Source: Aquitalea magnusonii
Lineage (GTDB): Bacteria > Pseudomonadota > Gammaproteobacteria > Burkholderiales > Chromobacteriaceae
DNA: 64,000 nucleotides
Direction: 5' to 3'
NCBI RefSeq assembly: GCF_002217795.2
Contig: NZ_AP018823.1
Span: 744,001-808,000, forward strand
The notes under the pieces are model-generated. The model had not been told where the DNA came from, searched no databases, and was given only the letters and a program-made list of their open reading frames with translations. Positions 1-64,000 of the stretch are shown piece after piece. The position numbers and the translations under genes were made by a program. Positions within the stretch are counted from its first letter, which is position 1. Each line of letters opens with the position of its first letter.

Positions 1-693
1 GGCATGAACGGTCTTTCCACCCGCTTTGCCTACAAGATCCTGTCCAAGGTGTTCAACTTTGATAATCAGGAGGTAGCCGCCAACCCGGTGCATCTGTTGT
101 ATGTGCTGGAACAGCAGGTAGAGCGCGAACAGTTCCCGGCCGAGCAGGAACAGAAGTACCTGACTTTCCTGAAAGAGTATCTGGCGCCGAAGTATGTCGA
201 GTTCATCGGCAAGGAAATCCAGACTGCTTATCTGGAAAGCTACTCGGAATACGGGCAGAACATTTTCGACCGCTATGTCACCTTCGCCGACTACTGGATA
301 CAAGACCAGGAATACCGCGATCAGGACACCGGTGAAATCTTTGACCGTACTTCGCTCAATGGCGAACTGGAGAAAATCGAAAAACCGGCCGGAATTTCCA
401 ATCCCAAGGACTTCCGCAATGAGATCGTCAACTTCGTGCTGCGGGCCCGGGCCAACAACGGCGGCAAGAACCCGACCTGGACCAGCTACGAAAAGCTGCG
501 CACGGTGATCGAGAAGAAGATGTTCTCCAATACCGAAGAGCTGCTGCCGGTGATTTCCTTCAATGCCAAGGCCAGCGTGGAAGATGCCAAGAAGCACGAA
601 GACTTCGTCAACCGCATGGTGGAAAAGGGCTATACCGCCAAACAGGTACGCCTGTTGTGCGAATGGTATCTGCGGGTACGCAAGTCCTCCTGA
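1..693 (+). CDS. prkA: PrkA family serine protein kinase, C-terminal part (5' end outside window)
   Basis: The reading frame is open from the first base, so only the last 230 residues are present. The segment starting GMNGLSTRFAYK is typical of the C-terminal PrkA domain; the AAA-like N-terminal part would lie upstream. PrkA (E. coli YeaG, about 640 residues) is a cytoplasmic kinase linked to nutrient and stress adaptation. It is followed by yeaH and spoVR on the same strand, the conserved prkA-yeaH-ycgB arrangement, so joint transcription is likely. The 145-nt gap to yeaH contains a strong hairpin (706-727) that could tune downstream expression. Family assignment is secure; the exact substrate in this organism is unknown. 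Confidence 0.93.
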   Translation, partial: GMNGLSTRFAYKILSKVFNFDNQEVAANPVHLLYVLEQQVEREQFPAEQEQKYLTFLKEYLAPKYVEFIGKEIQTAYLESYSEYGQNIFDRYVTFADYWIQDQEYRDQDTGEIFDRTSLNGELEKIEKPAGISNPKDFRNEIVNFVLRARANNGGKNPTWTSYEKLRTVIEKKMFSNTEELLPVISFNAKASVEDAKKHEDFVNRMVEKGYTAKQVRLLCEWYLRVRKSS

Positions 694-705
694 CCAAGCC
701 GTGCT

Positions 706-727
706 TGCCGGGTGCGTGCACCCGGCA
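706..727 (+). terminator. GC-rich hairpin between prkA and yeaH
   Basis: Ten-base perfect inverted repeat (TGCCGGGTGC / GCACCCGGCA) with a 2-base centre. No run of T follows, so it may be a stabilising or attenuating hairpin rather than a true terminator. It lies inside the probable prkA-yeaH-spoVR operon. Confidence 0.4.
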
Positions 728-837
728 TGGCGGCACCAATTCTGGCCCGGCCTGTCTTAAATGACAGGTCCGGCATGGCTTGGCACAGGTGTGCAGGTAT
801 GCCCCGTCAGGCCGCAGGAGACAACAGCGAGGTTGCC

Positions 838-2112
838 ATGTCCCACATCATAGACAGACGTCTGAACGGCAAGAACAAGTCCGCGGTCAATCGCGAACGC
901 TTCTTGCGCCGCTTCAAGGCGCAAATCAAGGAAGCCGTTTCCCGTGCGGTGAAGGGACGCAGCATCACCGACATCGAGAGTGGCGAGAAGGTGTCGATTC
1001 CGGTCAAGGATATTTCCGAGCCGGTATTCCATCATGGCCAGGGCGGAGTGCGCGAACAGGTGCATCCGGGCAATGAGGAATTCATCCGTGGCGACCGCAT
1101 TGCCCGTCCGCAAGGTGGCGGCGGTGGCGGGGGCGGCGGCAAGGCCAGCCAGGATGGCGAGGGCGAAGACGATTTTGTCTTTGAACTGTCGCGCGAAGAG
1201 TTTCTCAATGTGTTTTTTGATGACCTGGCGCTGCCCAACCTGATCAAGACCCAGCTGATGGGGGTGGAAGAACTCAAGCAGGTGCGTGCCGGTTACACCA
1301 ATGACGGCACCCCGGCCAATATCAGCATCGTGCGCTCCTTGCGCGGTGCGCTGGCGCGGCGGGTGGCCATGGCTGCGCCAACGCTAGCCCGGCTGGGCGA
1401 GGCCGAGGAGGATCTGGACGCACTGCTGGAATCGGACGATGAAAGCACGCAGGACGTGCGTGAGCAACGCAAACGCATTCATCTGCTGCGCGAGAAGCTG
1501 GCCAGCATTCCTTTCATCGACCCCTTCGATTTGCGTTACAACAACCGGATCCAGCAGCCCAAACCCACCAGCCAGGCGGTGATGTTCTGCATCATGGATG
1601 TGTCCGGTTCCATGGACGAGCAGAAGAAGGACATGGCCAAGCGCTTTTTCATCCTGCTCTACCTGTTTTTGCAGCGTAACTACGACAAGATCGAAGTGGT
1701 GTTCATCCGTCATCACACCAGTGCGGTGGAGGTGAACGAAGAAGACTTTTTCCATTCGCGCGAAAGCGGCGGCACCGTGGTGTCCTCCGCACTCAACCTG
1801 ATGGCGGACATCGTCAAGAAACGCTACAGCAGCAGCGAGTGGAACATCTACGCCGCCCAGGCATCCGATGGCGACAACTGGGACAGTGATTCGGCCAATT
1901 GCGGCCGCATCATGGAAGAACAACTGCTGCCTTACTGCCAGTATTTCGCCTACATCGAAATCACCGAAGGGGAGCCGCAGAACCTGTGGTACGAGTACCT
2001 CAAGGTCAAGGAGCGCCAGCGTCACTTTGCCATGCAGAAAATCCGTTCTGCCTCCGACATTTATCCGGTTTTCCGGGAGCTGTTCAAACGCCAGCCAGCC
2101 ACGCGCGCTTGA
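838..2112 (+). CDS. yeaH: YeaH/YhbH family protein (DUF444, VWA-like)
   Basis: 424 residues from the ATG at 838; a longer GTG-started frame begins at 712, but the protein start [11 protein letters not shown] matches the family. A glycine run lies near residues 92-101. A MIDAS-like metal motif (MDVSGSMDE) near residue 254 marks the von Willebrand A-type fold used for protein contacts. It sits between prkA and spoVR, the order seen in many proteobacteria, where the three act together in general stress or nitrogen starvation responses. The biochemical role of the family is unresolved. Confidence 0.93.
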
Positions 2113-2144
2113 GCGCAAGGGCTGTCAGCCAAGGGGAAAACAGC

Positions 2145-3659
2145 ATGACACCCATTTCCACCGGGTCCGAATGGACCTTCGACCTGATTGACGAGTACGA
2201 CCGTGAAATCCGCAAGATTGCGGTGGATGAATTCAAGCTGGATGTCTATCCCAACCAGCTGGAGGTGATTACTGCCGAGCAGATGATGGATGCCTACTCC
2301 TCGGTAGGCATGCCGGTGAATTATCACCACTGGAGCTTCGGCAAGCATTTCGTCTCCACCGAAAAAAGCTACAAGCGCGGCCAGATGGGCCTGGCCTACG
2401 AAATCGTCATCAATTCCAGCCCCTGCATTGCCTATTTGATGGAAGAGAACTCCATGACCATGCAGGCGCTGGTGATTGCCCATGCCGCCTATGGCCACAA
2501 CAGCTTCTTCAAGGGCAATTACCTGTTCCGTGCCTGGACCGATGCCTCGGCCATTGTCGACTACCTGGTGTTTGCCAAGTCCTACATCAGCAAATGCGAG
2601 GAGCGTTATGGCATCGATGCGGTGGAAGAACTGCTGGACTCCTGCCACGCGCTGATGAATTACGGCGTGGACCGCTACAAGCGGCCGCAAAAGCTGTCGC
2701 TGGCCGAAGAACAGGCGCGGCAGGAAGAACGCGAGCAGTATCTGCAAATGCAGGTGAACGACTTGTGGCGCACCATTCCGCGCCGTGACAAGGATGATGC
2801 CAATCGCGAGCCGCCGCGTTTCCCGGCCGAACCGCAGGAAAACCTGCTGTACTTCATCGAAAAATCCGCGCCGCTGCTGGAGCCGTGGCAGCGCGAACTG
2901 GTGCGCATCGTGCGCAAGATTGCCCAGTATTTCTACCCGCAACGCCAGACCCAGGTGATGAACGAGGGCTGGGCCACCTTCTGGCATTACACCATTCTCA
3001 ACCGCCTGTACGAAAAAGGGCTGGTGACCGATGGCTTCATGATGGAGTTTTTGCAAAGTCACACCAATGTGGTGTACCAGCCGCCGGTAACCGCACGCTG
3101 GTATAACGGCATCAACCCGTATGCGCTGGGTTTTGCCATGTACCAGGACATCAAGCGCATTTGCGAGAACCCCACCGAGGAAGACAAGGCCTGGTTCCCC
3201 GATCTGGCCGGTACCGACTGGCGTGCATCGCTGGAGTTCGCCATGAAGAACTTCAAGGACGAGAGCTTCATCTCGCAGTACCTGTCACCCAAGCTGATCC
3301 GTGAATTCCGCCTGTTCGCCATTCGTGATGACGACCATGAGGACAAGCTGGAAGTGTCGGCCATTCATGATGAAAACGGCTACCGCGACATCCGCAGCAA
3401 GCTGGCCGAGCAATACAATCTGGGTTCGCGCGAGCCGAATATCCAGGTGTGGTCGGTGAATGTACGCGGGGATCGCAGCCTGACCCTGCGTCACACCATG
3501 CACAATCGCCGTCCGCTGGACGAAGGCAGTGCGCAGGAAGTGCTCAAGCACGTGGGGCGCTTGTGGGGCTTTGATGTGCGGCTGGAAAGCGCAGACAACG
3601 ACGGCAACATCAGCCAGCGTTTTGAAGTGAAATCCAATCTGGAGCTGCAACGGCTATAG
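2145..3659 (+). CDS. spoVR: SpoVR family protein
   Basis: 504 residues from the ATG at 2145, preceded by an AAGGGGAAAA purine-rich site. A much longer open frame starts upstream at 1899 but overlaps yeaH and is not real there. The sequence shows SpoVR/YcgB hallmarks: an N-terminal WTFDLIDEYDREI segment, a NEGWATFWHYTI segment in the middle and a conserved C-terminal domain. Bacillus SpoVR affects spore cortex formation; in non-sporulating bacteria the role is unclear but is linked to prkA and yeaH. It lies 32 nt after yeaH, so the two are probably co-transcribed. Confidence 0.94.
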   Translation: MTPISTGSEWTFDLIDEYDREIRKIAVDEFKLDVYPNQLEVITAEQMMDAYSSVGMPVNYHHWSFGKHFVSTEKSYKRGQMGLAYEIVINSSPCIAYLMEENSMTMQALVIAHAAYGHNSFFKGNYLFRAWTDASAIVDYLVFAKSYISKCEERYGIDAVEELLDSCHALMNYGVDRYKRPQKLSLAEEQARQEEREQYLQMQVNDLWRTIPRRDKDDANREPPRFPAEPQENLLYFIEKSAPLLEPWQRELVRIVRKIAQYFYPQRQTQVMNEGWATFWHYTILNRLYEKGLVTDGFMMEFLQSHTNVVYQPPVTARWYNGINPYALGFAMYQDIKRICENPTEEDKAWFPDLAGTDWRASLEFAMKNFKDESFISQYLSPKLIREFRLFAIRDDDHEDKLEVSAIHDENGYRDIRSKLAEQYNLGSREPNIQVWSVNVRGDRSLTLRHTMHNRRPLDEGSAQEVLKHVGRLWGFDVRLESADNDGNISQRFEVKSNLELQRL

Positions 3660-3780
3660 ACCATCGCAGGCAGAAAAGCCGGCAATCGGCTTCTGTGCAG
3701 GTAAGGGCAGTCTGTTACCCGCTTGCCGCCAAGGGGGGACTGGCTTGAAGCGGCAGGCGTTGAAGGCCCCCTGGCATGCA

Positions 3781-3806
3781 AAAGACCCGGTAAAACCGGG
3801 TCTTTT
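3781..3806. terminator. Bidirectional terminator between spoVR and dapB
   Basis: Perfect stem AAAGACCCGG / CCGGGTCTTT with a short TAAAA loop, T-rich in both directions. It separates the convergent spoVR (+) and dapB (-) genes. Confidence 0.85.
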
Positions 3807-3865
3807 GCGTTGTGGGCAGCGCTGTCAGCAGGCCAGATTGGCCCAGGCAGGGCGCTGCGCGGGCG

Positions 3866-5076
<1,211 letters not shown>

Positions 5077-5174
5077 GAGACTCCGATGAGCTGAGTAATA
5101 TTTAACTGGCGATGTTAGGCAAAGCCGCAAAAAGGCTTTATCATGCTTCAAAAATCGACCCAATTTATATCACG

Positions 5175-5603
5175 ATGAGCAAAGCCAGTCACCTTAAAGA
5201 TATCGGCCTGAAGGCTACCGGCCCGCGTCTGAAGATTCTTGACCTGTTCGAGATGACCGAAGACCGCCACATGTCTGCCGAAGATGTCTACCGTAAACTG
5301 CTGGCCGAAAATATCGATATCGGCCTGGCCACCATCTACCGTGTGCTCACTCAGTTTGAGCAGGCGGGCATTCTGGTGCGTCACCATTTCGAATCTGGCA
5401 AGGCTGTCTACGAGCTGAACCAGGGCGGTCATCACGACCACATGGTGTGCGTGAAGTGTGGCAGCGTGATGGAGTTTTTCGATCCGGAAATCGAAGCACT
5501 GCAAGACCGCATCGCTGCCCAGCACGGTTTTCGCATCGCCGAGCACGCCCTGTACCTGTATGGCGAATGTGTAGAGTGCCAGGGCAAGTCCGGCAGTAAG
5601 TAA
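5175..5603 (+). CDS. fur: Ferric uptake regulator Fur
   Basis: 142 residues from the ATG at 5175; a longer frame from 5112 runs back into the divergent promoter region. The N-terminal winged helix ([14 protein letters not shown] to [14 protein letters not shown]) binds DNA. The C-terminal part has the histidine-rich metal site [13 protein letters not shown] and a second CVEC pair for structural zinc. Fur with Fe(II) represses iron acquisition genes. The stop overlaps the aat start by one base (TAATG), suggesting a fur-aat-bpt operon. Confidence 0.97.
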
Positions 5604-6304
5604 TGATTCCCTGGCTTGGCCAAGAACTGGTGTTTCCTCCGGTTCGTACCGCACTGGCCGAGCCGGATGGCCTGCTGGCCGCCGGCGGGGACTTGTCTCC
5701 AGCCCGGCTGCTACTGGGCTACTCCCAGGGCATCTTCCCATGGTTTTCCGAGGGAGAGCCCATCTTGTGGTGGTCGCCAGCCCGCCGCATGGTGCTGTTT
5801 CCCGAGCAACTGCACGTCAGGCGTTCGCTGGACAAGGTGCTGCGTAATCGTTCCTACCGTGTAACTATTGATACCGCCTTTGCGCAGGTGATTGCGGCCT
5901 GTGCCGCACCCCGCCCCGGTGCTGCCGGAACCTGGATCATCCCGCCCATGGTGGATGCCTACTGCCGGCTGCATGCTCTTGGTGCCGCCCACTCCTTTGA
6001 AGTGTGGATGGATGGTGAGCTTGCCGGTGGTTTGTATGGTGTCGCACTAGGCCGGATGTTTTACGGCGAATCGATGTTTTCTCACCGTACTGATGCCTCC
6101 AAGATTGCCTTTGTCCACATGGCCCGCCACCTGGGGCAGCATGGTGTCCGGATGATCGATTGCCAGATGCACACCCGGCATCTGGAAAGTCTGGGGGCAA
6201 GGCTGATTCCAAGAAGCCTTTTTCTTGCTAAGCTGAAGCAAAGTACGCTTGAACCCCAGGCGGACAGCATGTGGACCTATCACTTCGACAATGAGCCATC
6301 GTGA
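5603..6304 (+). CDS. aat: Leucyl/phenylalanyl-tRNA--protein transferase
   Basis: 233 residues. Aat transfers Leu or Phe from charged tRNA to proteins with N-terminal Lys or Arg, creating an N-degron recognised by ClpS/ClpAP. Family motifs are clear: LLAAGGDLSPARLLLGYSQGIFPWF near the N-terminus, WWSPARRMVL, and RMFYGESMFSH in the GNAT-like core. It starts within the fur stop codon and overlaps the next gene by 14 bases, so the two N-end rule transferases aat and bpt are translated together. Confidence 0.97.
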   Translation: MIPWLGQELVFPPVRTALAEPDGLLAAGGDLSPARLLLGYSQGIFPWFSEGEPILWWSPARRMVLFPEQLHVRRSLDKVLRNRSYRVTIDTAFAQVIAACAAPRPGAAGTWIIPPMVDAYCRLHALGAAHSFEVWMDGELAGGLYGVALGRMFYGESMFSHRTDASKIAFVHMARHLGQHGVRMIDCQMHTRHLESLGARLIPRSLFLAKLKQSTLEPQADSMWTYHFDNEPS

Positions 6305-7022
6305 TGCCCCATCGGCGGTTGCCATCCATTTTTATGCAACCGCACCGTACCCTTGCAGCTATCTGGACGATCGCCAGGCGCGGTCGCAGGTAGCCATTCC
6401 TGCCGAAGCCATCGACGCCGCCGTGTATAGCCAGTTGGTGAAGCTGGGTTTTCGCCGTAGCGGCCTGTATACCTATCGACCGTATTGCGACAGTTGCCAG
6501 GCTTGCGTGCCGGTGAGGCTGCCGGTGGCGGAGTTTGTGCCCAACCGCAGCCAGCGTCGCGGCTGGAGGCGTCTGCAGCAGATGGATGTCAGGCTGTTGC
6601 CGCTGGAGTTCCGTGACGATCATTACCAGCTCTATCACCGTTATCAGCAATCACGCCATGCTGGAGGCGGCATGGCCGAGGACAATGTGCAGCAGTATTC
6701 GGAGTTCATCCTGAAAAGCGGTGTCGAGAGTGTGCTGGCGGAGTTCCGGCTGGCAGGAGAGCTGAAAATGGTCAGCCTGATCGACCGTCTGTCGGATGGA
6801 CTGTCGGCGGTGTATACCTTTTACGCGCCGGAAGATACCAAGGCGGGCTATGGCGTGTTCAATGTGCTGTGGCAGGTGGAACTGGCGCGGACATGGGGCT
6901 TGCCCTATCTGTACCTGGGCTACTGGATTGCCGATTGTCGCAAGATGGCCTACAAGTCGCAGTACCGTCCGCTGGAGTGCCTGCATGATGGGCGCTGGGT
7001 AAGGATGCCGCCAACGGCCTGA
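6291..7022 (+). CDS. bpt: Aspartate/glutamate leucyltransferase (arginyltransferase family)
   Basis: 243 residues from the ATG at 6291, which lies inside the end of aat. Bpt attaches Leu to N-terminal Asp or Glu, extending the bacterial N-degron pathway. The N-terminal region has the conserved YPCSYLDDRQARSQ and YRPYCDSCQACVP cysteine motifs. The C-terminal region carries YLYLGYWIADCRKMAYK, typical of the ATE/Bpt family. Pairing with aat in one operon fits the shared pathway. Confidence 0.95.
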   Translation: MSHRDAPSAVAIHFYATAPYPCSYLDDRQARSQVAIPAEAIDAAVYSQLVKLGFRRSGLYTYRPYCDSCQACVPVRLPVAEFVPNRSQRRGWRRLQQMDVRLLPLEFRDDHYQLYHRYQQSRHAGGGMAEDNVQQYSEFILKSGVESVLAEFRLAGELKMVSLIDRLSDGLSAVYTFYAPEDTKAGYGVFNVLWQVELARTWGLPYLYLGYWIADCRKMAYKSQYRPLECLHDGRWVRMPPTA

Positions 7023-7035
7023 GGCGGCAAATGCA

Positions 7036-7063
7036 CAACAGGCCGAGCCAGCTCAGCCTGTTG
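7036..7063. terminator. Hairpin between bpt and the convergent lipoprotein gene
   Basis: CAACAGGC / GCCTGTTG stem with an inner GAG/CTC pair. It sits just after the bpt stop and before the convergent gene end at 7085. No clear T run, so termination is likely but not certain. Confidence 0.5.
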
Positions 7064-7084
7064 CGTGTTGCATAGTGCTGCTGG

Positions 7085-7552
7085 TCAGAAGGGGACTACG
7101 CGATCGTCGCCACTGCCGGTCAGTACCCGCACGCGCTGGCCGGCGGCCAGCGGGATGTCGGCATCCTGCACGATGGAAATCATGCGGCCACTGCCATCCA
7201 GCTTGACGGTCACTTCCAGTGCGTTCTTGGTGCCCAGGCTACGCTGGGCGGCCTGGGTGCCAAAGCCGCCGGCCAGTGCGCCGACAATGCCGCCGGCAAT
7301 CGAACCGCGGCCACCACCCAGCTCACTGCCAGCCAGTCCGCCCAAGGCGGCACCGCCCAGCGTCAGCAGTTCGTTGTTCTTGCCTTCCATCTTCACGTTG
7401 CTCACCGATACCACGGTGCCGAGTTCAACGGTTTGTGCGCGGCGCATCTGGCCTTGCGAATAGACTGCAGCCGAGTCCGAGGTGGCGCAGCCGGCCAGCA
7501 GGCCGAGTGAAAGGCTGCCCAGCAAGGCCAGGCGGGTCATCTTGTAAAACAT
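7085..7552 (-). CDS. Glycine-zipper outer membrane lipoprotein (SlyB/Pcp-like)
   Basis: 155 residues from the ATG at 7552. MFYKMTRLALLGSLSLGLLAGCATS is a lipoprotein signal (lipobox LAGC). A glycine zipper (GGAALGGLAGSELGGG through GALAGGFG) forms the 2TM-glycine-zipper domain that packs into the outer membrane. The C-terminal part is a small beta domain ending DDRVVPF. Such SlyB/Pcp-type proteins support outer membrane integrity. Upstream frame extensions to 7603 lack a start context. It is 16 nt from pyrD and shares its direction. Confidence 0.88.
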   Translation of the reverse strand: MFYKMTRLALLGSLSLGLLAGCATSDSAAVYSQGQMRRAQTVELGTVVSVSNVKMEGKNNELLTLGGAALGGLAGSELGGGRGSIAGGIVGALAGGFGTQAAQRSLGTKNALEVTVKLDGSGRMISIVQDADIPLAAGQRVRVLTGSGDDRVVPF

Positions 7553-7568
7553 GATGGGCTCCTTGAAA

Positions 7569-8609
7569 TCAGTTTCGGGATTGTTGCTGCAAATGCCGCG
7601 CAATGGCCTGGCTGCACTGGGAAATCAGTGGCGGACCCTGATAGATCAGGCCGCTGTACAGTTGCACCAGCGCAGCACCAGCTTGCAGTTTTTCCACGGC
7701 ATCCGCGCCACTGAAAATACCGCCTACGCCAATGATGGGCAGGCTGCCGTCCAGTTCGCGTGCCAGCTTGCGAATCAGTGCTGTCGAGCGCTCACGTACC
7801 GGCGCGCCAGACAGGCCCCCGGCCTCGTCTTGCAAGGGATGGCCGGCAATCTCCACGCGCGACAAGGTGGTATTGGTGGCAATCACACCATCAATCTTGT
7901 TGACAGTCAGCAAGCGGGCAATGTCGGCAATCTGTTCGTCGTCCAGGTCGGGCGCAATCTTGACTGCCAGCGGCACGTAGCGGCCATGCTGGTCGGCTAA
8001 TTGCTGCTGACGGGTTTTGAGAGCAGTCAGCAGGCGGGATAGTTCATCGCCCTGTTGCAACTGACGCAGATTCTTGGTGTTGGGCGAGGAGATGTTGACC
8101 GTGATATAGCTGGCATAGGCATATACCTTGTCCAGGCAGATCAGGTAGTCATCCACGGCATTTTCGATGGGAGTGACCGCATTCTTGCCGATATTGATGC
8201 CCAATACGCCGTTGAAGTGGCAATTGCGCACATTGTCCAGCAGCACATCGACACCACGGTTGTTGAAGCCCATGCGGTTGATGATGCCCTGATGCTCCGG
8301 TACGCGGAACAGGCGCGGTTTGGGGTTGCCATCTTGCGGGCGTGGCGTGATGGTGCCGATTTCCAGAAAACCGAAACCCAGTGCCGCCAGTGCATCGATA
8401 TGATCACCGTTCTTGTCCAGCCCTGCCGCCAGGCCTACCGCATTGGGAAAGGTCAGGCCCATGGCCTTGACTGGCGCACGCGTGGCCGCGGGGGCTGCCA
8501 GGGACAGCAGGCGCAACTGGTGTGCCTTGTCCAGCAGGTGCAGGGTATGTTCGTGGGCGGTTTCTGCGTCAAATCTGAACAGCAGAGGGCGCAGAAGGGG
8601 GTAGAGCAT
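7569..8609 (-). CDS. pyrD: Dihydroorotate dehydrogenase (quinone), class 2
   Basis: 346 residues. PyrD oxidises dihydroorotate to orotate with FMN and membrane quinone in pyrimidine synthesis. The N-terminal [23 protein letters not shown] helix pair is the membrane-binding extension that defines class 2. [12 protein letters not shown] and [10 protein letters not shown] carry FMN and substrate residues. The end of the protein has the phosphate-binding GVGGIFSG. The gene is single-copy in context, followed on the same strand by the glycine-zipper lipoprotein. Confidence 0.97.
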
Positions 8610-8709
8610 CGGCGTCTCCGGAGTGAATATGGCCGCTAGTATAACCGGGGAGGCAGGTGAAACCGAAGTTTTGACGGTCAGCAGCCTGGCTGACCGTCAG
8701 AATGGCGGC

Positions 8710-9300
8710 TCAGAGGATCTGGCAGACGTCGGCGAAATCAAAGCGCGGCGCGCGCGGGTGCAGCTTGCCGGCTTCGCCATAGCCCAGATTGATCAGGAAG
8801 TTGGATTTGAACCGTCCATCCGGGAAAAAGGCCTGATCCACGCCGGCATTGTCAAAGCCGGACATCGGGCCGCAGTCCAGTCCCAGCGAGCGCGCAGCCA
8901 TGATCAGGTAAGCGCCTTGCAGGCTGCTGTTGCGTGCCGCGGTGGATTCTATCGCTGCGGCATTGCCTTCAAACCAGCTCTTGGCATCGGCATGCGGGTA
9001 CAGGCGCGGCAGATGTTCGTAAAACTGCATGTCTTGGGCCACGATCACGCACACCGGTGCGCTAAGTGTTTTGTCCACATTGCCTTCCATCAAGAAGGGG
9101 CGCAGTTGTTCCTTGGCAGCGCTGCTTTTGAGGAAGACAAAGCGTGCTGGCGAGGCATTGGCGCTGGTGGGGCAAAGCTTGAGCAGCTCAAACAATTGTT
9201 GCAGCGTTTCATCGCTGACCTCCCGCTGCTGCCAGTGGCTGTGAGTGCGGGCATCGTGAAATAGCTGCGCCAGGGCGGCTGCTGGAAGCGGAGTGCTCAT
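8710..9300 (-). CDS. rutE: Nitroreductase family protein, malonic semialdehyde reductase (RutE/HadB) type
   Basis: 196 residues from the ATG at 9300 (a TTG one codon earlier is less likely). The sequence LLKLCPTSANASPARFVFL holds the FMN-binding SANASPAR motif of RutE/HadB-like nitroreductases. GAYLIMAARSLGLDCGPMSGFD is the second flavin motif. In uracil catabolism RutE reduces malonic semialdehyde, but no other rut genes are nearby, so here it may be a general aldehyde or nitro reductase. The symbol is by resemblance only. Confidence 0.88.
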   Translation of the reverse strand: MSTPLPAAALAQLFHDARTHSHWQQREVSDETLQQLFELLKLCPTSANASPARFVFLKSSAAKEQLRPFLMEGNVDKTLSAPVCVIVAQDMQFYEHLPRLYPHADAKSWFEGNAAAIESTAARNSSLQGAYLIMAARSLGLDCGPMSGFDNAGVDQAFFPDGRFKSNFLINLGYGEAGKLHPRAPRFDFADVCQIL

Positions 9301-9326
9301 CAAAATGTCCTGTTATGTTGTGAGGG

Positions 9327-10154
9327 CTACTTGCCCACCGGCACCGCGGCAGGCGCGGATGCCGCGCTGGTGGAAGATCGCGATGGCAGCACTTCGGCTT
9401 CGTTCTGGTCTTCAGCCAGCACGGTGATGGAGACGCGGCGGTTGGTGGCGCGGCCGTCCGGAGTGGCATTGTCGGCCACCGGCAGATTTTCGCCACGCCC
9501 CACGGCAACCAGCCGTGCCGGGCTGATGCCGTTTTCCTGGAACAGCCGCACCACGCTGCCGGCCCGTGCGGCGGACAGCTCCCAGTTGGAGGGATAGGTG
9601 GAGGTCTTGATCGGCACGTTGTCGGTAAAGCCTTCCACCCGGATCTGGTTGTCCACCTTGGACAGCAGGGCAGCCATGCTGGACATGATCTGACGTGACT
9701 GGTCGTTGGGTGTTGCCTGGCCTACCGGAAAGAGGGCGGTGTCGCGGATGTCCACGGTAATGCCCTTGGGGCTTTGCGTGATGTTGACCTGGCCGCCCTT
9801 GACCAGCGGGTCCATCACCTTGGCCATGTCGGCGGCCAGTGAACCCTGCTTGGAAGCCGGGTCGATGTGGTGATCACCCTTTACCGCCTTGGCAATCGGC
9901 TTGGTGTCGGGAATCTCTATCATGGTGTTGGCTCCGCCGGTGGGCGGGGTGGTCTGGATATTGATGGCAGAACCACTACGGAAAGCATCGACGATGGCGG
10001 AGGACAACACCCGGTATTTGCCTTCGTTGACCGAGGAAATGGCATACATCACCACGAAAAAGGCAAACAGCAGGGTGATGAAGTCGGAATAGGAAACCAG
10101 CCAGCGTTCGTGGTTCTCGTGTTCTTCTTCCTGCCGACGTCTTCTGCGTGCCAT
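9327..10154 (-). CDS. motD: Flagellar motor stator protein MotD (MotB family)
   Basis: 275 residues. HERWLVSYSDFITLLFAFFVVMY is the single transmembrane helix with the proton-carrying Asp of MotB proteins. The C-terminal OmpA-like domain (VEGFTDNVPIKT, NWELSAARAG, GRATNRRVSI) anchors the stator to peptidoglycan. The basic ARRRRRQEEEHENHE start is typical of MotD rather than MotB. MotD normally pairs with a MotC channel subunit, but no motC lies here; the upstream gene is sppA, 23 nt away. Confidence 0.92.
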   Translation of the reverse strand: MARRRRRQEEEHENHERWLVSYSDFITLLFAFFVVMYAISSVNEGKYRVLSSAIVDAFRSGSAINIQTTPPTGGANTMIEIPDTKPIAKAVKGDHHIDPASKQGSLAADMAKVMDPLVKGGQVNITQSPKGITVDIRDTALFPVGQATPNDQSRQIMSSMAALLSKVDNQIRVEGFTDNVPIKTSTYPSNWELSAARAGSVVRLFQENGISPARLVAVGRGENLPVADNATPDGRATNRRVSITVLAEDQNEAEVLPSRSSTSAASAPAAVPVGK

Positions 10155-10177
10155 TGTGTGCTCCGTGGACCGTATGA

Positions 10178-11116
10178 TCAGAACAGGCGGGTGTTGAACA
10201 GGCTGCGTACGCCGCCGGCAAACTCCACGCCAATCTTGCGTGCCACGCGGCTGGACAGGTCATCCTGTTGAGTGTAATCCACGGTTTTTTCTGCCTTGAT
10301 CACGTCGCGCGCAACCGAGCGGGTATTACCCAGGCCGTCGGCCAGTCCCAGCGGAATGCCCTTCTCGCCAATCCACACCATGCCGGAAAAAAGCTGCGGA
10401 TCACTCTTGAGCCGGCTGCCGCGGCCATCCTTCACCGCCTTGATGAACTGCTGGTGGATGTCATCCAGCAATTGCTGGCGGATGGCATCCTGCTTGGGAT
10501 TGACCGGGGAGAAGGGGTCGCCCATGGCCTTGTTTTCACCTGCTGTCTTCAGGCGGCGCTCCACGCCCAGCTTGTCCATCAGCCCGGTAAAGCCAAAGCC
10601 GTCCGACAGTACGCCGATGGAGCCGATGATGCTGGCCTTGTCGACAAAAATCTTGTCGGCAGCGGCGGCAATGTAATAGCAACCGGAGGCGCACACTTCC
10701 TGCACCGTGACATACACCGGGATGCTGGGGTGCAGCTTCTTCTGGCGGCGGATTTCATCATAGGCCATGCCGGACAGCACCGGGCTGCCGCCAGGGCTGT
10801 TGGCCTCGATGATGATGCCGCGCGTGCCGCGGTCTCCGTAGGCGTCTTCCAGTGCGGCGCTCAGTTTTTCGGCGGTATTGTTTTCGCTGTCGATCACGCC
10901 ATCCAGGCTGATGACGGCAGTGTGGCCGCTGCCGGTGAGGGCCTCGGTCGATTTGTCATCATTACGCAGGAAGATGGTGGCCAGTAGTGCAGCGATGATG
11001 CCCAGCCACACCAGGCGGAAAAAGATTTTCCAGCGTCGGGCGCGGCGTTGTTCCACCACGGCGGCCATGGCCAGTTTTTCCACTAGCTGGCGTTCCCAGT
11101 TCGGAGTGTCGTTCAT
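10178..11116 (-). CDS. sppA: Signal peptide peptidase SppA, short form
   Basis: 312 residues, the half-length (36K) type of SppA. One N-terminal transmembrane helix (FFRLVWLGIIAALLATIF, about 32-49) anchors the protein in the inner membrane. The Ser/Lys dyad is visible: Ser144 in VCASGCYYIAAAADKI and Lys196 in TAGENKAMGDPF. SppA degrades cleaved signal peptides. It belongs to the leftward series rluC-HAD-Rieske-sppA-motD. Confidence 0.94.
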   Translation of the reverse strand: MNDTPNWERQLVEKLAMAAVVEQRRARRWKIFFRLVWLGIIAALLATIFLRNDDKSTEALTGSGHTAVISLDGVIDSENNTAEKLSAALEDAYGDRGTRGIIIEANSPGGSPVLSGMAYDEIRRQKKLHPSIPVYVTVQEVCASGCYYIAAAADKIFVDKASIIGSIGVLSDGFGFTGLMDKLGVERRLKTAGENKAMGDPFSPVNPKQDAIRQQLLDDIHQQFIKAVKDGRGSRLKSDPQLFSGMVWIGEKGIPLGLADGLGNTRSVARDVIKAEKTVDYTQQDDLSSRVARKIGVEFAGGVRSLFNTRLF

Positions 11117-11157
11117 TGTGCTTGCCCTGAGTGCGAATGTCGGCAGTCTAGCAAAAA

Positions 11158-11517
11158 TCAGTCAGGCATGACATTCAGCCATACCTTGCCCTCCGCCTCC
11201 ATCAGCGGCAGCGCCTGCAGGCTTTGCCCGCGGCAAGGGCCGCCCACGCAGCGGCCATTTGCCGGCAAATACAGTGCGCCATGCATGCTGCACACCAGGT
11301 ACTGGCCGGACAGATCAAATACATTGCCATCCTGCAAATCCAGCTCGATGGGAATGTGGCGGCAGGCGTTCAGATAGCCGTACACCCGGCCCTGATAGCG
11401 CAGGGCGATGGCAGCTTGCGGCTGGCCATCCGGGCCAGGCACTTCAAAGCGCACCGCGCGGCCGCTATCGAGCAGGGCCGCGCTGTCGCAGATCAGTCTA
11501 GCCGTGTCAGCAGCCAT
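11158..11517 (-). CDS. Rieske [2Fe-2S] domain protein
   Basis: 119 residues from the ATG at 11517, overlapping the end of the phosphatase gene by 25 bases. The cluster ligands are CRH (with IPIELD) and CSMHG, spaced as in Rieske ferredoxins. There is no transmembrane segment, so it is probably a small cytoplasmic electron carrier or a ferredoxin component. Its partner is not visible. This gene follows the HAD phosphatase of the rluC locus in several betaproteobacteria (general knowledge). Confidence 0.88.
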   Translation of the reverse strand: MAADTARLICDSAALLDSGRAVRFEVPGPDGQPQAAIALRYQGRVYGYLNACRHIPIELDLQDGNVFDLSGQYLVCSMHGALYLPANGRCVGGPCRGQSLQALPLMEAEGKVWLNVMPD

Positions 11518-12152
11518 TGCTGCAACTCCGCAAAACTGTGAACGATGGTTTGCGGCTGGCAGTCCTGCAGCAGCTTCACGTCGTGGGCGCCGTAACTTAC
11601 CCCCACGCCATGGGCCCGCGCATTCAGTGCCATGTTCAGGTCGTGGCTGGTGTCGCCAATCATCACGGTGCGCGCCAGTTCCACGCCCAACTCGTCGCTG
11701 ATTTCCTGCAGCATGGCCGGATGCGGTTTGGAGTGGCATTCGTCCACGGTGCGGGTGGCATCAAACAAAGGCCCCAGGCCGGTTTCCGCCAGCAGGCGAT
11801 TGAGGCCCACCCGGCTGTTGCCGGTGGCCACCGCGATGAACACGCCGCGTTCGCGCAAGGCGTGCAGGCCTTCGCGCACACCATCAAACAATGTCACGCC
11901 ATCGTCACTGCTGCGGTAATGGCGGATGAAGCTCTCGGTGAGGGCTTTGTGCTGGCTGTCGTCAAGGCCGGGGCAGGCCATGTGCAGCGCCTGATCCAGC
12001 CGCAGGCCGATCACATGACTGGCGGCCTGGCGGTCTGGCACCGGCAGGCCCAGTTCGCGGCAGGCATTCTGGATGGAGTGGGTGATATGCGCGGTGGAGT
12101 CCATCAGCGTACCGTCCCAGTCGAATACCAGCAGGTCGTAAACACGTGCCAT
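11493..12152 (-). CDS. HAD-IA family hydrolase (phosphoglycolate phosphatase-like)
   Basis: 219 residues. Motif I is FDWDGTLMDS (nucleophile Asp11, acid/base Asp13), motif II is VATGNS, and motifs III/IV are KPHPAML and MIGDTSHDLNMA. The cap type and sequence are close to Gph-like phosphatases, but the substrate cannot be read from sequence. The start overlaps the rluC stop by one base (TGATG), so it is translationally coupled to rluC. Confidence 0.9.
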   Translation of the reverse strand: MARVYDLLVFDWDGTLMDSTAHITHSIQNACRELGLPVPDRQAASHVIGLRLDQALHMACPGLDDSQHKALTESFIRHYRSSDDGVTLFDGVREGLHALRERGVFIAVATGNSRVGLNRLLAETGLGPLFDATRTVDECHSKPHPAMLQEISDELGVELARTVMIGDTSHDLNMALNARAHGVGVSYGAHDVKLLQDCQPQTIVHSFAELQQWLLTRLD

Positions 12153-13087
12153 CAGCGCCTCAGTTTCTGCAAAAAGCCTTCCAGTTCGGCAGGCAAGGGG
12201 GCTTCCAGTTTGAGTGGCTCGCCGGTCAGCGGGTGGGGCAGGGTCAGGCTGCGCGCGTGCAGGAACATGCGCTTGAGGCCGCTGCGCGCCAGTTCCTTGT
12301 TAAGCGCAAAGTCGCCGTATTTTTCATCACCGGCAATCGGACAGCCACTGGCTTGCATGTGTACGCGGATCTGGTGGGTGCGACCGGTACGCAAATGGGC
12401 TTCCACCAGGGTGAAGTCGGCAAAGCGTTCCACAATGCTGAAATTGGTGTGGGCAAACTGGCCGTCGTCGCCTTCGGCCACCTTGACGCGACGTTCGCCG
12501 TCGGCGGTGTGGAACTTGAACAAGGGCAGCTTGACCGCTTTCTTGCTGGGGTCCCATTGGCCGATGCCCAGAGCCAGATAGCGTTTGTCCGGCACGTTCG
12601 CGCGCATCATGTCGTGCAGCTTCACCAGCGCCGAGCGTTTCTTGGCCAGCATCAGCAGGCCGGAGGTTTCGCGGTCCAGCCGGTGTACCAGCTCCAGGTA
12701 TTTCCAGTCCGGATGCGCCTTGCGCAATTGTTCGATCACACCAAAGGACACGCCGCTGCCGCCGTGTACCGCCACGCCGGCCGGCTTGTCGATCACCAGC
12801 AGGGCCGTGTCTTCGTATACCACCGGAAAACTGCCCGGCGGCACATCATTGACCGGGCGCTCGGCCAGGCGGATGGGTGGAATGCGGATCGAATCGCCCG
12901 CCTGGATGCGGTAAGCAGCGTCGATACGGCCTTTGTTCACCCGGACTTCGCCCGAGCGCAGAATGCGGTAAATATGGCTTTTTGGCACGCCTTTGAGAAT
13001 GCGTACCAGAAAGTTGTCCAGCCGCTGGCCGGAATCTCCCTCGTCCACGTCAAGAAACGTGACGGAGTCTTTGCGAATGTCAGTCAT
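12152..13087 (-). CDS. rluC: 23S rRNA pseudouridine synthase RluC
   Basis: 311 residues from the ATG at 13087; a GTG further upstream is not needed. An S4 RNA-binding domain lies at the N-terminus (GQRLDNFLVRILKGVPKSHIYRILR). The catalytic Asp is in the HRLDRETSGLLMLAKK motif. RluC modifies U955, U2504 and U2580 of 23S rRNA in E. coli. The gene is divergent from rne, as in E. coli, where the two also neighbour each other. Confidence 0.95.
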   Translation of the reverse strand: MTDIRKDSVTFLDVDEGDSGQRLDNFLVRILKGVPKSHIYRILRSGEVRVNKGRIDAAYRIQAGDSIRIPPIRLAERPVNDVPPGSFPVVYEDTALLVIDKPAGVAVHGGSGVSFGVIEQLRKAHPDWKYLELVHRLDRETSGLLMLAKKRSALVKLHDMMRANVPDKRYLALGIGQWDPSKKAVKLPLFKFHTADGERRVKVAEGDDGQFAHTNFSIVERFADFTLVEAHLRTGRTHQIRVHMQASGCPIAGDEKYGDFALNKELARSGLKRMFLHARSLTLPHPLTGEPLKLEAPLPAELEGFLQKLRR

Positions 13088-13609
13088 ATTGCTTATACTT
13101 CGTGCGCTCAACCGCACATTTCAGTGCGATGACAGCGTTCCGGAAAGCCATGGTCACAGGCAGTATTGCCGCGTGATGCTGCTGCGGGAAAGTGAACCGG
13201 CCGGCAGGGTAATGACCCTGACCTGATGCCGCGTCAACCGGCCGCAGCCAAGGTTAACTCGCTCACCAAAAAGCAGCGATGGTAATGCATTTAGTCGCAT
13301 AACGCACTCACGAGTATTCCATTTCCTGATGCAAAGCCAGTCAGGAAATCTTGCAGCAAAGTTTGACCCGGCACGATTACCCTCCAGTTTGTCCAGGCTG
13401 CCCGTGATGGCAGCCCGGAAGAAAATATCCGTTGCGCCAATGCGCTCAAACCCCCGGGCTCGTGTGAAATTACGTCAGGAAGTAGGCTTGATATCTCGGT
13501 TGTAATGATCTTTATACCAACACTTCTTTCGGAAAGCGCCCATCAATAGCCTCTGGGCCGTCAAATACTGGCTGCATCCCTTGCGTGAGTGCCTGCGCAG
13601 GGAATGTTT
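13088..13609. promoter_or_regulatory. rluC-rne intergenic region, probable rne leader
   Basis: 522 bases with no convincing gene. It holds two clean hairpins: ATTTCCTGA / TCAGGAAAT at 13321-13349 and GGCTGCC / GGCAGCC at 13396-13415. In E. coli the long rne leader controls RNase E autoregulation through hairpins, so a similar role is plausible here. The folds are not recognisably those of E. coli. The rest shows nothing I can assign. Confidence 0.45.
13488..13516 (+). promoter_or_regulatory. Candidate sigma-70 promoter for rne
   Basis: TTGATA, 17-base spacer, TTTATA, about 95 bases before the rne start codon. It is the best match to the consensus in the 522-base gap. If used, transcripts from it would not carry the two hairpins further upstream. 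Confidence 0.45.
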
Positions 13610-16600
13610 ATGAAACGCATGTTGTTTAATGCAACGCAGGCCGAAGAGCTGCGCGTTGCCATCGTTGACGGGCAAAAGCTCGTTGACCTCGATATCGAAA
13701 CCGTTGGCAAGGAACAACGTAAAGGGAACATCTACAAGGGCATCATCACCCGCATCGAGCCCTCCCTTGAAGCCTGCTTTGTCGATTACGGTACCGAACG
13801 TCACGGCTTCCTGCCGTTCAAGGAAGTCTCCCGTTCTTATTTCCAGGGCTATGACGGTGGCCGTCCGCGTATTCAGGACGTGCTGCGTGAAGGCATGGAA
13901 GTGGTTGTCCAGGTGGAAAAGGACGAGCGTGGCAACAAGGGCGCAGCCCTCACCACCTATATCAGCCTGGCTGGCCGCTATCTGGTCCTGATGCCGAATA
14001 ACCCGCGTGGTGGTGGCGTATCGCGCCGCATCGAGGGTGAAGAACGTCAGGAACTGAAAGACCTGCTCTCCCAGCTGGAAGTCCCCAATGGCATGAGCCT
14101 GATTGCCCGTACCGCCGGTATCGGCCGCAATCTGGAAGAACTGCAATGGGACATGGGTTACCTGATGCAGCTGTGGCGTGCCATTGAAGGCGCGGCCGGC
14201 TCGCAAAGCGCGCCTTTCCTGATTCTGCAGGAAGGCAGCCTGGTGATTCGCGCCATCCGTGACTACTACCATCCGGACATCGGCGAAATCCTGATCGACA
14301 CCGACGAAATCTACGAACAGGCCCGCCAGTTCATGAGCCACGTGATGCCCAACATGGTGCATCGCGTGAAGCTGTACAAGGATCACGTACCGCTGTTCTC
14401 CCGCTTCCAGATCGAACACCAGATCGAAACCGCCTTCTCGCGCAGCGTGCAGCTGCCGTCCGGTGGTGCCATCGTGATCGACCACACCGAGGCACTGGTC
14501 TCCATCGACGTCAACTCCGCCCGCTCCACCAAGGGTGCCGACATCGAGGAAACCGCACTGCGCACCAACGTTGAAGCCGCCGAAGAAATCGCCCGCCAGC
14601 TGCGTCTGCGCGACCTGGGCGGTCTGATCGTGATCGACTTCATCGACATGGAAAACCCGAAAAACCAGCGCGAAGTGGAAAACAAGCTGCGCGATGTGCT
14701 GAAGCACGACCGCGCCCGCGTGCAAATGGGCAAGCTGTCCCGCTTTGGCCTGCTGGAACTGTCACGTCAGCGTCTGCAGCCGTCGCTGGGCGAAACCAGC
14801 CACGAGCCTTGCCCGCGCTGCCATGGCATCGGCTTCATCCGTGGTACCGAATCCTCCGCCCTGCACATCCTGCGCATCATCCAGGAAGAGGCGATGAAGG
14901 AAAACACCGGTGCAGTACACGCACAAGTGCCGGTTGACGTCGCCACCTTCCTGCTGAACGAAAAGCGTGCCGAAATCCACTCCATCGAAGAGCGTCTGGA
15001 CGTGGATGTGGTGCTGATTCCGAACATCCATCTGGAAACCCCGCATTACAAGATCGCCCGTATCCGTCACGACGATCTGGCCGAACTGGGCGATGGCCCG
15101 AGCTATCTGCGCGTGGAAGTGCAGGAAGAAGACATCATCACCAACTTTGGTCAGGAAAAGCCGAAGGCCGAGCGTCAGGAAGCCGCAGTCAAGGGCATTA
15201 CCCCGCAACAGCCGGCCCCGGTATCCTCCCAGCCCGTTGCCGCCGCTGCACCGGTGGTGGCCGAGCAGGGCGTGGTCAGCCGTTTCTTCGGCTGGGTGAA
15301 GAGCCTGTTTGCCGAGCCGGAAGCTGCTCCGCAGGAAAACGAGAAGAAAAAACCGGCCGCTGCCGGCCAGCGCGAAGGTCAGCGCAATGGCAACCGTCAG
15401 CGTAATAACGAGCGTCGTCCGGGCAGCCAGGCGCGTCGTGATCACAATGAACGTCGTCATGGCGAAGAAGCCGGCAAGCGTCCGACCGAAGCCCGTGCCG
15501 ATGGCGAGCGTCAGGATGGCCGTCGTCAGTCCTCCCGTGACCGTGGCGATCGTCAAGAGCGTCCGGAACGCGTAGAACGCCCGGAACGTGCCGAGCGTAC
15601 CGAACGCGCAGAGCGTCCGGAACGTGCCGAGCGCAGCGAACAGCCGCAACGCGAACCGCGTCAGCGTCGTGAACGCGAGCCGCGTGAAAACCGCGAAGCG
15701 CGTGAACAGAATGCCCGCCCGCAAACTGAAGAGCGTAGCGAACAAGCTGCACCGCAGGCGGCCGAGAAGCCGTCCCGTCGTCGCCAGCAGGCCGAGCGCA
15801 ACGAAGCTGACAAGCCGCAGGCTGCCGCGCAGGAAGAACTGAACCTGAACAGCGCTGAAGGTGTGGAAGCTGCCGCCGAGTCTGCCGAGCAACAAGAGCG
15901 TGGCGAACGTGGTCGTCGTCGTCGTGGCCGTCGTGACCGTCGCCGTGACAATGTCGAAGGCGATAACACTGCTCAGGTGGCAGAAACTGCTGCTGGCGAT
16001 GTGACTGCCGAAGTGGCGGCGGTTGCTGGCGTGGCTGCCGCTGCTGCGGTTGCGGTAGCTGCCGACGCTGTCGCCCAGCCGGCTGCCGAAGTGATCGCCC
16101 AGCCGGCAGCAGAAGCTGCCGTTGCAGTGGACGTGGTGGAAGTTGCCGTGGCTCCGGCCGAGGTAGCGCAAGAAGTTGTTGCCCCGGTGGCGGCACCGGT
16201 CGAGACCCTTGCTGTTGAAGCCGCCCCGGTTGAAGTTGCACCCGAACCGGCTGCGCAGGCAGAACAAGTGGTGGTGGCCGAGGTGGCTGCGCCTGCTGCA
16301 GTTGTCGTTACCGAAGCTGCTGTGGCTGTCGAGACTGTGGAAGTTGCCGAAGTGGCTGCCCCGCTGGAGCAGATCAGCACCGTGGTTGAAACCAAGGTGG
16401 CGCAGGCTGAGGTGGCCATTGCCGCCGAAGCGGCACCTGCCGAACAGCCTGCTGCTGCCCAAGTTGCAGAAGTTGCCGTGAGCGAGCCTGTGGCCGTGGC
16501 ACCGGTGGTGGTGGAAACTGCGGCAGCAGCCCAGCCCAAGCTGGAAGCCGAGTTGCCGGCGGATCTGGGCGGCCTGGTGATGGTTGCCACCAAGGCGGTA

Positions 16601-16723
16601 TCCGACGTGGTGGTGCCACAAGTGGAAGTGCCGACTGGTCCGCGTCGCCGCGATGTGGTGCGTCAGGCAGCAGAGCAGCCGGTGGCGATTGAACTCAAGC
16701 AGGTGGAAACCCGCAATAGCTGA
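13610..16723 (+). CDS. rne: Ribonuclease E
   Basis: 1037 residues from the ATG at 13610 (start MKRMLFNATQ as in E. coli, with GCAGGG upstream). RNase E is the main mRNA decay and rRNA/tRNA processing endonuclease. The catalytic half has an S1 domain, metal ligands Asp300 and Asp343 (E. coli Asp303/Asp346), and the zinc link CPRCHG (Cys401, Cys404). A likely membrane-targeting helix, SRFFGWVKSLF, lies near 559. An Arg/Glu-rich RNA-binding stretch covers about 585-790. The last 250 residues are an unusual Ala/Val/Glu-rich tail. The tail is low complexity and would be disordered, so its partners cannot be predicted. Confidence 0.96.
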   Translation: MKRMLFNATQAEELRVAIVDGQKLVDLDIETVGKEQRKGNIYKGIITRIEPSLEACFVDYGTERHGFLPFKEVSRSYFQGYDGGRPRIQDVLREGMEVVVQVEKDERGNKGAALTTYISLAGRYLVLMPNNPRGGGVSRRIEGEERQELKDLLSQLEVPNGMSLIARTAGIGRNLEELQWDMGYLMQLWRAIEGAAGSQSAPFLILQEGSLVIRAIRDYYHPDIGEILIDTDEIYEQARQFMSHVMPNMVHRVKLYKDHVPLFSRFQIEHQIETAFSRSVQLPSGGAIVIDHTEALVSIDVNSARSTKGADIEETALRTNVEAAEEIARQLRLRDLGGLIVIDFIDMENPKNQREVENKLRDVLKHDRARVQMGKLSRFGLLELSRQRLQPSLGETSHEPCPRCHGIGFIRGTESSALHILRIIQEEAMKENTGAVHAQVPVDVATFLLNEKRAEIHSIEERLDVDVVLIPNIHLETPHYKIARIRHDDLAELGDGPSYLRVEVQEEDIITNFGQEKPKAERQEAAVKGITPQQPAPVSSQPVAAAAPVVAEQGVVSRFFGWVKSLFAEPEAAPQENEKKKPAAAGQREGQRNGNRQRNNERRPGSQARRDHNERRHGEEAGKRPTEARADGERQDGRRQSSRDRGDRQERPERVERPERAERTERAERPERAERSEQPQREPRQRREREPRENREAREQNARPQTEERSEQAAPQAAEKPSRRRQQAERNEADKPQAAAQEELNLNSAEGVEAAAESAEQQERGERGRRRRGRRDRRRDNVEGDNTAQVAETAAGDVTAEVAAVAGVAAAAAVAVAADAVAQPAAEVIAQPAAEAAVAVDVVEVAVAPAEVAQEVVAPVAAPVETLAVEAAPVEVAPEPAAQAEQVVVAEVAAPAAVVVTEAAVAVETVEVAEVAAPLEQISTVVETKVAQAEVAIAAEAAPAEQPAAAQVAEVAVSEPVAVAPVVVETAAAAQPKLEAELPADLGGLVMVATKAVSDVVVPQVEVPTGPRRRDVVRQAAEQPVAIELKQVETRNS

Positions 16724-16734
16724 TGCCGTGCATG

Positions 16735-16761
16735 GCCCCTGCAAAAACTACTTGCAGGGGC
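16735..16761 (+). terminator. Hairpin after rne
   Basis: GCCCCTGCAA / TTGCAGGGGC, ten paired bases with a 7-base loop, 11 nt after the rne stop. The T tract is weak, and the tRNA promoter starts immediately after the stem. Confidence 0.6.
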
Positions 16762-16790
16762 TTGACGGTTTCACAAAGAGTTTATAGAAT
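16762..16790 (+). promoter_or_regulatory. Strong sigma-70 promoter for tRNA-Asn
   Basis: TTGACG, exactly 17 bases, TAGAAT, ending 19 bases before the tRNA. Close to consensus and well placed for a stable RNA gene. Confidence 0.8.
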
Positions 16791-16809
16791 AGCTTTCTCT
16801 TTAGGCAAT

Positions 16810-16885
16810 TCCCTGATAGCTCAGTCGGTAGAGCGACGGACTGTTAATCCGCAGGTCGCAGGTTCGAGCCCTGCTCGGGGAGCCA
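16810..16885 (+). tRNA. tRNA-Asn (GTT)
   Basis: 76 bases forming a complete cloverleaf: acceptor TCCCTGA / TCGGGGA with one wobble, D arm GCTCAGTCGGTAGAGC, anticodon loop CTGTTAA with GTT, T arm GGTTCGAGCC, and an encoded CCA end. It reads AAC/AAU codons. A strong promoter precedes it and a terminator follows. Confidence 0.97.
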
Positions 16886-16893
16886 AGCATTTG

Positions 16894-16922
16894 AAGCCCA
16901 GTCAGCAATGACTGGGCTTTTT
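16894..16922 (+). terminator. Rho-independent terminator after tRNA-Asn
   Basis: AAGCCCAGTCA / TGACTGGGCTT stem, GCAA loop, followed by T residues. Confidence 0.9.
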
Positions 16923-16999
16923 GCATTGTGCTGTCCGTCCTGGCTGCGCTCGGGCACAATCTGCCAGATAACAAGGACTGGTAGTTGAAAGGGGTTGGG

Positions 17000-17917
17000 G
17001 TGTCGATCACGCTGAAAAACGTGCGCTATTTTGTTGCCGTGGCCGAGATGGAATCCATTTCTCGTGCGGTGCAGGACCTGAATGTTTCGCAATCGGTGGT
17101 GACTGAGGCCATTCGCGCGCTGGAGGATGATCTGGGGGTGCTGTTGTTTACCCGTCACGCCCGTGGCATGAGCCTGACCCATGCCGGTTATCAGTTTCTG
17201 CGCCATGCCCACCAGATTCTGGCCTCGGTGCGCCATGCCCGCGAAGCCCTGTCTACCCGACCTGATGCCGTCACCGGCCAGCTCAATATCGGCGTCACCA
17301 GCCTGGTATGCGGTTACTTTCTGCCCTATCTGCTGGAGCGGTTTCGCAGCACCTTCCCGCAAGTGGAAGTGCGGGTGGTGGAGGATCAGCGCGACTATAT
17401 CGAACACCTGCTGGTCAATGGCGAGCTGGATGCCGCAGTCCTCATTGTTTCCAATGTGCAGAACCGTCAGGCCTTGCATACCGAGGTGTTGCAACAATCC
17501 AGCTATCGCCTGTGGCTGCCTTCCGGTCATCGCTTGCTGGATGGTGGTGGGGTGACACTGTCGGATCTGGCCGACCAGCCCTTGGTGGCGCTGAAGCTGG
17601 ACGAGCTGGAAGACGTGGCCACCGCGCTATGGCGGCAGATTGGCCGCAAGCCGCAACTGGCGGTGCGTACTGCGTCGGTGGAGGCCATGCGTAGCCTGGT
17701 GGCGACTGGTGCCGGGCTGGCCATCATGCCGGATGTGCTGTATCGCCCCTGGTCGCTGGAGGGGGATAGGCTGGAGGTGCTGCCCTTGCAGGAGGCAACG
17801 CCGACACTGGAAGTCGGGGTGGTATGGCGGCGCGGCATGCAGGTTTCTGACAACACCCATAACTTCCTTACCCTGGCCAGAGAGTACAGTCGCAGCCACA
17901 AACAGACCTTCTCCTGA
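17000..17917 (+). CDS. LysR family transcriptional regulator
   Basis: 305 residues from a GTG at 17000 with an AAAGGGG site upstream; a TTG at 16985 is the alternative start. The N-terminal winged helix (ITLKNVRYFVAVAEMESISRAVQDLNVSQSVVTEAIRALE) is classical LysR. The periplasmic-binding-like effector domain follows from about residue 90. It lies directly upstream of, and on the same strand as, the putrescine operon, so it probably controls that operon with a polyamine-related effector. That link is inference from position; in E. coli the regulator of this operon is of a different family. Confidence 0.9.
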   Translation: MSITLKNVRYFVAVAEMESISRAVQDLNVSQSVVTEAIRALEDDLGVLLFTRHARGMSLTHAGYQFLRHAHQILASVRHAREALSTRPDAVTGQLNIGVTSLVCGYFLPYLLERFRSTFPQVEVRVVEDQRDYIEHLLVNGELDAAVLIVSNVQNRQALHTEVLQQSSYRLWLPSGHRLLDGGGVTLSDLADQPLVALKLDELEDVATALWRQIGRKPQLAVRTASVEAMRSLVATGAGLAIMPDVLYRPWSLEGDRLEVLPLQEATPTLEVGVVWRRGMQVSDNTHNFLTLAREYSRSHKQTFS

Positions 17918-18183
17918 TATCTGTTTAAAAGATAATCGCGTATTGCTGATCGGAATTTTCGATAAATTACCCAATGTCATGTGGTAGACCTGGTCTGCAC
18001 GGCGGTCCGGTGTAGTTTCTGTGGTCTGCGTTATTCCCATTTGCCTGCCTCTGGCATGAGCTATCTGTTTTTCCAATTGCTGTCATTGGCCACACTGGCT
18101 AGGGGCGCTGGCGAACACTGCCTAGAATCGGCTCACACATTCCCAGACGCACAATGCGCAGTCCTTGGAGAAGGAGAAACGTG

Positions 18184-19338
18184 ATGCAAAGCAGCCTGAT
18201 TCGCCTGACCGCCGCCTTGGTCAGTTCCAGCCTGATTGCCCCTGCCGTGCTGGCCGCACCGCTGACCAGCCTGGGCAAGCCGGAAGGCAAGCTCAATATC
18301 ATTGCCTGGCCGGGCTATATCGAACGTGGTCAGAGCGACAAGAACTACGATTGGGTGACCGGCTTTGAAAAAGCCACCGGTTGCCAGGTGAACGTCAAGA
18401 CCGCCGCCACCTCGGATGAAATGGTGTCGCTGATGAATTCGCCCAATTACGACCTGGTGACGGCATCGGGCGATGCCTCGCTGCGGCTGATTTATGGCAA
18501 GAAGGTGCAGGAAATCAATCCGGCCCTGATTCCCAGCTGGAAGACGCTGGACCCGCGCGTGAAGAACGGCAACTGGTTCACCGTGGCCGGCAAGCCCTAT
18601 GGTGTGCCCTACCAGTGGGGGGCCAACTTCCTGATGTACAACAGCAAGATCTTTCCCAAAGCACCTAGTAGCTGGTCGGTGGTGTTTGAGCCGGGCAATC
18701 TGCCGGACGGCAAGCCCAACAAGGGCCGGGTGCAAGCATACGACGGTGCCATCTATATTGCCGACGCTGCGCTTTACCTGATGCACAAGAACCCCAAGCT
18801 GGGCATCAAGGACCCGTATGAACTGAACGAGGCCCAGTACGCTGCCGTGCTGCAACTGCTGCGCCAGCAAAAGGGCCTGACCCATCGTTACTGGCACGAT
18901 GTCACGGTACAGATGAACGACTTCAAGAAAGAAGGCGTGGCGGTTTCCAGTGCCTGGGGGTACACCATCAACACCCTGCAAGCAGAGAAATTCCCGGTGG
19001 CCGGCACCATTCCGCAAGAAGGGGCCACCGGCTGGGCTGATACCACCATGCTGCATGCCCAGGCCCAGCACCCGGTTTGTGCATACAAGTGGATGGAGTG
19101 GTCGCTCAACAAGAATCTGCAATCCGCACTGGCCGAATGGTTTGGTTCCAATCCGGTGGTGGCGGACGCCTGCAAGACCAAGGCTCCTGGTGGCAGCAAT
19201 TTCTGCCAGAGCAACGGTTTTGACCGCTTCGGCCAGATCCGCTTCTGGCGTACGCCGGTGGCCAAGTGCAGCCAGGGTAGCTGTGTGCCCTACAGCCGCT
19301 GGACTGCCGATTACATTGCCATCATGGGCGGTCGCTGA
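18184..19338 (+). CDS. ydcS: ABC transporter substrate-binding protein, YdcS type (polyamine)
   Basis: 384 residues from the ATG at 18184, with AAGGAG seven bases upstream. An N-terminal signal peptide (about 25 residues, ending VLAAP) sends it to the periplasm. The PotD/YdcS-like fold is clear (LNIIAWPGYIERG, NFLMYNSKIFP, SAWGYTINTL). It begins a tightly spaced set of ATPase, two permeases and an aldehyde dehydrogenase matching E. coli ydcSTUV-patD. It should capture putrescine or a related polyamine for uptake. Confidence 0.92.
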   Translation: MQSSLIRLTAALVSSSLIAPAVLAAPLTSLGKPEGKLNIIAWPGYIERGQSDKNYDWVTGFEKATGCQVNVKTAATSDEMVSLMNSPNYDLVTASGDASLRLIYGKKVQEINPALIPSWKTLDPRVKNGNWFTVAGKPYGVPYQWGANFLMYNSKIFPKAPSSWSVVFEPGNLPDGKPNKGRVQAYDGAIYIADAALYLMHKNPKLGIKDPYELNEAQYAAVLQLLRQQKGLTHRYWHDVTVQMNDFKKEGVAVSSAWGYTINTLQAEKFPVAGTIPQEGATGWADTTMLHAQAQHPVCAYKWMEWSLNKNLQSALAEWFGSNPVVADACKTKAPGGSNFCQSNGFDRFGQIRFWRTPVAKCSQGSCVPYSRWTADYIAIMGGR

Positions 19339-19398
19339 CCGCATGCAGAACATGCTGCCTGCCGGTGTGCGAGCGGTGGGCAGCGGGGAGCTTTGTTC

Positions 19399-20415
19399 AT
19401 GAGCCTTGCCGTTCGTTTCCAACAGGTCAGCCGCCATTACGATGCCGTGCGCGCGGTTGACCAGATCGACCTTGCCATTGCCGAGGGCGAATTCTTTTCC
19501 ATGCTGGGGCCGTCCGGTTCCGGCAAAACCACCAGTCTGCGGCTGATTGCCGGTTTCGAGCAGCCCAGCAGTGGCTCCATCCAGATTTTCGGCCGTGAAG
19601 CCGCTGGCCTGCCGCCCAATCTGCGTGACGTCAACACCGTGTTCCAGGACTACGCGCTGTTTCCGCACATGAGTGTGCTGGACAATGTGGCCTACGGGCT
19701 GATGATCAAGGGCGTGGCCCGTGCCGAGCGTCATCGCCGTGCCGAAGCCATGCTGGAAATGGTCAAGCTGGGGCAGTACGGCAGCCGCCGCCCGTCGGCC
19801 CTGTCCGGTGGCCAGCGGCAGCGCGTGGCACTGGCGCGGGCGCTGATCCTGCAGCCGCGTGTCCTGCTGCTGGATGAACCGCTGGGCGCGCTGGACCTGA
19901 AACTGCGCGAACAGATGCAGACCGAGCTGAAAGCTCTGCAGCGCAAGCTGGGTATTACCTTCATCTATGTCACCCATGATCAGGGCGAGGCACTGTCGAT
20001 GTCGGACCGGGTGGCGGTGTTCAACAAGGGCCGTATCGAACAGATTGCCGCCCCGCAAGAACTCTACACCCGTCCGGCCACCGCCTTTGTGGCCGACTTT
20101 GTCGGTACTTCCAATGTGTTCGATGCCGCTTGGGCCGCCAGCCTGACCGGCCAGCAGCAGGCTTTTGCCGTGCGGCCAGAGCGCATACGTCCGGCACAAG
20201 ACGGCCAGGATGGTGATGGCATCCGCCTGCCCACCCGTCTGCTGGATGTGCAGTATCTGGGCGCGGTCAGCCGCTACGAGCTGGAAGCCGGCCCGGAGCG
20301 CATCATCAGCATGGTGCTGCCCAATGACGATGCGGCTGCCACGCTGGCATTGACACCGGGCCAGGCCCTTACGGTATGGCTGCCGGCACAGGCCATGCAT
20401 GCCTTGGCCGGTTGA
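19399..20415 (+). CDS. ydcT: Polyamine ABC transporter ATP-binding protein, YdcT type
   Basis: 338 residues from the ATG at 19399 (GGGAG upstream). Walker A is GPSGSGKTTS, the Q-loop is VFQDYALFPH, the signature is LSGGQRQRVALARAL and Walker B is LLLDEPLGALD. The C-terminal TOBE regulatory domain (FAVRPERIRP) is characteristic of the PotA/YdcT group. It energises uptake through the two permeases encoded next. Confidence 0.94.
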   Translation: MSLAVRFQQVSRHYDAVRAVDQIDLAIAEGEFFSMLGPSGSGKTTSLRLIAGFEQPSSGSIQIFGREAAGLPPNLRDVNTVFQDYALFPHMSVLDNVAYGLMIKGVARAERHRRAEAMLEMVKLGQYGSRRPSALSGGQRQRVALARALILQPRVLLLDEPLGALDLKLREQMQTELKALQRKLGITFIYVTHDQGEALSMSDRVAVFNKGRIEQIAAPQELYTRPATAFVADFVGTSNVFDAAWAASLTGQQQAFAVRPERIRPAQDGQDGDGIRLPTRLLDVQYLGAVSRYELEAGPERIISMVLPNDDAAATLALTPGQALTVWLPAQAMHALAG

Positions 20416-20425
20416 GGAGGACAAG

Positions 20426-21382
20426 ATGATGACTGCTTCGCTGCCCCAGGGGCAGATTGCGCCAGCCCGGCAGGGATTGCTGATACGCCTGGGCATCACC
20501 CTCTACCGTCACCCCGGCTTGCAACTGCTGTTGCTGCTGGCGCTGCCGCTGCTGTGGTTTGTGCTGGTGTATCTGGGTTCGCTGTGTACCTTGCTGGCTC
20601 AAAGCGTGTTCACTTTTGACGACTTCACCATGTCGGTCAGCCGGGAACTGACGCTGGAAAACTACCGGCAACTGCTGTCGCCGGCCAATCTGGACGTGGT
20701 GCTGCGCACCCTCAGCATGGCCACGCTGGTGTCGCTGGCCTCGGCAGTGCTGGCTTTCCCGCTGGCCTATTACATGGTGCGCTATGCCCGTGGCTGGCAG
20801 AAGGGCTTCTTTTATGTGGCGGTGATGCTGCCGATGTGGGCCAGCTATATCGTCAAGGTGTATGCCTGGACGGTGTTGCTGGCCAAGGGCGGCATCGTGT
20901 ACTGGGCCTATCAGTCGCTGGGCTTGCAGGGCATTGTCGACTGGTTGATGACACTGCCGCTGCTGGGGGGCAATTCGCTCACCACCTCCAACCTGGGGCG
21001 CTTTACCGTGTTTACCTATATCTGGCTGCCTTTCATGATCCTGCCCATCCAGGCGGCACTGGAGCGGGTGCCGGCCAATCTGCTGCAGGCCAGTAGCGAT
21101 CTGGGTGCCAGCGGTGCACAAACCTTCCGCCATGTGATTCTGCCGCTGGCTTTCCCTGGTGTGGTGGCCGGTTCCATCTTCACGTTTTCATTGACCTTGG
21201 GCGACTACATTATCCCGCAACTGATCGGCCCTTCCGGCCTGTTCATCGGCTCGATGGTGTACACCATGCAGGGTTCCATCGGCAATATGCCGCTGGCCGC
21301 CGCCTTTACCGTGGTGCCGGTGTGCATCATCGGCCTGTACCTGCTGGGTGCCCGCAAACTGGGAGCGTTCGATGCACTCTGA
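20426..21382 (+). CDS. ydcU: Polyamine ABC transporter permease, YdcU type
   Basis: 318 residues from the ATG at 20426 with GAGGAGG upstream (a second ATG follows at once). Six predicted membrane helices, and the EAA-like loop [23 protein letters not shown] that contacts the ATPase. This is the PotB-type half of the permease pair. It starts 10 bases after ydcT and overlaps ydcV by 11 bases. Confidence 0.92.
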
Positions 21383-22187
21383 TCAATCCGACCGCGCCCC
21401 GTGGTGGCTGCGCCTGCTGGCCTTTGGCGGCATTGGTTTCCTGTTTTTGCCCATTGCTGTGATTGTGCTGTATGCCTTCAATGCGGAAAGTTCGGGTTAC
21501 AGCTTTCCGCCGCAGGGCTTCACCCTGGGCTGGTTTGCCGCTGCCTTTGCCCGCGATGATGTGCTGGCCGCCATCGGCCTGTCCTTGCGGCTGGCGGCAC
21601 TGGCCACGGTGCTGGCGCTGCTGCTGGGCACACTGGCCGCCGCGGCGCTGTACCGGCGCGACTTTCTGGGCAAGGACGCCATCACCATGATGTTGATCCT
21701 GCCGATTGCACTGCCCGGCATCATCACCGGCATTGCCTTGCTGTCGGCCTTCCGGCTGGCGGACATCACGCCGGGTTTCTGGACCATCGCCATCGGCCAC
21801 GCCACTTTCTGCGTGGTGGTGGTGTACAACAACGTGATTGCACGCTTTCGCCGTATCAGCACCAGTTTGCTGGAGGCCTCGCAAGACCTGGGGGCCGATA
21901 TGTGGCAGAGCTTTCGCTATGTCATCCTGCCGCAGATTGCCACCGCGCTGCTGGCGGGCGGCATGCTGGCCTTTGCCTTGAGTTTTGACGAGATCATCGT
22001 CACCACCTTTACCGCCGGGAATGAAGTGACGCTGCCCATCTGGATGCTGAACCAGCTTACCCGGCCGCGCGATGTACCCATTACCAATGTGGTGGCCCTG
22101 TGCGTGATGCTGATGACAGCACTGCCCATTCTGGCTGCTTATACCCTGACCCGTGGCACGGAAGACATTGCCGGCAGCGGCAAATAG
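21372..22187 (+). CDS. ydcV: Polyamine ABC transporter permease, YdcV type
   Basis: 271 residues from the ATG at 21372 inside the end of ydcU. PotC-type permease with membrane helices and the EAA loop [20 protein letters not shown]. With YdcU it forms the channel of the importer. The earlier GTG in frame at 21348 would lengthen the overlap without adding conserved sequence. Confidence 0.92.
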
Positions 22188-22203
22188 ACGACGAGGACTG
22201 AGC

Positions 22204-23640
22204 ATGGACAAGACTCTGCAATGCAAAATGCTGATCAATGGTGAATTCGTGGCCGGGGAGGGCGATGCGGAAGCCATTCTCAACCCGGCCAGCGGTGAGC
22301 TGATCGTGAAGATCAACGAAGCATCGCTGGAACAGGTACAGGCAGCCGTGGCTGCCGCCCAGGCGGCATTCCCGGCCTGGGCCGCCACCACCCCGCGCGA
22401 GCGTGCCGAAAGGCTGCTGCAACTGGCCGATGCTATCGAGGCGCGCGGGCCGGAGTTCGCCCGGCTGGAATCGCTCAACTGCGGCAAGCCCTATCATCTG
22501 GCCCTGAATGATGAAATTCCCGCCGTGGTGGATGTGTTCCGCTTCTTTGCCGGCGCGGTGCGTGCCCAGACCGGCATGCTGGCAGGTGAATACCTGCCTG
22601 GCCATACCAGCATGATCCGCCGCGACCCGCTGGGCGTGGTGGCCTCGATTGCGCCGTGGAACTACCCGCTGATGATGGCAGCCTGGAAAATGGCACCGGC
22701 GCTGGCGGCAGGCAATACCGTGGTCCTCAAGCCATCCGAGCAGACGCCGCTATCCACGCTGAAGCTGGCCGAGCTGGTGGCCGGCCTGTTTCCGGCCGGG
22801 GTGTTCAACCTGGTGCTGGGCCGGGGCGAAAGCGTGGGCAGCCCGCTGATCTCCCAGCCGCAAGTACGGATGATTTCCATCACCGGCGATGTGTCCACCG
22901 GCCAGCGCGTGCTGGAAACCGCCGCGCGTTCGGTCAAGCGTACCCACCTGGAGCTGGGTGGCAAGGCGCCGGTCATCATTTTTGATGATGCCGACCTGGC
23001 CGCAGCCGTGGAGGGCATCCGCGCCTTCGGTTACTACAATGCCGGTCAGGATTGCACCGCCGCCTGCCGCTTGTATGTGCAAAAAGGTGTTTACGAACGC
23101 TTTGCCGCCGATCTGGCCAGCGCGGTGGGCAGCATCAAGGTGGGCCACCAGCATCTGGAAGGCGTGGAAATGGGGCCGCTGATTTCCGAGCGCCAACGCA
23201 ACCGGGTGGCCAGCTTTGTCGAGCGCGCCCAGCAACAATCACATGTGGAAGTGCTGACCGGCGGCAAGCTGGGCGAGGGGCCGGGCTTCTTCTACCAGCC
23301 TACGGTGATTGCCGGCGCACGGCAGCAGGATGAAATCGTGCAGCGTGAAGTGTTTGGCCCGGTGGTGTCCATCACCCCGTTTGATGATGCCCAGCAGGTG
23401 ATCCAGTGGGCCAATGATTCCGACTACGGCCTGGCCAGCTCGGTGTGGACGGCAGACGTGGGCCGGGCAATGCAGGTGAGCGCCCAACTGCAATACGGCT
23501 GCACCTGGGTCAACACCCACTTCATGCTGGTGAGTGAAATGCCGCATGGCGGCATGAAGCGCTCCGGCTATGGCAAGGACATGTCGATGTACGCGCTGGA
23601 AGATTACAGCTGCGTGCGCCACATCATGCTGAAGCACTAA
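22204..23640 (+). CDS. patD: Gamma-aminobutyraldehyde dehydrogenase
   Basis: 478 residues from the ATG at 22204. PatD oxidises 4-aminobutanal, made from putrescine, to GABA with NAD+. Active-site residues are Glu250 in LELGGKAP and Cys284 in [11 protein letters not shown]; the cofactor site has SIAPWNYPL and GDVSTGQRV. Position directly after the putrescine importer, as in E. coli ydcSTUV-patD, supports this substrate over other aldehydes. The aminotransferase that makes the aldehyde is not in the window. Confidence 0.92.
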
Positions 23641-23742
23641 GCGCCGCCACCAAAGCGCCTGCTGCTGCCTAGCGCCTTCTTGGCCCAGGGGCGCTACGCT
23701 CTGGTGAGCAGCGCCCAAGCCCTCAGGCTGCCATCCCAGCCC

Positions 23743-23773
23743 GCCCGGTCCGTTTCTGGTGAAACGACCGGGC
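23743..23773. terminator. Terminator between patD and a convergent small gene
   Basis: GCCCGGTC-CGTTTC / GAAACG-ACCGGGC stem (one bulged C), TGGT loop. It sits between two convergent genes. Confidence 0.7.
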
Positions 23774-23777
23774 GCTT

Positions 23778-24014
23778 TCATTTGCCGCGATATTCCACCC
23801 GCTCCAGCATTTCCTCCACCGCCAACTGCAGCGCCTGGGCTGCACCATCGGCACCGGGGCGGTCGGCAAAGTCGGTCCATTCGCCATAGCGCAGCTGCCA
23901 GCCATGGAAGTCTGCCTCGTCCACCCGCAGGATGAACTCCGGCACGGAAAACACCGTACCGTCAGCGCTGCCAAGCTGGCGGTAGGCAATACTGCTGCTG
24001 TCTTCGATAAACAT
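23778..24014 (-). CDS. Conserved small hypothetical protein
   Basis: 78 residues from the ATG at 24014, with AGGA six bases upstream on the minus strand. Acidic, no signal peptide or membrane segment (MFIEDSSSIAYRQLGS at the start, LQLAVEEMLERVEYRGK at the end). I do not recognise a family. Codon use looks like that of the neighbours and the gene is followed by a terminator, so it is probably real. Confidence 0.6.
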   Translation of the reverse strand: MFIEDSSSIAYRQLGSADGTVFSVPEFILRVDEADFHGWQLRYGEWTDFADRPGADGAAQALQLAVEEMLERVEYRGK

Positions 24015-24246
24015 GGCAATCCTGTGTCCGTGCAATGCAAGCAAGCCGGTTACCTTAGCGCGCATGTGCGCTATTGACCAGCCTGGCCCGGCGGTGATTT
24101 TCCGGCGGCGAAGCGTTAACCCGCTGACTAAACTGGAAATGAGGCGCGCTGCATGTCAATGGTAAGATTGCTTGCATTTATTTACATGGCCGTACTGTTG
24201 CGGCCTGCGCTTTTGCTGCCGACCTGCCATTTCGAGATTTCCGCTC

Positions 24247-26001
24247 ATGAAACGTCTTTTGCAATCCCGGTCCGAACTGGCGCAGATCATGCTCACTTTC
24301 CGGCAGGTGTTTTACCGGCTGGCTGGTTTCAGTGCCGTCATCAATCTGCTGATGCTGCTGCCTTCCATCTACATGCTGCAGATTTACGACCGGGTGCTGC
24401 ACAGTCGCAATGAAACCACGCTGCTGATGCTCACCCTGATGGTGGTGGGGCTGTATGGCCTGATGGCGCTGCTGGAGCTGGTGCGCTCGGCGGTGCTGAT
24501 CCGGGTGGGTAACCGACTGGACATGCAGCTGAACTTTCGCGTGTTCAGCGCTGCCTTTGAGCGCAATTTGCGCCGCAACAACGGCAATGCCGGCCAGGCG
24601 CTGCACGACCTCACCACGCTGCGCCAGTTTCTCACCGGCAATGGCCTGTTTGCCTTTTTCGATGCGCCGTGGGCACCCATCTACCTGGTGGTCACTTTCA
24701 TGTTCCACTGGATGCTGGGCCTGTTCGTGCTGGCCGGCATGCTGATCCTGTGCGCGCTGGCCTGGCTGACCGAACTATCCACCCGCAAACCGCTGGGTGA
24801 GGCCAATCAGGCGGCCATTGCCGCCAGCAATTACGCCAACAACAATCTGCGCAATGCCGAAGTGATTGAAGCCATGGGCATGCTGCCGGCACTGCGCGAG
24901 CGCTGGTTCCTGCTGCAAAGCCGGGTACTGGAAAAACAGACCGAGGCTTCCGACCGCGCCGCACGCATTGGCGCGCTCTCCAAGCTGGTACGGCTGGCCT
25001 TGCAATCACTGGTGCTGGCAGTGGGGGCGGTACTGGCCATCCAGAATGAAATTTCCCCCGGCATGATGATTGCCGGTTCCATCCTGATGGGCCGCGCCTT
25101 GCAGCCGGTGGAAATGGCCATCGCCACCTGGAAGCAACTGATCTCTGCCCGCGCCGCCTATCAGCGCCTGGATGAGCTGCTGGTGGAGTATCCGGCACGC
25201 ATCAGCGGCATGAGCCTGCCGCGGCCACAAGGCAATCTGCAGCTTGAGGGCGTGGTGGCGGCAGCGCCGGGCAGCAGCCTGCCCATTCTGAAAAACATCA
25301 GCTTTGCCGTGCAACATGCCGATGTGGTGGGCATTGTCGGCCCCAGTGCGGCGGGCAAATCCACCCTGGCGCGCCTGCTGGTGGGCGTCTGGCCGGCACA
25401 GTCGGGCAAGGTGCGGCTGGACGGGGCGGATGTGTTCCAGTGGAACAAGGACGAATTGGGACCGCACATCGGTTATCTGCCGCAGGATATCGAGTTGTTT
25501 GAAGGCAGCATCGCCGAAAACATTGCCCGCTTTGGCAAGGTGGACTCGGCCTTGGTGATTGAGGCCGCCACCCGCGCCGGGGTGCATGAAATGATTCTGC
25601 GGCTGCCACAGGGCTACGACACCCGTCTGGGTGATGGCGGCAATATGCTGTCCGGCGGGCAGAAACAGCGTATTGCCCTGGCGCGTGCCATCTATGCCAG
25701 TCCGGCCGTGGTGGTGCTGGACGAGCCCAACTCCAATCTGGACGATGTGGGCGAACAAGCGCTCATCCATACCGTGATGGACCTCAAGGCTCGTGGCAGC
25801 ACCGTGCTGCTGATCACCCACCGCACCAGCATTCTCAATGCGGTGGACAAGCTGCTGGTGATGCGCGACGGTCAATTGCACCTGTTTGGCCCGCGCGACC
25901 AGGTGCTGTACGCCCTCAATCAGGCCAGCCAGCAAGCCTTGCAACAACAAGCCGCCATGCAGCAGCAGGCCGGCAAGAATCCGGATGAAACCCTGGCATG
26001 A
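24247..26001 (+). CDS. Type I secretion ABC transporter (permease-ATPase, PrtD/HasD type)
   Basis: 584 residues from the ATG at 24247; an upstream TTG frame gives no signal or domain. An N-terminal membrane domain of about six helices is fused to an ATPase: Walker A GPSAAGKST near 365, signature LSGGQKQRIALARAI near 468, Walker B VVVLDEPNSNLD, H-loop LLITHRTS. There is no N-terminal C39 peptidase, so it exports proteins by a C-terminal signal. It overlaps the adaptor gene by four bases (ATGA). The likely cargo is the protease encoded convergently at 28822-32151. Confidence 0.94.
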   Translation: MKRLLQSRSELAQIMLTFRQVFYRLAGFSAVINLLMLLPSIYMLQIYDRVLHSRNETTLLMLTLMVVGLYGLMALLELVRSAVLIRVGNRLDMQLNFRVFSAAFERNLRRNNGNAGQALHDLTTLRQFLTGNGLFAFFDAPWAPIYLVVTFMFHWMLGLFVLAGMLILCALAWLTELSTRKPLGEANQAAIAASNYANNNLRNAEVIEAMGMLPALRERWFLLQSRVLEKQTEASDRAARIGALSKLVRLALQSLVLAVGAVLAIQNEISPGMMIAGSILMGRALQPVEMAIATWKQLISARAAYQRLDELLVEYPARISGMSLPRPQGNLQLEGVVAAAPGSSLPILKNISFAVQHADVVGIVGPSAAGKSTLARLLVGVWPAQSGKVRLDGADVFQWNKDELGPHIGYLPQDIELFEGSIAENIARFGKVDSALVIEAATRAGVHEMILRLPQGYDTRLGDGGNMLSGGQKQRIALARAIYASPAVVVLDEPNSNLDDVGEQALIHTVMDLKARGSTVLLITHRTSILNAVDKLLVMRDGQLHLFGPRDQVLYALNQASQQALQQQAAMQQQAGKNPDETLA

Positions 26002-27383
26002 ATCTGTTCCGCAAATTGACTGCATTACGCCGGGAAGCAGCGGCGCCTGCCACCCCGTCGGCGATTGAACCCTTTGGCCGGGTGGATACCGACGACAAGC
26101 GCATCGGGCGCTGGGGAGTGAAGGTCCTGCTGTTTGGTTTTGGCGGTTTTGTGCTATGGGCGGCACTGGCACCGCTGGACGAGGGCGTCACCGCCAACGG
26201 CAGCGTCATCGTTGCCAGCAACCGCCAGACCGTGCAGCACCTGACCGGTGGCAGCGTGGAAAAGCTGCTGGTGAACGAGGGCGATATGGTGCGCCAAGGC
26301 CAGGCCCTGCTGACGCTGAACGATACCGAAGCACGTGCGCAATTTGGCAGTACGCTGGCGCAGTTCATTACCGCCCGTGCCATCGAGGACCGGCTGCTGG
26401 CCGAGCGTGAGGGCAGCAACAGCCTGCAGTTTTCAGCAGAACTGGATGCGCTGGGGCAGGAGCAGCCGGGCAATGCCGTGCGTGTGCAGCAGGCAAAGCA
26501 GCTACAGACCCAGTTGTTTCACACCCGGCGCGAAGGACTGCACAGCGAACTGCAGGCGCAGGATGAAAACATCAAGGGCCTGCAAGAACAATTGCGCGGT
26601 CTGCAAGGCATGAAGGCCGCCCGTGCCGAACAAAGCAAATGGCAAGACAAGGAGCTGGACGGCATCCGCGAGCTGGCGGCGGGGGGCTATGTGCCCAAGA
26701 ACCGGCTGTACCAACTGGAGCGCGGTGCTGCGGAAATCCGTGGCCAGTTGGCCGATACCATTGCCAGCATCGGCCGGGTGCAGGATGCCATTGCGGAAAC
26801 CCGGCTGCGCCAACTGGCCCGCAAGCAGGACTACCAGAAAGAAGTGGAATCACTGCTCACCGACATCCAGAAAGAAACCGCCAGCCTGCGCGACCGGCTA
26901 TCCGCGCAGCGCTATGTGCTGGCCAACAGCATTATCCGTGCGCCGCTGGCCGGGCGGGTGCTGGGGCTGAAAATGCACACCGTGGGCGGCGTGGTACAAG
27001 CCGGACAAGCCTTGCTGGAAGTGGTGCCGGAGAATCAGCCCTTGCTGATTGAGGCCATGGTGGACCCGGCGATGAGCGCCAAGGTGCATCCGGGCCTGGC
27101 GGTGGATGTCAGCTTCCCCGCGCTCAACCAGCAAACCACGCCGGTGATTCCGGGCGTGGTGGCCACCTTCTCGGCTGACCGCTTGCTGGATGCCAAAACC
27201 GGCATGCCCTATTACCTGGCCCAAGTGAAGGTGACACCGGCAGGCATGCAGTTGTTGGGTGATCAGCAGGTCAAGCCCGGCATGCCGGCCAGCATTGTCA
27301 TCAAGAGCGGGGAGCGCACCATGCTGCGCTATCTGCTCAAGCCGGTGCTCGATCGGATGAATCTGGCCTTCAAGGAAAGTTGA
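25998..27383 (+). CDS. Type I secretion membrane fusion protein (HlyD/PrtE family)
   Basis: 461 residues. One N-terminal transmembrane helix (VLLFGFGGFVLWAALAPLDEG), a lipoyl-like half motif (SVEKLLVNEGDMVRQGQ), a long coiled coil over about 150-300, then the second half motif and a beta-barrel (IRAPLAGRVLGLKMH). It bridges the inner-membrane exporter and the TolC pore. It starts within the exporter stop codon and its own stop overlaps the next start by one base. Confidence 0.94.
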   Translation: MNLFRKLTALRREAAAPATPSAIEPFGRVDTDDKRIGRWGVKVLLFGFGGFVLWAALAPLDEGVTANGSVIVASNRQTVQHLTGGSVEKLLVNEGDMVRQGQALLTLNDTEARAQFGSTLAQFITARAIEDRLLAEREGSNSLQFSAELDALGQEQPGNAVRVQQAKQLQTQLFHTRREGLHSELQAQDENIKGLQEQLRGLQGMKAARAEQSKWQDKELDGIRELAAGGYVPKNRLYQLERGAAEIRGQLADTIASIGRVQDAIAETRLRQLARKQDYQKEVESLLTDIQKETASLRDRLSAQRYVLANSIIRAPLAGRVLGLKMHTVGGVVQAGQALLEVVPENQPLLIEAMVDPAMSAKVHPGLAVDVSFPALNQQTTPVIPGVVATFSADRLLDAKTGMPYYLAQVKVTPAGMQLLGDQQVKPGMPASIVIKSGERTMLRYLLKPVLDRMNLAFKES

Positions 27384-28741
27384 TGAGCAAGCGACCGCTA
27401 TTTCGCCCGACGCTGCTGGCAGCGGCCTGCCTGTTGTTGATGCCGGCACTGTCTGCCGGCTATGGCTTGCTTGAAGGTTTGCAACTGGCCCGTGCCAACG
27501 ATGCCCAGTACCAGGCGGCGCTGGCCGAACGCGAGGCCGGTGAGGCCAATGGCCCGATGGGCCGCGCGCAGTTGCTGCCCACGCTCAATGCCAGCTTCAG
27601 CCGCAGCAAAGTGACCGGCAGCGATACCGCACCGGGCTTTACCGGTGCCATTTCCACCTCGCCGCTCAATTACATGAGCCAGGATGCGGCCATCCAGCTG
27701 CGCCAGCCATTGTTCAATCTGCAACGCTGGGCGCTGTACCAGCAGGGGCTGGCGCGGGTGGATTACAGCCAGGCGCTGTTTGCCCGCAAGGACAACGAGC
27801 TGGTGTTGCGTTATCTGTCGGCTTATCTGGGAGTGTTGCTGTCGCAGCAGAACCTGGCCCTGAGCGAAGCCAAGCTGCATGCCCTGCAAGCCGCACGTAC
27901 CCAGGCGCAGAAGCTGTTCGATCAGGGTGATGGCACGGTGACTGACATCCACGACGCGGAAGCGCGCATGGCCATGGCCGATGCGGAGGTGATTGAGGCG
28001 CGCAATATGCAGCTGATTGCCCAGCGCACCCTGCAGGTGAGCACGGGTCAGAGCGCGAGTGAGCTGGCCGAACCGGAAGCGGACATCGGTCGCTATCTTG
28101 CGTTGGAGGGGCAGTTGGCTGATTGGCGCGACAAGGCCTTGGCGCTCAGCCCGGACATCCTGGCGGCACAGCAGAATGTGCGCATTGCCGAGCAAGAGGT
28201 AAAGCGTGCCCGCGCCGGCAATTATCCGACGCTGGAACTGGTGGCCAGCAAGGACCGCTCCAGTGCCAGTTCGGTGTCCACCATCAACCAGCGCATCAGC
28301 CAGAACGTGATTGGCGTGGAGCTGAACCTGCCGTTGTTCAATGGTGGCTACAATAACGCCCAGATTGCCCAGAGCACGGCCCAGTACCGTCAGGCGCTGG
28401 CCGAACTGGACAATGCCCGCGCCCAGGTGGAGCTGGAAGTCAGCCGGCAGTTTTATGGGGTGCGCAATGGTGCCGGCAAGGTGGCTTCGCTGCAAAAAGC
28501 GGTGTTCTCCAGTGCCGAGACGGTGAAGGCCAGCAAGCTTGGGCTGGCGGCAGGGGTGAAGACGCTGACTGACATCCTCAACAGCGAGGAACAGCTATAT
28601 CAGGCCAAGCGCGACCTGCTGCTGGCGCAATACAACCAGTTGGTGAGCTGGATTGCCTTGCGTGCCGACTGTGGTGCGCTGGGCTTGGCTGACCTGGTTC
28701 TGCTGGATCGCCACTTTTCGGTGCTGCCAGGTCGGCGTTGA
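27383..28741 (+). CDS. TolC family outer membrane protein
   Basis: 452 residues from the ATG at 27383 (TGATG overlap with the adaptor). Signal peptide MSKRPLFRPTLLAAACLLLMPALSAG. Two repeated OEP domains with the long helices of the periplasmic tunnel. It completes a three-gene type I secretion operon. A dedicated TolC in the operon is usual for protease exporters of the PrtDEF kind. Confidence 0.93.
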   Translation: MSKRPLFRPTLLAAACLLLMPALSAGYGLLEGLQLARANDAQYQAALAEREAGEANGPMGRAQLLPTLNASFSRSKVTGSDTAPGFTGAISTSPLNYMSQDAAIQLRQPLFNLQRWALYQQGLARVDYSQALFARKDNELVLRYLSAYLGVLLSQQNLALSEAKLHALQAARTQAQKLFDQGDGTVTDIHDAEARMAMADAEVIEARNMQLIAQRTLQVSTGQSASELAEPEADIGRYLALEGQLADWRDKALALSPDILAAQQNVRIAEQEVKRARAGNYPTLELVASKDRSSASSVSTINQRISQNVIGVELNLPLFNGGYNNAQIAQSTAQYRQALAELDNARAQVELEVSRQFYGVRNGAGKVASLQKAVFSSAETVKASKLGLAAGVKTLTDILNSEEQLYQAKRDLLLAQYNQLVSWIALRADCGALGLADLVLLDRHFSVLPGRR

Positions 28742-28774
28742 ATCTGGCGGCAAGCTAGTGGCTTGTTGGCATGT

Positions 28775-28809
28775 AAAACGGCGTACTGCGACAGACAGTA
28801 CGCCGTTTT
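28775..28809. terminator. Strong bidirectional terminator
   Basis: Perfect 14-base stem AAAACGGCGTACTG / CAGTACGCCGTTTT with a 7-base loop. It ends both the secretion operon (+) and the protease gene (-). Confidence 0.92.
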
Positions 28810-28821
28810 GTTTGCCAGAAC

Positions 28822-31800
28822 TCAGGCGATATGCAGCGCGTTGTCGGTGGTGCTGTGGGACAAGCCAACCAGCGAAATGGTCGGCGCAGCCTCGCCCACC
28901 AAACCAGGGGTGGCGGCCACGGCACCCAGTGTCAGCGAGAAGGTTTCGCTGGCGGACAGGCCGGCCGTATCGGTGGCTTTCACCGTGATGATGGCCGATT
29001 CGGTCTGATGGCCCAGGGTGGCGGTAAAGCTGTCGTTCTGGGCATTGAAGGTGATCCAGCTCGGCAATGCCTGGCCGTTGGACTGGCTGGCACCGTAGGT
29101 CAGTGCCAGGCCTTGCGGATCGGTAAAGGTGCCTTGCGGCACGCTGATATTCAGCGTGCCATTGGCATTGAAACCGATCAGCAATGGCAGCGGGTTCACC
29201 ACCGGTGCCTTCAGTGCGGTGGCGATATCATTGATGGTGAAGGTTTCCGAAGTGGACAGCCCGACGCTGTCGGTCGCGGTAAGCTTGACCGAGAAGCTGC
29301 CGGCTGTGGTCGGAGCCGTACCGGAGAAGGTTTCGGTCTGGGCATTGAAGTTCAGCCAGGCAGGCAAAGCCTGACCATTGGCCAGTGCAGCCTTGTAGGT
29401 GAGCGCCAGCCCTTGCGGGTCGATAAAGGTGGTGGACGGCAGGGTAAAGCTGAAGGCCTTGCCGGCATTGATGGTTTGGGTGGCGGTTTGCTGGTTCAGC
29501 GTCGGGGCCACATAGGCATCGTTCAGAGTGAAGGTTTCCGAGGTGGACAAACCGGCCTGGTTGCTGGCGGTTACTTGCAGCGACAGCGAAGTATTAGCAG
29601 TCGGGGCGCTGCCGCTGAAGGTCTGGGTCTGGGCATTGAAGCTCAGCCAGGATGGCAGCGCGGCACCGCTGGCCAGCTTGGCGGTATAGCTCAGCGTTTC
29701 GCCTTGCGGGTCGGTAAAGGTGCCGGCGGGCAGGGCAAAACTGAACGTATGGCCCGGTGTCACCAGTTGGGTCGCCGTGGCCTTGCTCAGCGTCGGTGCG
29801 TAGGCGGTATCGCTGATGGTGAAGGTTTCCGAAGAGGACAGCCCGGCGGTGTCCGTCACCTTTACCATCACCTGGGTGCTGCTGCTGCCATACGGGGTGG
29901 TGCCGGACAGGGTATTGGTGCTGGCGTTGTAAGTCATCCACGACGGCAAGGCCTGACCATTGGCCTGGGTCACCTTGTAGCTCAGAGCCAGACCTTGCGG
30001 GTCGCTGAAGGCATTGGCCAGCGATACCGAGAAGGCATGGTTGGCGGCAAGGGTCTGGTTGGCGGTTTGCGCATTCAGGGTAGGGGCGACATAGGCATCG
30101 TTCAGGGTAAAGCTTTCCGATGCCGTGAGGCCGGCCTGATTGGTGGCCACCACTTGCACGGCTACCGATGTATTGGCCGTGGGCGCGGTGCCGCTGAAGG
30201 TTTGGTTTTGGGCATTGAAGCTGAGCCAGGACGGCAGTGCAGCGCCGCTGGCCAGCTTGGCGGTATAGCTCAGCGTTTCGCCTTGCGGGTCGGTAAAGGT
30301 GCCGGCGGGCAGGGCAAAGCTGAAGGCCCGACCCGGTGTCACCACTTGGGTGGCGGTGGCCTTGGCCAGGATAGGGGCCAAGGCGGTATCGGTGATGGAG
30401 AAGGTTTCGCTGGCGGACAGGCCGGAGGTGTCGGTGGCCGTCACCAGAATCTGGGTGCTGCTGCTGGTCACCGGTGTGGTGCCGGACAGGGTGTTGGTGC
30501 CGACGTTGTAAGTCATCCAGGACGGCAGCGCCTGACCATTGGCCTGGGTCACCTTGTAGCTCAGCGTCTGGTTTTGCGGGTCGGTAAACACATTGCCCAG
30601 CGACACCGAGAAGGCGTGGTTGGCGGCAACGGTCTGGTTGGCGGTCTGGGCGCTGATGACCGGTGCTTTCGGTACCAGCGGCACGGTGCCACCGGCATTG
30701 TCCACGGTAATGGTATCGCCAGCGGCCAGCAGGGTGGACAGGCTGACTTCAAAAGTGGTGTTCCAGTACTGGCCGGTCTGGCTACCCCAGGGATTGCGAA
30801 TCTGCAGATAGTCGTTGGCGGCATCAATGCCGTAAACCGACATGGCATGGCCGGCCACCAGTTGCACCTTGCCTGCGGCGTCGTAGCTCCAGGTATAGGA
30901 CGACAGCACCACATCATCACCGGCAGCCAGATGGGTTTTGAGCGAACTCAATACCGTGGCATTGCTCAGGCCGCTTTGCGAGCCGGTACCGGACAAGGAC
31001 GAGTTATAGGTACGGCACAGCCAACTGGTGCCGCTGCCGCTGTAGTCGGTGATTTGCGACGCACCGGTGATGGATTCCAGTGCATATTCCGGCAGACCGC
31101 CGTTGCCGATGGCGGTGAAGCTGTTGCCGCTATAGCTGTTACCGGTGGTGACATTGATGGCCTGCAGTTGGGCGTAGGCTTTTTCCAGCAAGGTGGCCCA
31201 CATATTGGGGCCGGAGTTGCAACCGGTTTGCAGCACATTGTTGACGGTAACGTATTCTGTCGCGCCCTTGACGTGGAAGGCCACGCCGTAACTGCCATTA
31301 CCGTTGTCGGTAATCATGTTCTTGATGATGCCGGCGTTCTTGACTGCCACCTCGGCAATCGACGCCAGGAAATAGCAGTCACCCAGTTTGCCCTGATTGA
31401 TGTCGCTGGCCAGCGGGCCGCTGCTGCCAAACAGCGAAGCAGTGCTGGTGGCGTAGCTAATCTTGGAGGTAGAGCCGCTGACAGTGACGGTTGAGGTGGG
31501 CAGGTCAGTGCCTTGCAGCCATTTGCCATTCAGGTTGCTCAGTTGGGCGGCGCTGGAGCCGACCGCCAGATTGCCCAGCGAACTGGAGCTGGCCGCCCCA
31601 CCGGTCCAGCTGCTGTTGGCAGCATTGCCGTTCACCAGCGCATTCAGGGTGTATTGGGAATAGGACGACGCCGTTTCACCAACATTCAGGTTGGTGACAA
31701 TGGTTTTCAGGTCGTTGAACTGGCTGGTGGACAGCGTGCTCTTGCTGCTGGTCAGTTCGGCGGCCAGATCGGTCACCATCTTGGCCAGGCCCGCTTCGGT

Positions 31801-32151
31801 CACGTTGCCGGACATGGCGTTCATGTCGGCTTTCAAGGCGGCATCGGTCAGCGTGGCAATCCAGCCGGGTGCAGTGGTGCTGCCGGTTTTTACGGTGGAA
31901 ATGCCCGTTGTTTGCGTGCTGCTGCCGGCCAGTGCAGCGCTGGATGCCTGCGTGCCGGCACTGACGATGGTGCTGCTCAGGCTCACCAGGGGCTGGGCCG
32001 AGCGCAGCATGGCCGCGGCTTGGGAAAGGGTGGCAAAGTCGCGCAAGGCACCAAGACTGATGCTGCTTAGCAATTCATCAGCAGCTTTCAAGCCGGAAAT
32101 ACTGTCCAGTTGACCATCTTGCTGGCGGGGGAGGGGATTGGAGGCGCTCAT
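28822..32151 (-). CDS. Calpain-like (C2 family) cysteine protease with six cadherin-like repeats
   Basis: 1109 residues. A Ser/Thr/Ala-rich N-terminal region without a Sec signal peptide is followed by a calpain-type catalytic domain. Cys259 lies in GKLGDCYFLAS, His435 in LVAGHAMSVYG and Asn453 in IRNPWGSQTGQYW. From residue 496 to about 1082 come six roughly 97-residue Ig/cadherin-like repeats (He_PIG or dystroglycan type: DPQGLALSYKV, ALPSWLSFNAQ, SETFTI). The last 27 residues end NALHIA. No RTX nonapeptides are present. Lack of a Sec signal and position opposite a type I secretion operon suggest export by that system. Its leader carries a c-di-GMP riboswitch. Secretion and activity are inference. 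Confidence 0.88.
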   Translation of the reverse strand: MSASNPLPRQQDGQLDSISGLKAADELLSSISLGALRDFATLSQAAAMLRSAQPLVSLSSTIVSAGTQASSAALAGSSTQTTGISTVKTGSTTAPGWIATLTDAALKADMNAMSGNVTEAGLAKMVTDLAAELTSSKSTLSTSQFNDLKTIVTNLNVGETASSYSQYTLNALVNGNAANSSWTGGAASSSSLGNLAVGSSAAQLSNLNGKWLQGTDLPTSTVTVSGSTSKISYATSTASLFGSSGPLASDINQGKLGDCYFLASIAEVAVKNAGIIKNMITDNGNGSYGVAFHVKGATEYVTVNNVLQTGCNSGPNMWATLLEKAYAQLQAINVTTGNSYSGNSFTAIGNGGLPEYALESITGASQITDYSGSGTSWLCRTYNSSLSGTGSQSGLSNATVLSSLKTHLAAGDDVVLSSYTWSYDAAGKVQLVAGHAMSVYGIDAANDYLQIRNPWGSQTGQYWNTTFEVSLSTLLAAGDTITVDNAGGTVPLVPKAPVISAQTANQTVAANHAFSVSLGNVFTDPQNQTLSYKVTQANGQALPSWMTYNVGTNTLSGTTPVTSSSTQILVTATDTSGLSASETFSITDTALAPILAKATATQVVTPGRAFSFALPAGTFTDPQGETLSYTAKLASGAALPSWLSFNAQNQTFSGTAPTANTSVAVQVVATNQAGLTASESFTLNDAYVAPTLNAQTANQTLAANHAFSVSLANAFSDPQGLALSYKVTQANGQALPSWMTYNASTNTLSGTTPYGSSSTQVMVKVTDTAGLSSSETFTISDTAYAPTLSKATATQLVTPGHTFSFALPAGTFTDPQGETLSYTAKLASGAALPSWLSFNAQTQTFSGSAPTANTSLSLQVTASNQAGLSTSETFTLNDAYVAPTLNQQTATQTINAGKAFSFTLPSTTFIDPQGLALTYKAALANGQALPAWLNFNAQTETFSGTAPTTAGSFSVKLTATDSVGLSTSETFTINDIATALKAPVVNPLPLLIGFNANGTLNISVPQGTFTDPQGLALTYGASQSNGQALPSWITFNAQNDSFTATLGHQTESAIITVKATDTAGLSASETFSLTLGAVAATPGLVGEAAPTISLVGLSHSTTDNALHIA
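28906..30666 (-). repeat. Six tandem cadherin-like repeats coding for the protease tail
   Basis: About 290-base units in the protease gene, each encoding an Ig-like domain. Units 1 and 3 share VAANHAFSVSL-type openings and LPSWMTYN; units 2 and 4 share VTPG-type openings and LPAGTFTDPQGETLSY. Repeats 1-4 therefore look like a duplicated pair (A-B-A-B), with units 5 and 6 more diverged. Confidence 0.85.
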
Positions 32152-32208
32152 TGCTTTCCTTCAGTAGTATCCGGCAAAGCCAAAGGCGCACACGCAGCTA
32201 CGGATGTC

Positions 32209-32297
32209 GTTGCTGGCAACTGGCTGACATGGGGGCAAATGCCTCCGGTAGTCCCTTTAGTTTTGCGTCGCCGGTTTTCACCGGTTTTGCCTGTAAC
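32209..32297 (-). ncRNA. Cyclic-di-GMP-I (GEMM-I) riboswitch in the protease leader
   Basis: Read on the minus strand the element has the GEMM-I core in order. GGCAAA is at 32291-32286. A stem CCGGU / ACCGG is capped by a GAAA tetraloop. GACGCAAA is at 32269-32262. Then come GGGACUA, a second stem ending near GCCCCC, and finally AUGUCAGCCAGUUGCC, the conserved 3' side. GUUAC at the 5' end can pair with GCAAC at the 3' end. A -10 box lies about 7 bases upstream and the protease ATG about 57 bases downstream. Whether ligand turns expression on or off cannot be decided by eye. Confidence 0.87.
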
Positions 32298-32303
32298 GGT
32301 CTA

Positions 32304-32333
32304 ATTCTAGAGGTGAATTTTCTTTGTTTACAA
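32304..32333 (-). promoter_or_regulatory. Candidate promoter of the riboswitch-protease transcript
   Basis: On the minus strand: TTGTAA, 18-base spacer, TAGAAT. The -10 box ends about 7 bases before the riboswitch, so the transcript would start at the aptamer. Confidence 0.55.
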
Positions 32334-32466
32334 TTGTTAATTTCGTCGTTGTAGTAGCAGAGCGACATATTCATAGGCTGCTGCTTACTAATGCTGTAAT
32401 GCCATCCCGCACTAAAGGGTTTTAGCACATCCATCCCCGCCCAAGCCCACGCTGTCCTGCCCCTCT

Positions 32467-32592
32467 CAGTTCAGCTCAAGCTGCAGGCGCGCAGTCGCAA
32501 TAAACCCCGGTATCCGCGTGTCCTTAAGCTCAACACGTGAATCCGGGGTCTTGATTCTGGCTATATAGCTGTCGGTCAGCTGCGCCTGCATG
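32467..32592 (-). pseudogene. Remnant of a tyrosine integrase (N-terminal arm-binding domain only)
   Basis: A 41-codon frame starting MQAQLTDSYIARIKTPDS and continuing through VELKDTRIPGF. This resembles the start of prophage/island integrases with a DUF4102-type arm DNA-binding domain (LTDxxI...KP...LEIKDTRLPG). It stops after 41 codons; the catalytic domain is missing. GGAG lies seven bases before the ATG. It sits between the rlmD 3' end and the protease riboswitch. It is probably the scar of a lost island, but a retained small protein cannot be excluded. The rest of 32298-32648 shows no other gene. Confidence 0.6.
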
Positions 32593-32648
32593 GTTCGCTC
32601 CGGGGGGACAACCGGGGTCGAACGCTACAGGCAAACACCTAAAACAGC

Positions 32649-34238
32649 TTATTCCTTGCTGGAAACATCCTCACCAGCGGCAGCGGCATCCCGTGCCTGC
32701 TGCTGGGCAGCACTACGGGCGTCGTAGTAGTCCTTGTTGGCCAGATAGTGCTGACGGCGGGCTTCCTTGGCAGCGGCTTTTTCCGCCAGTTCTGCCTGTT
32801 TACGGGCTTCTGCCTCGGCTTCCTGCTGCTTGCGGGCCTGACGCTTGGCTTCGCGGATGGCTTCTTCCGCGGCTTCCATGTCAGCCACTTCCTTCAGGCT
32901 CTTGGCTGGGCCGGTTTTTTCGAACCAGGCGACGGACTCGACGTGGGCGGTGTGCGGGAACATGTTAATGATGCCCGCCGCCTTGAGGGTGTAGCCCTTG
33001 GTGTGGACCAGCACACCGGCGTCGCGCGCCAGCGTGGCCGGGTTACAGGACACATAGACAATGCGCTGCGGCGCGGTGTCGTCGGTCATGGCCTTGAGCA
33101 GTTGGATGGCACCGTCGCGCGGCGGGTCTACCAGCATCTTGTCGAATTTGCCCAGCGCAGCAAAGCTTTCCGGCGTGACTTCAAACAGGTTGGCCATTTC
33201 ATAGCTCACCTTGTCTTGCAGGCCGTTGTGGGTGGCGTTTTCCACCGCACGCTTCACCAGCGCCTGGCTGCCTTCCATGCCGTGTACGGTGGCACCGGAG
33301 CGGGCAATGGGCAGGGTGAAGTTGCCGATGCCGCAGAACATGTCGGCAATGCGTTCGCCCGGCTGCGGGTCGAGGAAGCCCAGCGCGCGCGACACCATCA
33401 CCGCGTTGATTTGCGGGTTCACCTGGGTGAATTCGGTGGGGTAGTAGGGCATTTCCACGCTGTACTGCGGCAGGCTGTAAGTCAGGCGCGGTGCATCCAG
33501 CGGGTAGATGGGGTAGCAGGTGTCCGGGCCGCCGGGTTGCAGCCAGATTTGCACTGGCCGATCGGGCTGGCGATGGGTGTCGGCAAACTGCTGCAGCAGC
33601 TTTTCATCGGCGGCATTGATGGCATCCATATTGCGGAATACCAGGATGTCCACCTTGTCGCCCACGGCCACTTCCACTTGCGGCATGCGGCTGTGGATCG
33701 ACAGTTTGGCGATCATCTCGCGCAGCGGCATGATCATGTCCGAGATGTTCTTGGGCAGGATGTGGCATTCGCTCATCTCGGCAATGTAGCTGGAGTTCTT
33801 TTCATGAAAGCCCACCAGTACGCCGCCTTTTTTCGGCACCATGCGCGCCGACAGACGTGCGCGGTGGCGATAATGCCAGGTGGGGCCGGCAATCGGGGTG
33901 AGAATGCGCTCCGCTTTCACCTTGCCGATGAATTTGAGGTTGTCTTCCAGTACGCGCTGCTTGATGGCCACCTGGGCGGTAAATTCGACATGCTGCATGG
34001 AACAGCCGCCACAGGTGCCAAAATGCGGGCAGCGCGGCGTGGTGCGCATGAAGCTTTCCTTCAGCACACTGGTGGTGTCGGCGTTTTCGTACGTGGGTTT
34101 TTTACGGTATGCGCTGTATATTACCTTTTCATAAGGCAATGCGCCGTCGATGAAGATGGTCTTGCCGTCGACGTGGGCGACCCCGCGGCCTTCGTGGTCA
34201 AGGGATTCGACCAGAGCAATGGTCTGTTGCTGAGTCAT
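32649..34238 (-). CDS. rlmD: 23S rRNA (uracil(1939)-C(5))-methyltransferase RlmD
   Basis: 529 residues. An N-terminal TRAM RNA-binding domain comes first, then the iron-sulfur cysteines ([14 protein letters not shown]). The SAM-binding core has [13 protein letters not shown], and the catalytic Cys is in [12 protein letters not shown]. It methylates U1939 of 23S rRNA. The family is usually about 430-450 residues; here a Lys/Glu/Ala-rich, probably helical tail of about 80 residues is added. The leftward gene is monocistronic by spacing. Confidence 0.95.
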
Positions 34239-34376
34239 TGTATTGGTGTGGTAAATCAGGCGGAAAAGCGTGATTTTCTCAAAATATGCCGCGCCGCGCA
34301 GGGGTTTTTGCCAAGGTGGTGGCTAGAGGGTTTCTGTTATCATGTCATCAATCGAAAACGACTGGTCTGGTGCGCA

Positions 34377-35282
34377 ATGAAGGTGTCGGCTTTTACTCTT
34401 GTTCCTGGTGCGATTTTGCTGATGACGGGCATGGCGGGATGGGCTGCAGCCATGCCGGAACCCGATATCCTGCTGAATCAGAGCGGGCAGCATCTGGTGG
34501 TTAACCTGCCACAGGCTCGCCTGTTTTTCTATCAGGATGGCCGATTGCAGAAAATCTACCCGGTTGCCGTGGGCAAGATGCTGACCCAGACTCCGGTTGG
34601 CAGTTATGCCATCACCGGCGTTTATCGCGATCCTAGCTGGCATGTGCCCAAATCCATCCAGGAAGAGCAGAAGAACCAGGGCAAGCCGGTGCTGACCGTG
34701 GTGCCGCCTGGTCCGGACAATCCCTTGGGGCCGGTGTTTATCCGCTTTGGCGAGGCCAAGCTGGGGCTGGGCTTTCATGGCACCAATGCGCCGGCTTCCG
34801 TGCCGGGCTTTCGCAGCCATGGCTGTATCCGGCTGAAGAACCCGGATGCGCTCAGCCTGGCCGATGCAGTGCAAAAGGGTGCTGCCGTTACCGTGGCTTA
34901 CCAGACGGTGCTGCTGAATGAAGATGCTGGCGGGGAGTTGTGGCTCACCGCTTACAAGAACCACTACAAGCAGGATGATCCTTCTTTCCCGCATCTGGCT
35001 GACAGCCTGCTGGAGTGGCAGCGCACCCATGGCGTTGCCGTGGTGGGGCGTCGGGTGGACCAGGCCTTGAAAGAGCGCAGCGGCAAGCCGGTGTGCCTGA
35101 CTTGCAAGGGCAGTGCCGGTGCGCCGGCTGAACTGGCGGCAGTGCGCTGGCTGTCCCTGCCACCCAAGGATGCCGCCCCGCTGGAGCAGCAGGCAGAACC
35201 GCACAGCGTCCCTGCGCCGCAGTCCTATAATTCGGCCGGTGGCAAACTCAAGAGCGTGCGCAAGCCCGCCGTGGTTCTGTAG
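34377..35282 (+). CDS. L,D-transpeptidase (ErfK/YbiS family)
   Basis: 301 residues from the ATG at 34377; the open frame extends far upstream but only as the reverse of rlmD. A signal peptide (MKVSAFTLVPGAILLMTGMAGWAAA) sends it to the periplasm. The YkuD catalytic domain has HGTNAP and the active-site motif SHGCIRL with Cys150. It should cross-link peptidoglycan or attach proteins to it. A C-terminal extension with a CLTC pair is not part of the core domain. Confidence 0.93.
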   Translation: MKVSAFTLVPGAILLMTGMAGWAAAMPEPDILLNQSGQHLVVNLPQARLFFYQDGRLQKIYPVAVGKMLTQTPVGSYAITGVYRDPSWHVPKSIQEEQKNQGKPVLTVVPPGPDNPLGPVFIRFGEAKLGLGFHGTNAPASVPGFRSHGCIRLKNPDALSLADAVQKGAAVTVAYQTVLLNEDAGGELWLTAYKNHYKQDDPSFPHLADSLLEWQRTHGVAVVGRRVDQALKERSGKPVCLTCKGSAGAPAELAAVRWLSLPPKDAAPLEQQAEPHSVPAPQSYNSAGGKLKSVRKPAVVL

Positions 35283-35305
35283 GGCGGGTCCGGATAGTCA
35301 ACTCA

Positions 35306-35327
35306 CAAGCCGACGTCAGTCGGCTTG
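35306..35327 (+). terminator. Terminator after the L,D-transpeptidase gene
   Basis: CAAGCCGAC / GTCGGCTTG stem with a GTCA loop followed by TTGCATTGT. Confidence 0.75.
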
Positions 35328-35409
35328 TTGCATTGTATCTGGTCAGGCTTGCATTTTTGCCGTGCGGCCCTATATTAGCCCCTTCCCTTGCAAGCAGGCG
35401 TATCCGGCA

Positions 35410-36006
35410 ATGACAACCATCGTGGCAGTACGCAAAGGCAATCAGATTGCGATAGCCGCCGACAGCCAGACTACTTTTGGCGACGATCAGAAACTCCTCG
35501 CGGGCTATGATTGTTTTCATGACAAGATCTTCCGCCACGGTGACAGCTATCTGGCCATTTCCGGCTCTGCCGCTCACGACCTGGTGTTGCAAGGTGCGTT
35601 GAAGGAACTGAAGAAAAAGGATTTTTCCAGCCGCAAAGGCATTTTCGATACCTTCCGCAAGCTGCATCCCAAATTGAAAGACGGGTTTTACCTGCGTCCG
35701 GAAGAGGATGAGGAAGACCCATACGAATCCAGCCAGATGATGGTGGTGATTGCCAATGCCCACGGTATTTTCGGTGTTTATCCCATGCGCGAGATCTACC
35801 AGTTCTCGCGGTTCTGGGCGATAGGCTCGGGGCGCAAGTTTGCCATGGGCGCAATGCATGTCGCTTACGAGCAGAACCTCAGCGCACGCGAGATTGCAGA
35901 AATCGGCGTGCAGGCCGGCTGCGAGTTCGATGTCAATTCCAGCCTGCCCATGACCGTCTATACCGTAGAAGTGGCTGACGATACCGCCAGGAAAGAAACA
36001 GCATGA
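35410..36006 (+). CDS. Proteasome-like Ntn hydrolase (HslV-like, possibly the betaproteobacterial BPH group)
   Basis: 198 residues from the ATG at 35410. After Met removal the N-terminus is TTIVAVRKGNQIAIAADSQ, matching the Thr nucleophile and start of HslV (TTIVSVRR...). Lys39 in HDKIFR corresponds to the HslV Lys33 region. SGSAAHD and AIGSGRKFAMGAMHVAY align with the proteasome fold core. No HslU ATPase is next to it, and its sequence differs enough from HslV to suggest the separate BPH proteasome homologue known from betaproteobacteria. It overlaps hslO by four bases, so protease and chaperone are translated together. Confidence 0.82.
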   Translation: MTTIVAVRKGNQIAIAADSQTTFGDDQKLLAGYDCFHDKIFRHGDSYLAISGSAAHDLVLQGALKELKKKDFSSRKGIFDTFRKLHPKLKDGFYLRPEEDEEDPYESSQMMVVIANAHGIFGVYPMREIYQFSRFWAIGSGRKFAMGAMHVAYEQNLSAREIAEIGVQAGCEFDVNSSLPMTVYTVEVADDTARKETA

Positions 36007-36881
36007 GTCAACACGATACCCTGCAACGCTTTTTGTTTGATGGTGCCCCGGTACGCGGCGCACTGGTGCGCCTGGACGGTGCCTGGCAGCAGGTACTGGC
36101 CCGCCGTGCCTATCCCGCACCGCTCAAGACCATCCTGGGGCAGATGATGGCAGCCGCACAGCTGATGTCGGCCAATCTGAAGTTTGACGGTGCCATGATC
36201 CTGCAACTGCATGGCAGCGGCCCGTTGCGCCTGGCTGTGGTGGAGTGCAACCATGACCGCACGGTGCGTGCCACCGCCAAGTGGGATGGTGATCTGCCCG
36301 ATGCACCCATTCTGGATTTGCTGGGCGGTGCCGGTCAGTTTGTCATCACGCTGGAACCCAAACTGGACAAGTCGCAAACCTGGCAAGGCATTGTGGCGCT
36401 GGAAGGCGACAGCATTGGCCAGATGCTGGAAAACTACATGCTGCGTTCCGAGCAACTGGATACCCGCCTGGTGCTGGCCAGCGACGACAACACCGCTGCC
36501 GGCATGCTGCTGCAGCGCCTGCCGGAAGGGCATGGTGAACCGGAAGGCTGGGATCGCATCCGTATCCTGGGCGGCACCCTGCAAGCCGAAGAACTGCTTA
36601 CCCTGCCGGCGGCCGACATCCTGCATCGCCTGTTCCACGAGGAAACCGTGCGCGTGTTTGAGCCGGAAGGTGTCAGCTTCTCCTGCAACTGCAGCCGTGA
36701 ACGGGTGGGCAATATGCTGAAGATGCTCGGTGGCCAGGAAGTGGGTGAGGTGCTGCTGGAACAAGGCAGTGTGGAAATCGTCTGCGACTACTGCAATCAG
36801 CACTATGTGTTTGATGAAGACGATGCCAACGAGCTGTTCGACTATGATCTGCTGGCTGCCGTGCGCGAAGCGCGCCATTAA
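36003..36881 (+). CDS. hslO: Redox-regulated chaperone Hsp33
   Basis: 292 residues. Hsp33 is activated by oxidative unfolding and holds damaged proteins. The N-terminal core starts DTLQRFLFDGAPVRGALVRLD. The C-terminal redox switch has the four zinc cysteines CNC and CDYC. Its ATG is inside the stop of the proteasome-like gene (ATGA), pairing a holdase with a possible protease. Confidence 0.96.
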   Translation: MSQHDTLQRFLFDGAPVRGALVRLDGAWQQVLARRAYPAPLKTILGQMMAAAQLMSANLKFDGAMILQLHGSGPLRLAVVECNHDRTVRATAKWDGDLPDAPILDLLGGAGQFVITLEPKLDKSQTWQGIVALEGDSIGQMLENYMLRSEQLDTRLVLASDDNTAAGMLLQRLPEGHGEPEGWDRIRILGGTLQAEELLTLPAADILHRLFHEETVRVFEPEGVSFSCNCSRERVGNMLKMLGGQEVGEVLLEQGSVEIVCDYCNQHYVFDEDDANELFDYDLLAAVREARH

Positions 36882-36923
36882 TTTGTCATTAAGATTGCCG
36901 GTTTTGCTTGCCGGATGACATGA

Positions 36924-36945
36924 AAGCCGCCATATTTGGCGGCTT
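36924..36945 (+). terminator. Terminator after hslO
   Basis: AAGCCGCC / GGCGGCTT stem with an ATATTT loop, followed by CTGCATTTTT. Confidence 0.85.
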
Positions 36946-37077
36946 CTGCATTTTTGCGGCACACCATCCGGCCTATGGCAGATTGCTGTTTAAGGAAATG
37001 GTAGATTTGATCACAAATGTACTGATATCCTAAACGGCAAGCAGCAACAAAACCTGTACCAAAGGAGTTGGGAAACA

Positions 37078-38169
37078 ATGAAAAAAATCATCGTAGGCGG
37101 CCTGCTGGCTGCATCTGCACTGGCTGCTCAGGCTGGCGCACCGGTTGTCAACATCTACAACTGGTCTGACTACATTGCACCGACCACCGTGCCGGATTTC
37201 AGCAAGAAAACCGGCATCAAGGTGCGCTATGACGTTTATGACAGCATGGAAACCCTGAACGCCAAGCTGGTGACCGGCCATTCCGGCTATGACATCACCG
37301 TGCCGTCCAACAATGTGCTGGAAGTGGGCATCAAGGGTGGTCTGTTCCAGCCGCTGGACAAGAGCAAGATCCCCAACTACAAAAACCTGGACCCGGCCCT
37401 GCTCAAGCTGATGGAAGCATCCGACCCGGGCAACAAGTTTGCCGTGCCTTACTTCTGGGGCGTGATTACCCTGGGCATCAATGAAGACAAGGTGAAGAAA
37501 GTCCTGGGTGGCAAGCTGCCGGCCAATGAATGGGACCTGCTGTTCAAGCCGGAATATGCTTCCAAGCTGAAGTCCTGCGGCGTGAGCATTCTGGACTCTG
37601 CTTCCGATGTACTACCCAAGGTACTGCATTACTACGGCAAACAGCCGGGCAGTAACAACGAGGCTGATTACAAGGCGGTGGCCCCGCAACTGGCTGCCAT
37701 CCGCAGCAGCATCACCCAGTTTTCTTCCTCCGGCTACATCAATGACATCGCCAACGGCGACGTCTGCCTGGCCATGGGCTACGGTGGCGACCTGAATATT
37801 GCCAAGCGCCGTGCCGAGGAAGCCAAGCGCGGTGTCCACATCAAGGTGCTGATGCCGTCCACCGGTGTGGCCTTCTGGGTGGACAGCATGACCATCCCGA
37901 AAGATGCCGCCAATGTCGCCAACGCACTGGCCTTCATCAACTACACGCTGGACCCGCATGTCGCTGCCGCCAATGCCAACAAGGTGACTTATGCACCGGG
38001 CAGCCTGGCCGCACGTCCGTTCATCGACAAGAAGTATCTGGCTGACCGCAGCATCTTCCCGACCGCTGACGATGTGAAGAAGGGTTTCATCATGAAGTCG
38101 GTGGACCCGAAAACCCTGCGCATCTATTCCCGCCTGTGGCAAAACTTCAAGCTGGGCCGTGCTGGCTGA
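37078..38169 (+). CDS. potF: Putrescine/spermidine-binding periplasmic protein (PotF family)
   Basis: 363 residues with AAAGGAG upstream and a signal peptide MKKIIVGGLLAASALAAQAGA. VNIYNWSDYIAPTT, SGYDITVPSNNVLE and VAFWVDSMTIPKDAANV are typical of PotF polyamine-binding proteins. It ends at a terminator with no permease or ATPase beside it. It must therefore use a transporter encoded elsewhere, or act as a sensor. Confidence 0.92.
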   Translation: MKKIIVGGLLAASALAAQAGAPVVNIYNWSDYIAPTTVPDFSKKTGIKVRYDVYDSMETLNAKLVTGHSGYDITVPSNNVLEVGIKGGLFQPLDKSKIPNYKNLDPALLKLMEASDPGNKFAVPYFWGVITLGINEDKVKKVLGGKLPANEWDLLFKPEYASKLKSCGVSILDSASDVLPKVLHYYGKQPGSNNEADYKAVAPQLAAIRSSITQFSSSGYINDIANGDVCLAMGYGGDLNIAKRRAEEAKRGVHIKVLMPSTGVAFWVDSMTIPKDAANVANALAFINYTLDPHVAAANANKVTYAPGSLAARPFIDKKYLADRSIFPTADDVKKGFIMKSVDPKTLRIYSRLWQNFKLGRAG

Positions 38170-38192
38170 GCCTGATTGCCTGATAGCAAACC

Positions 38193-38216
38193 AAAGCCCC
38201 CGTTAGGGGGCTTTTT
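38193..38216 (+). terminator. Rho-independent terminator after potF
   Basis: AAAGCCCCC / GGGGGCTTT stem with a GTTA loop and T run. Confidence 0.92.
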
Positions 38217-38239
38217 GTTTGGTGATCCAGCCGCAATCA

Positions 38240-39319
38240 CTAGAGCGCTTCCACCACATCCAGCGGGCAGCCGCGCGCCAGCCATTCCAGCCAGGCATCC
38301 CCCAGCCGCTGGCTTTCGCTGCAGGCGGTGCGCCACTGCTGCTGGCGCAGCTTGTCCTGGCCGCGATAGCGTTTGAAGTCGCTGCGGTCCGGCAGCTTGC
38401 CGCCGGGCAGCCGCGCCAGAAAATCTGCAGAAGGGCAAAGCAACAGGGTATTGCGGTGGTGGGACGGCTGGTGATGACGCCAGGGCAGGAATTTGTCGAA
38501 CCAGCCGGGTACGATGCGCGGGCCAAAGTGCGGATACAAGGTGATGTCATCTTGCCGGGCAAAGGGCAGGTCCAGGTGGTAATCCAGCAGGCCGCCATCC
38601 CGGTAGCGGCCATCTGTTGTGCCGGGCAGCGCCACTCCGTGCAGCACGCCGGGAATGGCGACACTGCCCATCAAGGCGGCGCTCAGATTATCGGCGCTCA
38701 GCGGCACGGTCCGAGTAGGCAGGCCATCATCCGGCACAAAATGCAGGCTGCTGCGGGCATCGTGGCAAATCACCCGGCTGAAACTGTGTCGCAGCAGACT
38801 TCGATGGGCTATGTTGAGTACTGCGCTGATCGCCAGCCCCGGTAGCAGGTGGTGCGGCGTCTCGTGACGCAGCAAACCATGCGATGCCACCAGCAGCAGC
38901 GACAAACGGTAATGCGGATGCTGCAGGATGGCTTGCAGGCCGTCCGGGCCGAGGATGTCCTGCAGCATCAGCCGGGTTTGCGCGGTAATGCCGGCGATGT
39001 CCACATTGTCGGCATAGCATTCTGCGGTATAGCGCTCGGCCAGCCGGGCCAGCGCCTGCTGCGGATCGGCCTGCATGGCACAGGCAAAGCGCCAACTGCC
39101 AATAGATGCGCCCACCAGTTCGCGCGGGCGCGGGCTGTCGGCCAGCCAGCCGAATACCGCCTGATCCAGCCCGCACAAGCCAATCGCCTTGGGTCCTCCG
39201 GCCGCACCGGGCAGGCTGCCAACCCGGTCGGCTGACAGGCCGTGTTGCCGTAGCAGGGAGATGGCGTGAGCACCCGCGCGGATGCGCAAGGGAGGAAACG
39301 GAATATGGATGGCAGTCAT
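38240..39319 (-). CDS. Patatin-like phospholipase family protein
   Basis: 359 residues. The oxyanion-type loop is AAGGPKAIG, the nucleophile elbow GASIGSW carries the catalytic Ser, and the Asp partner is in DGGLLDYH. No signal peptide is seen, so it is probably cytoplasmic or exported by another route. It is a single gene between convergent potF and the divergent GAF protein. Substrate is likely phospholipid or a stored ester. Confidence 0.87.
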   Translation of the reverse strand: MTAIHIPFPPLRIRAGAHAISLLRQHGLSADRVGSLPGAAGGPKAIGLCGLDQAVFGWLADSPRPRELVGASIGSWRFACAMQADPQQALARLAERYTAECYADNVDIAGITAQTRLMLQDILGPDGLQAILQHPHYRLSLLLVASHGLLRHETPHHLLPGLAISAVLNIAHRSLLRHSFSRVICHDARSSLHFVPDDGLPTRTVPLSADNLSAALMGSVAIPGVLHGVALPGTTDGRYRDGGLLDYHLDLPFARQDDITLYPHFGPRIVPGWFDKFLPWRHHQPSHHRNTLLLCPSADFLARLPGGKLPDRSDFKRYRGQDKLRQQQWRTACSESQRLGDAWLEWLARGCPLDVVEAL

Positions 39320-39440
39320 GGCTAAACGATGCAGGCAGGGGGAAGGGCGACTTTTGTTGGCAGTATTGGTATGCTAACGCGTTTTATCAGACAGTCTGGC
39401 CGTTTGGCTGTCTGTGTTCCAAGCAATGCCAGGAGTATTG

Positions 39441-40148
39441 ATGATACCTACCCGCCAGCTTAACGACTACCTGCGTGAACAGGGCCTGAAGCTAGATCGT
39501 ACCGAATTGCAAATTGCCGTCATGACCCTGCAGGCGGTGCTGGACGTGGAAAAGCCGCCGCTGCAGCGCGATCTGTTCCGTTATCCGGTGCCCAAGCTGA
39601 GCGAGGATGGTGCCTGCTCGCTGGTGGAAGAGCTGGCTGACGAGCCCTATGACCTCTCCGTCTGGTTTGGCGGTGAAACCGAAGCCGCGCGTGCCTTGCT
39701 GACCAATTTCAATGCCCTGGTCGATTCGGTCAATCAGAAAATCGGTGCCGACTGGCTGGGTATTTATCGCCGCGCCGGTGAGGGCAAGGATGCCCGTCTG
39801 GTGAAGCTGGCCTATCAGGGCCTGCCCAGCCGCGCCGAATTTCCGCTGACCGAAGCGTTTGCCGCAGGCAGCAATAACAGCCGTGTTGGCCTGACCGGCT
39901 GGGGCGTGCTGATTGAGGATGTCGCCGCCTGGCGCGCCGAAGGCGGTGGTTATTACGAGTGCGACCCCAAGGTAAAGAGCGAAGTGTGCCTGCCCGTGGT
40001 GGATGAGCATGACCGGGTGCTGGGCATTCTGGATGCAGAGTCAGGCCAACTGGCGCACTTTGATGAAAGCAGGCTGGTGTGGCTGGCGGCGCTTGCCATC
40101 GTGCTGGCCGCGCCATTTGCTGCCATGGCCCCGCTTGAAAAGGCGTAA
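39441..40148 (+). CDS. GAF domain protein
   Basis: 235 residues from the ATG at 39441 with AGGAG five bases upstream. The second half is a GAF domain. YYECDPKVKSEVCLPVVD followed by VLGILDAESGQLAHFDE recalls free methionine-R-sulfoxide reductase, which uses cysteines in this region, but the full cysteine set is not evident. A role as a small sensor or reductase is possible. It precedes ribA by 84 bases. Confidence 0.75.
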   Translation: MIPTRQLNDYLREQGLKLDRTELQIAVMTLQAVLDVEKPPLQRDLFRYPVPKLSEDGACSLVEELADEPYDLSVWFGGETEAARALLTNFNALVDSVNQKIGADWLGIYRRAGEGKDARLVKLAYQGLPSRAEFPLTEAFAAGSNNSRVGLTGWGVLIEDVAAWRAEGGGYYECDPKVKSEVCLPVVDEHDRVLGILDAESGQLAHFDESRLVWLAALAIVLAAPFAAMAPLEKA

Positions 40149-40232
40149 TCTGCCCTCAATTAGGGGGTACTGATTTTTCCAATGCCCTGGCGTGGCAAGC
40201 GTCAAGGCTTCTGAACAGACTCCGGAGCAAGC

Positions 40233-40856
40233 ATGGCTGTGCAATATCCCAATCCGCAGGTAGAACCCGTCGTTGATTACGTGGCCAGTTGCAAGCTACC
40301 CACGCCCTGGGGCGTGTTCACCATGCATGGCTTCGAGGAAAGGGATAGTCGGCGCGAGCATGTGGTGCTGACCATGGGTGATGTGGCCGATGGCCAGCCG
40401 GTGCTGGCGCGCCTGCATTCGGAATGCCTCACTGGCGATGCCTTGTTCTCCTTGCGCTGCGACTGCGGCTTTCAACTGGAAGCGGCCTTGGATGCCATTG
40501 CCAAAGAAGGCCGCGGTGCCTTGCTGTATTTGCGCCAAGAAGGCCGTGGCATCGGTCTGATCAACAAGATTCGCGCCTACAAGCTGCAAGACGGCGGGGC
40601 GGACACGGTTGAAGCCAACGAACAACTGGGTTTTCCGGCGGACATGCGCGACTTCCGCGTGGCGCGCCACATGCTGGATGCGCTGAATATCAAGAGTGTA
40701 CGGGTGATGACCAACAACCCGCGCAAGCTGGAAACCCTCAAGACCGCCGGTATCGATGTGGTGGAGCGGGTGCCGCTGATGGTGGGGCGTAATCCGCATA
40801 ACGATCGCTATCTGGATACCAAGGCCGCCAAACTGGGCCATATGCTGTTTTCCTGA
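40233..40856 (+). CDS. ribA: GTP cyclohydrolase II
   Basis: 207 residues. RibA opens GTP to start riboflavin synthesis. The zinc cysteines lie in [18 protein letters not shown], and [15 protein letters not shown] is the catalytic and phosphate loop. [21 protein letters not shown] is the conserved C-terminal part. It stands alone rather than fused to ribB. No FMN riboswitch is visible upstream. Confidence 0.96.
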
Positions 40857-40883
40857 TCCGCTCTCTCCCTGCTGTTTCCCCTG

Positions 40884-40912
40884 AATGCCAGCGCAGTGCG
40901 CTGGCATTTTCT
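40884..40912 (+). terminator. Terminator after ribA
   Basis: AATGCCAGC / GCTGGCATT stem closed by GCAGTGC, followed by TTTC. Confidence 0.85.
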
Positions 40913-41024
40913 TTGTTGCCACGGTTTGCGCTGCGCTAAAGTTAGTGCCGGATTGGTCGATAGATTTAAAATAAATCAATAATATTTTGAAAATGTCGTG
41001 CGCAGTCCCGCTAGACGAGGCGTC

Positions 41025-41696
41025 ATGATGAAAATTACCGCCAAGCAGAATGTCGGGCTGGATACCACGGCCTGGACTGCACCGCACAATCGGCGCGGCA
41101 AGCTGTTGCCCGTTGGCACGGCAAGAGACGATGTGGTGGGTAGCGCAGAGCTGGGCGAGTATCTGGACTGGGTGGCCTGGCTTGACGATCTGGCGCGGCG
41201 TGCCGGCCAGGGCCAGGACGAAGAGGCGCGCCAGTTAGCCTTGGCCAAGTTGCGTTTTCTGTTGCGGCGCGTGCAGCACTTGCGCGAACAGATGATGAAT
41301 GGCGGCAGAGGCCAGGCCAAGAGTGGGCTGGAGCGTCTGTCGCGCCTGGTGGATGAGTGGGTGCAGGTGGTGCAGGAACTTACGGGTCGTCAGCCTGACG
41401 TGGTGGATGACTGGCCCTTGCCTTATCGCTTGTACAGCAGGCAGGTGGCAGCCACGCCGCTGCCGCAGCCTGGGCCACTGGCCAGCGAGCGCCGCAGAAG
41501 GGTACGCAGCAGTGGCAATATGCTGCTGCCACAGGAACAGCAGGTGGCCTGGCTGGTATTGCACGGTATCCGTTTTCTGCTGGCGCTGGTGGGGGAGGGC
41601 TTTGGCATGACGCAGCATCCCATATTGCTGCAGATTAAGCAGCAACTGGCGCGGGTGCTGCCGCTGCTCGGCCCGGAACAGGCAGCAAGTGGCTGA
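41025..41696 (+). CDS. Hypothetical protein
   Basis: 223 residues from the ATG at 41025 (a second ATG follows directly; a GTG at 40998 is less likely). No signal peptide. Several charged helices (about 50-110: LGEYLDWVAWLDDLARRAGQ), then a Pro-rich linker and a helical end. I do not recognise a family. An AT-rich stretch just upstream probably holds its promoter. A terminator follows, so it is a single gene. Confidence 0.65.
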   Translation: MMKITAKQNVGLDTTAWTAPHNRRGKLLPVGTARDDVVGSAELGEYLDWVAWLDDLARRAGQGQDEEARQLALAKLRFLLRRVQHLREQMMNGGRGQAKSGLERLSRLVDEWVQVVQELTGRQPDVVDDWPLPYRLYSRQVAATPLPQPGPLASERRRRVRSSGNMLLPQEQQVAWLVLHGIRFLLALVGEGFGMTQHPILLQIKQQLARVLPLLGPEQAASG

Positions 41697-41718
41697 ATGC
41701 ATGTGGGCAGGGCAAAGA

Positions 41719-41748
41719 AAAAGCCGGAATCGTGTGATTCCGGCTTTT
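41719..41748. terminator. Bidirectional terminator between a hypothetical gene and the tRNA-Ala pair
   Basis: AAAAGCCGGAATC / GATTCCGGCTTTT, GTGT loop, symmetric T/A tracts. It closes the + gene and the leftward tRNA transcript. Confidence 0.92.
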
Positions 41749-41752
41749 GTGT

Positions 41753-41828
<76 letters not shown>

Positions 41829-41881
41829 GTATTGCTTTGTCTGTCTGATGGTCTGGAGCCATCCGGCAGCTGACTGTGTAG

Positions 41882-41957
<76 letters not shown>

Positions 41958-42184
41958 GTAATGCTGGACTGATGATGTGGTTGTGCAGGAAGTATTGCAG
42001 TGGGGAGAACTGGGCGGGAAGAACTGGGATGATGCGGGATGATCCGCGCCAGGCTTAGCTTTCAGCCCAGATCACCCATCAAAATGCACACGGTGCCCGC
42101 CGTTGCATTGGGGCCGCGACAAACACACAACATTTGCGCGGCCTTTTGCATTAAAGATTGAACACAACGTTTTAGAATTAACGC

Positions 42185-42898
42185 TTAGATCTGACGGCCG
42201 AACCACACAACACGGCCAATCACCGCAAAGTCCACCTCTGGGCTGTTAACTTCCACCTCGAACGGATCGTAGGCCTCATTGGCACTCAGTATCCGCAATT
42301 TCCCCCCAGGCAGCTTCTGCACGCGCTTGACGATCAGATCCTCATCCAGGCGAAGCACGTACAGGCCACTGGTGGGCTGCCTATCCGCATGGTTCACCAG
42401 GATGACATCCCTGTCATTCAAGACGCCTTCCATTGAGTCCCCCTTCACAGACAGCACAGAAAGATCCCTGGGATCGACACGCAGGTAGTTTTCTATCCAG
42501 TAGCGCCGGAAAGACATGGAAAACATGGGCTTCTCGCCCTCTACAGCAGACCCATGCCCTGCAGCCGCCTTCACGTTGTAGCGAGGGATGAAGACGAACT
42601 CACTGAGGTCTACAGGGTTGCCAAGGGTATCTAGGCAGCACGTACCAATCTTGGTTTCAGCAACTGCTGCTGAAGACCCTAATGCAGCACCAGGTGCGTT
42701 TCCCTTGCCGGTAAGCAGCCAATCAATTGAGCAATGCTTTACCTCACTGATCTTGATGAGGGTCTCTGCTTTTGGAATGGCTCCTTCATTCCATACCCGC
42801 AGGAAGCCGGTCGTGGACATTCCTATCTCAGACGCAATGACTGATGGAGCTGCGTCTGCCCCCCAAAGCTGAACCAAGCGGCTCTTGAAATCACTCAT
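42185..42898 (-). CDS. Phage repressor (HTH and S24 LexA-like peptidase)
   Basis: 237 residues. An N-terminal helix-turn-helix (SVIASEIGMSTTGFLRVWNEGAIP) is followed by a LexA/CI-type domain. Ser155 in VKGDSMEG and Lys191 in LIVKRVQ form the dyad; a possible autocleavage site is Ala113-Gly114 in AAAGHG. This differs from the Mu c repressor but fits RecA-induced control as in B3/D3112-like phages (family knowledge). It faces the early promoter and should bind the CTTAGCAAATG sites in between. Confidence 0.92.
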   Translation of the reverse strand: MSDFKSRLVQLWGADAAPSVIASEIGMSTTGFLRVWNEGAIPKAETLIKISEVKHCSIDWLLTGKGNAPGAALGSSAAVAETKIGTCCLDTLGNPVDLSEFVFIPRYNVKAAAGHGSAVEGEKPMFSMSFRRYWIENYLRVDPRDLSVLSVKGDSMEGVLNDRDVILVNHADRQPTSGLYVLRLDEDLIVKRVQKLPGGKLRILSANEAYDPFEVEVNSPEVDFAVIGRVVWFGRQI

Positions 42899-43054
42899 TT
42901 GCTAAATCCTTGTCAGACTAAGCAACAAAACTAAGCAAAAGCGCAACTTTTTTGCGTGTTAATTTTGTCATTTAAATCAATCATTTGCGCATAATCTCAA
43001 CTCATTTGAGTAATTCTGACTTAGCAAATGCTTTACAGAAAATCATTTGCTAAG
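42896..43054. promoter_or_regulatory. Prophage operator region
   Basis: Five related sites: CATTTGCTAA (42896-42905), CTAAGCAA (42918-42925), CTAAGCAAAA (42931-42940), CTTAGCAAATG (43020-43030) and CATTTGCTAAG (43044-43054). The last two are exact inverted copies 13 bases apart. The first overlaps the repressor start codon. The arrangement suits cooperative repressor and Ner binding. Confidence 0.75.
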
Positions 43055-43060
43055 TAGTAT
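43032..43060 (+). promoter_or_regulatory. Early promoter of the prophage
   Basis: TTTACA, exactly 17 bases, TAGTAT. The operator half CATTTGCTAAG lies inside the spacer, so bound repressor would block polymerase. Confidence 0.75.
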
Positions 43061-43092
43061 TCAGCAACCGAGTAACGCAAATGGTGTAACCG

Positions 43093-43410
43093 ATGGATGT
43101 ACTCAAAGCCCAAAAAAAACCCGCCGTCGATTGGCATCCGGCGGATATCGGAGCGGCCCTCCGCAAGGGAGGCTGGTCTATGGCGGAGCTTTCCAGGCAA
43201 GCCGGTCTGAGTCCTTCAACTCTAAAAACGGCACTGAATCGTCCCTACCCCAAAGCAGAAAAAATCATTGCTGCTGCTATTGGAGTAGCCCCGGAAGTCA
43301 TTTGGCCAAGCCGCTACGAAAAACGCCATTTTAAGCCGGTTTTCCCAACTATTCCCCTTTCATCTGCAAATACCCCAGCGGCATCCCGCATGGCTGTTGC
43401 TGCTGAGTGA
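43093..43410 (+). CDS. ner: Ner-like winged-helix/HTH DNA-binding protein
   Basis: 105 residues. DWHPADIGAALRKGGWSMAELSRQAGLSPSTLKTALNRPYPKAEKIIAAAIGV is the Ner/SfsB (Nlp) domain of Mu-like phages, which turns down early and repressor transcription. It is the first gene after the early promoter and divergent from the repressor, the usual Ner position. The ribosome site is weak. Confidence 0.9.
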   Translation: MDVLKAQKKPAVDWHPADIGAALRKGGWSMAELSRQAGLSPSTLKTALNRPYPKAEKIIAAAIGVAPEVIWPSRYEKRHFKPVFPTIPLSSANTPAASRMAVAAE

Positions 43411-43471
43411 ATAGTAGGGGCGAACTGACCTAATGGCCACCACACAGATTCTCTGCGCAAGGAGTGATGCC

Positions 43472-43945
43472 ATGAGAAACAACGGCGGGAAAACCCGCAG
43501 ACCTACAAGCCTTGCTGAGGCTTTCGATCTTGATGAAGCAAATGCCCTGAAAGCACACCGCCGCCCGCGCAAGCAGATGGAAGAGCTGATGGGTACCAAC
43601 CGCTCCACCTATGCCCGCTGGGTGTCCGACTGCGAGATGCCTGCCGGCCGTTTGCTGCAGTTCTCCGTGCTTTGCGGTTCAGCCCATGTCATTGAGTACC
43701 TGGCCATTGCTTGCGGAAAGTTGGTCGTGAGCATTCCGACTGGCAAGAAAGCCAAGGCCAGTGACCTGGGCGAGATGCAGGCCAACTTCGGCAAGGTCGT
43801 GATGCTCCTGGAACAGTTTTACCGAGGCCAGACCGACCTGCCAGAAACCCTTGGGGTGTTGAACGAGGTGCTGTCTCAGGTGGCGTACCACCGCGAGAAC
43901 GTCATTAAAACCGGGCAACCGGAACTTGAACTGTTTGGGGAATAA
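43472..43945 (+). CDS. Phage regulatory protein, CII-like
   Basis: 157 residues from the ATG at 43472, which has AAGGAG seven bases upstream; an ATG at 43433 has none. The segment with a DNA-binding helix (MEELMGTNRSTYARWVSDCEMPAG) and VIEYLAIACGKLVVSIP resembles phage regulatory CII family proteins of temperate phages. It lies between Ner and the transposase. The exact role is not known. Confidence 0.65.
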   Translation: MRNNGGKTRRPTSLAEAFDLDEANALKAHRRPRKQMEELMGTNRSTYARWVSDCEMPAGRLLQFSVLCGSAHVIEYLAIACGKLVVSIPTGKKAKASDLGEMQANFGKVVMLLEQFYRGQTDLPETLGVLNEVLSQVAYHRENVIKTGQPELELFGE

Positions 43946-43948
43946 GTG

Positions 43949-44170
43949 ATGAGAAAAGCAAAGAAGGTTGCGGGAACCATGATCAATAAACAGTGGTTTA
44001 TCCGCATTCAAAAACAACTGATTCGCGCCGTACTGCCCAATAAAAGCAAAAAGCAGTACGTCCGCCTTCACGGTTGTGGCTGGTCGTTGCCACGAAGCGA
44101 GGCTGATAAAGCGGACGCTGATGCTTTGTTCTGCCCGAAGTGTGGTGCTAGGCGTCGGGTGTGGTCTTAA
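43949..44170 (+). CDS. Small basic zinc-ribbon protein
   Basis: 73 residues from the ATG at 43949, three bases after the preceding stop. Very basic start (MRKAKKVAG), one CPKCGARRR pair near the C-terminus and a Cys at LHGCGW. Unknown phage protein. It overlaps the opposite-strand zinc-ribbon gene by 23 bases at its end. Confidence 0.6.
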   Translation: MRKAKKVAGTMINKQWFIRIQKQLIRAVLPNKSKKQYVRLHGCGWSLPRSEADKADADALFCPKCGARRRVWS

Positions 44171-44360
44171 AGCTCTTTCCGCAGCCACTGCAGTAATCGC
44201 CCTTGTACCAAATAGGACGTTCGCACGCAGTGCAGGCAGTAACCATCGGTGAGCCGCACTTTGGACAGAAAGCGCAATGAGCCATGCCACTGTCAGTGAT
44301 GTTCTCTTTGAAGTGGCAGGTGCTGTTGGGGCACACCGAAAAAAGTTTCACTTTCCCCAT
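44148..44360 (-). CDS. Double zinc-ribbon protein on the opposite strand
   Basis: 70 residues from the ATG at 44360 with GGAG upstream. Eleven cysteines, ten of them in CxxC-type pairs or clusters (CPNSTC, CAFCPKCGSP, CTAC, CSGCG), strongly suggest a true zinc-binding protein rather than chance. The opposite frame here (44277-44462) has no such pattern. It runs against the early operon between Ner and MuA, so it may be expressed in the lysogen. Confidence 0.6.
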   Translation of the reverse strand: MGKVKLFSVCPNSTCHFKENITDSGMAHCAFCPKCGSPMVTACTACERPIWYKGDYCSGCGKSFKTTPDA

Positions 44361-44458
44361 GAGGACTCTCCAGTGAAGGTTTATGACATGCAAGTTTGCG
44401 GCCTGCATCGCCATTCTACCCAAATCGGCAGAACCCTCACCCAACAAGGAGGCCGGGC

Positions 44459-46708
44459 ATGAGCCAGGTCGAACTTAAAACACACTACAGCGCAGCTGAA
44501 CTGGCTTCGATGAAGTTGCCTGGACTGGCTGAAAGTAGACAAGGAATTGAATACACAGCCAAGCGACAAGGCTGGGATTTCATTGAAGAAAGTGGCAGGG
44601 GGCGTGGTGGTCTTGTCAAAAAATATACGTTGAGTGGCATGCCTGCTGACATGGTCAAGTCGATTCTTGCCCACATCGAGATGTCTGCACGGATTCAGAA
44701 ATTGCAGGATCCACAGAAAACCATCGTACCAGCATCTAGCCAGAAGGTACCTAGCACTCAAATAGGCTTACTAGACGCAGAAGAACGCCGCGAGTCCGAC
44801 CAGGCCGTGTTGCTGCAGCTGCCCAGCCTGACCGTTAAGCAGGTTGCCCGTTTTGAAGCCCGTCGCGCCGTTGTGATGGCCTGGTATGGCTTCCTGAAGC
44901 TGCGCGGCATGAAGCCGACCAATGCCCTGTATGAGGCATTTGTCAGCCACTTCAATGCCGGTCACCTGCAAGCCAACAAGGTGCAATACCCGGAGCTGGC
45001 CCTGGCCACGGCCGGTGTGGTCGACAGCATTGCCCTGCGCACCTTGCAGCTGTGGGTGTCGGACTACGAGAAAGCAGGCCTGGCCGCCTTCGTCGATGGC
45101 AATGACGGCGCGCACCGCAAGGGCAAATGCACGATCAGTGTGCAGAAGGATTTGCATGATTTCACCGTCGCCATGGTGGTGGCCAATCCGCATATCAAGC
45201 CGGTTCACCTGGAAGACGCTGCCAAGGCCCGCTTTGATGGCCATGCCTCTATCAAGGTGCCGAGTTACCACGCTTTCCGCCGCTTCCTGAACGAATGGAA
45301 GAAGCAGAACGCTGAGCTGTTCACCGCCATTGCCAACCCGGACCAGTGGAAGAACAGCTTCATGGTGGCGCAAGGCTCCTCCTCTGAAGACGTGCTGCGC
45401 ATGAATCAGCGCTGGGAGTTCGACTCCACACCGGCAGATCTGATGCTGGCCGATGGTCGCCACTGCCTGCTGGGCGTGATCGACGTATGGACCCGCCGCG
45501 CCAAGCTGCTGGTGGCCAAGTCCTCCCGCGCCGTGGGTGTTGGTGCCCTGGTGCGTGCTGCCCTGCTGGACTGGGGCAAGTGCGAAGAGGCGAAGACGGA
45601 CAACGGCCAGGAATACGTGGGCGTCTATGTCGATGACGTGTTCCGCGCCCTGGACATCGAGCAGACCAAGTGTCCGCCTTTCCAACCATGGCACAAGCCG
45701 CACATTGAGCATTTCTTCCACACCTTCAGCCACGACTTGCTTGAGCTGCTGCCGGGTTACATCGGCCACAACGTCGCTGACCGCAAGGCCATTGAAGCCC
45801 GCAAGGCCTTCAGTGAGCGTCTGTTCACCAAAAACGAGGTGGTGGACATGACGATGACTGCCGCTGAGCTGCAGGCCTTTTGTGATGACTGGCTGGTGCG
45901 CTACCACAACCGCGACCACGGTTCCCTGGATATGAGTCCTTTCCAGAAGGCCGCGTCCTGGACGGGTTCGGTGGAACGCATCGACAACCCGCGTTTGCTG
46001 GATGTCCTGCTGGCCGAACGCATCCAGCGCACGGTTCAGAAGAAGGGTTTGAAAATCGACGATGCCTGGTTCATCGCCCCGGAACTGGCCGTCAACCTGG
46101 TTGGCCGCGATGTCCAGGTGCGACTGGATCCGCTGGATCTGGGCCGTGTGTATGTCTTCCACGATGGCCAGTTTGTCTGCGTGGCCGAGTGCCCGGAGCG
46201 TACCGGTATGAATCGCCAGGAAGTCGCCCAGAAGGCCAAAAAGATGCAGGCCGCCGAGGTCAGCCGCCAGAAACGCGAACTCAAGGCCATGGCCCGCAAG
46301 GTCAATACCGATGACGTGGTGCAAGAGATCCTGCGCCACAACGCCGCCCAGGCCGGGACGCTGGTGGCCATGCCGAAGCTGGCCGTACCGGTCAACACCG
46401 CAGGCACTCGCGCTGCTGCAGCTGCCACCCATGCCGTGGATCGCGGCCTGAATGCCCAGATCCCGGCCGCCGTGCAGCGCCACCTTGGCCAGGCTACCCC
46501 GGCCCCGGTGATCAGCCTGCCGCAGAGCGACGAAACCAAGTTCCGCCAGTGGTTGGAACTGGATGCGATGGCCAAGCGTGGCCAGACGCTACCGGCAGAC
46601 AAGGTCAAGTTTTACGAGGGCTGGCAGAAAACCGCCCGTTTCCAAGTGCAGATGCAAAAGCACCTGCAACGCAATACGCAAGACGCTGCCCTCGCTGGCA
46701 ATCACTAA
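44459..46708 (+). CDS. Mu-type transposase A (DDE recombinase)
   Basis: 749 residues from the ATG at 44459 with AAGGAGG six bases upstream. An N-terminal Mu-type end-binding domain (YSAAELASMKLPGL...GWDFIEESGRGRGG) comes first. The rve catalytic core has Asp322 (FDSTPAD), Asp381 (KTDNGQEY) and Glu417 (PHIEHFFHTF), the D,D-35-E triad. A Mu C-terminal domain contacts MuB. It cuts and joins the phage ends in lysogenisation and replicative transposition. Followed by MuB. Confidence 0.96.
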   Translation: MSQVELKTHYSAAELASMKLPGLAESRQGIEYTAKRQGWDFIEESGRGRGGLVKKYTLSGMPADMVKSILAHIEMSARIQKLQDPQKTIVPASSQKVPSTQIGLLDAEERRESDQAVLLQLPSLTVKQVARFEARRAVVMAWYGFLKLRGMKPTNALYEAFVSHFNAGHLQANKVQYPELALATAGVVDSIALRTLQLWVSDYEKAGLAAFVDGNDGAHRKGKCTISVQKDLHDFTVAMVVANPHIKPVHLEDAAKARFDGHASIKVPSYHAFRRFLNEWKKQNAELFTAIANPDQWKNSFMVAQGSSSEDVLRMNQRWEFDSTPADLMLADGRHCLLGVIDVWTRRAKLLVAKSSRAVGVGALVRAALLDWGKCEEAKTDNGQEYVGVYVDDVFRALDIEQTKCPPFQPWHKPHIEHFFHTFSHDLLELLPGYIGHNVADRKAIEARKAFSERLFTKNEVVDMTMTAAELQAFCDDWLVRYHNRDHGSLDMSPFQKAASWTGSVERIDNPRLLDVLLAERIQRTVQKKGLKIDDAWFIAPELAVNLVGRDVQVRLDPLDLGRVYVFHDGQFVCVAECPERTGMNRQEVAQKAKKMQAAEVSRQKRELKAMARKVNTDDVVQEILRHNAAQAGTLVAMPKLAVPVNTAGTRAAAAATHAVDRGLNAQIPAAVQRHLGQATPAPVISLPQSDETKFRQWLELDAMAKRGQTLPADKVKFYEGWQKTARFQVQMQKHLQRNTQDAALAGNH

Positions 46709-46723
46709 ACAGGAGAGAAGAAC

Positions 46724-47458
46724 ATGAGTCGCCCCGCCAACCAGACCGCTGACATCACGAATGTCGATCTGATGCACGCCACCACCCTGCGCCTGCTGGG
46801 CCGCCCGGCTGGTTCCGATGGTATGGCTGTGCTGTACGGTCCTTCCGGCTTCGGCAAAACCCAGGCAGCCACCCAGGCTTACCTCCGCCACAACGGCTAT
46901 TTCGTCCGCATGTCTGACCAGTGGACCTGCAAGACTTTCCTGCAAAAGATCCTGATCGAAATGGACATCCAGCCGGAGAAGACTGGCGCGGCCATGCTGG
47001 ACCAGGTCGCCCAGCAGCTGTCCGCCAGCAGCCGCCCGCTGATCATTGATGAAGCTGACTACGCCGCCGACAAGCCGCGCTTAGTGCAGTTGATCCGCGA
47101 CATCCACGACAACAGCTACAAGGCCAGCATCATCCTGGTAGGCGAAGAGGCCCTGCCGCAGAAGCTGGCCAAGTGGGAGCGCTTCCACTCCCGCGTGCTG
47201 GACTGGGTGCCTGCGCAACCGGTCAGCCTGGACGATGCCCGCAAGCTGGTGCCGATCTACTCCGAAGACATGCCGGTGGCCGATGACCTGCTGCAGCTGC
47301 TGGTCGACGAGGCACGCGGCTCCGTTCGCCGCGTGGGCAACAACCTCAACCTGATCCGTGAAGAAGGTCTGTCCGAAGGCTGGGATGTCGCCACCCTGGC
47401 CAACTGGGGCAATCGCACTCTGTACACCGGCAAGGCTCCGACCCGGAGGCTGCCGTAA
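46724..47458 (+). CDS. Mu-type transposition ATPase B
   Basis: 244 residues. AAA+ ATPase: Walker A GPSGFGKTQA, Walker B PLIIDEAD, sensor-like IILVGEEAL. MuB captures target DNA and activates the transposase. It is shorter than phage Mu B (about 310 residues) and lacks an obvious N-terminal DNA-binding helix-turn-helix. The stop overlaps the next start (TAATG). Confidence 0.94.
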   Translation: MSRPANQTADITNVDLMHATTLRLLGRPAGSDGMAVLYGPSGFGKTQAATQAYLRHNGYFVRMSDQWTCKTFLQKILIEMDIQPEKTGAAMLDQVAQQLSASSRPLIIDEADYAADKPRLVQLIRDIHDNSYKASIILVGEEALPQKLAKWERFHSRVLDWVPAQPVSLDDARKLVPIYSEDMPVADDLLQLLVDEARGSVRRVGNNLNLIREEGLSEGWDVATLANWGNRTLYTGKAPTRRLP

Positions 47459-48120
47459 TGACTGAAACCCGCCGCAAAGTACCCGGCCGCCGCCCGGCTC
47501 ACTTGGAAATGGCCGGCGGCAAGCCGAAGCGCCAACGCATCTGGGAAGCCATCCGCACGCTGAAGGAATTCAACCTGATCAACTGCGCACACAAGGCTGA
47601 TGTGGATATGGATACCACCAAGACCTATCTGCAGACGCTAGAGCGTGCCGGTTTTATTGAAGACGTGTCCGGCAAGCGTGGTGGCCACGATGAAAAGCGG
47701 TGGCAGCTGGCCCGCGATATCGGCATGGAAGCCCCACGCCTGACCAAAGAAGGCAAGCCTGTCACCCAGGGAATGGGCACCACCAATATGTGGCGCGTGA
47801 TGCGTCTGACCAAGGGCGACTTTGACTATCTGGAGATTGCCCGCTCTGCTTCCACCCCGGAGCACCAGGTCAAGCCGGAAACCGCCCGCAGCTACCTGAA
47901 GGCTCTGCACTCTGCCGGCTACCTAGACATGGTCGTAGCCCCGCAAACCAAGCCGGCCATGAAGGGGGGCAAAACCCCGGCCCGCTGGCGCTTGCTGCCT
48001 TACAACCGAATCAACAGCAAGAAGCCCGGCCCGCGTGCCCCGATGATCCAGCGCCTGAAGCGTGTTTTTGACCCGAACTGGGCCGAAGTGGTGTTCCAGG
48101 AGGAAGCCGACGATGAGTGA
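47458..48120 (+). CDS. Phage winged-helix protein
   Basis: 220 residues. Two similar helical-winged segments are visible (MDTTKTYLQTLERAGFIEDVSG near 50 and VKPETARSYLKALHSAGYLDM near 140), each like a winged helix. So a DNA-binding, possibly duplicated, architecture is likely. Basic N-terminus. It overlaps MuB by one base and the next gene by eight. Unknown role in the early region. Confidence 0.75.
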   Translation: MTETRRKVPGRRPAHLEMAGGKPKRQRIWEAIRTLKEFNLINCAHKADVDMDTTKTYLQTLERAGFIEDVSGKRGGHDEKRWQLARDIGMEAPRLTKEGKPVTQGMGTTNMWRVMRLTKGDFDYLEIARSASTPEHQVKPETARSYLKALHSAGYLDMVVAPQTKPAMKGGKTPARWRLLPYNRINSKKPGPRAPMIQRLKRVFDPNWAEVVFQEEADDE

Positions 48121-48427
48121 TTTGCTTGAAGTTTTGCGCCAGGCCGTTGAGCAGCAAGGCCAGGCGGCCGTAGCCAAAACCCTTGGCTACTCCCGCAGCA
48201 CCATCAGCCTGGTGCTGGCTGGGAAATACACCGGCCGCACTGAGCTGGTCCTGGCCAAGGTGAAGGAAGAGCTGGGCAAGGTGACCTGCCCGTACACGGG
48301 GGATTCGATTGCGCTGACTGTGTGCAAGACCATGGCCAACAGCAAAGCCCCCACCCATAACCGCGTGAAGATGGCGCACTGGCAGGCCTGCCGCCAGTGC
48401 CCGGTCAACTGCAGCAAAGGAGAGTGA
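48113..48427 (+). CDS. HTH protein of the LacI-like type
   Basis: 104 residues. QAAVAKTLGYSRSTISLVLAGKYTGRTE is a helix-turn-helix of the LacI type. The C-terminal part has four cysteines (CPYTG, VCKTM, CRQCPVNC). Overlaps the previous gene. Possible early regulator. Confidence 0.75.
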   Translation: MSDLLEVLRQAVEQQGQAAVAKTLGYSRSTISLVLAGKYTGRTELVLAKVKEELGKVTCPYTGDSIALTVCKTMANSKAPTHNRVKMAHWQACRQCPVNCSKGE

Positions 48428-48429
48428 CG

Positions 48430-48744
48430 ATGCAACAAACTGCCGCCCCGCAGCGCCCTGTGCCTGCATTCCTGCCCATCAATGCCCTGATGCTGCAGGC
48501 CGTGAAAAAAGTGGAAGTGGTGATCCAGGAGCTGGGCCGTCGCGGCTTTGCCGTGGTCGGCATCGACATGAGCACTCCATCGCGCCCCACCGTCCAGATC
48601 CAGACCAGTGCCCGCTGCGCCCAGCTGATTGAGTCGGGCCAGGCTGCTTACTACGGCTTTGGCCTGGGTGAGATTGGCCGCTATCGCGAAGGCCAATTCT
48701 GCCTGGATGGCTGCCGCGTGGTGTGGACCGAAAACGCTAACTGA
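48430..48744 (+). CDS. Hypothetical phage protein
   Basis: 104 residues from the ATG at 48430, two bases after the preceding stop, with GGAG upstream. Contains VEVVIQELGRRGFAVVGIDM and a C-terminal GRYREGQFCLDGCRVVW. No known domain recognised. Part of the early operon. Confidence 0.7.
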   Translation: MQQTAAPQRPVPAFLPINALMLQAVKKVEVVIQELGRRGFAVVGIDMSTPSRPTVQIQTSARCAQLIESGQAAYYGFGLGEIGRYREGQFCLDGCRVVWTENAN

Positions 48745-48758
48745 CCAGGAGTAAAACC

Positions 48759-49136
48759 ATGAATACGCAACAGATTTTGAACGTACTGCAAGGGAGTCGC
48801 TTCGGTATGTCAGCCAAAGAGGTCGCCAAAGCAACCGGCCAACCTGCTGCAGACGTTGGGGCGGCGCTGTTTCAGATGGAGATCGCTGGCCAGGTGGGGA
48901 AACGTATGGTTGGCCGTGATTCCGTCTGGATCGTCAAGGTACAGACCAAGCCTGCGCAGAAAAAACGAGCTGCCCCGGTAGAGAAGGCACCACCCAAGCC
49001 GCTCCCGCTCCCAATGACTCGTATTCCTATCGCTGGACATGTGCAGTTGGATGTTACCGGAGGTCCGATCCGCCTCGGATTCTCCAACCTGAATGATCTG
49101 CAGGGCTTTATCAACAAATTGAATGAGGGGCAGTAG
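48759..49136 (+). CDS. Winged-helix-like phage protein
   Basis: 125 residues with CAGGAG upstream. The N-terminal third (MSAKEVAKATGQPAADVGAALFQMEIAGQVGKR) looks like a winged helix. A Lys/Pro-rich linker leads to a C-terminal domain. Function unknown. Confidence 0.7.
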   Translation: MNTQQILNVLQGSRFGMSAKEVAKATGQPAADVGAALFQMEIAGQVGKRMVGRDSVWIVKVQTKPAQKKRAAPVEKAPPKPLPLPMTRIPIAGHVQLDVTGGPIRLGFSNLNDLQGFINKLNEGQ

Positions 49137-49138
49137 CC

Positions 49139-49540
49139 ATGAAAAACCAAACCACTGAGACCAATGCAAACCGTGACTATCGCGCCATGCGCCGTGCAAT
49201 GGGCATGAATCAGGCTCAGTTCTGGGGGGCTGTCAACGTGACCCAGTCGGGTGGCTCCCGCTACGAAAGTGGCCGCCAGGCTCCGGTCCAGGTAGACGAG
49301 CTGGTGCGTCTCCGCCATGAACTCGGCATTGATACCGCCCTGATCACCCCGGAAAACGCCGACCTGATTCGCGCCATTCTGGCTGGCACGCTGGATAGCA
49401 AGCTGCTGCTGCAAAACGCTAATCGCTGCCGTGATCTGCTGATTCACCTTGGCAATGGTGCTGTTGATCTGACCGAACTGGCTCAGTCGGTTTCTAACCT
49501 GATCGCTGGCCATCAGGAGACAGCAGAGGCCTTGCAGTAG
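49139..49540 (+). CDS. HTH domain phage protein
   Basis: 133 residues. YRAMRRAMGMNQAQFWGAVNVTQSGGSRYESGR is an XRE-like helix-turn-helix; the rest is helical. It starts two bases after the preceding gene. Likely an early regulator. Confidence 0.75.
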   Translation: MKNQTTETNANRDYRAMRRAMGMNQAQFWGAVNVTQSGGSRYESGRQAPVQVDELVRLRHELGIDTALITPENADLIRAILAGTLDSKLLLQNANRCRDLLIHLGNGAVDLTELAQSVSNLIAGHQETAEALQ

Positions 49541-49542
49541 CA

Positions 49543-49920
49543 ATGACTAAGCAGGTCGAGTTGGATGAATCCACCAAAGCCAAGCTGCGGGCAGAGGTTG
49601 ATCTGCTGGTGAGCATGGGGCATGACCGGGCAAGGGCAAAGCGGATTGTGTGGGATGACTACCTGGACGAGTTGGCAGCCTATACGGCGGCAGCTCAGCC
49701 AGTAGCCACTCCACCGGAGACAGAGCCAGTCCAGGAGCAGGAAATACCGCTCCCAGCGCCGACAGCCCCTGATCCGGTTCTGCCCGGCCCAGAGCCACCG
49801 GCAAGAACCAGCCGGTTTTGGGACGCAAAGGAAGAACCCCGGCTAACACCGGAATGGCTTGAGCGAAACCGGCAGCAGCTGGCGCAAGTGAAACGAATTG
49901 TTGGAGTAAGGAGCAGGTAA
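49543..49920 (+). CDS. Hypothetical phage protein with proline-rich centre
   Basis: 125 residues. A helical N-terminus (KLRAEVDLLVSMGHDRARAKRIVWDDYLDEL), a Pro/Glu-rich linker over about 55-85, and a C-terminal helix. The stop overlaps the next start (TAATG). Unknown function. Confidence 0.7.
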   Translation: MTKQVELDESTKAKLRAEVDLLVSMGHDRARAKRIVWDDYLDELAAYTAAAQPVATPPETEPVQEQEIPLPAPTAPDPVLPGPEPPARTSRFWDAKEEPRLTPEWLERNRQQLAQVKRIVGVRSR

Positions 49921-50543
49921 TGCAAAACGCAACGCAAAACACCCCGAACGGCTACCGCAAGGATGCCAAGGGCCGTTTGGTACCGGTCGAATCAATCAAG
50001 GAGATCGACCTGACCCGTGATGCCCTGGTTGTCGAAATCGTCCAGAAAGCACTGGCTGTGAACAAGATGCTGGCTGACTTCAAGTCCGGCGTTTTTGCGG
50101 ATATCCAGGCCTTCATTGAGCTTTCTGCTGAGCGGTACGGGGCAAAGATCGGTGGGGCAAAGGGCAATACCACCCTGGCCACCTTTGATGGCCACTACAT
50201 GATCAAGCGTGCAGTCAGCGACACGCTCACCTTTGACGAAGGCCTGCAGGCCGCCAAAGCCCTGATCGACGAGTGCGTGCATGAGTGGACTGAAGGTGCC
50301 CGCAGTGAGATCCGCACCCTGATTAGCGATGCGTTCAACGTGGACAAAGAGGGAAAGATTTCCACCGGGCGCATCCTCAGCCTGCGCCGCCTGGAAATCC
50401 AGGACGAGAAGTGGCAGCGGGCCATGAATGCCCTCAGCGACTCGGTACGGGTGCAGTGTTCCAAGTCCTACATCCGCGTGTACGAGCGGATTGGCGATAC
50501 CGACCAGTACCAGCCGATCCCCCTTGATATGGCGGGAGTGTGA
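49920..50543 (+). CDS. DUF3164 family phage protein
   Basis: 207 residues. YRKDAKGRLVPVESIKEIDLTRDALV and DEKWQRAMNALSDSVRVQCSKSYIRVYER match the DUF3164 family found in the early region of Mu-like phages. Role unknown. Directly follows the preceding gene by overlap. Confidence 0.88.
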   Translation: MQNATQNTPNGYRKDAKGRLVPVESIKEIDLTRDALVVEIVQKALAVNKMLADFKSGVFADIQAFIELSAERYGAKIGGAKGNTTLATFDGHYMIKRAVSDTLTFDEGLQAAKALIDECVHEWTEGARSEIRTLISDAFNVDKEGKISTGRILSLRRLEIQDEKWQRAMNALSDSVRVQCSKSYIRVYERIGDTDQYQPIPLDMAGV

Positions 50544-50544
50544 G

Positions 50545-50724
50545 ATGGCTAACTGCATCAACTGCAGCAACGAGCTGGATTGGTTCAAGCATGTGAAAGC
50601 AGACGTTTTCAACAGCAAAGTCGGACCTAGTCCAGTCGTTGATCTGGTTCTGAAGTGTCCGCACTGCGATCAGGAATACAACGCATTCGTTCCGGTTGAA
50701 GAACTGACCCCGATTGAGAATTGA
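50545..50724 (+). CDS. Small zinc-ribbon phage protein
   Basis: 59 residues. Two cysteine pairs (CINCS near the start, CPHCD in the second half) form a probable zinc ribbon. One base separates it from DUF3164. Unknown role. Confidence 0.7.
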   Translation: MANCINCSNELDWFKHVKADVFNSKVGPSPVVDLVLKCPHCDQEYNAFVPVEELTPIEN

Positions 50725-50734
50725 GAGAAACGAC

Positions 50735-51250
50735 ATGGAAAACACCAAACCCATTTCTGATTCCCTGGCGCTGGCTATGGAAAACACTTTGGCTGCTGCG
50801 GCCAAACTTGATCAAGGCGATGCCATTGACTACCTGACCGGCACCATTACCGCTGCCGTATCAATGCTACGCGCCGTCGATGATGGAAAGTTCGTTTATG
50901 GCTTCCTCAAGTCTGCCCTGGCCAGCCTGGGGAAGGAGGCCATGTCCGCACCAAACCCGTATGGCGGTGCACTTGGAATAAGCGTGCATATGGGGGCATC
51001 CATGGCCAATCCGGAAGCGCTGCATACCATCGAAGAGTTGCGCAAGGAGCTGTATAGCGCGAATGACCAGCTGCTGGAGCGTGACATCCAGCTGGCTGAT
51101 CAGAAAGCCATCATGCAGCACGTATTCACCGACTTCGGGAAAGTGGTGTTGGCGCACAAGGATAAAGATGCCGTGCTGCTCAAGAGCCTACTAGACGAGT
51201 TCTGCCAGAAGCACGTCCGGTTTGTGCCGAAAAACGGCACGGTCCATTGA
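50735..51250 (+). CDS. Hypothetical phage protein
   Basis: 171 residues from the ATG at 50735 with a GAGAGAAA site. Mostly helical; a probable coiled coil at about 95-120 (IEELRKELYSANDQLLERDIQLADQ). No recognised family. Early operon. Confidence 0.7.
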   Translation: MENTKPISDSLALAMENTLAAAAKLDQGDAIDYLTGTITAAVSMLRAVDDGKFVYGFLKSALASLGKEAMSAPNPYGGALGISVHMGASMANPEALHTIEELRKELYSANDQLLERDIQLADQKAIMQHVFTDFGKVVLAHKDKDAVLLKSLLDEFCQKHVRFVPKNGTVH

Positions 51251-51351
51251 GTAAGCCGACTGTTAGCAATTGGCGGCTTCTGATCCGCAACCTCAGAACC
51301 GGAAACATCCCTTTCAAGTAGTTTTTACAACGCAGTGCCAAGGAGAAAAGC

Positions 51352-51627
51352 ATGAACAAGCAAGAGCTGATCAAACACGTAGCCGAACACGCTGAAGTGA
51401 CTGCCAAGCAGGCCGAAGCCGTGATCAACAGCCTGACCACCACCATCCTGGACACCGTCCGTGCCGGTGGTGAGCTGCAAATCACTGACTTGGGCAAGTT
51501 CGGCAGTGTGGAGCATGCCGCCAAGACCGGCCGCAACCCCAAGACCGGCGAAACCATCCAGATTGCAGCCAAGCGTGCCGCCAAGTTCTCCCCAGCCAAG
51601 CGTCTGAAAGAGGCTGCAGCAGGCTAA
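51352..51627 (+). CDS. HU family DNA-binding protein
   Basis: 91 residues with CAAGGAG upstream. MNKQELIKHVAEHAEVTAKQAE and the beta-arm part (FGSVEHAAKTGRNPKTGETI) are clear HU. Phage Mu needs host HU for transposome assembly, so a phage copy could supply this. Its stop codon lies only five bases before the first hammerhead ribozyme. Confidence 0.95.
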   Translation: MNKQELIKHVAEHAEVTAKQAEAVINSLTTTILDTVRAGGELQITDLGKFGSVEHAAKTGRNPKTGETIQIAAKRAAKFSPAKRLKEAAAG

Positions 51628-51631
51628 CCCG

Positions 51632-51688
51632 TGCGAAACCGTCCGCAAGGGCGGTCTGTCTGGCGTGGTGGCCAGGCACTGATGAGCA
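51632..51688 (+). ncRNA. Type II hammerhead ribozyme, copy 1
   Basis: All core positions are present. GAAA is at 51635-51638. Stem III is ACCGUCC / GGGCGGU around a GCAA tetraloop. The cleavage triplet GUC ends at C51656. Stem I is UGUCUGGC / GCCAGGCA with loop GUGGUG. CUGAUGA is at 51679-51685. Stem II is the open stem: GCA (51686-51688) pairs with UGC (51632-51634), three base pairs. Cleavage is predicted between 51656 and 51657. Compared with copy 2, stems I and III carry compensatory changes (for example U61-A74 versus A31-U44), so pairing is conserved rather than sequence. Confidence 0.88.
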
Positions 51689-51729
51689 GCCAGATCCGTT
51701 GCGCTGGTCAAGTCGTGACAGGAATGTAA

Positions 51730-51792
51730 ATGCAGTCCAGCCAATTCGGATGGACACAATTACGAGACCCCAAACATGACAAAGCGCTTTAG
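51730..51792 (+). CDS. Possible 20-codon leader peptide overlapping the bracketed gene
   Basis: ATG at 51730, six bases after an AGGA site that is better than any in front of the 72-codon gene. It encodes MQSSQFGWTQLRDPKHDKAL and stops at 51792, 17 bases inside that gene. It could couple translation or be chance. Confidence 0.3.
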   Translation: MQSSQFGWTQLRDPKHDKAL

Positions 51793-51994
51793 AAAAACCG
51801 GCCTACTACTGCACTTCGAACACTATCAGCATGAGCCAGGTGTATGGATGCCAAAAGGGTTAATAGAAGACCCCAGGACCGGAGAAACATCTCCAGTTGC
51901 TGTTAAAGGCTGGTGCTACTCAGAGGAAGAGGCTGACAGGTGTGTACAGGCACTAGCTACCTACCGAATCAGAAATGGCATCTGGCGAAATTAA
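51776..51994 (+). CDS. Unknown 72-residue protein bracketed by hammerhead ribozymes
   Basis: 72 residues, basic at both ends (MTKRFRKTG, YRIRNGIWRN) with an acidic centre and two cysteines. No signal peptide or membrane helix. No family recognised. PKGLIEDPRTGETSPVAVKGWCYSEEEADRCVQAL suggests a small compact fold. There is no strong ribosome site directly upstream. It is the only coding unit between the two ribozyme cleavage sites, so its mRNA segment would be excised from the early transcript. Confidence 0.65.
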   Translation: MTKRFRKTGLLLHFEHYQHEPGVWMPKGLIEDPRTGETSPVAVKGWCYSEEEADRCVQALATYRIRNGIWRN

Positions 51995-52002
51995 GTATTA
52001 CC

Positions 52003-52057
52003 GCGAAACCGCCTGCAAGGGCGGTCTGCCAAGCGTGGTTGCTTGGTACTGATGAGC
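52003..52057 (+). ncRNA. Type II hammerhead ribozyme, copy 2
   Basis: GAAA is at 52005-52008. Stem III is ACCGCCU / GGGCGGU with a GCAA loop. GUC ends at C52026. Stem I is UGCCAAGC / GCUUGGUA with loop GUGGUU. CUGAUGA is at 52049-52055. Stem II is only two pairs (GC / GC). Predicted cleavage is between 52026 and 52027, 45 bases before the ATG of the DUF2786 gene. The ribosome site of that gene (AGGA) directly follows the ribozyme. Confidence 0.88.
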
Positions 52058-52070
52058 AGCCGAGGAAAAC

Positions 52071-52754
52071 ATGGACAAGCAAACCGCAATTGAAAAAATC
52101 AGGAAATGTCTGGCTCTTGCCAAGAGTGCCAACGAACACGAAGCCGCAGCCGCGCTGCGCCAGGCACAGGCACTGATGCGCAAGTACGGGGTTGAGGATG
52201 GCGACATCCTGATGGCCGAGGTAAGCGAAGCCAAGGTGAAAGCTGGTGCCAGAACCAAGCCTGTGAAGTGGGAAAGCCAGCTGTCCACCACGGTGGCCAC
52301 CGCCTTTGGCTGCCGCAAGATTTTTGTCCAGGAATTGAAAGCAGGCTACTGGACGTTTATCGGCTGCGGCCCGGCAGCAGAGATAGCCACTTATGCCTAC
52401 ACCGTGCTGATGCGCCAGCTGCGCAAAGCCCGCAGTGAGTACCAGCAGACCCACTGTAAACGCCTTGTTCCGGCTAGTCGGACTCGCCGCGCCGATCTGT
52501 TCTGCGAAGCCTGGGTGGCTGGCGTTCGTCGCCAGATTGAGGCCTTTGCAGGCACGCAAGCCAACGAAGAAGCACTGGAGGTCTACATGGCCAAGGAATA
52601 CCCGGACCTTGGCACCTTGGTTCCCAGGGATCGCCAGGCAGGCAAGAGTCTTCGCGATGGTGATGTGAATGCACGGGCAGCAGGTTGGCATGCTGGTCGT
52701 CAGGCGCAGCTGAACCATGGCGTGGACAACAAACCGCTGGCCATCGGCCAATAG
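52071..52754 (+). CDS. DUF2786 family phage protein
   Basis: 227 residues. The N-terminal AIEKIRKCLALAKSANEHEAAAALRQAQALMRKYGV is the DUF2786 signature. The following part (FCEAWVAGVRRQIEAF) is also conserved in phage members. Function unknown. Its ribosome site lies immediately after the second hammerhead, so cleavage could change its translation or mRNA stability. Confidence 0.9.
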   Translation: MDKQTAIEKIRKCLALAKSANEHEAAAALRQAQALMRKYGVEDGDILMAEVSEAKVKAGARTKPVKWESQLSTTVATAFGCRKIFVQELKAGYWTFIGCGPAAEIATYAYTVLMRQLRKARSEYQQTHCKRLVPASRTRRADLFCEAWVAGVRRQIEAFAGTQANEEALEVYMAKEYPDLGTLVPRDRQAGKSLRDGDVNARAAGWHAGRQAQLNHGVDNKPLAIGQ

Positions 52755-52765
52755 AACCCGGTGTC

Positions 52766-52785
52766 GAGCCTGTTAACGCAGGCTC
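52766..52785 (+). other. Hairpin after the DUF2786 gene
   Basis: GAGCCTG / CAGGCTC with loop TTAACG, 11 bases after the stop. No T run. It may protect a 3' end or be part of the larger structure that follows. Confidence 0.5.
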
Positions 52786-52802
52786 CGCAACGTGTTTTAA
52801 CC

Positions 52803-52890
52803 CTCAATGCAGCCGTGACCGGCCAGCCCCGATCAACTAGCGGGTGCCGTCCTCTGATAAGCCGGCATGGCCGGTCACGCGTGCATTGAG
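52803..52890 (+). other. Unidentified multi-stem structured element upstream of gemA
   Basis: The outer stem is CTCAATGCA / TGCATTGAG (9 pairs), then a small internal loop, then GTGACCGGCCA / TGGCCGGTCAC (11 pairs). Inside are two hairpins, CCCG / CGGG with a 9-base loop and TGCCG / CGGCA with a 13-base loop. The loops contain AUCA and UGAU, which could pair with each other. It ends 20 bases before the gemA ATG. It matches no ribozyme or riboswitch family I can recall. Confidence 0.7.
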
Positions 52891-52909
52891 TTTGACCAGG
52901 AGAAGAACA

Positions 52910-53326
52910 ATGACCGACAGACGCAAGGCGATGATCGCAAAGATCAAGATCGCCCAGCAGCAGCTGCAGATGGCTGACGACAGCTACCGCGCCATGCTGG
53001 CACGCCTGGCTGATGGCAAAACCAGCAGCACAAAGCTGACCCTGCAGCAGCTGGATGACGTGCTTGCCGAAATGAAACGCCTGGGCTTTGTGCAAAAGCC
53101 TGCGCAAAAGCATGGCCGCCGTCCGCAGCCGAAGGACTCCCGTGAGACCCTGATGGCCAAGATTGAGGCACAACTGGCCACCGCTGGCCGGTCGTGGGAA
53201 TACGCCCAGGGCATGGCAAAACGCATGTATCGGATCGAAAAAATAGAATGGCTGGACTACGAGCAGCTGAATGGGGTGATGGTCGCCCTTGTCTATGACG
53301 CACGCCGGAATGGGAGGCCCGCATGA
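52910..53326 (+). CDS. gemA: GemA family phage regulatory protein (Mu gp16, DUF1018)
   Basis: 138 residues from the ATG at 52910 with CAGGAG upstream. KIKIAQQQLQMADDSYRAMLARLADGKTSSTKLTLQQLDDVLAEMKRLGF is the GemA/gp16 domain. In Mu it modulates host gene expression and supercoiling. It overlaps mor by four bases. Confidence 0.93.
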   Translation: MTDRRKAMIAKIKIAQQQLQMADDSYRAMLARLADGKTSSTKLTLQQLDDVLAEMKRLGFVQKPAQKHGRRPQPKDSRETLMAKIEAQLATAGRSWEYAQGMAKRMYRIEKIEWLDYEQLNGVMVALVYDARRNGRPA

Positions 53327-53778
53327 ACCGCAGTGACCACGAAATGGCAATGGCCCGTGCTGCACACCTGTTGCCAGAAAATGCCCGCCAGCTCGTTGAT
53401 ATGCTGACGCTGGCTACCACGCTGAAACTGGTAGATGCCTATGGTGGCACACACTTCCCGATCCCGAAAACCGCCAGGCAGGAGGGACAATATTTTGCAG
53501 CACTGGCGGAGGCCGTGGGGGTCGATGCTGCCAATAAGCTGGTAAAGAGGTACGGCAATACCCGACTGTATGTGCCAAAGTGCGCTGCAGCACTGCGCGC
53601 CCTACGTGATGCCAGTATTCGTGCTGACTATGACATGTCATGCGGTGAGTTGGGGCACAACGCCACGGTCAACAATGTGCTTGTACCCAAGTACAGACTT
53701 TGTGACCGTAGGATTGAGGAAATTTTGTCTAAGGCGGATGAGCTATTGCCAGTCGCAACTCAAGGAAGTCTCTTTTAG
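53323..53778 (+). CDS. mor: Mor-like middle transcription activator
   Basis: 151 residues. Mor/C family: an N-terminal dimerisation part (LVDMLTLATTLKLVDAYGGTHFPIPK) and a C-terminal helix-turn-helix (ADYDMSCGELGHNATVNNVLVPKYRLCDRRIEEIL). It should switch on the middle or late promoters. No separate C activator is seen in the window, so Mor may control lysis and head genes directly. A strong terminator follows. Confidence 0.9.
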   Translation: MNRSDHEMAMARAAHLLPENARQLVDMLTLATTLKLVDAYGGTHFPIPKTARQEGQYFAALAEAVGVDAANKLVKRYGNTRLYVPKCAAALRALRDASIRADYDMSCGELGHNATVNNVLVPKYRLCDRRIEEILSKADELLPVATQGSLF

Positions 53779-53793
53779 AGTAGCTCTCACTGT

Positions 53794-53830
53794 GAATGAA
53801 AAAGCCCCGCTGAGCGGGGCTTTTTCATTC
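53794..53830 (+). terminator. Strong terminator at the end of the early region
   Basis: GAATGAAAAAGCCCCGC / GCGGGGCTTTTTCATTC, a 17-pair stem with a TGA loop. It ends the early transcript after mor. Confidence 0.95.
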
Positions 53831-53862
53831 TTGCCAGGCTGAGAGTTTGAGCATGCAAACAC

Positions 53863-53943
53863 TTTTCTACTAAAAAACTTGAAAAGTAGAAAACTTCAAT
53901 GTATCATCCGGTCTGTTGCAATGTAACCAACGTTACTGCGTAA
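53863..53943. promoter_or_regulatory. Candidate operators upstream of the XRE gene
   Basis: A 9-base perfect inverted repeat TTTTCTACT / AGTAGAAAA (53863-53893) with a 13-base centre, followed by a chain GTAAC-CAAC-GTTAC-TGC-GTAAC (53923-53943). The stretch is much AT-richer than its surroundings. Likely binding sites of the XRE regulator encoded next. Confidence 0.5.
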
Positions 53944-54052
53944 CGAATAAATTAACTAAAAAACCAAGTGGTCTGCCCTTTCATAGAAGCATCGCAGTAT
54001 GGACATGAATGGCGGCAGGGGAAAACGAAGTTCATCGATTGGAGTGTCAACT

Positions 54053-54409
54053 ATGAAGATAACCAAGTTTGGACAGGAGGTTCGCCAAGCTCGGGGACAG
54101 GTCAAGAAGACTCTCATGGCTATGGCGAACGATCTGGGTACGTCTCCGGCGTTCCTCAGTGCCATGGAAACGGGGAGGAACAAGATCCCCGCTCCCTGGG
54201 TTGAGAAAATTGATAACTACTTTAAAGACTTGGGCGTACCTATTGAAAACCTCTCGAAGTATGCAGATGCAGCTAACGAGAATGTGTCAATAAGTGGCCT
54301 TCCTTTGCAGCATCAATTACTTGTGTCTGGTTTTGCAAAGTCTGATTTTTCACAGGAGGATCTGCAGAGAATCCGTGAATTTTTCGAGAACTTGTATGCC
54401 AATAAATAA
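54053..54409 (+). CDS. XRE family HTH regulator (partner of the metallopeptidase)
   Basis: 118 residues from the ATG at 54053 with GGAG upstream; an earlier ATG at 53999 lacks a site. TKFGQEVRQARGQVKKTLMAMANDLGTSPAFLSAMETGRNKIP is an XRE-type helix-turn-helix. The C-terminal half (SKSDFSQEDLQRIREFFENLY-like) is helical. It lies 11 bases before an ImmA/IrrE peptidase, the usual regulator-protease pair. Base composition is lower in GC than in phage structural genes. Confidence 0.85.
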   Translation: MKITKFGQEVRQARGQVKKTLMAMANDLGTSPAFLSAMETGRNKIPAPWVEKIDNYFKDLGVPIENLSKYADAANENVSISGLPLQHQLLVSGFAKSDFSQEDLQRIREFFENLYANK

Positions 54410-54420
54410 GGGAAAAATAG

Positions 54421-54927
54421 ATGGTGAGCGAGCAATGTAGTGAAAATTCAGAACAGTATTTTTTGCGTGGCCAACGAGTGGCAGCAGTGAGACAGGCAGA
54501 TATCGAGTTCTATGCAAAACGACTCTGTAAGCTGTTGCGGCTTAACAGTAAGAAGCATGCATCCATACTTGAAGCGATTGAAAACCTCCGCACTCACCAT
54601 GGGATTCCGCTGGATTTGGATCCCATTGAAGATGATGAATGGGAGTTGTATGGCATAGCTGAGGCACTTTGCGAGCCATCATCAATGACCATTGTGATGC
54701 CGAATACGTTGTATGTACGTATGGCCGAGAATGACCCAGAAGCCTTGTTCGTTTTGTTCCATGAGCTTGGGCATATCTTTTTAAGCCACAAGCCGGTGCT
54801 TCACTTTAAACGCGATACTCAAGCTGTCCAGGAGGAGGATGCAGAATGGCAGGCAGATGTTTTTGCGACAGCAGCCTTGCAAGCAATTTTCCCGAAAGGA
54901 CTGCCAAGACAATTGAGCTTGTTCTAA
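54421..54927 (+). CDS. ImmA/IrrE family zinc metallopeptidase
   Basis: 168 residues. The zinc motif FHELGHIFL (His114, Glu115, His118) is clear. ImmA-type proteases cleave the XRE repressor encoded beside them to relieve repression, for example in Bacillus ICEBs1. Here the pair sits between Mor and the lysis genes in an AT-richer island, so it looks like an added cargo module with its own switch. Confidence 0.9.
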   Translation: MVSEQCSENSEQYFLRGQRVAAVRQADIEFYAKRLCKLLRLNSKKHASILEAIENLRTHHGIPLDLDPIEDDEWELYGIAEALCEPSSMTIVMPNTLYVRMAENDPEALFVLFHELGHIFLSHKPVLHFKRDTQAVQEEDAEWQADVFATAALQAIFPKGLPRQLSLF

Positions 54928-55125
54928 AGAACAGAGGCTTACCATGCGCCAACATGGCAAGCCCCTTTAGGTGCTAGCAGTACCGCCAAGTACAGCTAGA
55001 CAAGACTGTCTTCCATCCGCAGTCTGCGATGTTGTGTACTACAAGTAGCTTTGGAATTATACATACGGCACACAGCATTGTCCAAAAAACAAGTGATGGC
55101 AACCCAAGTCTATTGGAGAAAAGCC

Positions 55126-55239
55126 ATGACTTATGAAGACGAACGCGGTACGTTCATCTTGCGCTGGACACGCCATGTGAATGGTCAGTTGATCCGAGCC
55201 AAGGTCAAGCCGTTTAAGATTTACATCAGTAAGAAGTAA
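55126..55239 (+). CDS. Possible small basic protein
   Basis: 37 residues from the ATG at 55126, with TTGGAG nine bases upstream; an in-frame ATG at 55096 would give 47. Lys/Arg-rich (HVNGQLIRAKVKPFKIYISKK). It follows the metallopeptidase and precedes a hairpin at 55246. No family known. Between 54928 and 55125 I see no other gene. Confidence 0.4.
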   Translation: MTYEDERGTFILRWTRHVNGQLIRAKVKPFKIYISKK

Positions 55240-55245
55240 ATCACG

Positions 55246-55275
55246 GGCCCCCACCACAGTAGCTGGCTGGGGGCC
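55246..55275 (+). terminator. GC-rich hairpin before the lysis genes
   Basis: GGCCCCC / GGGGGCC stem with a 16-base loop, weak T tract. It may isolate the cargo module from the lysis genes. Confidence 0.5.
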
Positions 55276-55302
55276 TTGCCTTATCCATGCTACCTATGCT
55301 GC

Positions 55303-55319
55303 TTACCGAACCCCTTCCC
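55303..55319 (+). promoter_or_regulatory. 17-base motif shared by two late-region promoters (copy 1)
   Basis: TTACCGAACCCCTTCCC, found again exactly at 63863-63879. Both copies are in non-coding DNA upstream of a gene start (61 and 30 bases later) and both are followed by a TGCCC...CACC-like segment. Candidate binding site for a late activator such as Mor. Confidence 0.5.
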
Positions 55320-55379
55320 AATCTGCCCACCTCCTGATTTTCCCTACGATTTGTCTCATGTCCTGCATGAGGAAAAATC

Positions 55380-55901
55380 GTGTCCCGCACCATCAATCTG
55401 ATCGTTATCCACTGCGCCGCCAGTCTCAACGGCAAGGTGCTTGGCGCTGCGTCTAAATCGGCTGCAGCCGTCATTGACCAGTGGCACGCCCAGCGCGGTT
55501 TCCACCGCCAGCCGGCCGCTATTGCCGCTTACAACCCCGACCTCAAGGCCATCGGCTACCACTTCGTCCTGGACGTCGACGGCACCAAGTCCACCGGCCG
55601 CGCCCTGGATGAAATCGGCGCGCATGTGGCTGGCCACAATGCCAACTCCATCGGTATCTGCATGGTGGGTACGGATCAGTACAGCACCGCGCAATGGGGT
55701 GCGCTGGCCAGCCTGGTGAAGGCTCTGCTGGCCAAGTATCCGGGTGTGCCAGTAGTTGGCCACCGTGATCTGTCTCCCGACCTGAATGGTGACGGCACGA
55801 TTGAACCCAGCGAGTGGACCAAGACTTGCCCCGGCTTCACCGTTGCCGCCTGGCTGGCTGCCGGCATGAAGCCGCAGGCCAAGAACATCCTGGCCAACTG
55901 A
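55380..55901 (+). CDS. N-acetylmuramoyl-L-alanine amidase (phage endolysin)
   Basis: 173 residues from a GTG at 55380 (AGGAA upstream). T7-lysozyme-like Amidase_2: zinc ligands in VIHCAAS, a conserved GYHFVLDVDG, GHRDLSPDLNGDG and TCPGF. It cuts the peptidoglycan amide bond at lysis. No signal peptide, so a holin is needed. First of the lysis genes. Confidence 0.93.
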   Translation: MSRTINLIVIHCAASLNGKVLGAASKSAAAVIDQWHAQRGFHRQPAAIAAYNPDLKAIGYHFVLDVDGTKSTGRALDEIGAHVAGHNANSIGICMVGTDQYSTAQWGALASLVKALLAKYPGVPVVGHRDLSPDLNGDGTIEPSEWTKTCPGFTVAAWLAAGMKPQAKNILAN

Positions 55902-56080
55902 TGCACCGGCCGCTCATTTACCTGTTGCTGCAGGCCCTGGCAGCCCACCATCTTCCGTTATCCCGGTGGCGGGTGGCTGGGAGCCAGTCCGCATCCGTAG
56001 GCCATCGAGGCCCAAGCGGTGTAGCCAAGGCCAGGCGTGCAGCAGCCAAGCGAAGGAACTGCCGTCGTGCAACTCGCTGA
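55901..56080 (+). CDS. Possible small protein coupled to the amidase
   Basis: 59 residues; the ATG overlaps the amidase stop (TGATG). One short hydrophobic stretch (LIYLLLQALAAHHL) and a very basic tail (KARRAAAKRRNCRRATR). It could be a small lysis accessory protein, or chance. Overlaps the next gene by 14 bases. Confidence 0.4.
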   Translation: MHRPLIYLLLQALAAHHLPLSRWRVAGSQSASVGHRGPSGVAKARRAAAKRRNCRRATR

Positions 56081-56318
56081 CATCCTCACCAACCCTGTTA
56101 CCCAGCGCCTGTCGCAGAGCAAGTTCTGCATCACGGTCGCCCTGGTGGCCACCACCTTTGCCCTGATCTGGGAGGTGGTGCATGGCCGCGCCACAGAATG
56201 GCTGTATGGCCTCTATCTGGCCGCATGGGTAACCCATGCCCAGGCCAGCAAGCGGGCAGCCATCAGCCGTGATGCCTTGCCGCAGCCCGCCAATCAACCC
56301 AAGGGGGACGAGCAATGA
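56067..56318 (+). CDS. Holin-like membrane protein
   Basis: 83 residues from a GTG at 56067 with AAGGA upstream; a GTG at 56037 is the alternative start. Two membrane helices (KFCITVALVATTFALIWEVV and WLYGLYLAAWVTHA) and a charged C-terminus. Position between endolysin and spanins fits a holin. The stop overlaps the Rz start. Confidence 0.75.
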   Translation: MQLADILTNPVTQRLSQSKFCITVALVATTFALIWEVVHGRATEWLYGLYLAAWVTHAQASKRAAISRDALPQPANQPKGDEQ

Positions 56319-56920
56319 TGTCCATCTCGCTCATTCCGACCTGGGTAAAGGCCGTCGCCATCGGGGCCGGCCTAACCTTCATCACCTACCAGGTGCATCA
56401 GCACGGTGTTGAGTCTGGTGCCGCTGCCCAGCACAAGGTGGATGAAACCGTCCGTATCGGTCTGGTGGCTGACTACGAAAAGCAACTGGGTAAGTTCAAA
56501 GACCAATGGGCCGCCGAGCTGGCTACAGCCCTGCGTGACAAGCAGACGCTGGAACAGCAGGCCAACCAGGTCGGTGCAGCTCTGCTGGAGACCCGCGCCC
56601 AACTGGTCCGTACCCAGCAGCAACTGAAACAGGAGATTCCCCATGTCGTACAAGCTGATGGCCCTCGCTGGACTGGTATTGGCCCTGCAGGGCTGCGTCT
56701 CTACGCCCAAAACCTCGGCTACCCCCTCGCCAGTGGTGATCCGGGTCTGCCCGCAGCCAACCCCGGAGATGCTGCAAAAGCCGATCAAGCCGGCAGCGCC
56801 GGAGCCGGGCTATCACCCACAGACCTCCTGACGCACTCGGCGGATTACGGCCAGTGGTGCCAGAAGCTGGAGCAGCAGCTGGATGCCTTCATCACCCTAC
56901 ATACCAAGGACGCGCCATGA
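56315..56920 (+). CDS. Rz-like inner-membrane spanin
   Basis: 201 residues. One N-terminal membrane helix (WVKAVAIGAGLTFITYQV) and a long periplasmic coiled coil (about 45-110, DYEKQLGKFKDQWAAELATALRD...QQLKQEI). It contains the Rz1-like lipoprotein gene in another frame, the classical nested spanin arrangement. It joins inner and outer membranes at lysis. Confidence 0.85.
   Translation: MMSISLIPTWVKAVAIGAGLTFITYQVHQHGVESGAAAQHKVDETVRIGLVADYEKQLGKFKDQWAAELATALRDKQTLEQQANQVGAALLETRAQLVRTQQQLKQEIPHVVQADGPRWTGIGPAGLRLYAQNLGYPLASGDPGLPAANPGDAAKADQAGSAGAGLSPTDLLTHSADYGQWCQKLEQQLDAFITLHTKDAP
56643..56831 (+). CDS. Rz1-like outer-membrane lipoprotein spanin, nested in Rz
   Basis: 62 residues in the +1 frame relative to Rz. 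MSYKLMALAGLVLALQGCVS is a lipoprotein signal with lipobox LALQGC. The mature part is proline-rich (PQPTPEMLQKPIKPAAPEPG), typical of Rz1. CAGGAG lies nine bases upstream. Fully embedded in the Rz gene. Confidence 0.85.
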   Translation: MSYKLMALAGLVLALQGCVSTPKTSATPSPVVIRVCPQPTPEMLQKPIKPAAPEPGYHPQTS

Positions 56921-57117
56921 CCGAACTGACCATTCAAAACGAGCAAGGCCAGTTGATGGAGTCCCTGGAAATAAAAGGGGCAGCGCTGGCGGCTGTCGTC
57001 GGCCAGATCGCCCGCCTCGGTGGTGATGCGGAGTGTGCAAATGAGGCTGCAAAACGGCTGTCCGAAGCACTGTACTGGGCAGACCGGGCAATGGGGGCCT
57101 TTGATGGATCCGTTTGA
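56917..57117 (+). CDS. Hypothetical small phage protein
   Basis: 66 residues. The ATG overlaps the Rz stop. Acidic and helical (MTELTIQNEQGQLMESLEIKG; AAKRLSEALYWADRAMGAF). Unknown function. It overlaps the next gene by 14 bases. Confidence 0.65.
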   Translation: MTELTIQNEQGQLMESLEIKGAALAAVVGQIARLGGDAECANEAAKRLSEALYWADRAMGAFDGSV

Positions 57118-57316
57118 TCGCGCCCAGAAGCTGGAGCTGGACGAGCGCGAAGGCCACATTGCTGCACGCCAGGCACTGGTCCCGCATGGTCCGCCAGCCA
57201 CGCATTGCATTGATTGCGGGGTCGAAATTCCGAAAGAACGTCAGGTCGTGGCACCCGGCCTGCGTTGTACACGTTGTCAGAGCGCCGTTGAGCGCCGAAA
57301 TGGGGGAAACCGATGA
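57104..57316 (+). CDS. TraR/DksA-type zinc finger protein
   Basis: 70 residues from the ATG at 57104. Four cysteines, CIDCG and CTRCQ, form the DksA/TraR C4 finger; the N-terminal helix is ELDEREGHIAARQA. Phage and plasmid TraR-like proteins can bind the RNA polymerase secondary channel. Such genes are common beside Mu-like lysis genes. Confidence 0.88.
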   Translation: MDPFDRAQKLELDEREGHIAARQALVPHGPPATHCIDCGVEIPKERQVVAPGLRCTRCQSAVERRNGGNR

Positions 57317-57687
57317 CGGTCACTGTTGATTTTTGGTATCTGGTCGGCCTGCTGCTGGGCTTTCTGGGCGTGGTGTTCACCTTCGGCAAGCTGTTGCTGG
57401 GCCAGATTGAGCAGCGTCTGGACCAGCGCTTCAAAGCCATTGATGAGGCGAACAAGGCCACCAGCAACCACTGGGACACCCGCTTTGCCGAGCTGATGGA
57501 ACAGAACCGGCGCGAGGCCGATGGCTGGCAGCGCATCGAAAAAGACTTCCTGCGCTTCCAGGCTGAACTGCCGGTGCAGTACGTGCGCCGGGAAGACTAC
57601 GTACGCAACCAGACCGTGATCGAGGCCAAGCTGGATAGCCTCGCCCTCAAAATCGAAAACGTCCAATTGAAAGGACAGCAGCAATGA
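57313..57687 (+). CDS. Phage membrane protein with coiled coil
   Basis: 124 residues. One N-terminal membrane helix (YLVGLLLGFLGVVFTFGKLLL) and a long coiled coil (about 28-115). Typical of the small Mu-like protein encoded before the terminase genes (DUF2730-like). Overlaps both neighbours by four bases. Confidence 0.75.
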   Translation: MTVTVDFWYLVGLLLGFLGVVFTFGKLLLGQIEQRLDQRFKAIDEANKATSNHWDTRFAELMEQNRREADGWQRIEKDFLRFQAELPVQYVRREDYVRNQTVIEAKLDSLALKIENVQLKGQQQ

Positions 57688-57992
57688 ATATCGACGAAGC
57701 CAAAATCCGCCGTGAGAGCCTGCGCTGGTACCTGGTGCTGGCAGCATATAACGCCCGGCCAACCGAAGTCGTCGAAGACGTCATCCAGCAAACCATGCGG
57801 TCCCTTTACCCCGATGTATCGCCGCTGGAGGTACGTAAGGAGCTGGATTATCTGGAAGACCGCGCCATGGTGAAGCTGCGCAAGGAGCCATCGGGCCGCT
57901 GGTGGGTGGATGTCACCCGCTATGGTGTCGACCTTGCCGAGTACACCATCGACTGCCAACCCGGCATCGCCCGCCCCGAAAAGTACTGGTGA
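57684..57992 (+). CDS. Mu gp26-like phage protein (winged helix)
   Basis: 102 residues. RRESLRWYLVLAAYNARPTEVVEDVIQQTM and VRKELDYLEDRAMVKLRKEPSGRWWVDVTRYGVDLAEY resemble the VpaChn25_0724 family of Mu-like phages, a small winged-helix protein beside the small terminase. Function unresolved. Confidence 0.8.
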   Translation: MNIDEAKIRRESLRWYLVLAAYNARPTEVVEDVIQQTMRSLYPDVSPLEVRKELDYLEDRAMVKLRKEPSGRWWVDVTRYGVDLAEYTIDCQPGIARPEKYW

Positions 57993-57998
57993 GCTGAT

Positions 57999-58568
57999 AT
58001 GGCTGCACGCAATAGTGTTTCCATGCTGCCAGCCGAGGTGCGGGCCTGGCTGGACCAGTCCCTGGTCGGGGGCAACTTCAGCGGTTACCAGCTGCTGGAG
58101 GAGGCGCTGCGCGAGAAGGGCTTCGCCATCAGCAAGTCGGCCATCCACCGCTACGGCCAGAAGATCGAACGCCGCTTCGCCGCCATCCGTGCCAGTACCG
58201 AAGCCGCCAAGCTGCTGACCCAAGGTGCGTCGGATGATACCGACACCCGCTCCGAAGCATTACTCGCCCTGGTACAGACCGAGCTGTTTGAATCCATCGT
58301 CAACCTGCAGGAAGCCGGGGACGAGGATGTCTCCAATGAAGACCGGATAGCCATTTTGTCCAAGGTGGCCAAGAACATCGCCACCTTGAGCCGGGCTAGC
58401 GTGAACCAGAAGAAATTCCGCCTGGAAGAGCAGGCCCGCATCGAGCAGAAGGCCCGCGCTGCGTTGCTGGCCGAACAGGAGCAGAAGCTGGAAGAACTGC
58501 GTGGATCGGATGGCATGAGTGAACAGATGGAAAGCAGTATCCGCCGCATCCTGCTGGGTAAAGAGTGA
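57999..58568 (+). CDS. DUF3486 family protein, probable small terminase (Mu gp27)
   Basis: 189 residues. LPAEVRAWLDQSLVGGNFSGYQLLEEALREKGFAISKSAIHRYGQKIERRF is the DUF3486 domain of Mu-like small terminase proteins, with a DNA-binding helix. A C-terminal coiled coil follows. Overlaps the large terminase start by one base. Confidence 0.9.
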   Translation: MAARNSVSMLPAEVRAWLDQSLVGGNFSGYQLLEEALREKGFAISKSAIHRYGQKIERRFAAIRASTEAAKLLTQGASDDTDTRSEALLALVQTELFESIVNLQEAGDEDVSNEDRIAILSKVAKNIATLSRASVNQKKFRLEEQARIEQKARAALLAEQEQKLEELRGSDGMSEQMESSIRRILLGKE

Positions 58569-60199
58569 TGACCGAGACCGTACAGCAAGCCCCGTTAAAA
58601 GCCTTGGGCAGCCCGCGCAAAATTAACCTGGCCGAGGAGCTGGAGCTGGCCGGGGTGGTGGTGCCACAGGAAGTAGCCGAGGCCATCCCGGCCGAACAGC
58701 CGGTTTTTCTGCCCTACCAGCAGCGCTGGTTTGAGGACGAGTCCCAGATCATGATCGCGGAGAAGTCGCGCCGCACCGGTCTGACCTGGGCAGAAGCCGG
58801 CCGCAACGTGGTAAAGGCCGCCCGGCCGCGCCGTCGCCAGGGCTGCAATACCTTCTATGTTGGCTCCAAGAAAGAGATGGCGCTGGAGTACATCGCCGCC
58901 TGCGCGTTGTTTGCCAAGGCCTTCAATGAGCTGGCCCGCGCCGACGTGTACGAGCAGACCTTCTGGGATGAGGGCCGGCAGGAGGAAATCCTCTCCTACA
59001 TGATCCGTTTCCCGAAGTCGGGTTTCAAAATCCAGGCACTGTCCAGCCGTCCGTCCAACCTGCGCGGCCTGCAGGGTGACGTTGTGATTGATGAAGCGGC
59101 ATTCCATGAATCCCTCGAGGAGCTGCTGAAGGCGGCGTTGGCGCTGACAATGTGGGGCAACAAGGTACGGCTGATCAGCACCCATAACGGGGTCGAAAAC
59201 CTGTTCAATGAGCTGATCCTGGAAGCCCGTGCCGGCAAGCGCGACTACAGCATCCACCGGATCACGCTTGACGATGCCATTGCCGATGGCCTGTACCAGC
59301 GCATCTGCTACGTCACCAATAAGGAATGGTCAGCCGAGGCCGAGGCGAAGTGGCGTGCCGATCTGTACAAGAACGCCCCGAACCCCGAGTCGGCCGACGA
59401 AGAGTACGGCTGCGTACCCAAGAACAGTGGCGGCAACTGGCTCAGCAGCATGCTGATTGAAAAGCGTATGTCCGCCGACACCCCGGTGCTGCGCTATGAG
59501 TGCCCGGCAGGCTTTGAACTGGAGCCGGACCATGTCCGTGCCAGCCACTGCCAGGACTGGATTGACTCGGTGCTGCAACCGGAGCTGGACAAGCTGCCCA
59601 AGGGTGTCCGCAGCTTTGACGGTGAGGACTTTGCCCGTAGCGGTGACTTGTCGGTCCATGTCCCCTTGATTGAGATGCAGAACCTGGTCAAGCGCGTGCC
59701 CTTCATCCTGGAGATGCGCAATGTCCCCTTTCGCCAGCAAGAGCAAATCACCTTCCACCTGCTAGATAACCTGCCGGGCTTTGCTGGTGGCGCATTCGAT
59801 GCGCGGGGTAATGGCCAGTATCTGGCTGAAGTGGCCATGCAGCGCTACGGGGCGGATCGCATCCACCAGGTGATGCTGTCGGAAAGCTGGTACCGCGAAC
59901 ACATGCCCCCGGTCAAAGCTGCCCTGGAAGATGGCGACCTGGACGGGCTGCCGAAGGATAAGGATGTGCTGGCCGACATGCGCGCCGTGCAAATCATCAA
60001 AGGGGTGCCGCGTATTCCGGACACCCGCACGACCGGTGAAGACAAGGGCAAGCGCCACGGTGACGTGGCAGTCGGAGTCGCCCTCGCCGTGTATGCGTCC
60101 CGTGTGATTGATGCTGCGCCGCTGGCCACCAGGGGCTACAAGTCCATCCCTCGCGGGAGAATGGCCATGTCAGCCCGATTCGGGCGCGGCACCTGGTAA
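58568..60199 (+). CDS. Terminase large subunit (Mu gp28)
   Basis: 543 residues from the ATG at 58568. ATPase part: EKSRRTGLTWAEAG near 60 (Walker A-like) and DVVIDEAAFHESLEELL near 170 (Walker B and catalytic Glu). The C-terminal nuclease part has RSFDGEDFARSGDLS and GKRHGDVAVGVALAVYA. It cuts and pumps phage DNA into heads. Confidence 0.94.
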   Translation: MTETVQQAPLKALGSPRKINLAEELELAGVVVPQEVAEAIPAEQPVFLPYQQRWFEDESQIMIAEKSRRTGLTWAEAGRNVVKAARPRRRQGCNTFYVGSKKEMALEYIAACALFAKAFNELARADVYEQTFWDEGRQEEILSYMIRFPKSGFKIQALSSRPSNLRGLQGDVVIDEAAFHESLEELLKAALALTMWGNKVRLISTHNGVENLFNELILEARAGKRDYSIHRITLDDAIADGLYQRICYVTNKEWSAEAEAKWRADLYKNAPNPESADEEYGCVPKNSGGNWLSSMLIEKRMSADTPVLRYECPAGFELEPDHVRASHCQDWIDSVLQPELDKLPKGVRSFDGEDFARSGDLSVHVPLIEMQNLVKRVPFILEMRNVPFRQQEQITFHLLDNLPGFAGGAFDARGNGQYLAEVAMQRYGADRIHQVMLSESWYREHMPPVKAALEDGDLDGLPKDKDVLADMRAVQIIKGVPRIPDTRTTGEDKGKRHGDVAVGVALAVYASRVIDAAPLATRGYKSIPRGRMAMSARFGRGTW

Positions 60200-60217
60200 C
60201 GAAACGGAGTGCAAAAC

Positions 60218-61762
60218 ATGTCGCGAATTGTCGATCACAACGGGCAGCCGATTAACACCGCCCTGCTCAAAACCACCATCGCTACCCCGACCACCACCGG
60301 GGTGCGTCAGATCATTGCCTCGGCCAGCCATGGGCTTGACCCGGAGCTGCTGGGCAACATGCTGCGCCAGGCAGTGAATGGGGATGCCAGCGCCTATCTG
60401 CGCCTGGCTGAGGACATGGAAGAGAAGTACCTGCATTACGGCTCGGAACTGTCGACCCGTAAGCGCGCCCTGGTTGGCCTGGAGCTGTACGTGGAGCCTG
60501 CCGGCGACGATGCCGTCAGCCAACGTGCTGCCGAGCTGGTGGAGCAGGCACTGGCACCGATCAAAGAAAACCTGTTTGATATCCTGGACGCCATTGGCAA
60601 GGGTTTCAGCGTCCATGAGATTGACTGGGAAACTAGCGCCAAGCAGTGGATGCCGGTCGGCCTGTCCTACCTGCAGCCGTACTGGTTACAGATCCGGCGC
60701 GAGGAGCCGGAAACGCTCTACCTGCGCTCGGACAGCAATATCTACGGTGAGGCGCTGGCCCCGTACAAATTCATCACCCACAAAGTCAAAGCCAAGTCGG
60801 GCGTGCTGATCCGGGGCGGCTTGGCGCGCATGGCCTGCTGGGCTTTCCTGTTCAGCAATTACGCAATTAAAGATTGGGTGACCTTTGCCGAGGCCTACGG
60901 CCAGCCGCTGCGGGTGGGCAAGTACGATGTGTCGGCCACGCCGCAGGACATTGAAACCCTGCTGATGGCCCTGCGCAGCCTGGGCACGGATGCCGCAGCT
61001 GCTATCCCCAAGAACATGGAGATCGACTTTGTCGACGCCGGCAACAAGTCAGCATCGGTTGATATCTATGCCCGACTGACGGAGTACTTCGATAAGCAGA
61101 CCAGCAAGATCGTGCTGGGCCAAACCTTGTCGACCAATACCGGTGGCGCAGACGGCGGTGGGGCTTACGCCTTGGGCAAGGTCCACAACGAGGTGCGGGA
61201 AGACATCCTGGATGCCGACGTCCAGCAGCTGGAAGCCACGTTGTCACGCGACTACGTCAAGCCGGTGGTCGACCTCAATCTGGGCGTGCAGTCTGCTTAT
61301 CCGACCATCAAGCTGCGGATCAACAAGGCTGAGGACTTGACCGCTTTAGCCGGAGTGGTCGATACCCTGGTACGCGCCGGCTTGCCATTGGGTCAGGAAT
61401 CGACCTATGCCCGTTTTGGACTGGAACGCCCGAAACAGGGCGAGGCGATACTGGTGCCGGTGGATGCCCCGGTCCAGCAGGCGATGAACCGCTATCGTGC
61501 AATGAATGCCCAGCAGCCGGGCCAGCCTGACCCGATGACACCGCTGCTGGAGCAGCTGACCAGCAAGACGGCCGACCCGATGGACGCCATGCTGCGGGTG
61601 ATTCGCCAGGCCCTGGCCGATGCCCCGGATCTGGAGTCCTTCCAGGCGTGGCTGACTGGTGCATTTGGTGACCTGCCAACCACTGAGCTGCAACGGGTGA
61701 TGAATACCGCCTTCAGCCTGGCTGAGCTGTCCGGCCGCTACGAGGTGAGCAATGGCCGATAG
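60218..61762 (+). CDS. DUF935 family portal protein (Mu gp29)
   Basis: 514 residues from the ATG at 60218 with GGAG upstream. LELYVEPAGDDAVSQRAAELVEQ and FAEAYGQPLRVGKYD are typical of the DUF935 portal group. It forms the DNA entry ring at the head vertex. Overlaps the MuF gene by 11 bases. Confidence 0.93.
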   Translation: MSRIVDHNGQPINTALLKTTIATPTTTGVRQIIASASHGLDPELLGNMLRQAVNGDASAYLRLAEDMEEKYLHYGSELSTRKRALVGLELYVEPAGDDAVSQRAAELVEQALAPIKENLFDILDAIGKGFSVHEIDWETSAKQWMPVGLSYLQPYWLQIRREEPETLYLRSDSNIYGEALAPYKFITHKVKAKSGVLIRGGLARMACWAFLFSNYAIKDWVTFAEAYGQPLRVGKYDVSATPQDIETLLMALRSLGTDAAAAIPKNMEIDFVDAGNKSASVDIYARLTEYFDKQTSKIVLGQTLSTNTGGADGGGAYALGKVHNEVREDILDADVQQLEATLSRDYVKPVVDLNLGVQSAYPTIKLRINKAEDLTALAGVVDTLVRAGLPLGQESTYARFGLERPKQGEAILVPVDAPVQQAMNRYRAMNAQQPGQPDPMTPLLEQLTSKTADPMDAMLRVIRQALADAPDLESFQAWLTGAFGDLPTTELQRVMNTAFSLAELSGRYEVSNGR

Positions 61763-63047
61763 CGCGGCTCCGCTGACTGCGGTCTACAAGCAGCCCTGGC
61801 AGACCCAGCTGGACTATTTCCAGCAGAAGCTGAAGCTGCCGACTGAGCAGTGGACCGACATCATGAAGGCGCAGCATGACCGCTCCTTTGTTGTGGCCGG
61901 GGCCATGGCCAGCGACTTGCTGGAGGATCTTCGCCAGGCAGTAGGCAAAGCCATTGCCGGCGGTAGCACGCTGGCCGATTTCCGGCGCGACTTTGACCAG
62001 ATCGTGGCCACACATGGCTGGGACTTCAAGGGCGGCCGCAACTGGCGCACCCGCGTCATCTACCAGACCAACCTGCAGACCAGCTATGCCGCTGGCCGCT
62101 ACCAGCAGCTGACCGACCCGGACATGCTCAAGGTCCGGCCGTACTGGCGTTACGTGCATTCCGACTCGGTGATGCGCCCCCGGCCGCAGCACCAGGCGTG
62201 GAATGGGCTGATCCTGCGCGCCGACGATCCCTGGTGGAACGTTCACTACCCGCCGAATGGCTGGGGCTGCCAATGCACCGTGCATGCGGTTTCGTTGCAA
62301 GAGCTGCGTGACAAGTACGGTAAGGACGGCCCGGATACTGCACCGGTGATTCAGACGCGCCGGGTGGAGCAGGATGATGGCAGCGTGGTCTATGTGCCCG
62401 ACGGCATCGACTTCGGCTGGGACTATGCCCCTGGCCAGGCCTATGTCGGCAAGTTGCTCCTGGACAAAGCGGCGACCACCTCGGCCCGGATCGGTGCCGA
62501 TGCTATCCAGAGTGCGGTCAACAATATCGACGCCCTGGACAAGATCATCCAGGAGCGCTGGCAGCCGCTGGTACAGCAGATCTACCCGGACCCGGCCAGC
62601 TACCGGCCGACAAAGCAACGCTTCCACATCGGTGCACTCTCGCCGCAACTGGTCGACAAGATAGAACAGGCCACGGGCGAGCCGCTGGCCACGGCAGTGG
62701 TATCGGTCGATGACAGTGAAGTGAAGCATGCGCTGCGTGATACCGGGGCAAAAGCGGACAAGCGGATTGCCCTGGACGATGCCATGCAGACTGTCGTCGG
62801 CATGTGGGAGCCGGAGCGGGTTTATCAGCAGATTGATCATGGCAAAGAGGAGCCTGTTTATCTGGCAGTCTGGCAAGCCGCAGATGGCAGCCGGCATGTT
62901 AAAGCAGCGATTAACGTGAACTACCGGACCAAGGACAAGGATGCATCAGGTAAGCGCTATACCTTGCAGACAAACACGTTGCTGACCCTGGGCTATGTGG
63001 ACCTGCGGGATTTGGATAATCCGCAGCTTTACAAGCGGATTCTATAG
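61752..63047 (+). CDS. Phage head morphogenesis protein (Mu gp30, MuF type) with a probable nuclease-like C-terminal domain
   Basis: 431 residues. The MuF domain is in the first 200 residues (TRVIYQTNLQTSYAAGRYQQL, WRYVHSDSVMRPRPQHQAWNG, NPPNGWGCQCTV-like). From about 275 a different domain follows (SVDDSEVKHALRDTGAKADKRIALDDAM, AAINVNYRTKDKDASGKRYTLQTNTLL). It resembles phage PBECR-type (barnase/EndoU/ColE5-like) domains fused to MuF. Whether it is an active nuclease cannot be judged from sequence. Confidence 0.88.
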   Translation: MADSAAPLTAVYKQPWQTQLDYFQQKLKLPTEQWTDIMKAQHDRSFVVAGAMASDLLEDLRQAVGKAIAGGSTLADFRRDFDQIVATHGWDFKGGRNWRTRVIYQTNLQTSYAAGRYQQLTDPDMLKVRPYWRYVHSDSVMRPRPQHQAWNGLILRADDPWWNVHYPPNGWGCQCTVHAVSLQELRDKYGKDGPDTAPVIQTRRVEQDDGSVVYVPDGIDFGWDYAPGQAYVGKLLLDKAATTSARIGADAIQSAVNNIDALDKIIQERWQPLVQQIYPDPASYRPTKQRFHIGALSPQLVDKIEQATGEPLATAVVSVDDSEVKHALRDTGAKADKRIALDDAMQTVVGMWEPERVYQQIDHGKEEPVYLAVWQAADGSRHVKAAINVNYRTKDKDASGKRYTLQTNTLLTLGYVDLRDLDNPQLYKRIL

Positions 63048-63111
63048 AAGGAGGGAAACCGTGCCGGCAGGGACGCCACCCCCCTGCGTGTGCACGCCCT
63101 TTCGGGGTTGC

Positions 63112-63138
63112 AATACGTACAGCGCTATTTCACGTATT
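63112..63138. repeat. Inverted repeat upstream of the gpG gene
   Basis: AATACGT / ACGTATT, seven perfect pairs 13 bases apart, ending 19 bases before the gpG ATG. Possible regulatory site. The rest of the 110-base gap is otherwise featureless. Confidence 0.4.
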
Positions 63139-63157
63139 CCAGCACGGTATATTCATT

Positions 63158-63709
63158 ATGAGTGACAACAGCTTTGAAATCCAAGTCATCAACGACAGTG
63201 TCGGCCAGGCGCTGGGTCAACTGTTGGCCCAAGCCCACAACCTGCGACCGGCCCTGCTGGACTTTGCCGAGTGGGCCAAAGCAGAGACGGACCAGCGCTT
63301 TGCCGATCAGGCCGACTGGCATGGCCAGCCCTGGGCACCCAATGCCGAGCTGACGCTGGCCAACTACCTGCGCAACCATGGTGGCAGCAAGAACTTCAAA
63401 AAGGACGGCAAGCTGAGTGCGGCAGGCACCAGGCGGCTGGCCGCCAAGCGTATCCTGCAGGTGGACGGCACGCTGCGCCGGGCCGCATTCAGCTATGACG
63501 CCACCAGCGACAGCCTGCGCTTCGGCCCCTGGGGCAATGGCCTGGACGCCTATGCCGCCATCCAGAACTTTGGTGGTCAGGCGGGCCGGGGCCTCAAAGT
63601 CACCATTCCCATGCGCCAGTACTTGCCGGTCGATGTCGACGGCACACTGGCCGCCCCTGCAGAAGCCAAGTTGCTGGACATGCTGGCCACCCATTTCCAG
63701 CAAATCTGA
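63158..63709 (+). CDS. Phage virion morphogenesis protein (Mu gpG)
   Basis: 183 residues. ALLDFAEWAKAETDQRFADQADWHGQPWAP and LRFGPWGNGLDAYAAIQNFGGQAGRG are the gpG/tail-completion family motifs. It acts in head or tail completion. It ends before a hairpin and a probable promoter. Confidence 0.9.
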   Translation: MSDNSFEIQVINDSVGQALGQLLAQAHNLRPALLDFAEWAKAETDQRFADQADWHGQPWAPNAELTLANYLRNHGGSKNFKKDGKLSAAGTRRLAAKRILQVDGTLRRAAFSYDATSDSLRFGPWGNGLDAYAAIQNFGGQAGRGLKVTIPMRQYLPVDVDGTLAAPAEAKLLDMLATHFQQI

Positions 63710-63725
63710 CTTTCCCCATAAACCG

Positions 63726-63763
63726 CCCTTGGCGCATGCGTAGTGCAGGCAGACCGCCAAGGG
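63726..63763. terminator. Inverted repeat after the gpG gene
   Basis: CCCTTGGCG / CGCCAAGGG, nine perfect pairs with a 20-base loop. No T run. It separates head gene G from the next transcript. Confidence 0.5.
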
Positions 63764-63862
63764 TTGGTAGCAATGGGGTAAAACGCCGTCTACCCCCGTT
63801 AACGCGTGTTAATTCCTAACTCAGACAGTCAGCCGCCTGCTGCATCCGGCCAGTCTGTGCAT

Positions 63863-63879
63863 TTACCGAACCCCTTCCC
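63863..63879 (+). promoter_or_regulatory. 17-base motif shared by two late-region promoters (copy 2)
   Basis: TTACCGAACCCCTTCCC, identical to 55303-55319, 30 bases before the ATG of the gene cut by the window edge. See copy 1. Confidence 0.5.
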
Positions 63880-63908
63880 CCGTTTTTGCCCTCACCAGGC
63901 TGCGCACA

Positions 63909-64000
63909 ATGCAGCTTATGAAGCTCATTCCCGAAGACGTTATCCGTGCACTCAACAGCCTGCAGCCTGATGGCCTGCAGCGGGCGAGCTGCGCCATTGC
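63909..64000 (+). CDS. Start of the next phage gene (3' end outside window)
   Basis: Open frame from the ATG at 63909, or 63918 in the same frame (MKLIPEDVIRALNSLQPDGL). It is too short to name. In Mu the protease/scaffold gene follows gpG, but this sequence alone cannot confirm that. Confidence 0.5.
   Translation, partial: MQLMKLIPEDVIRALNSLQPDGLQRASCAI

What the first reader, a model, noticed from the sequence alone, without database searches (positions are those of the whole stretch)
51632..52057. Tandem type II hammerhead ribozymes precisely bracket an unknown 72-codon phage gene
Both copies have every core element in order: GAAA, a stem III with GCAA loop, GUC, an 8-pair stem I, CUGAUGA and an open stem II. 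Their stems differ by compensatory changes: stem I UGUCUGGC/GCCAGGCA versus UGCCAAGC/GCUUGGUA, and stem III U-G to C-G. So RNA structure, not DNA sequence, is conserved. They sit in the two intergenic gaps on either side of one gene in the early operon of a Mu-like prophage. Self-cleavage at 51656/51657 and 52026/52027 would cut out a 370-nt mRNA. Hammerheads are known in phages, but I know of no described operon in which a pair excises one gene.
Basis: partly seen in the sequence, partly recalled or inferred. Interest (0 to 1): 0.92.

Follow-up and report, generated by a model that had tools for sequence, protein, structure and literature searches.

The report
Paired self-cutting RNAs flank phage gene
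A Mu-like prophage carries two self-cutting hammerhead RNAs on either side of one small gene, so its messenger RNA probably cuts itself into single-gene pieces; this layout was reported in prophages before, and here it turns up in many related phages, often with a tight spacing.

Summary
Rfam scores both sites as type II hammerheads (71.3 and 66.8 bits); a dedicated scan finds only these two in the window and none in 20 shuffled windows. Cutting at 51656/51657 and 52026/52027 would release a 370-nt RNA with a 72-codon ORF that has no detected sequence relative but a confident predicted fold.

The novelty claim does not hold: Perreault et al. 2011 (PMC3088659) already report hammerheads flanking single genes in prophages, with tandem cleavage in vitro.

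Added here: (1) Of 80 loci chosen by the neighbouring DUF2786 gene, 37 carry 58 hammerheads, all sense strand with intact GAAA and CUGANGA; 21 carry a pair. (2) Spacing there: 0 nt after the stop codon in 22 of 22 classed downstream cases, 13 nt before DUF2786 in 14 of 20 upstream cases; looser in a wider set. (3) A sister prophage has one hammerhead and lacks the gene. (4) D3112-like phages carry the hammerhead before different genes.

Best reading: intergenic self-cleavage units that split the early transcript. New member of a known kind; activity and function untested.

The parts
51352..51627 (+). HU-type DNA-binding protein gene, cistron upstream of hammerhead 1
   Evidence: PF00216, E 1.8e-29
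51631..51695 (+). Type II hammerhead 1: stem II GC 51633-51634 / 51686-51687, GAAA 51635-51638, stem III 51638-51655, C17 at 51656, stem I 51657-51678, CUGAUGA 51679-51685, pseudoknot tail GCCA 51689-51692
   Evidence: Rfam RF02276 71.3 bits; alignment and pair counts
51656..51657 (+). Predicted cleavage site 1 (after GUC)
   Evidence: Position in the hammerhead fold; cleavage not tested
51657..52026 (+). Predicted excised 370-nt RNA
   Evidence: Distance between predicted cleavage sites; inference
51730..51792 (+). 20-codon ORF with AGGA at 51720-51723, overlapping the start of the 72-codon ORF (possible leader peptide)
   Evidence: Translation, sequence; role inferred only
51776..51994 (+). 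Bracketed 72-codon orphan gene
   Evidence: No Pfam, PHROG or PADLOC hit; no homologue in the protein search; AlphaFold2 single-sequence mean pLDDT 90.6 against 54.0 for one overlapping out-of-frame control ORF
52001..52065 (+). Type II hammerhead 2: stem II 52003-52004 / 52056-52057, stem III 52008-52025, C17 at 52026, stem I 52027-52048, CUGAUGA 52049-52055, pseudoknot tail GCCG 52059-52062
   Evidence: Rfam RF02276 66.8 bits
52026..52027 (+). Predicted cleavage site 2
   Evidence: cleavage not tested
52062..52066 (+). Shine-Dalgarno-like GAGGA meeting the pseudoknot tail; start codon 13 nt after stem II
   Evidence: Sequence; spacing in relatives
52071..52754 (+). DUF2786/DUF7168 gene (phrog_421), cistron downstream of hammerhead 2
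   Evidence: PF23771 E 9.1e-35, PF10979 E 6.3e-15
44396..46708 (+). MuA-like transposase (start codon uncertain)
   Evidence: PF09299, PF02316, rve
46724..47458 (+). MuB-like transposition protein
   Evidence: phrog_296, AAA_22
52844..53326 (+). GemA (Mu gp16) homologue (start codon uncertain)
   Evidence: PF06252 E 4.8e-26
53323..53778 (+). Mor-like transcription activator
   Evidence: PF08765, phrog_836

Best explanation
The two type II hammerheads are intergenic self-cleavage units in the polycistronic early transcript of a Mu-like prophage. As the transcript is made, each folds and cuts after its GUC, separating the HU mRNA, a 370-nt RNA with the 72-codon ORF, and the message that begins with DUF2786. 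Each cut leaves the upstream message with a 3' hairpin (stem III, by hammerhead chemistry with a 2',3'-cyclic phosphate) close behind its stop codon, and the downstream message with a 5'-hydroxyl hairpin (stem I) and, at hammerhead 2, a ribosome-binding site just past the ribozyme. The likely benefit is independent, end-protected messages in an operon whose genes are gained and lost. Shown by sequence: the motif, its RNA-level conservation, its position, and the gene's presence or absence. Inferred: co-transcription, cleavage in vivo, end protection and benefit.
For: Rfam scores. Covariation in 40 diverse members including the loop I-tail pseudoknot (98.3% of cells paired, 15 of 21 pairs with two-sided change, 0 of 500 shuffles). 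In a set chosen by DUF2786 and not by the ribozyme: 58 hammerheads in 37 of 80 loci, 58 of 58 on the sense strand, none with an E-value between 1.9e-11 and the limit of 1; 58 of 58 with intact GAAA and CUGANGA (the cleavage dinucleotide was not counted). Position there: 0 nt between stop codon and hammerhead in 22 of 22 classed downstream cases, 13 nt to the start of the DUF2786 match in 14 of 20 upstream cases; pairs in 21 of 80 loci, 17 distinct. Wider pattern-found set: 0 nt after the stop in 85 of 139. Published precedent: tandem prophage hammerheads cleave in vitro, one set also in E. coli; consensus-conforming hammerheads were active in 14 of 18 tests (PMC3088659).
Against: No RNA data were available. 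A pseudoknot-free energy model prefers other folds (copy 2 -25.7 against -23.7 kcal/mol, copy 1 -27.2 against -26.2), and the centroid fold of the 5' fragment after cut 2 is unstructured. No hammerhead was found in 43 of 80 DUF2786 loci nor in the stretches fetched from phage B3 and Curvibacter phage TJ1, so it is dispensable. Start spacing is loose in the wider set: 13 nt in 28 of 132, 12-19 nt in 73 of 132 (automatic start choice). In this window hammerhead 1 is 88 nt from the 72-codon start. The family is uncommon beyond close kin: 15 of 61 family genomes but 5 of 369 class genomes, 3 over the cut-off, the window's own included.
Confidence: 0.62

Rival explanations
1. The hammerheads matter mainly as shared DNA linkers: recombination in or next to them swaps or inserts early genes, and self-cleavage is incidental.
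For: Homology between the window and relatives ends at hammerhead edges: sister prophage L026 aligns to 51262-51691 and 52003-52753 but not 51692-52002; L220 aligns up to 51691 and then carries another gene; L029 and L216 align from 52001 on with a different gene directly upstream. JBD24 and D3112/JBD30 agree up to GAGCAGCC and then differ. Counted by families of homologous flanks, 17 of 21 hammerhead junctions show a downstream swap against 91 of 207 control gene ends, and 18 of 23 against 83 of 232 show an upstream swap; by locus pairs the upstream swap is 392 of 543 against 812 of 2500.
Against: Covariation shows selection on RNA pairing; GAAA and CUGANGA are intact in 58 of 58. By locus pairs the downstream swap rate does not exceed that of other gene ends (175 of 292 against 2910 of 4693). 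Controls are automatic ORF ends and crude.
Confidence: 0.15
2. The excised 370-nt RNA is circularised, by reverse ligation of the hammerhead halves at its ends or by a host ligase, as in viroid-like RNAs and retrozymes, and acts as a circular messenger.
For: Its 5' end has stem I, CUGAUGA and the 3' strand of stem II, and its 3' end has the 5' strand of stem II, GAAA and stem III, so the two ends could rebuild a full hammerhead (sequence).
Against: PMC3088659 says spliced or circular products could not be detected for its tandem cases. No reverse transcriptase among the 16 prophage ORFs scanned.
Confidence: 0.05
3. The ribozymes are regulated switches: ribosomes finishing at the abutting stop or starting 13 nt downstream, or an alternative fold, block cleavage, so cutting reports translation of the operon.
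For: Abutting stop codons and the common 13-nt start spacing put core strands inside expected ribosome footprints (footprint size recalled); hammerhead 2 has an alternative fold of similar energy.
Against: Nothing here shows regulation; the spacing may only reflect compact packing, and it is looser in the wider set.
Confidence: 0.12

Closest known systems
Clustered prophage hammerheads of Perreault et al. 2011 (PMC3088659; passages and part of the Discussion seen)
   Same: Hammerheads flanking single genes or short gene blocks in prophages; [quoted passage not shown]
   Different: The passages seen name no Mu-like early operon, no DUF2786 and no stop-abutting rule; a 13-nt distance to a start codon is mentioned there for the variant of haloviruses HF1/HF2
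Mu-like-phage gene association of hammerhead and twister ribozymes (as summarised in PMC10085705, passages seen; the underlying papers were not seen)
   Same: Strongest gene associations are with Mu-like phage genes, and ribozymes cluster
   Different: That summary gives no gene-by-gene layout
Retrozymes and viroid-like RNAs with tandem hammerheads (PMC7761336, passages seen)
   Same: Hammerheads bound RNAs of a few hundred nucleotides
   Different: Those are type I or III motifs in eukaryotic elements that give circular RNA; here type II, around a coding gene, in a phage operon, no circle known
D3112-like Pseudomonas phages
   Same: Type II hammerhead directly after the stop of the orf16 homologue in JBD24, D3112 and JBD30, before DUF2786 (JBD24) or another gene
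   Different: One hammerhead each in the three stretches examined; others, such as MP22, were seen only as search rows

Membership tests
Type II hammerhead ribozyme (RF02276) | Covariance-model score above the gathering score | tested here: met
   71.3 and 66.8 bits against 37
Type II hammerhead ribozyme (RF02276) | Conserved core GAAA, CUGANGA and a UH cleavage dinucleotide; stems I and III closed, stem II open | tested here: met
Type II hammerhead ribozyme (RF02276) | Loop I to 3' tail pseudoknot (common, not universal) | tested here: met
   Four pairs possible in both copies; 96.9% of cells paired in 40 sequences
Type II hammerhead ribozyme (RF02276) | Self-cleavage activity | not testable with these tools
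   Needs in vitro transcription
Clustered prophage hammerheads (Perreault 2011) | Two or more hammerheads flanking a gene inside a prophage | tested here: met
Mu-like transposable phage early region | MuA- and MuB-type transposition genes, GemA and Mor on one strand in this order | tested here: met
Retrozyme or viroid-like circular RNA | Circular RNA product | not testable with these tools
   No RNA data
CV_2116 fold family (72-codon protein) | Similar fold | tested here: inconclusive

The most novel reading that the evidence does not exclude
In Mu-like phages the type II hammerhead is a portable cistron separator: a gene joins the early operon as a [gene + hammerhead] cassette whose ribozyme fills the space from stop codon to ribosome-binding site, so any inserted gene gains its own mRNA ends by self-cleavage, and recombination between hammerheads adds, removes or swaps cassettes.
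Probability: 0.25. Interest if true: 0.72.

Novelty: new member of a known kind. Interest (0 to 1): 0.42.

Why it matters
Why phages keep hammerheads is open; PMC10085705 says the biological reason for the association is still unknown (passage). A recurrent layout between stop codon and ribosome-binding site, a natural with/without pair of prophages in one genome, and the element's presence in D3112-like laboratory phages make that question directly testable.

Tried and rejected

Selection and dropped rows. One search kept the best 80 of 294 relatives from a capped scan. 23 of 232 loci gave no hammerhead by my finder; 42 of 209 were then dropped because the first hammerhead with 60-base flanks was identical to another, leaving 167, of which 35 hold two; near-duplicates remain. 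In one search only flanking genes in families of three or more members were counted. Of the 58 hammerheads, 42 were classed as adjacent to DUF2786 and 16 were not; duplicates were not removed (48 distinct). My finder missed the Shewanella phage hammerhead that Rfam found.

Corrected on checking: the share of pair loci with a predicted ORF between the hammerheads is 34 of 35, not 33; the looser start spacing, the fold doubts for both copies and the counts are now stated.

Full report
What is there. The window is G000:C1:744001-808000 of a 4.85-Mb genome. From about 44.4 kb a Mu-like prophage runs on the + strand: MuA-like transposase, MuB-like ATPase, an RsaL-type HTH regulator, DUF3164, HU, a 72-codon ORF, DUF2786/DUF7168, GemA and Mor, with small unknown ORFs between. 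At gathering thresholds Rfam finds two type II hammerheads, one after HU and one after the 72-codon ORF, and no other ribozyme in the window. A finder requiring the core and three stems gives these two hits only and none in 20 shuffled windows.

RNA-level conservation. I aligned 40 diverse type II hammerheads, two from the window and 38 from related loci, and counted pairs for the hammerhead fold plus the loop I-tail pseudoknot: 98.3% of 833 cells pair, 15 of 21 pairs have changes on both sides, no shuffle of 500 reaches this and the slid controls fall to 29-48%. Most of the 40 come from a pattern scan that fixes part of loop I and the core, so the free evidence is stem III and the middle of stem I, which vary most.

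A set chosen without the ribozyme. I fetched 80 viral-contig loci by the DUF2786 protein (the best 80 of 294) and searched them with a covariance model. It found 58 hammerheads in 37 of 80 loci, all on the sense strand, with no match between E 1.9e-11 and 1. All 58 keep GAAA and CUGANGA. 21 of 80 loci hold a pair (17 distinct). Among loci found by pattern or in related genomes, 35 of 167 left after removal of exact duplicates hold a pair; in 34 of these 35 the automatic ORF picker finds at least one ORF between the hammerheads, often DUF2786 itself or a short unknown gene. All 46 two-hammerhead loci before de-duplication have both copies on one strand.

Layout. Around DUF2786 the hammerhead directly follows the stop codon with 0 nt between in 22 of 22 classed downstream cases, and ends 13 nt before the start of the DUF2786 match in 14 of 20 upstream cases (16 of the 58 not classed). 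In the wider set the stop-to-hammerhead gap is 0 nt in 85 of 139, but the start spacing is looser: 13 nt is commonest (28 of 132) and 12-19 nt covers 73 of 132, with starts chosen automatically. In the window hammerhead 2 has exactly 13 nt, and its pseudoknot tail meets the GAGGA ribosome-binding site. Hammerhead 1 does not fit: the 72-codon ORF starts 88 nt on, behind a possible 20-codon leader ORF.

With and without the gene. The same genome holds a sister prophage (L026; by sequence the 2234318 locus) with HU, one hammerhead and DUF2786. Its DNA matches the window at 51262-51691 (95.3%) and 52003-52753 (93.5%) and lacks 51692-52002. Thus [72-codon gene + one hammerhead] is a presence/absence unit; which state is older is not known. 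Other relatives keep the upstream side and change the downstream gene at the hammerhead (L220) or the reverse (L029, L216). JBD24 and D3112/JBD30 share orf16 and, but for a few bases, the hammerhead, then carry different genes. 123 of 50,697 phage records, some of them GenBank/RefSeq duplicates, match the 101-base JBD24 hammerhead region. A control shows that gene ends in these mosaic phages often swap anyway: by locus pairs 175 of 292 at hammerheads against 2910 of 4693 elsewhere for downstream swaps, 392 of 543 against 812 of 2500 for upstream swaps; by families 17 of 21 against 91 of 207, and 18 of 23 against 83 of 232. I therefore do not claim that the hammerhead causes exchange.

The bracketed gene. 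It has no relative in the protein collection, in the other 60 of 61 family genomes or in viral contigs beyond one identical copy that is probably this prophage's own record. Its interval is 48.2% GC against 58.1% for the operon, which would fit a recent arrival. AlphaFold2 on the single sequence gives mean pLDDT 90.6, against 54.0 for one overlapping out-of-frame ORF, which supports a real protein. The fold is beta strands with one C-terminal helix, nearest to the prophage protein CV_2116; function unknown.

Mechanism. The likeliest account is cotranscriptional self-cleavage that splits the early message. Predicted fragment ends: stem III ends one base before each new 3' end; stem I starts at the first base of each new 5' end in the minimum-energy folds, although the centroid fold of the second 5' fragment is unstructured. 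Such ends in general protect RNA from exonucleases and from 5'-end-dependent RNase E (established knowledge, recalled). Doubts: no RNA data; pseudoknot-free optima are not the hammerhead fold; many relatives lack the element; the family is rare in the class at large (5 of 369 genomes; 15 of 61 in the family).

Against the literature. PMC3088659 (passages and part of the Discussion) already describes prophage hammerheads flanking single genes, shows tandem cleavage in vitro and one case in E. coli, and mentions a 13-nt distance to a start codon for the HF1/HF2 hammerhead. PMC10085705 (passages) reports the Mu-like association and clustering, with the reason unknown. In the listings of my searches I saw no paper that announces the stop-abutting layout or the hammerhead of D3112-like phages; those searches cover open-licence papers only and most listed papers were not opened. 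The finding is a new member of a known kind, with a sharper layout and tractable test systems.

Noticed in passing
window 32212-32301 (-): c-di-GMP-I riboswitch (64.2 bits) 60 bases upstream of a 1109-aa ORF (28822-32151, -) that looks by eye like a calpain-like peptidase with surface-protein repeats (naming not tested).
   Followed up: partly
window 41756-41828 and 41885-41957 (-): Two tandem tRNA genes with identical printed sequence, 56 bases apart, about 2.4 kb before the transposase ORF.
   Followed up: no
   Followed up: partly
window 52751-52844: A stretch between DUF2786 and GemA where homology blocks with six of the eight compared relatives start: another module joint, without a hammerhead.
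   Followed up: no
L234:3156-3232 (Shewanella phage MuM16-2): Rfam hammerhead (59 bits) at the DUF2786 stop in a phage of an environmental host, missed by my finder: a possible bench system.
   Followed up: no
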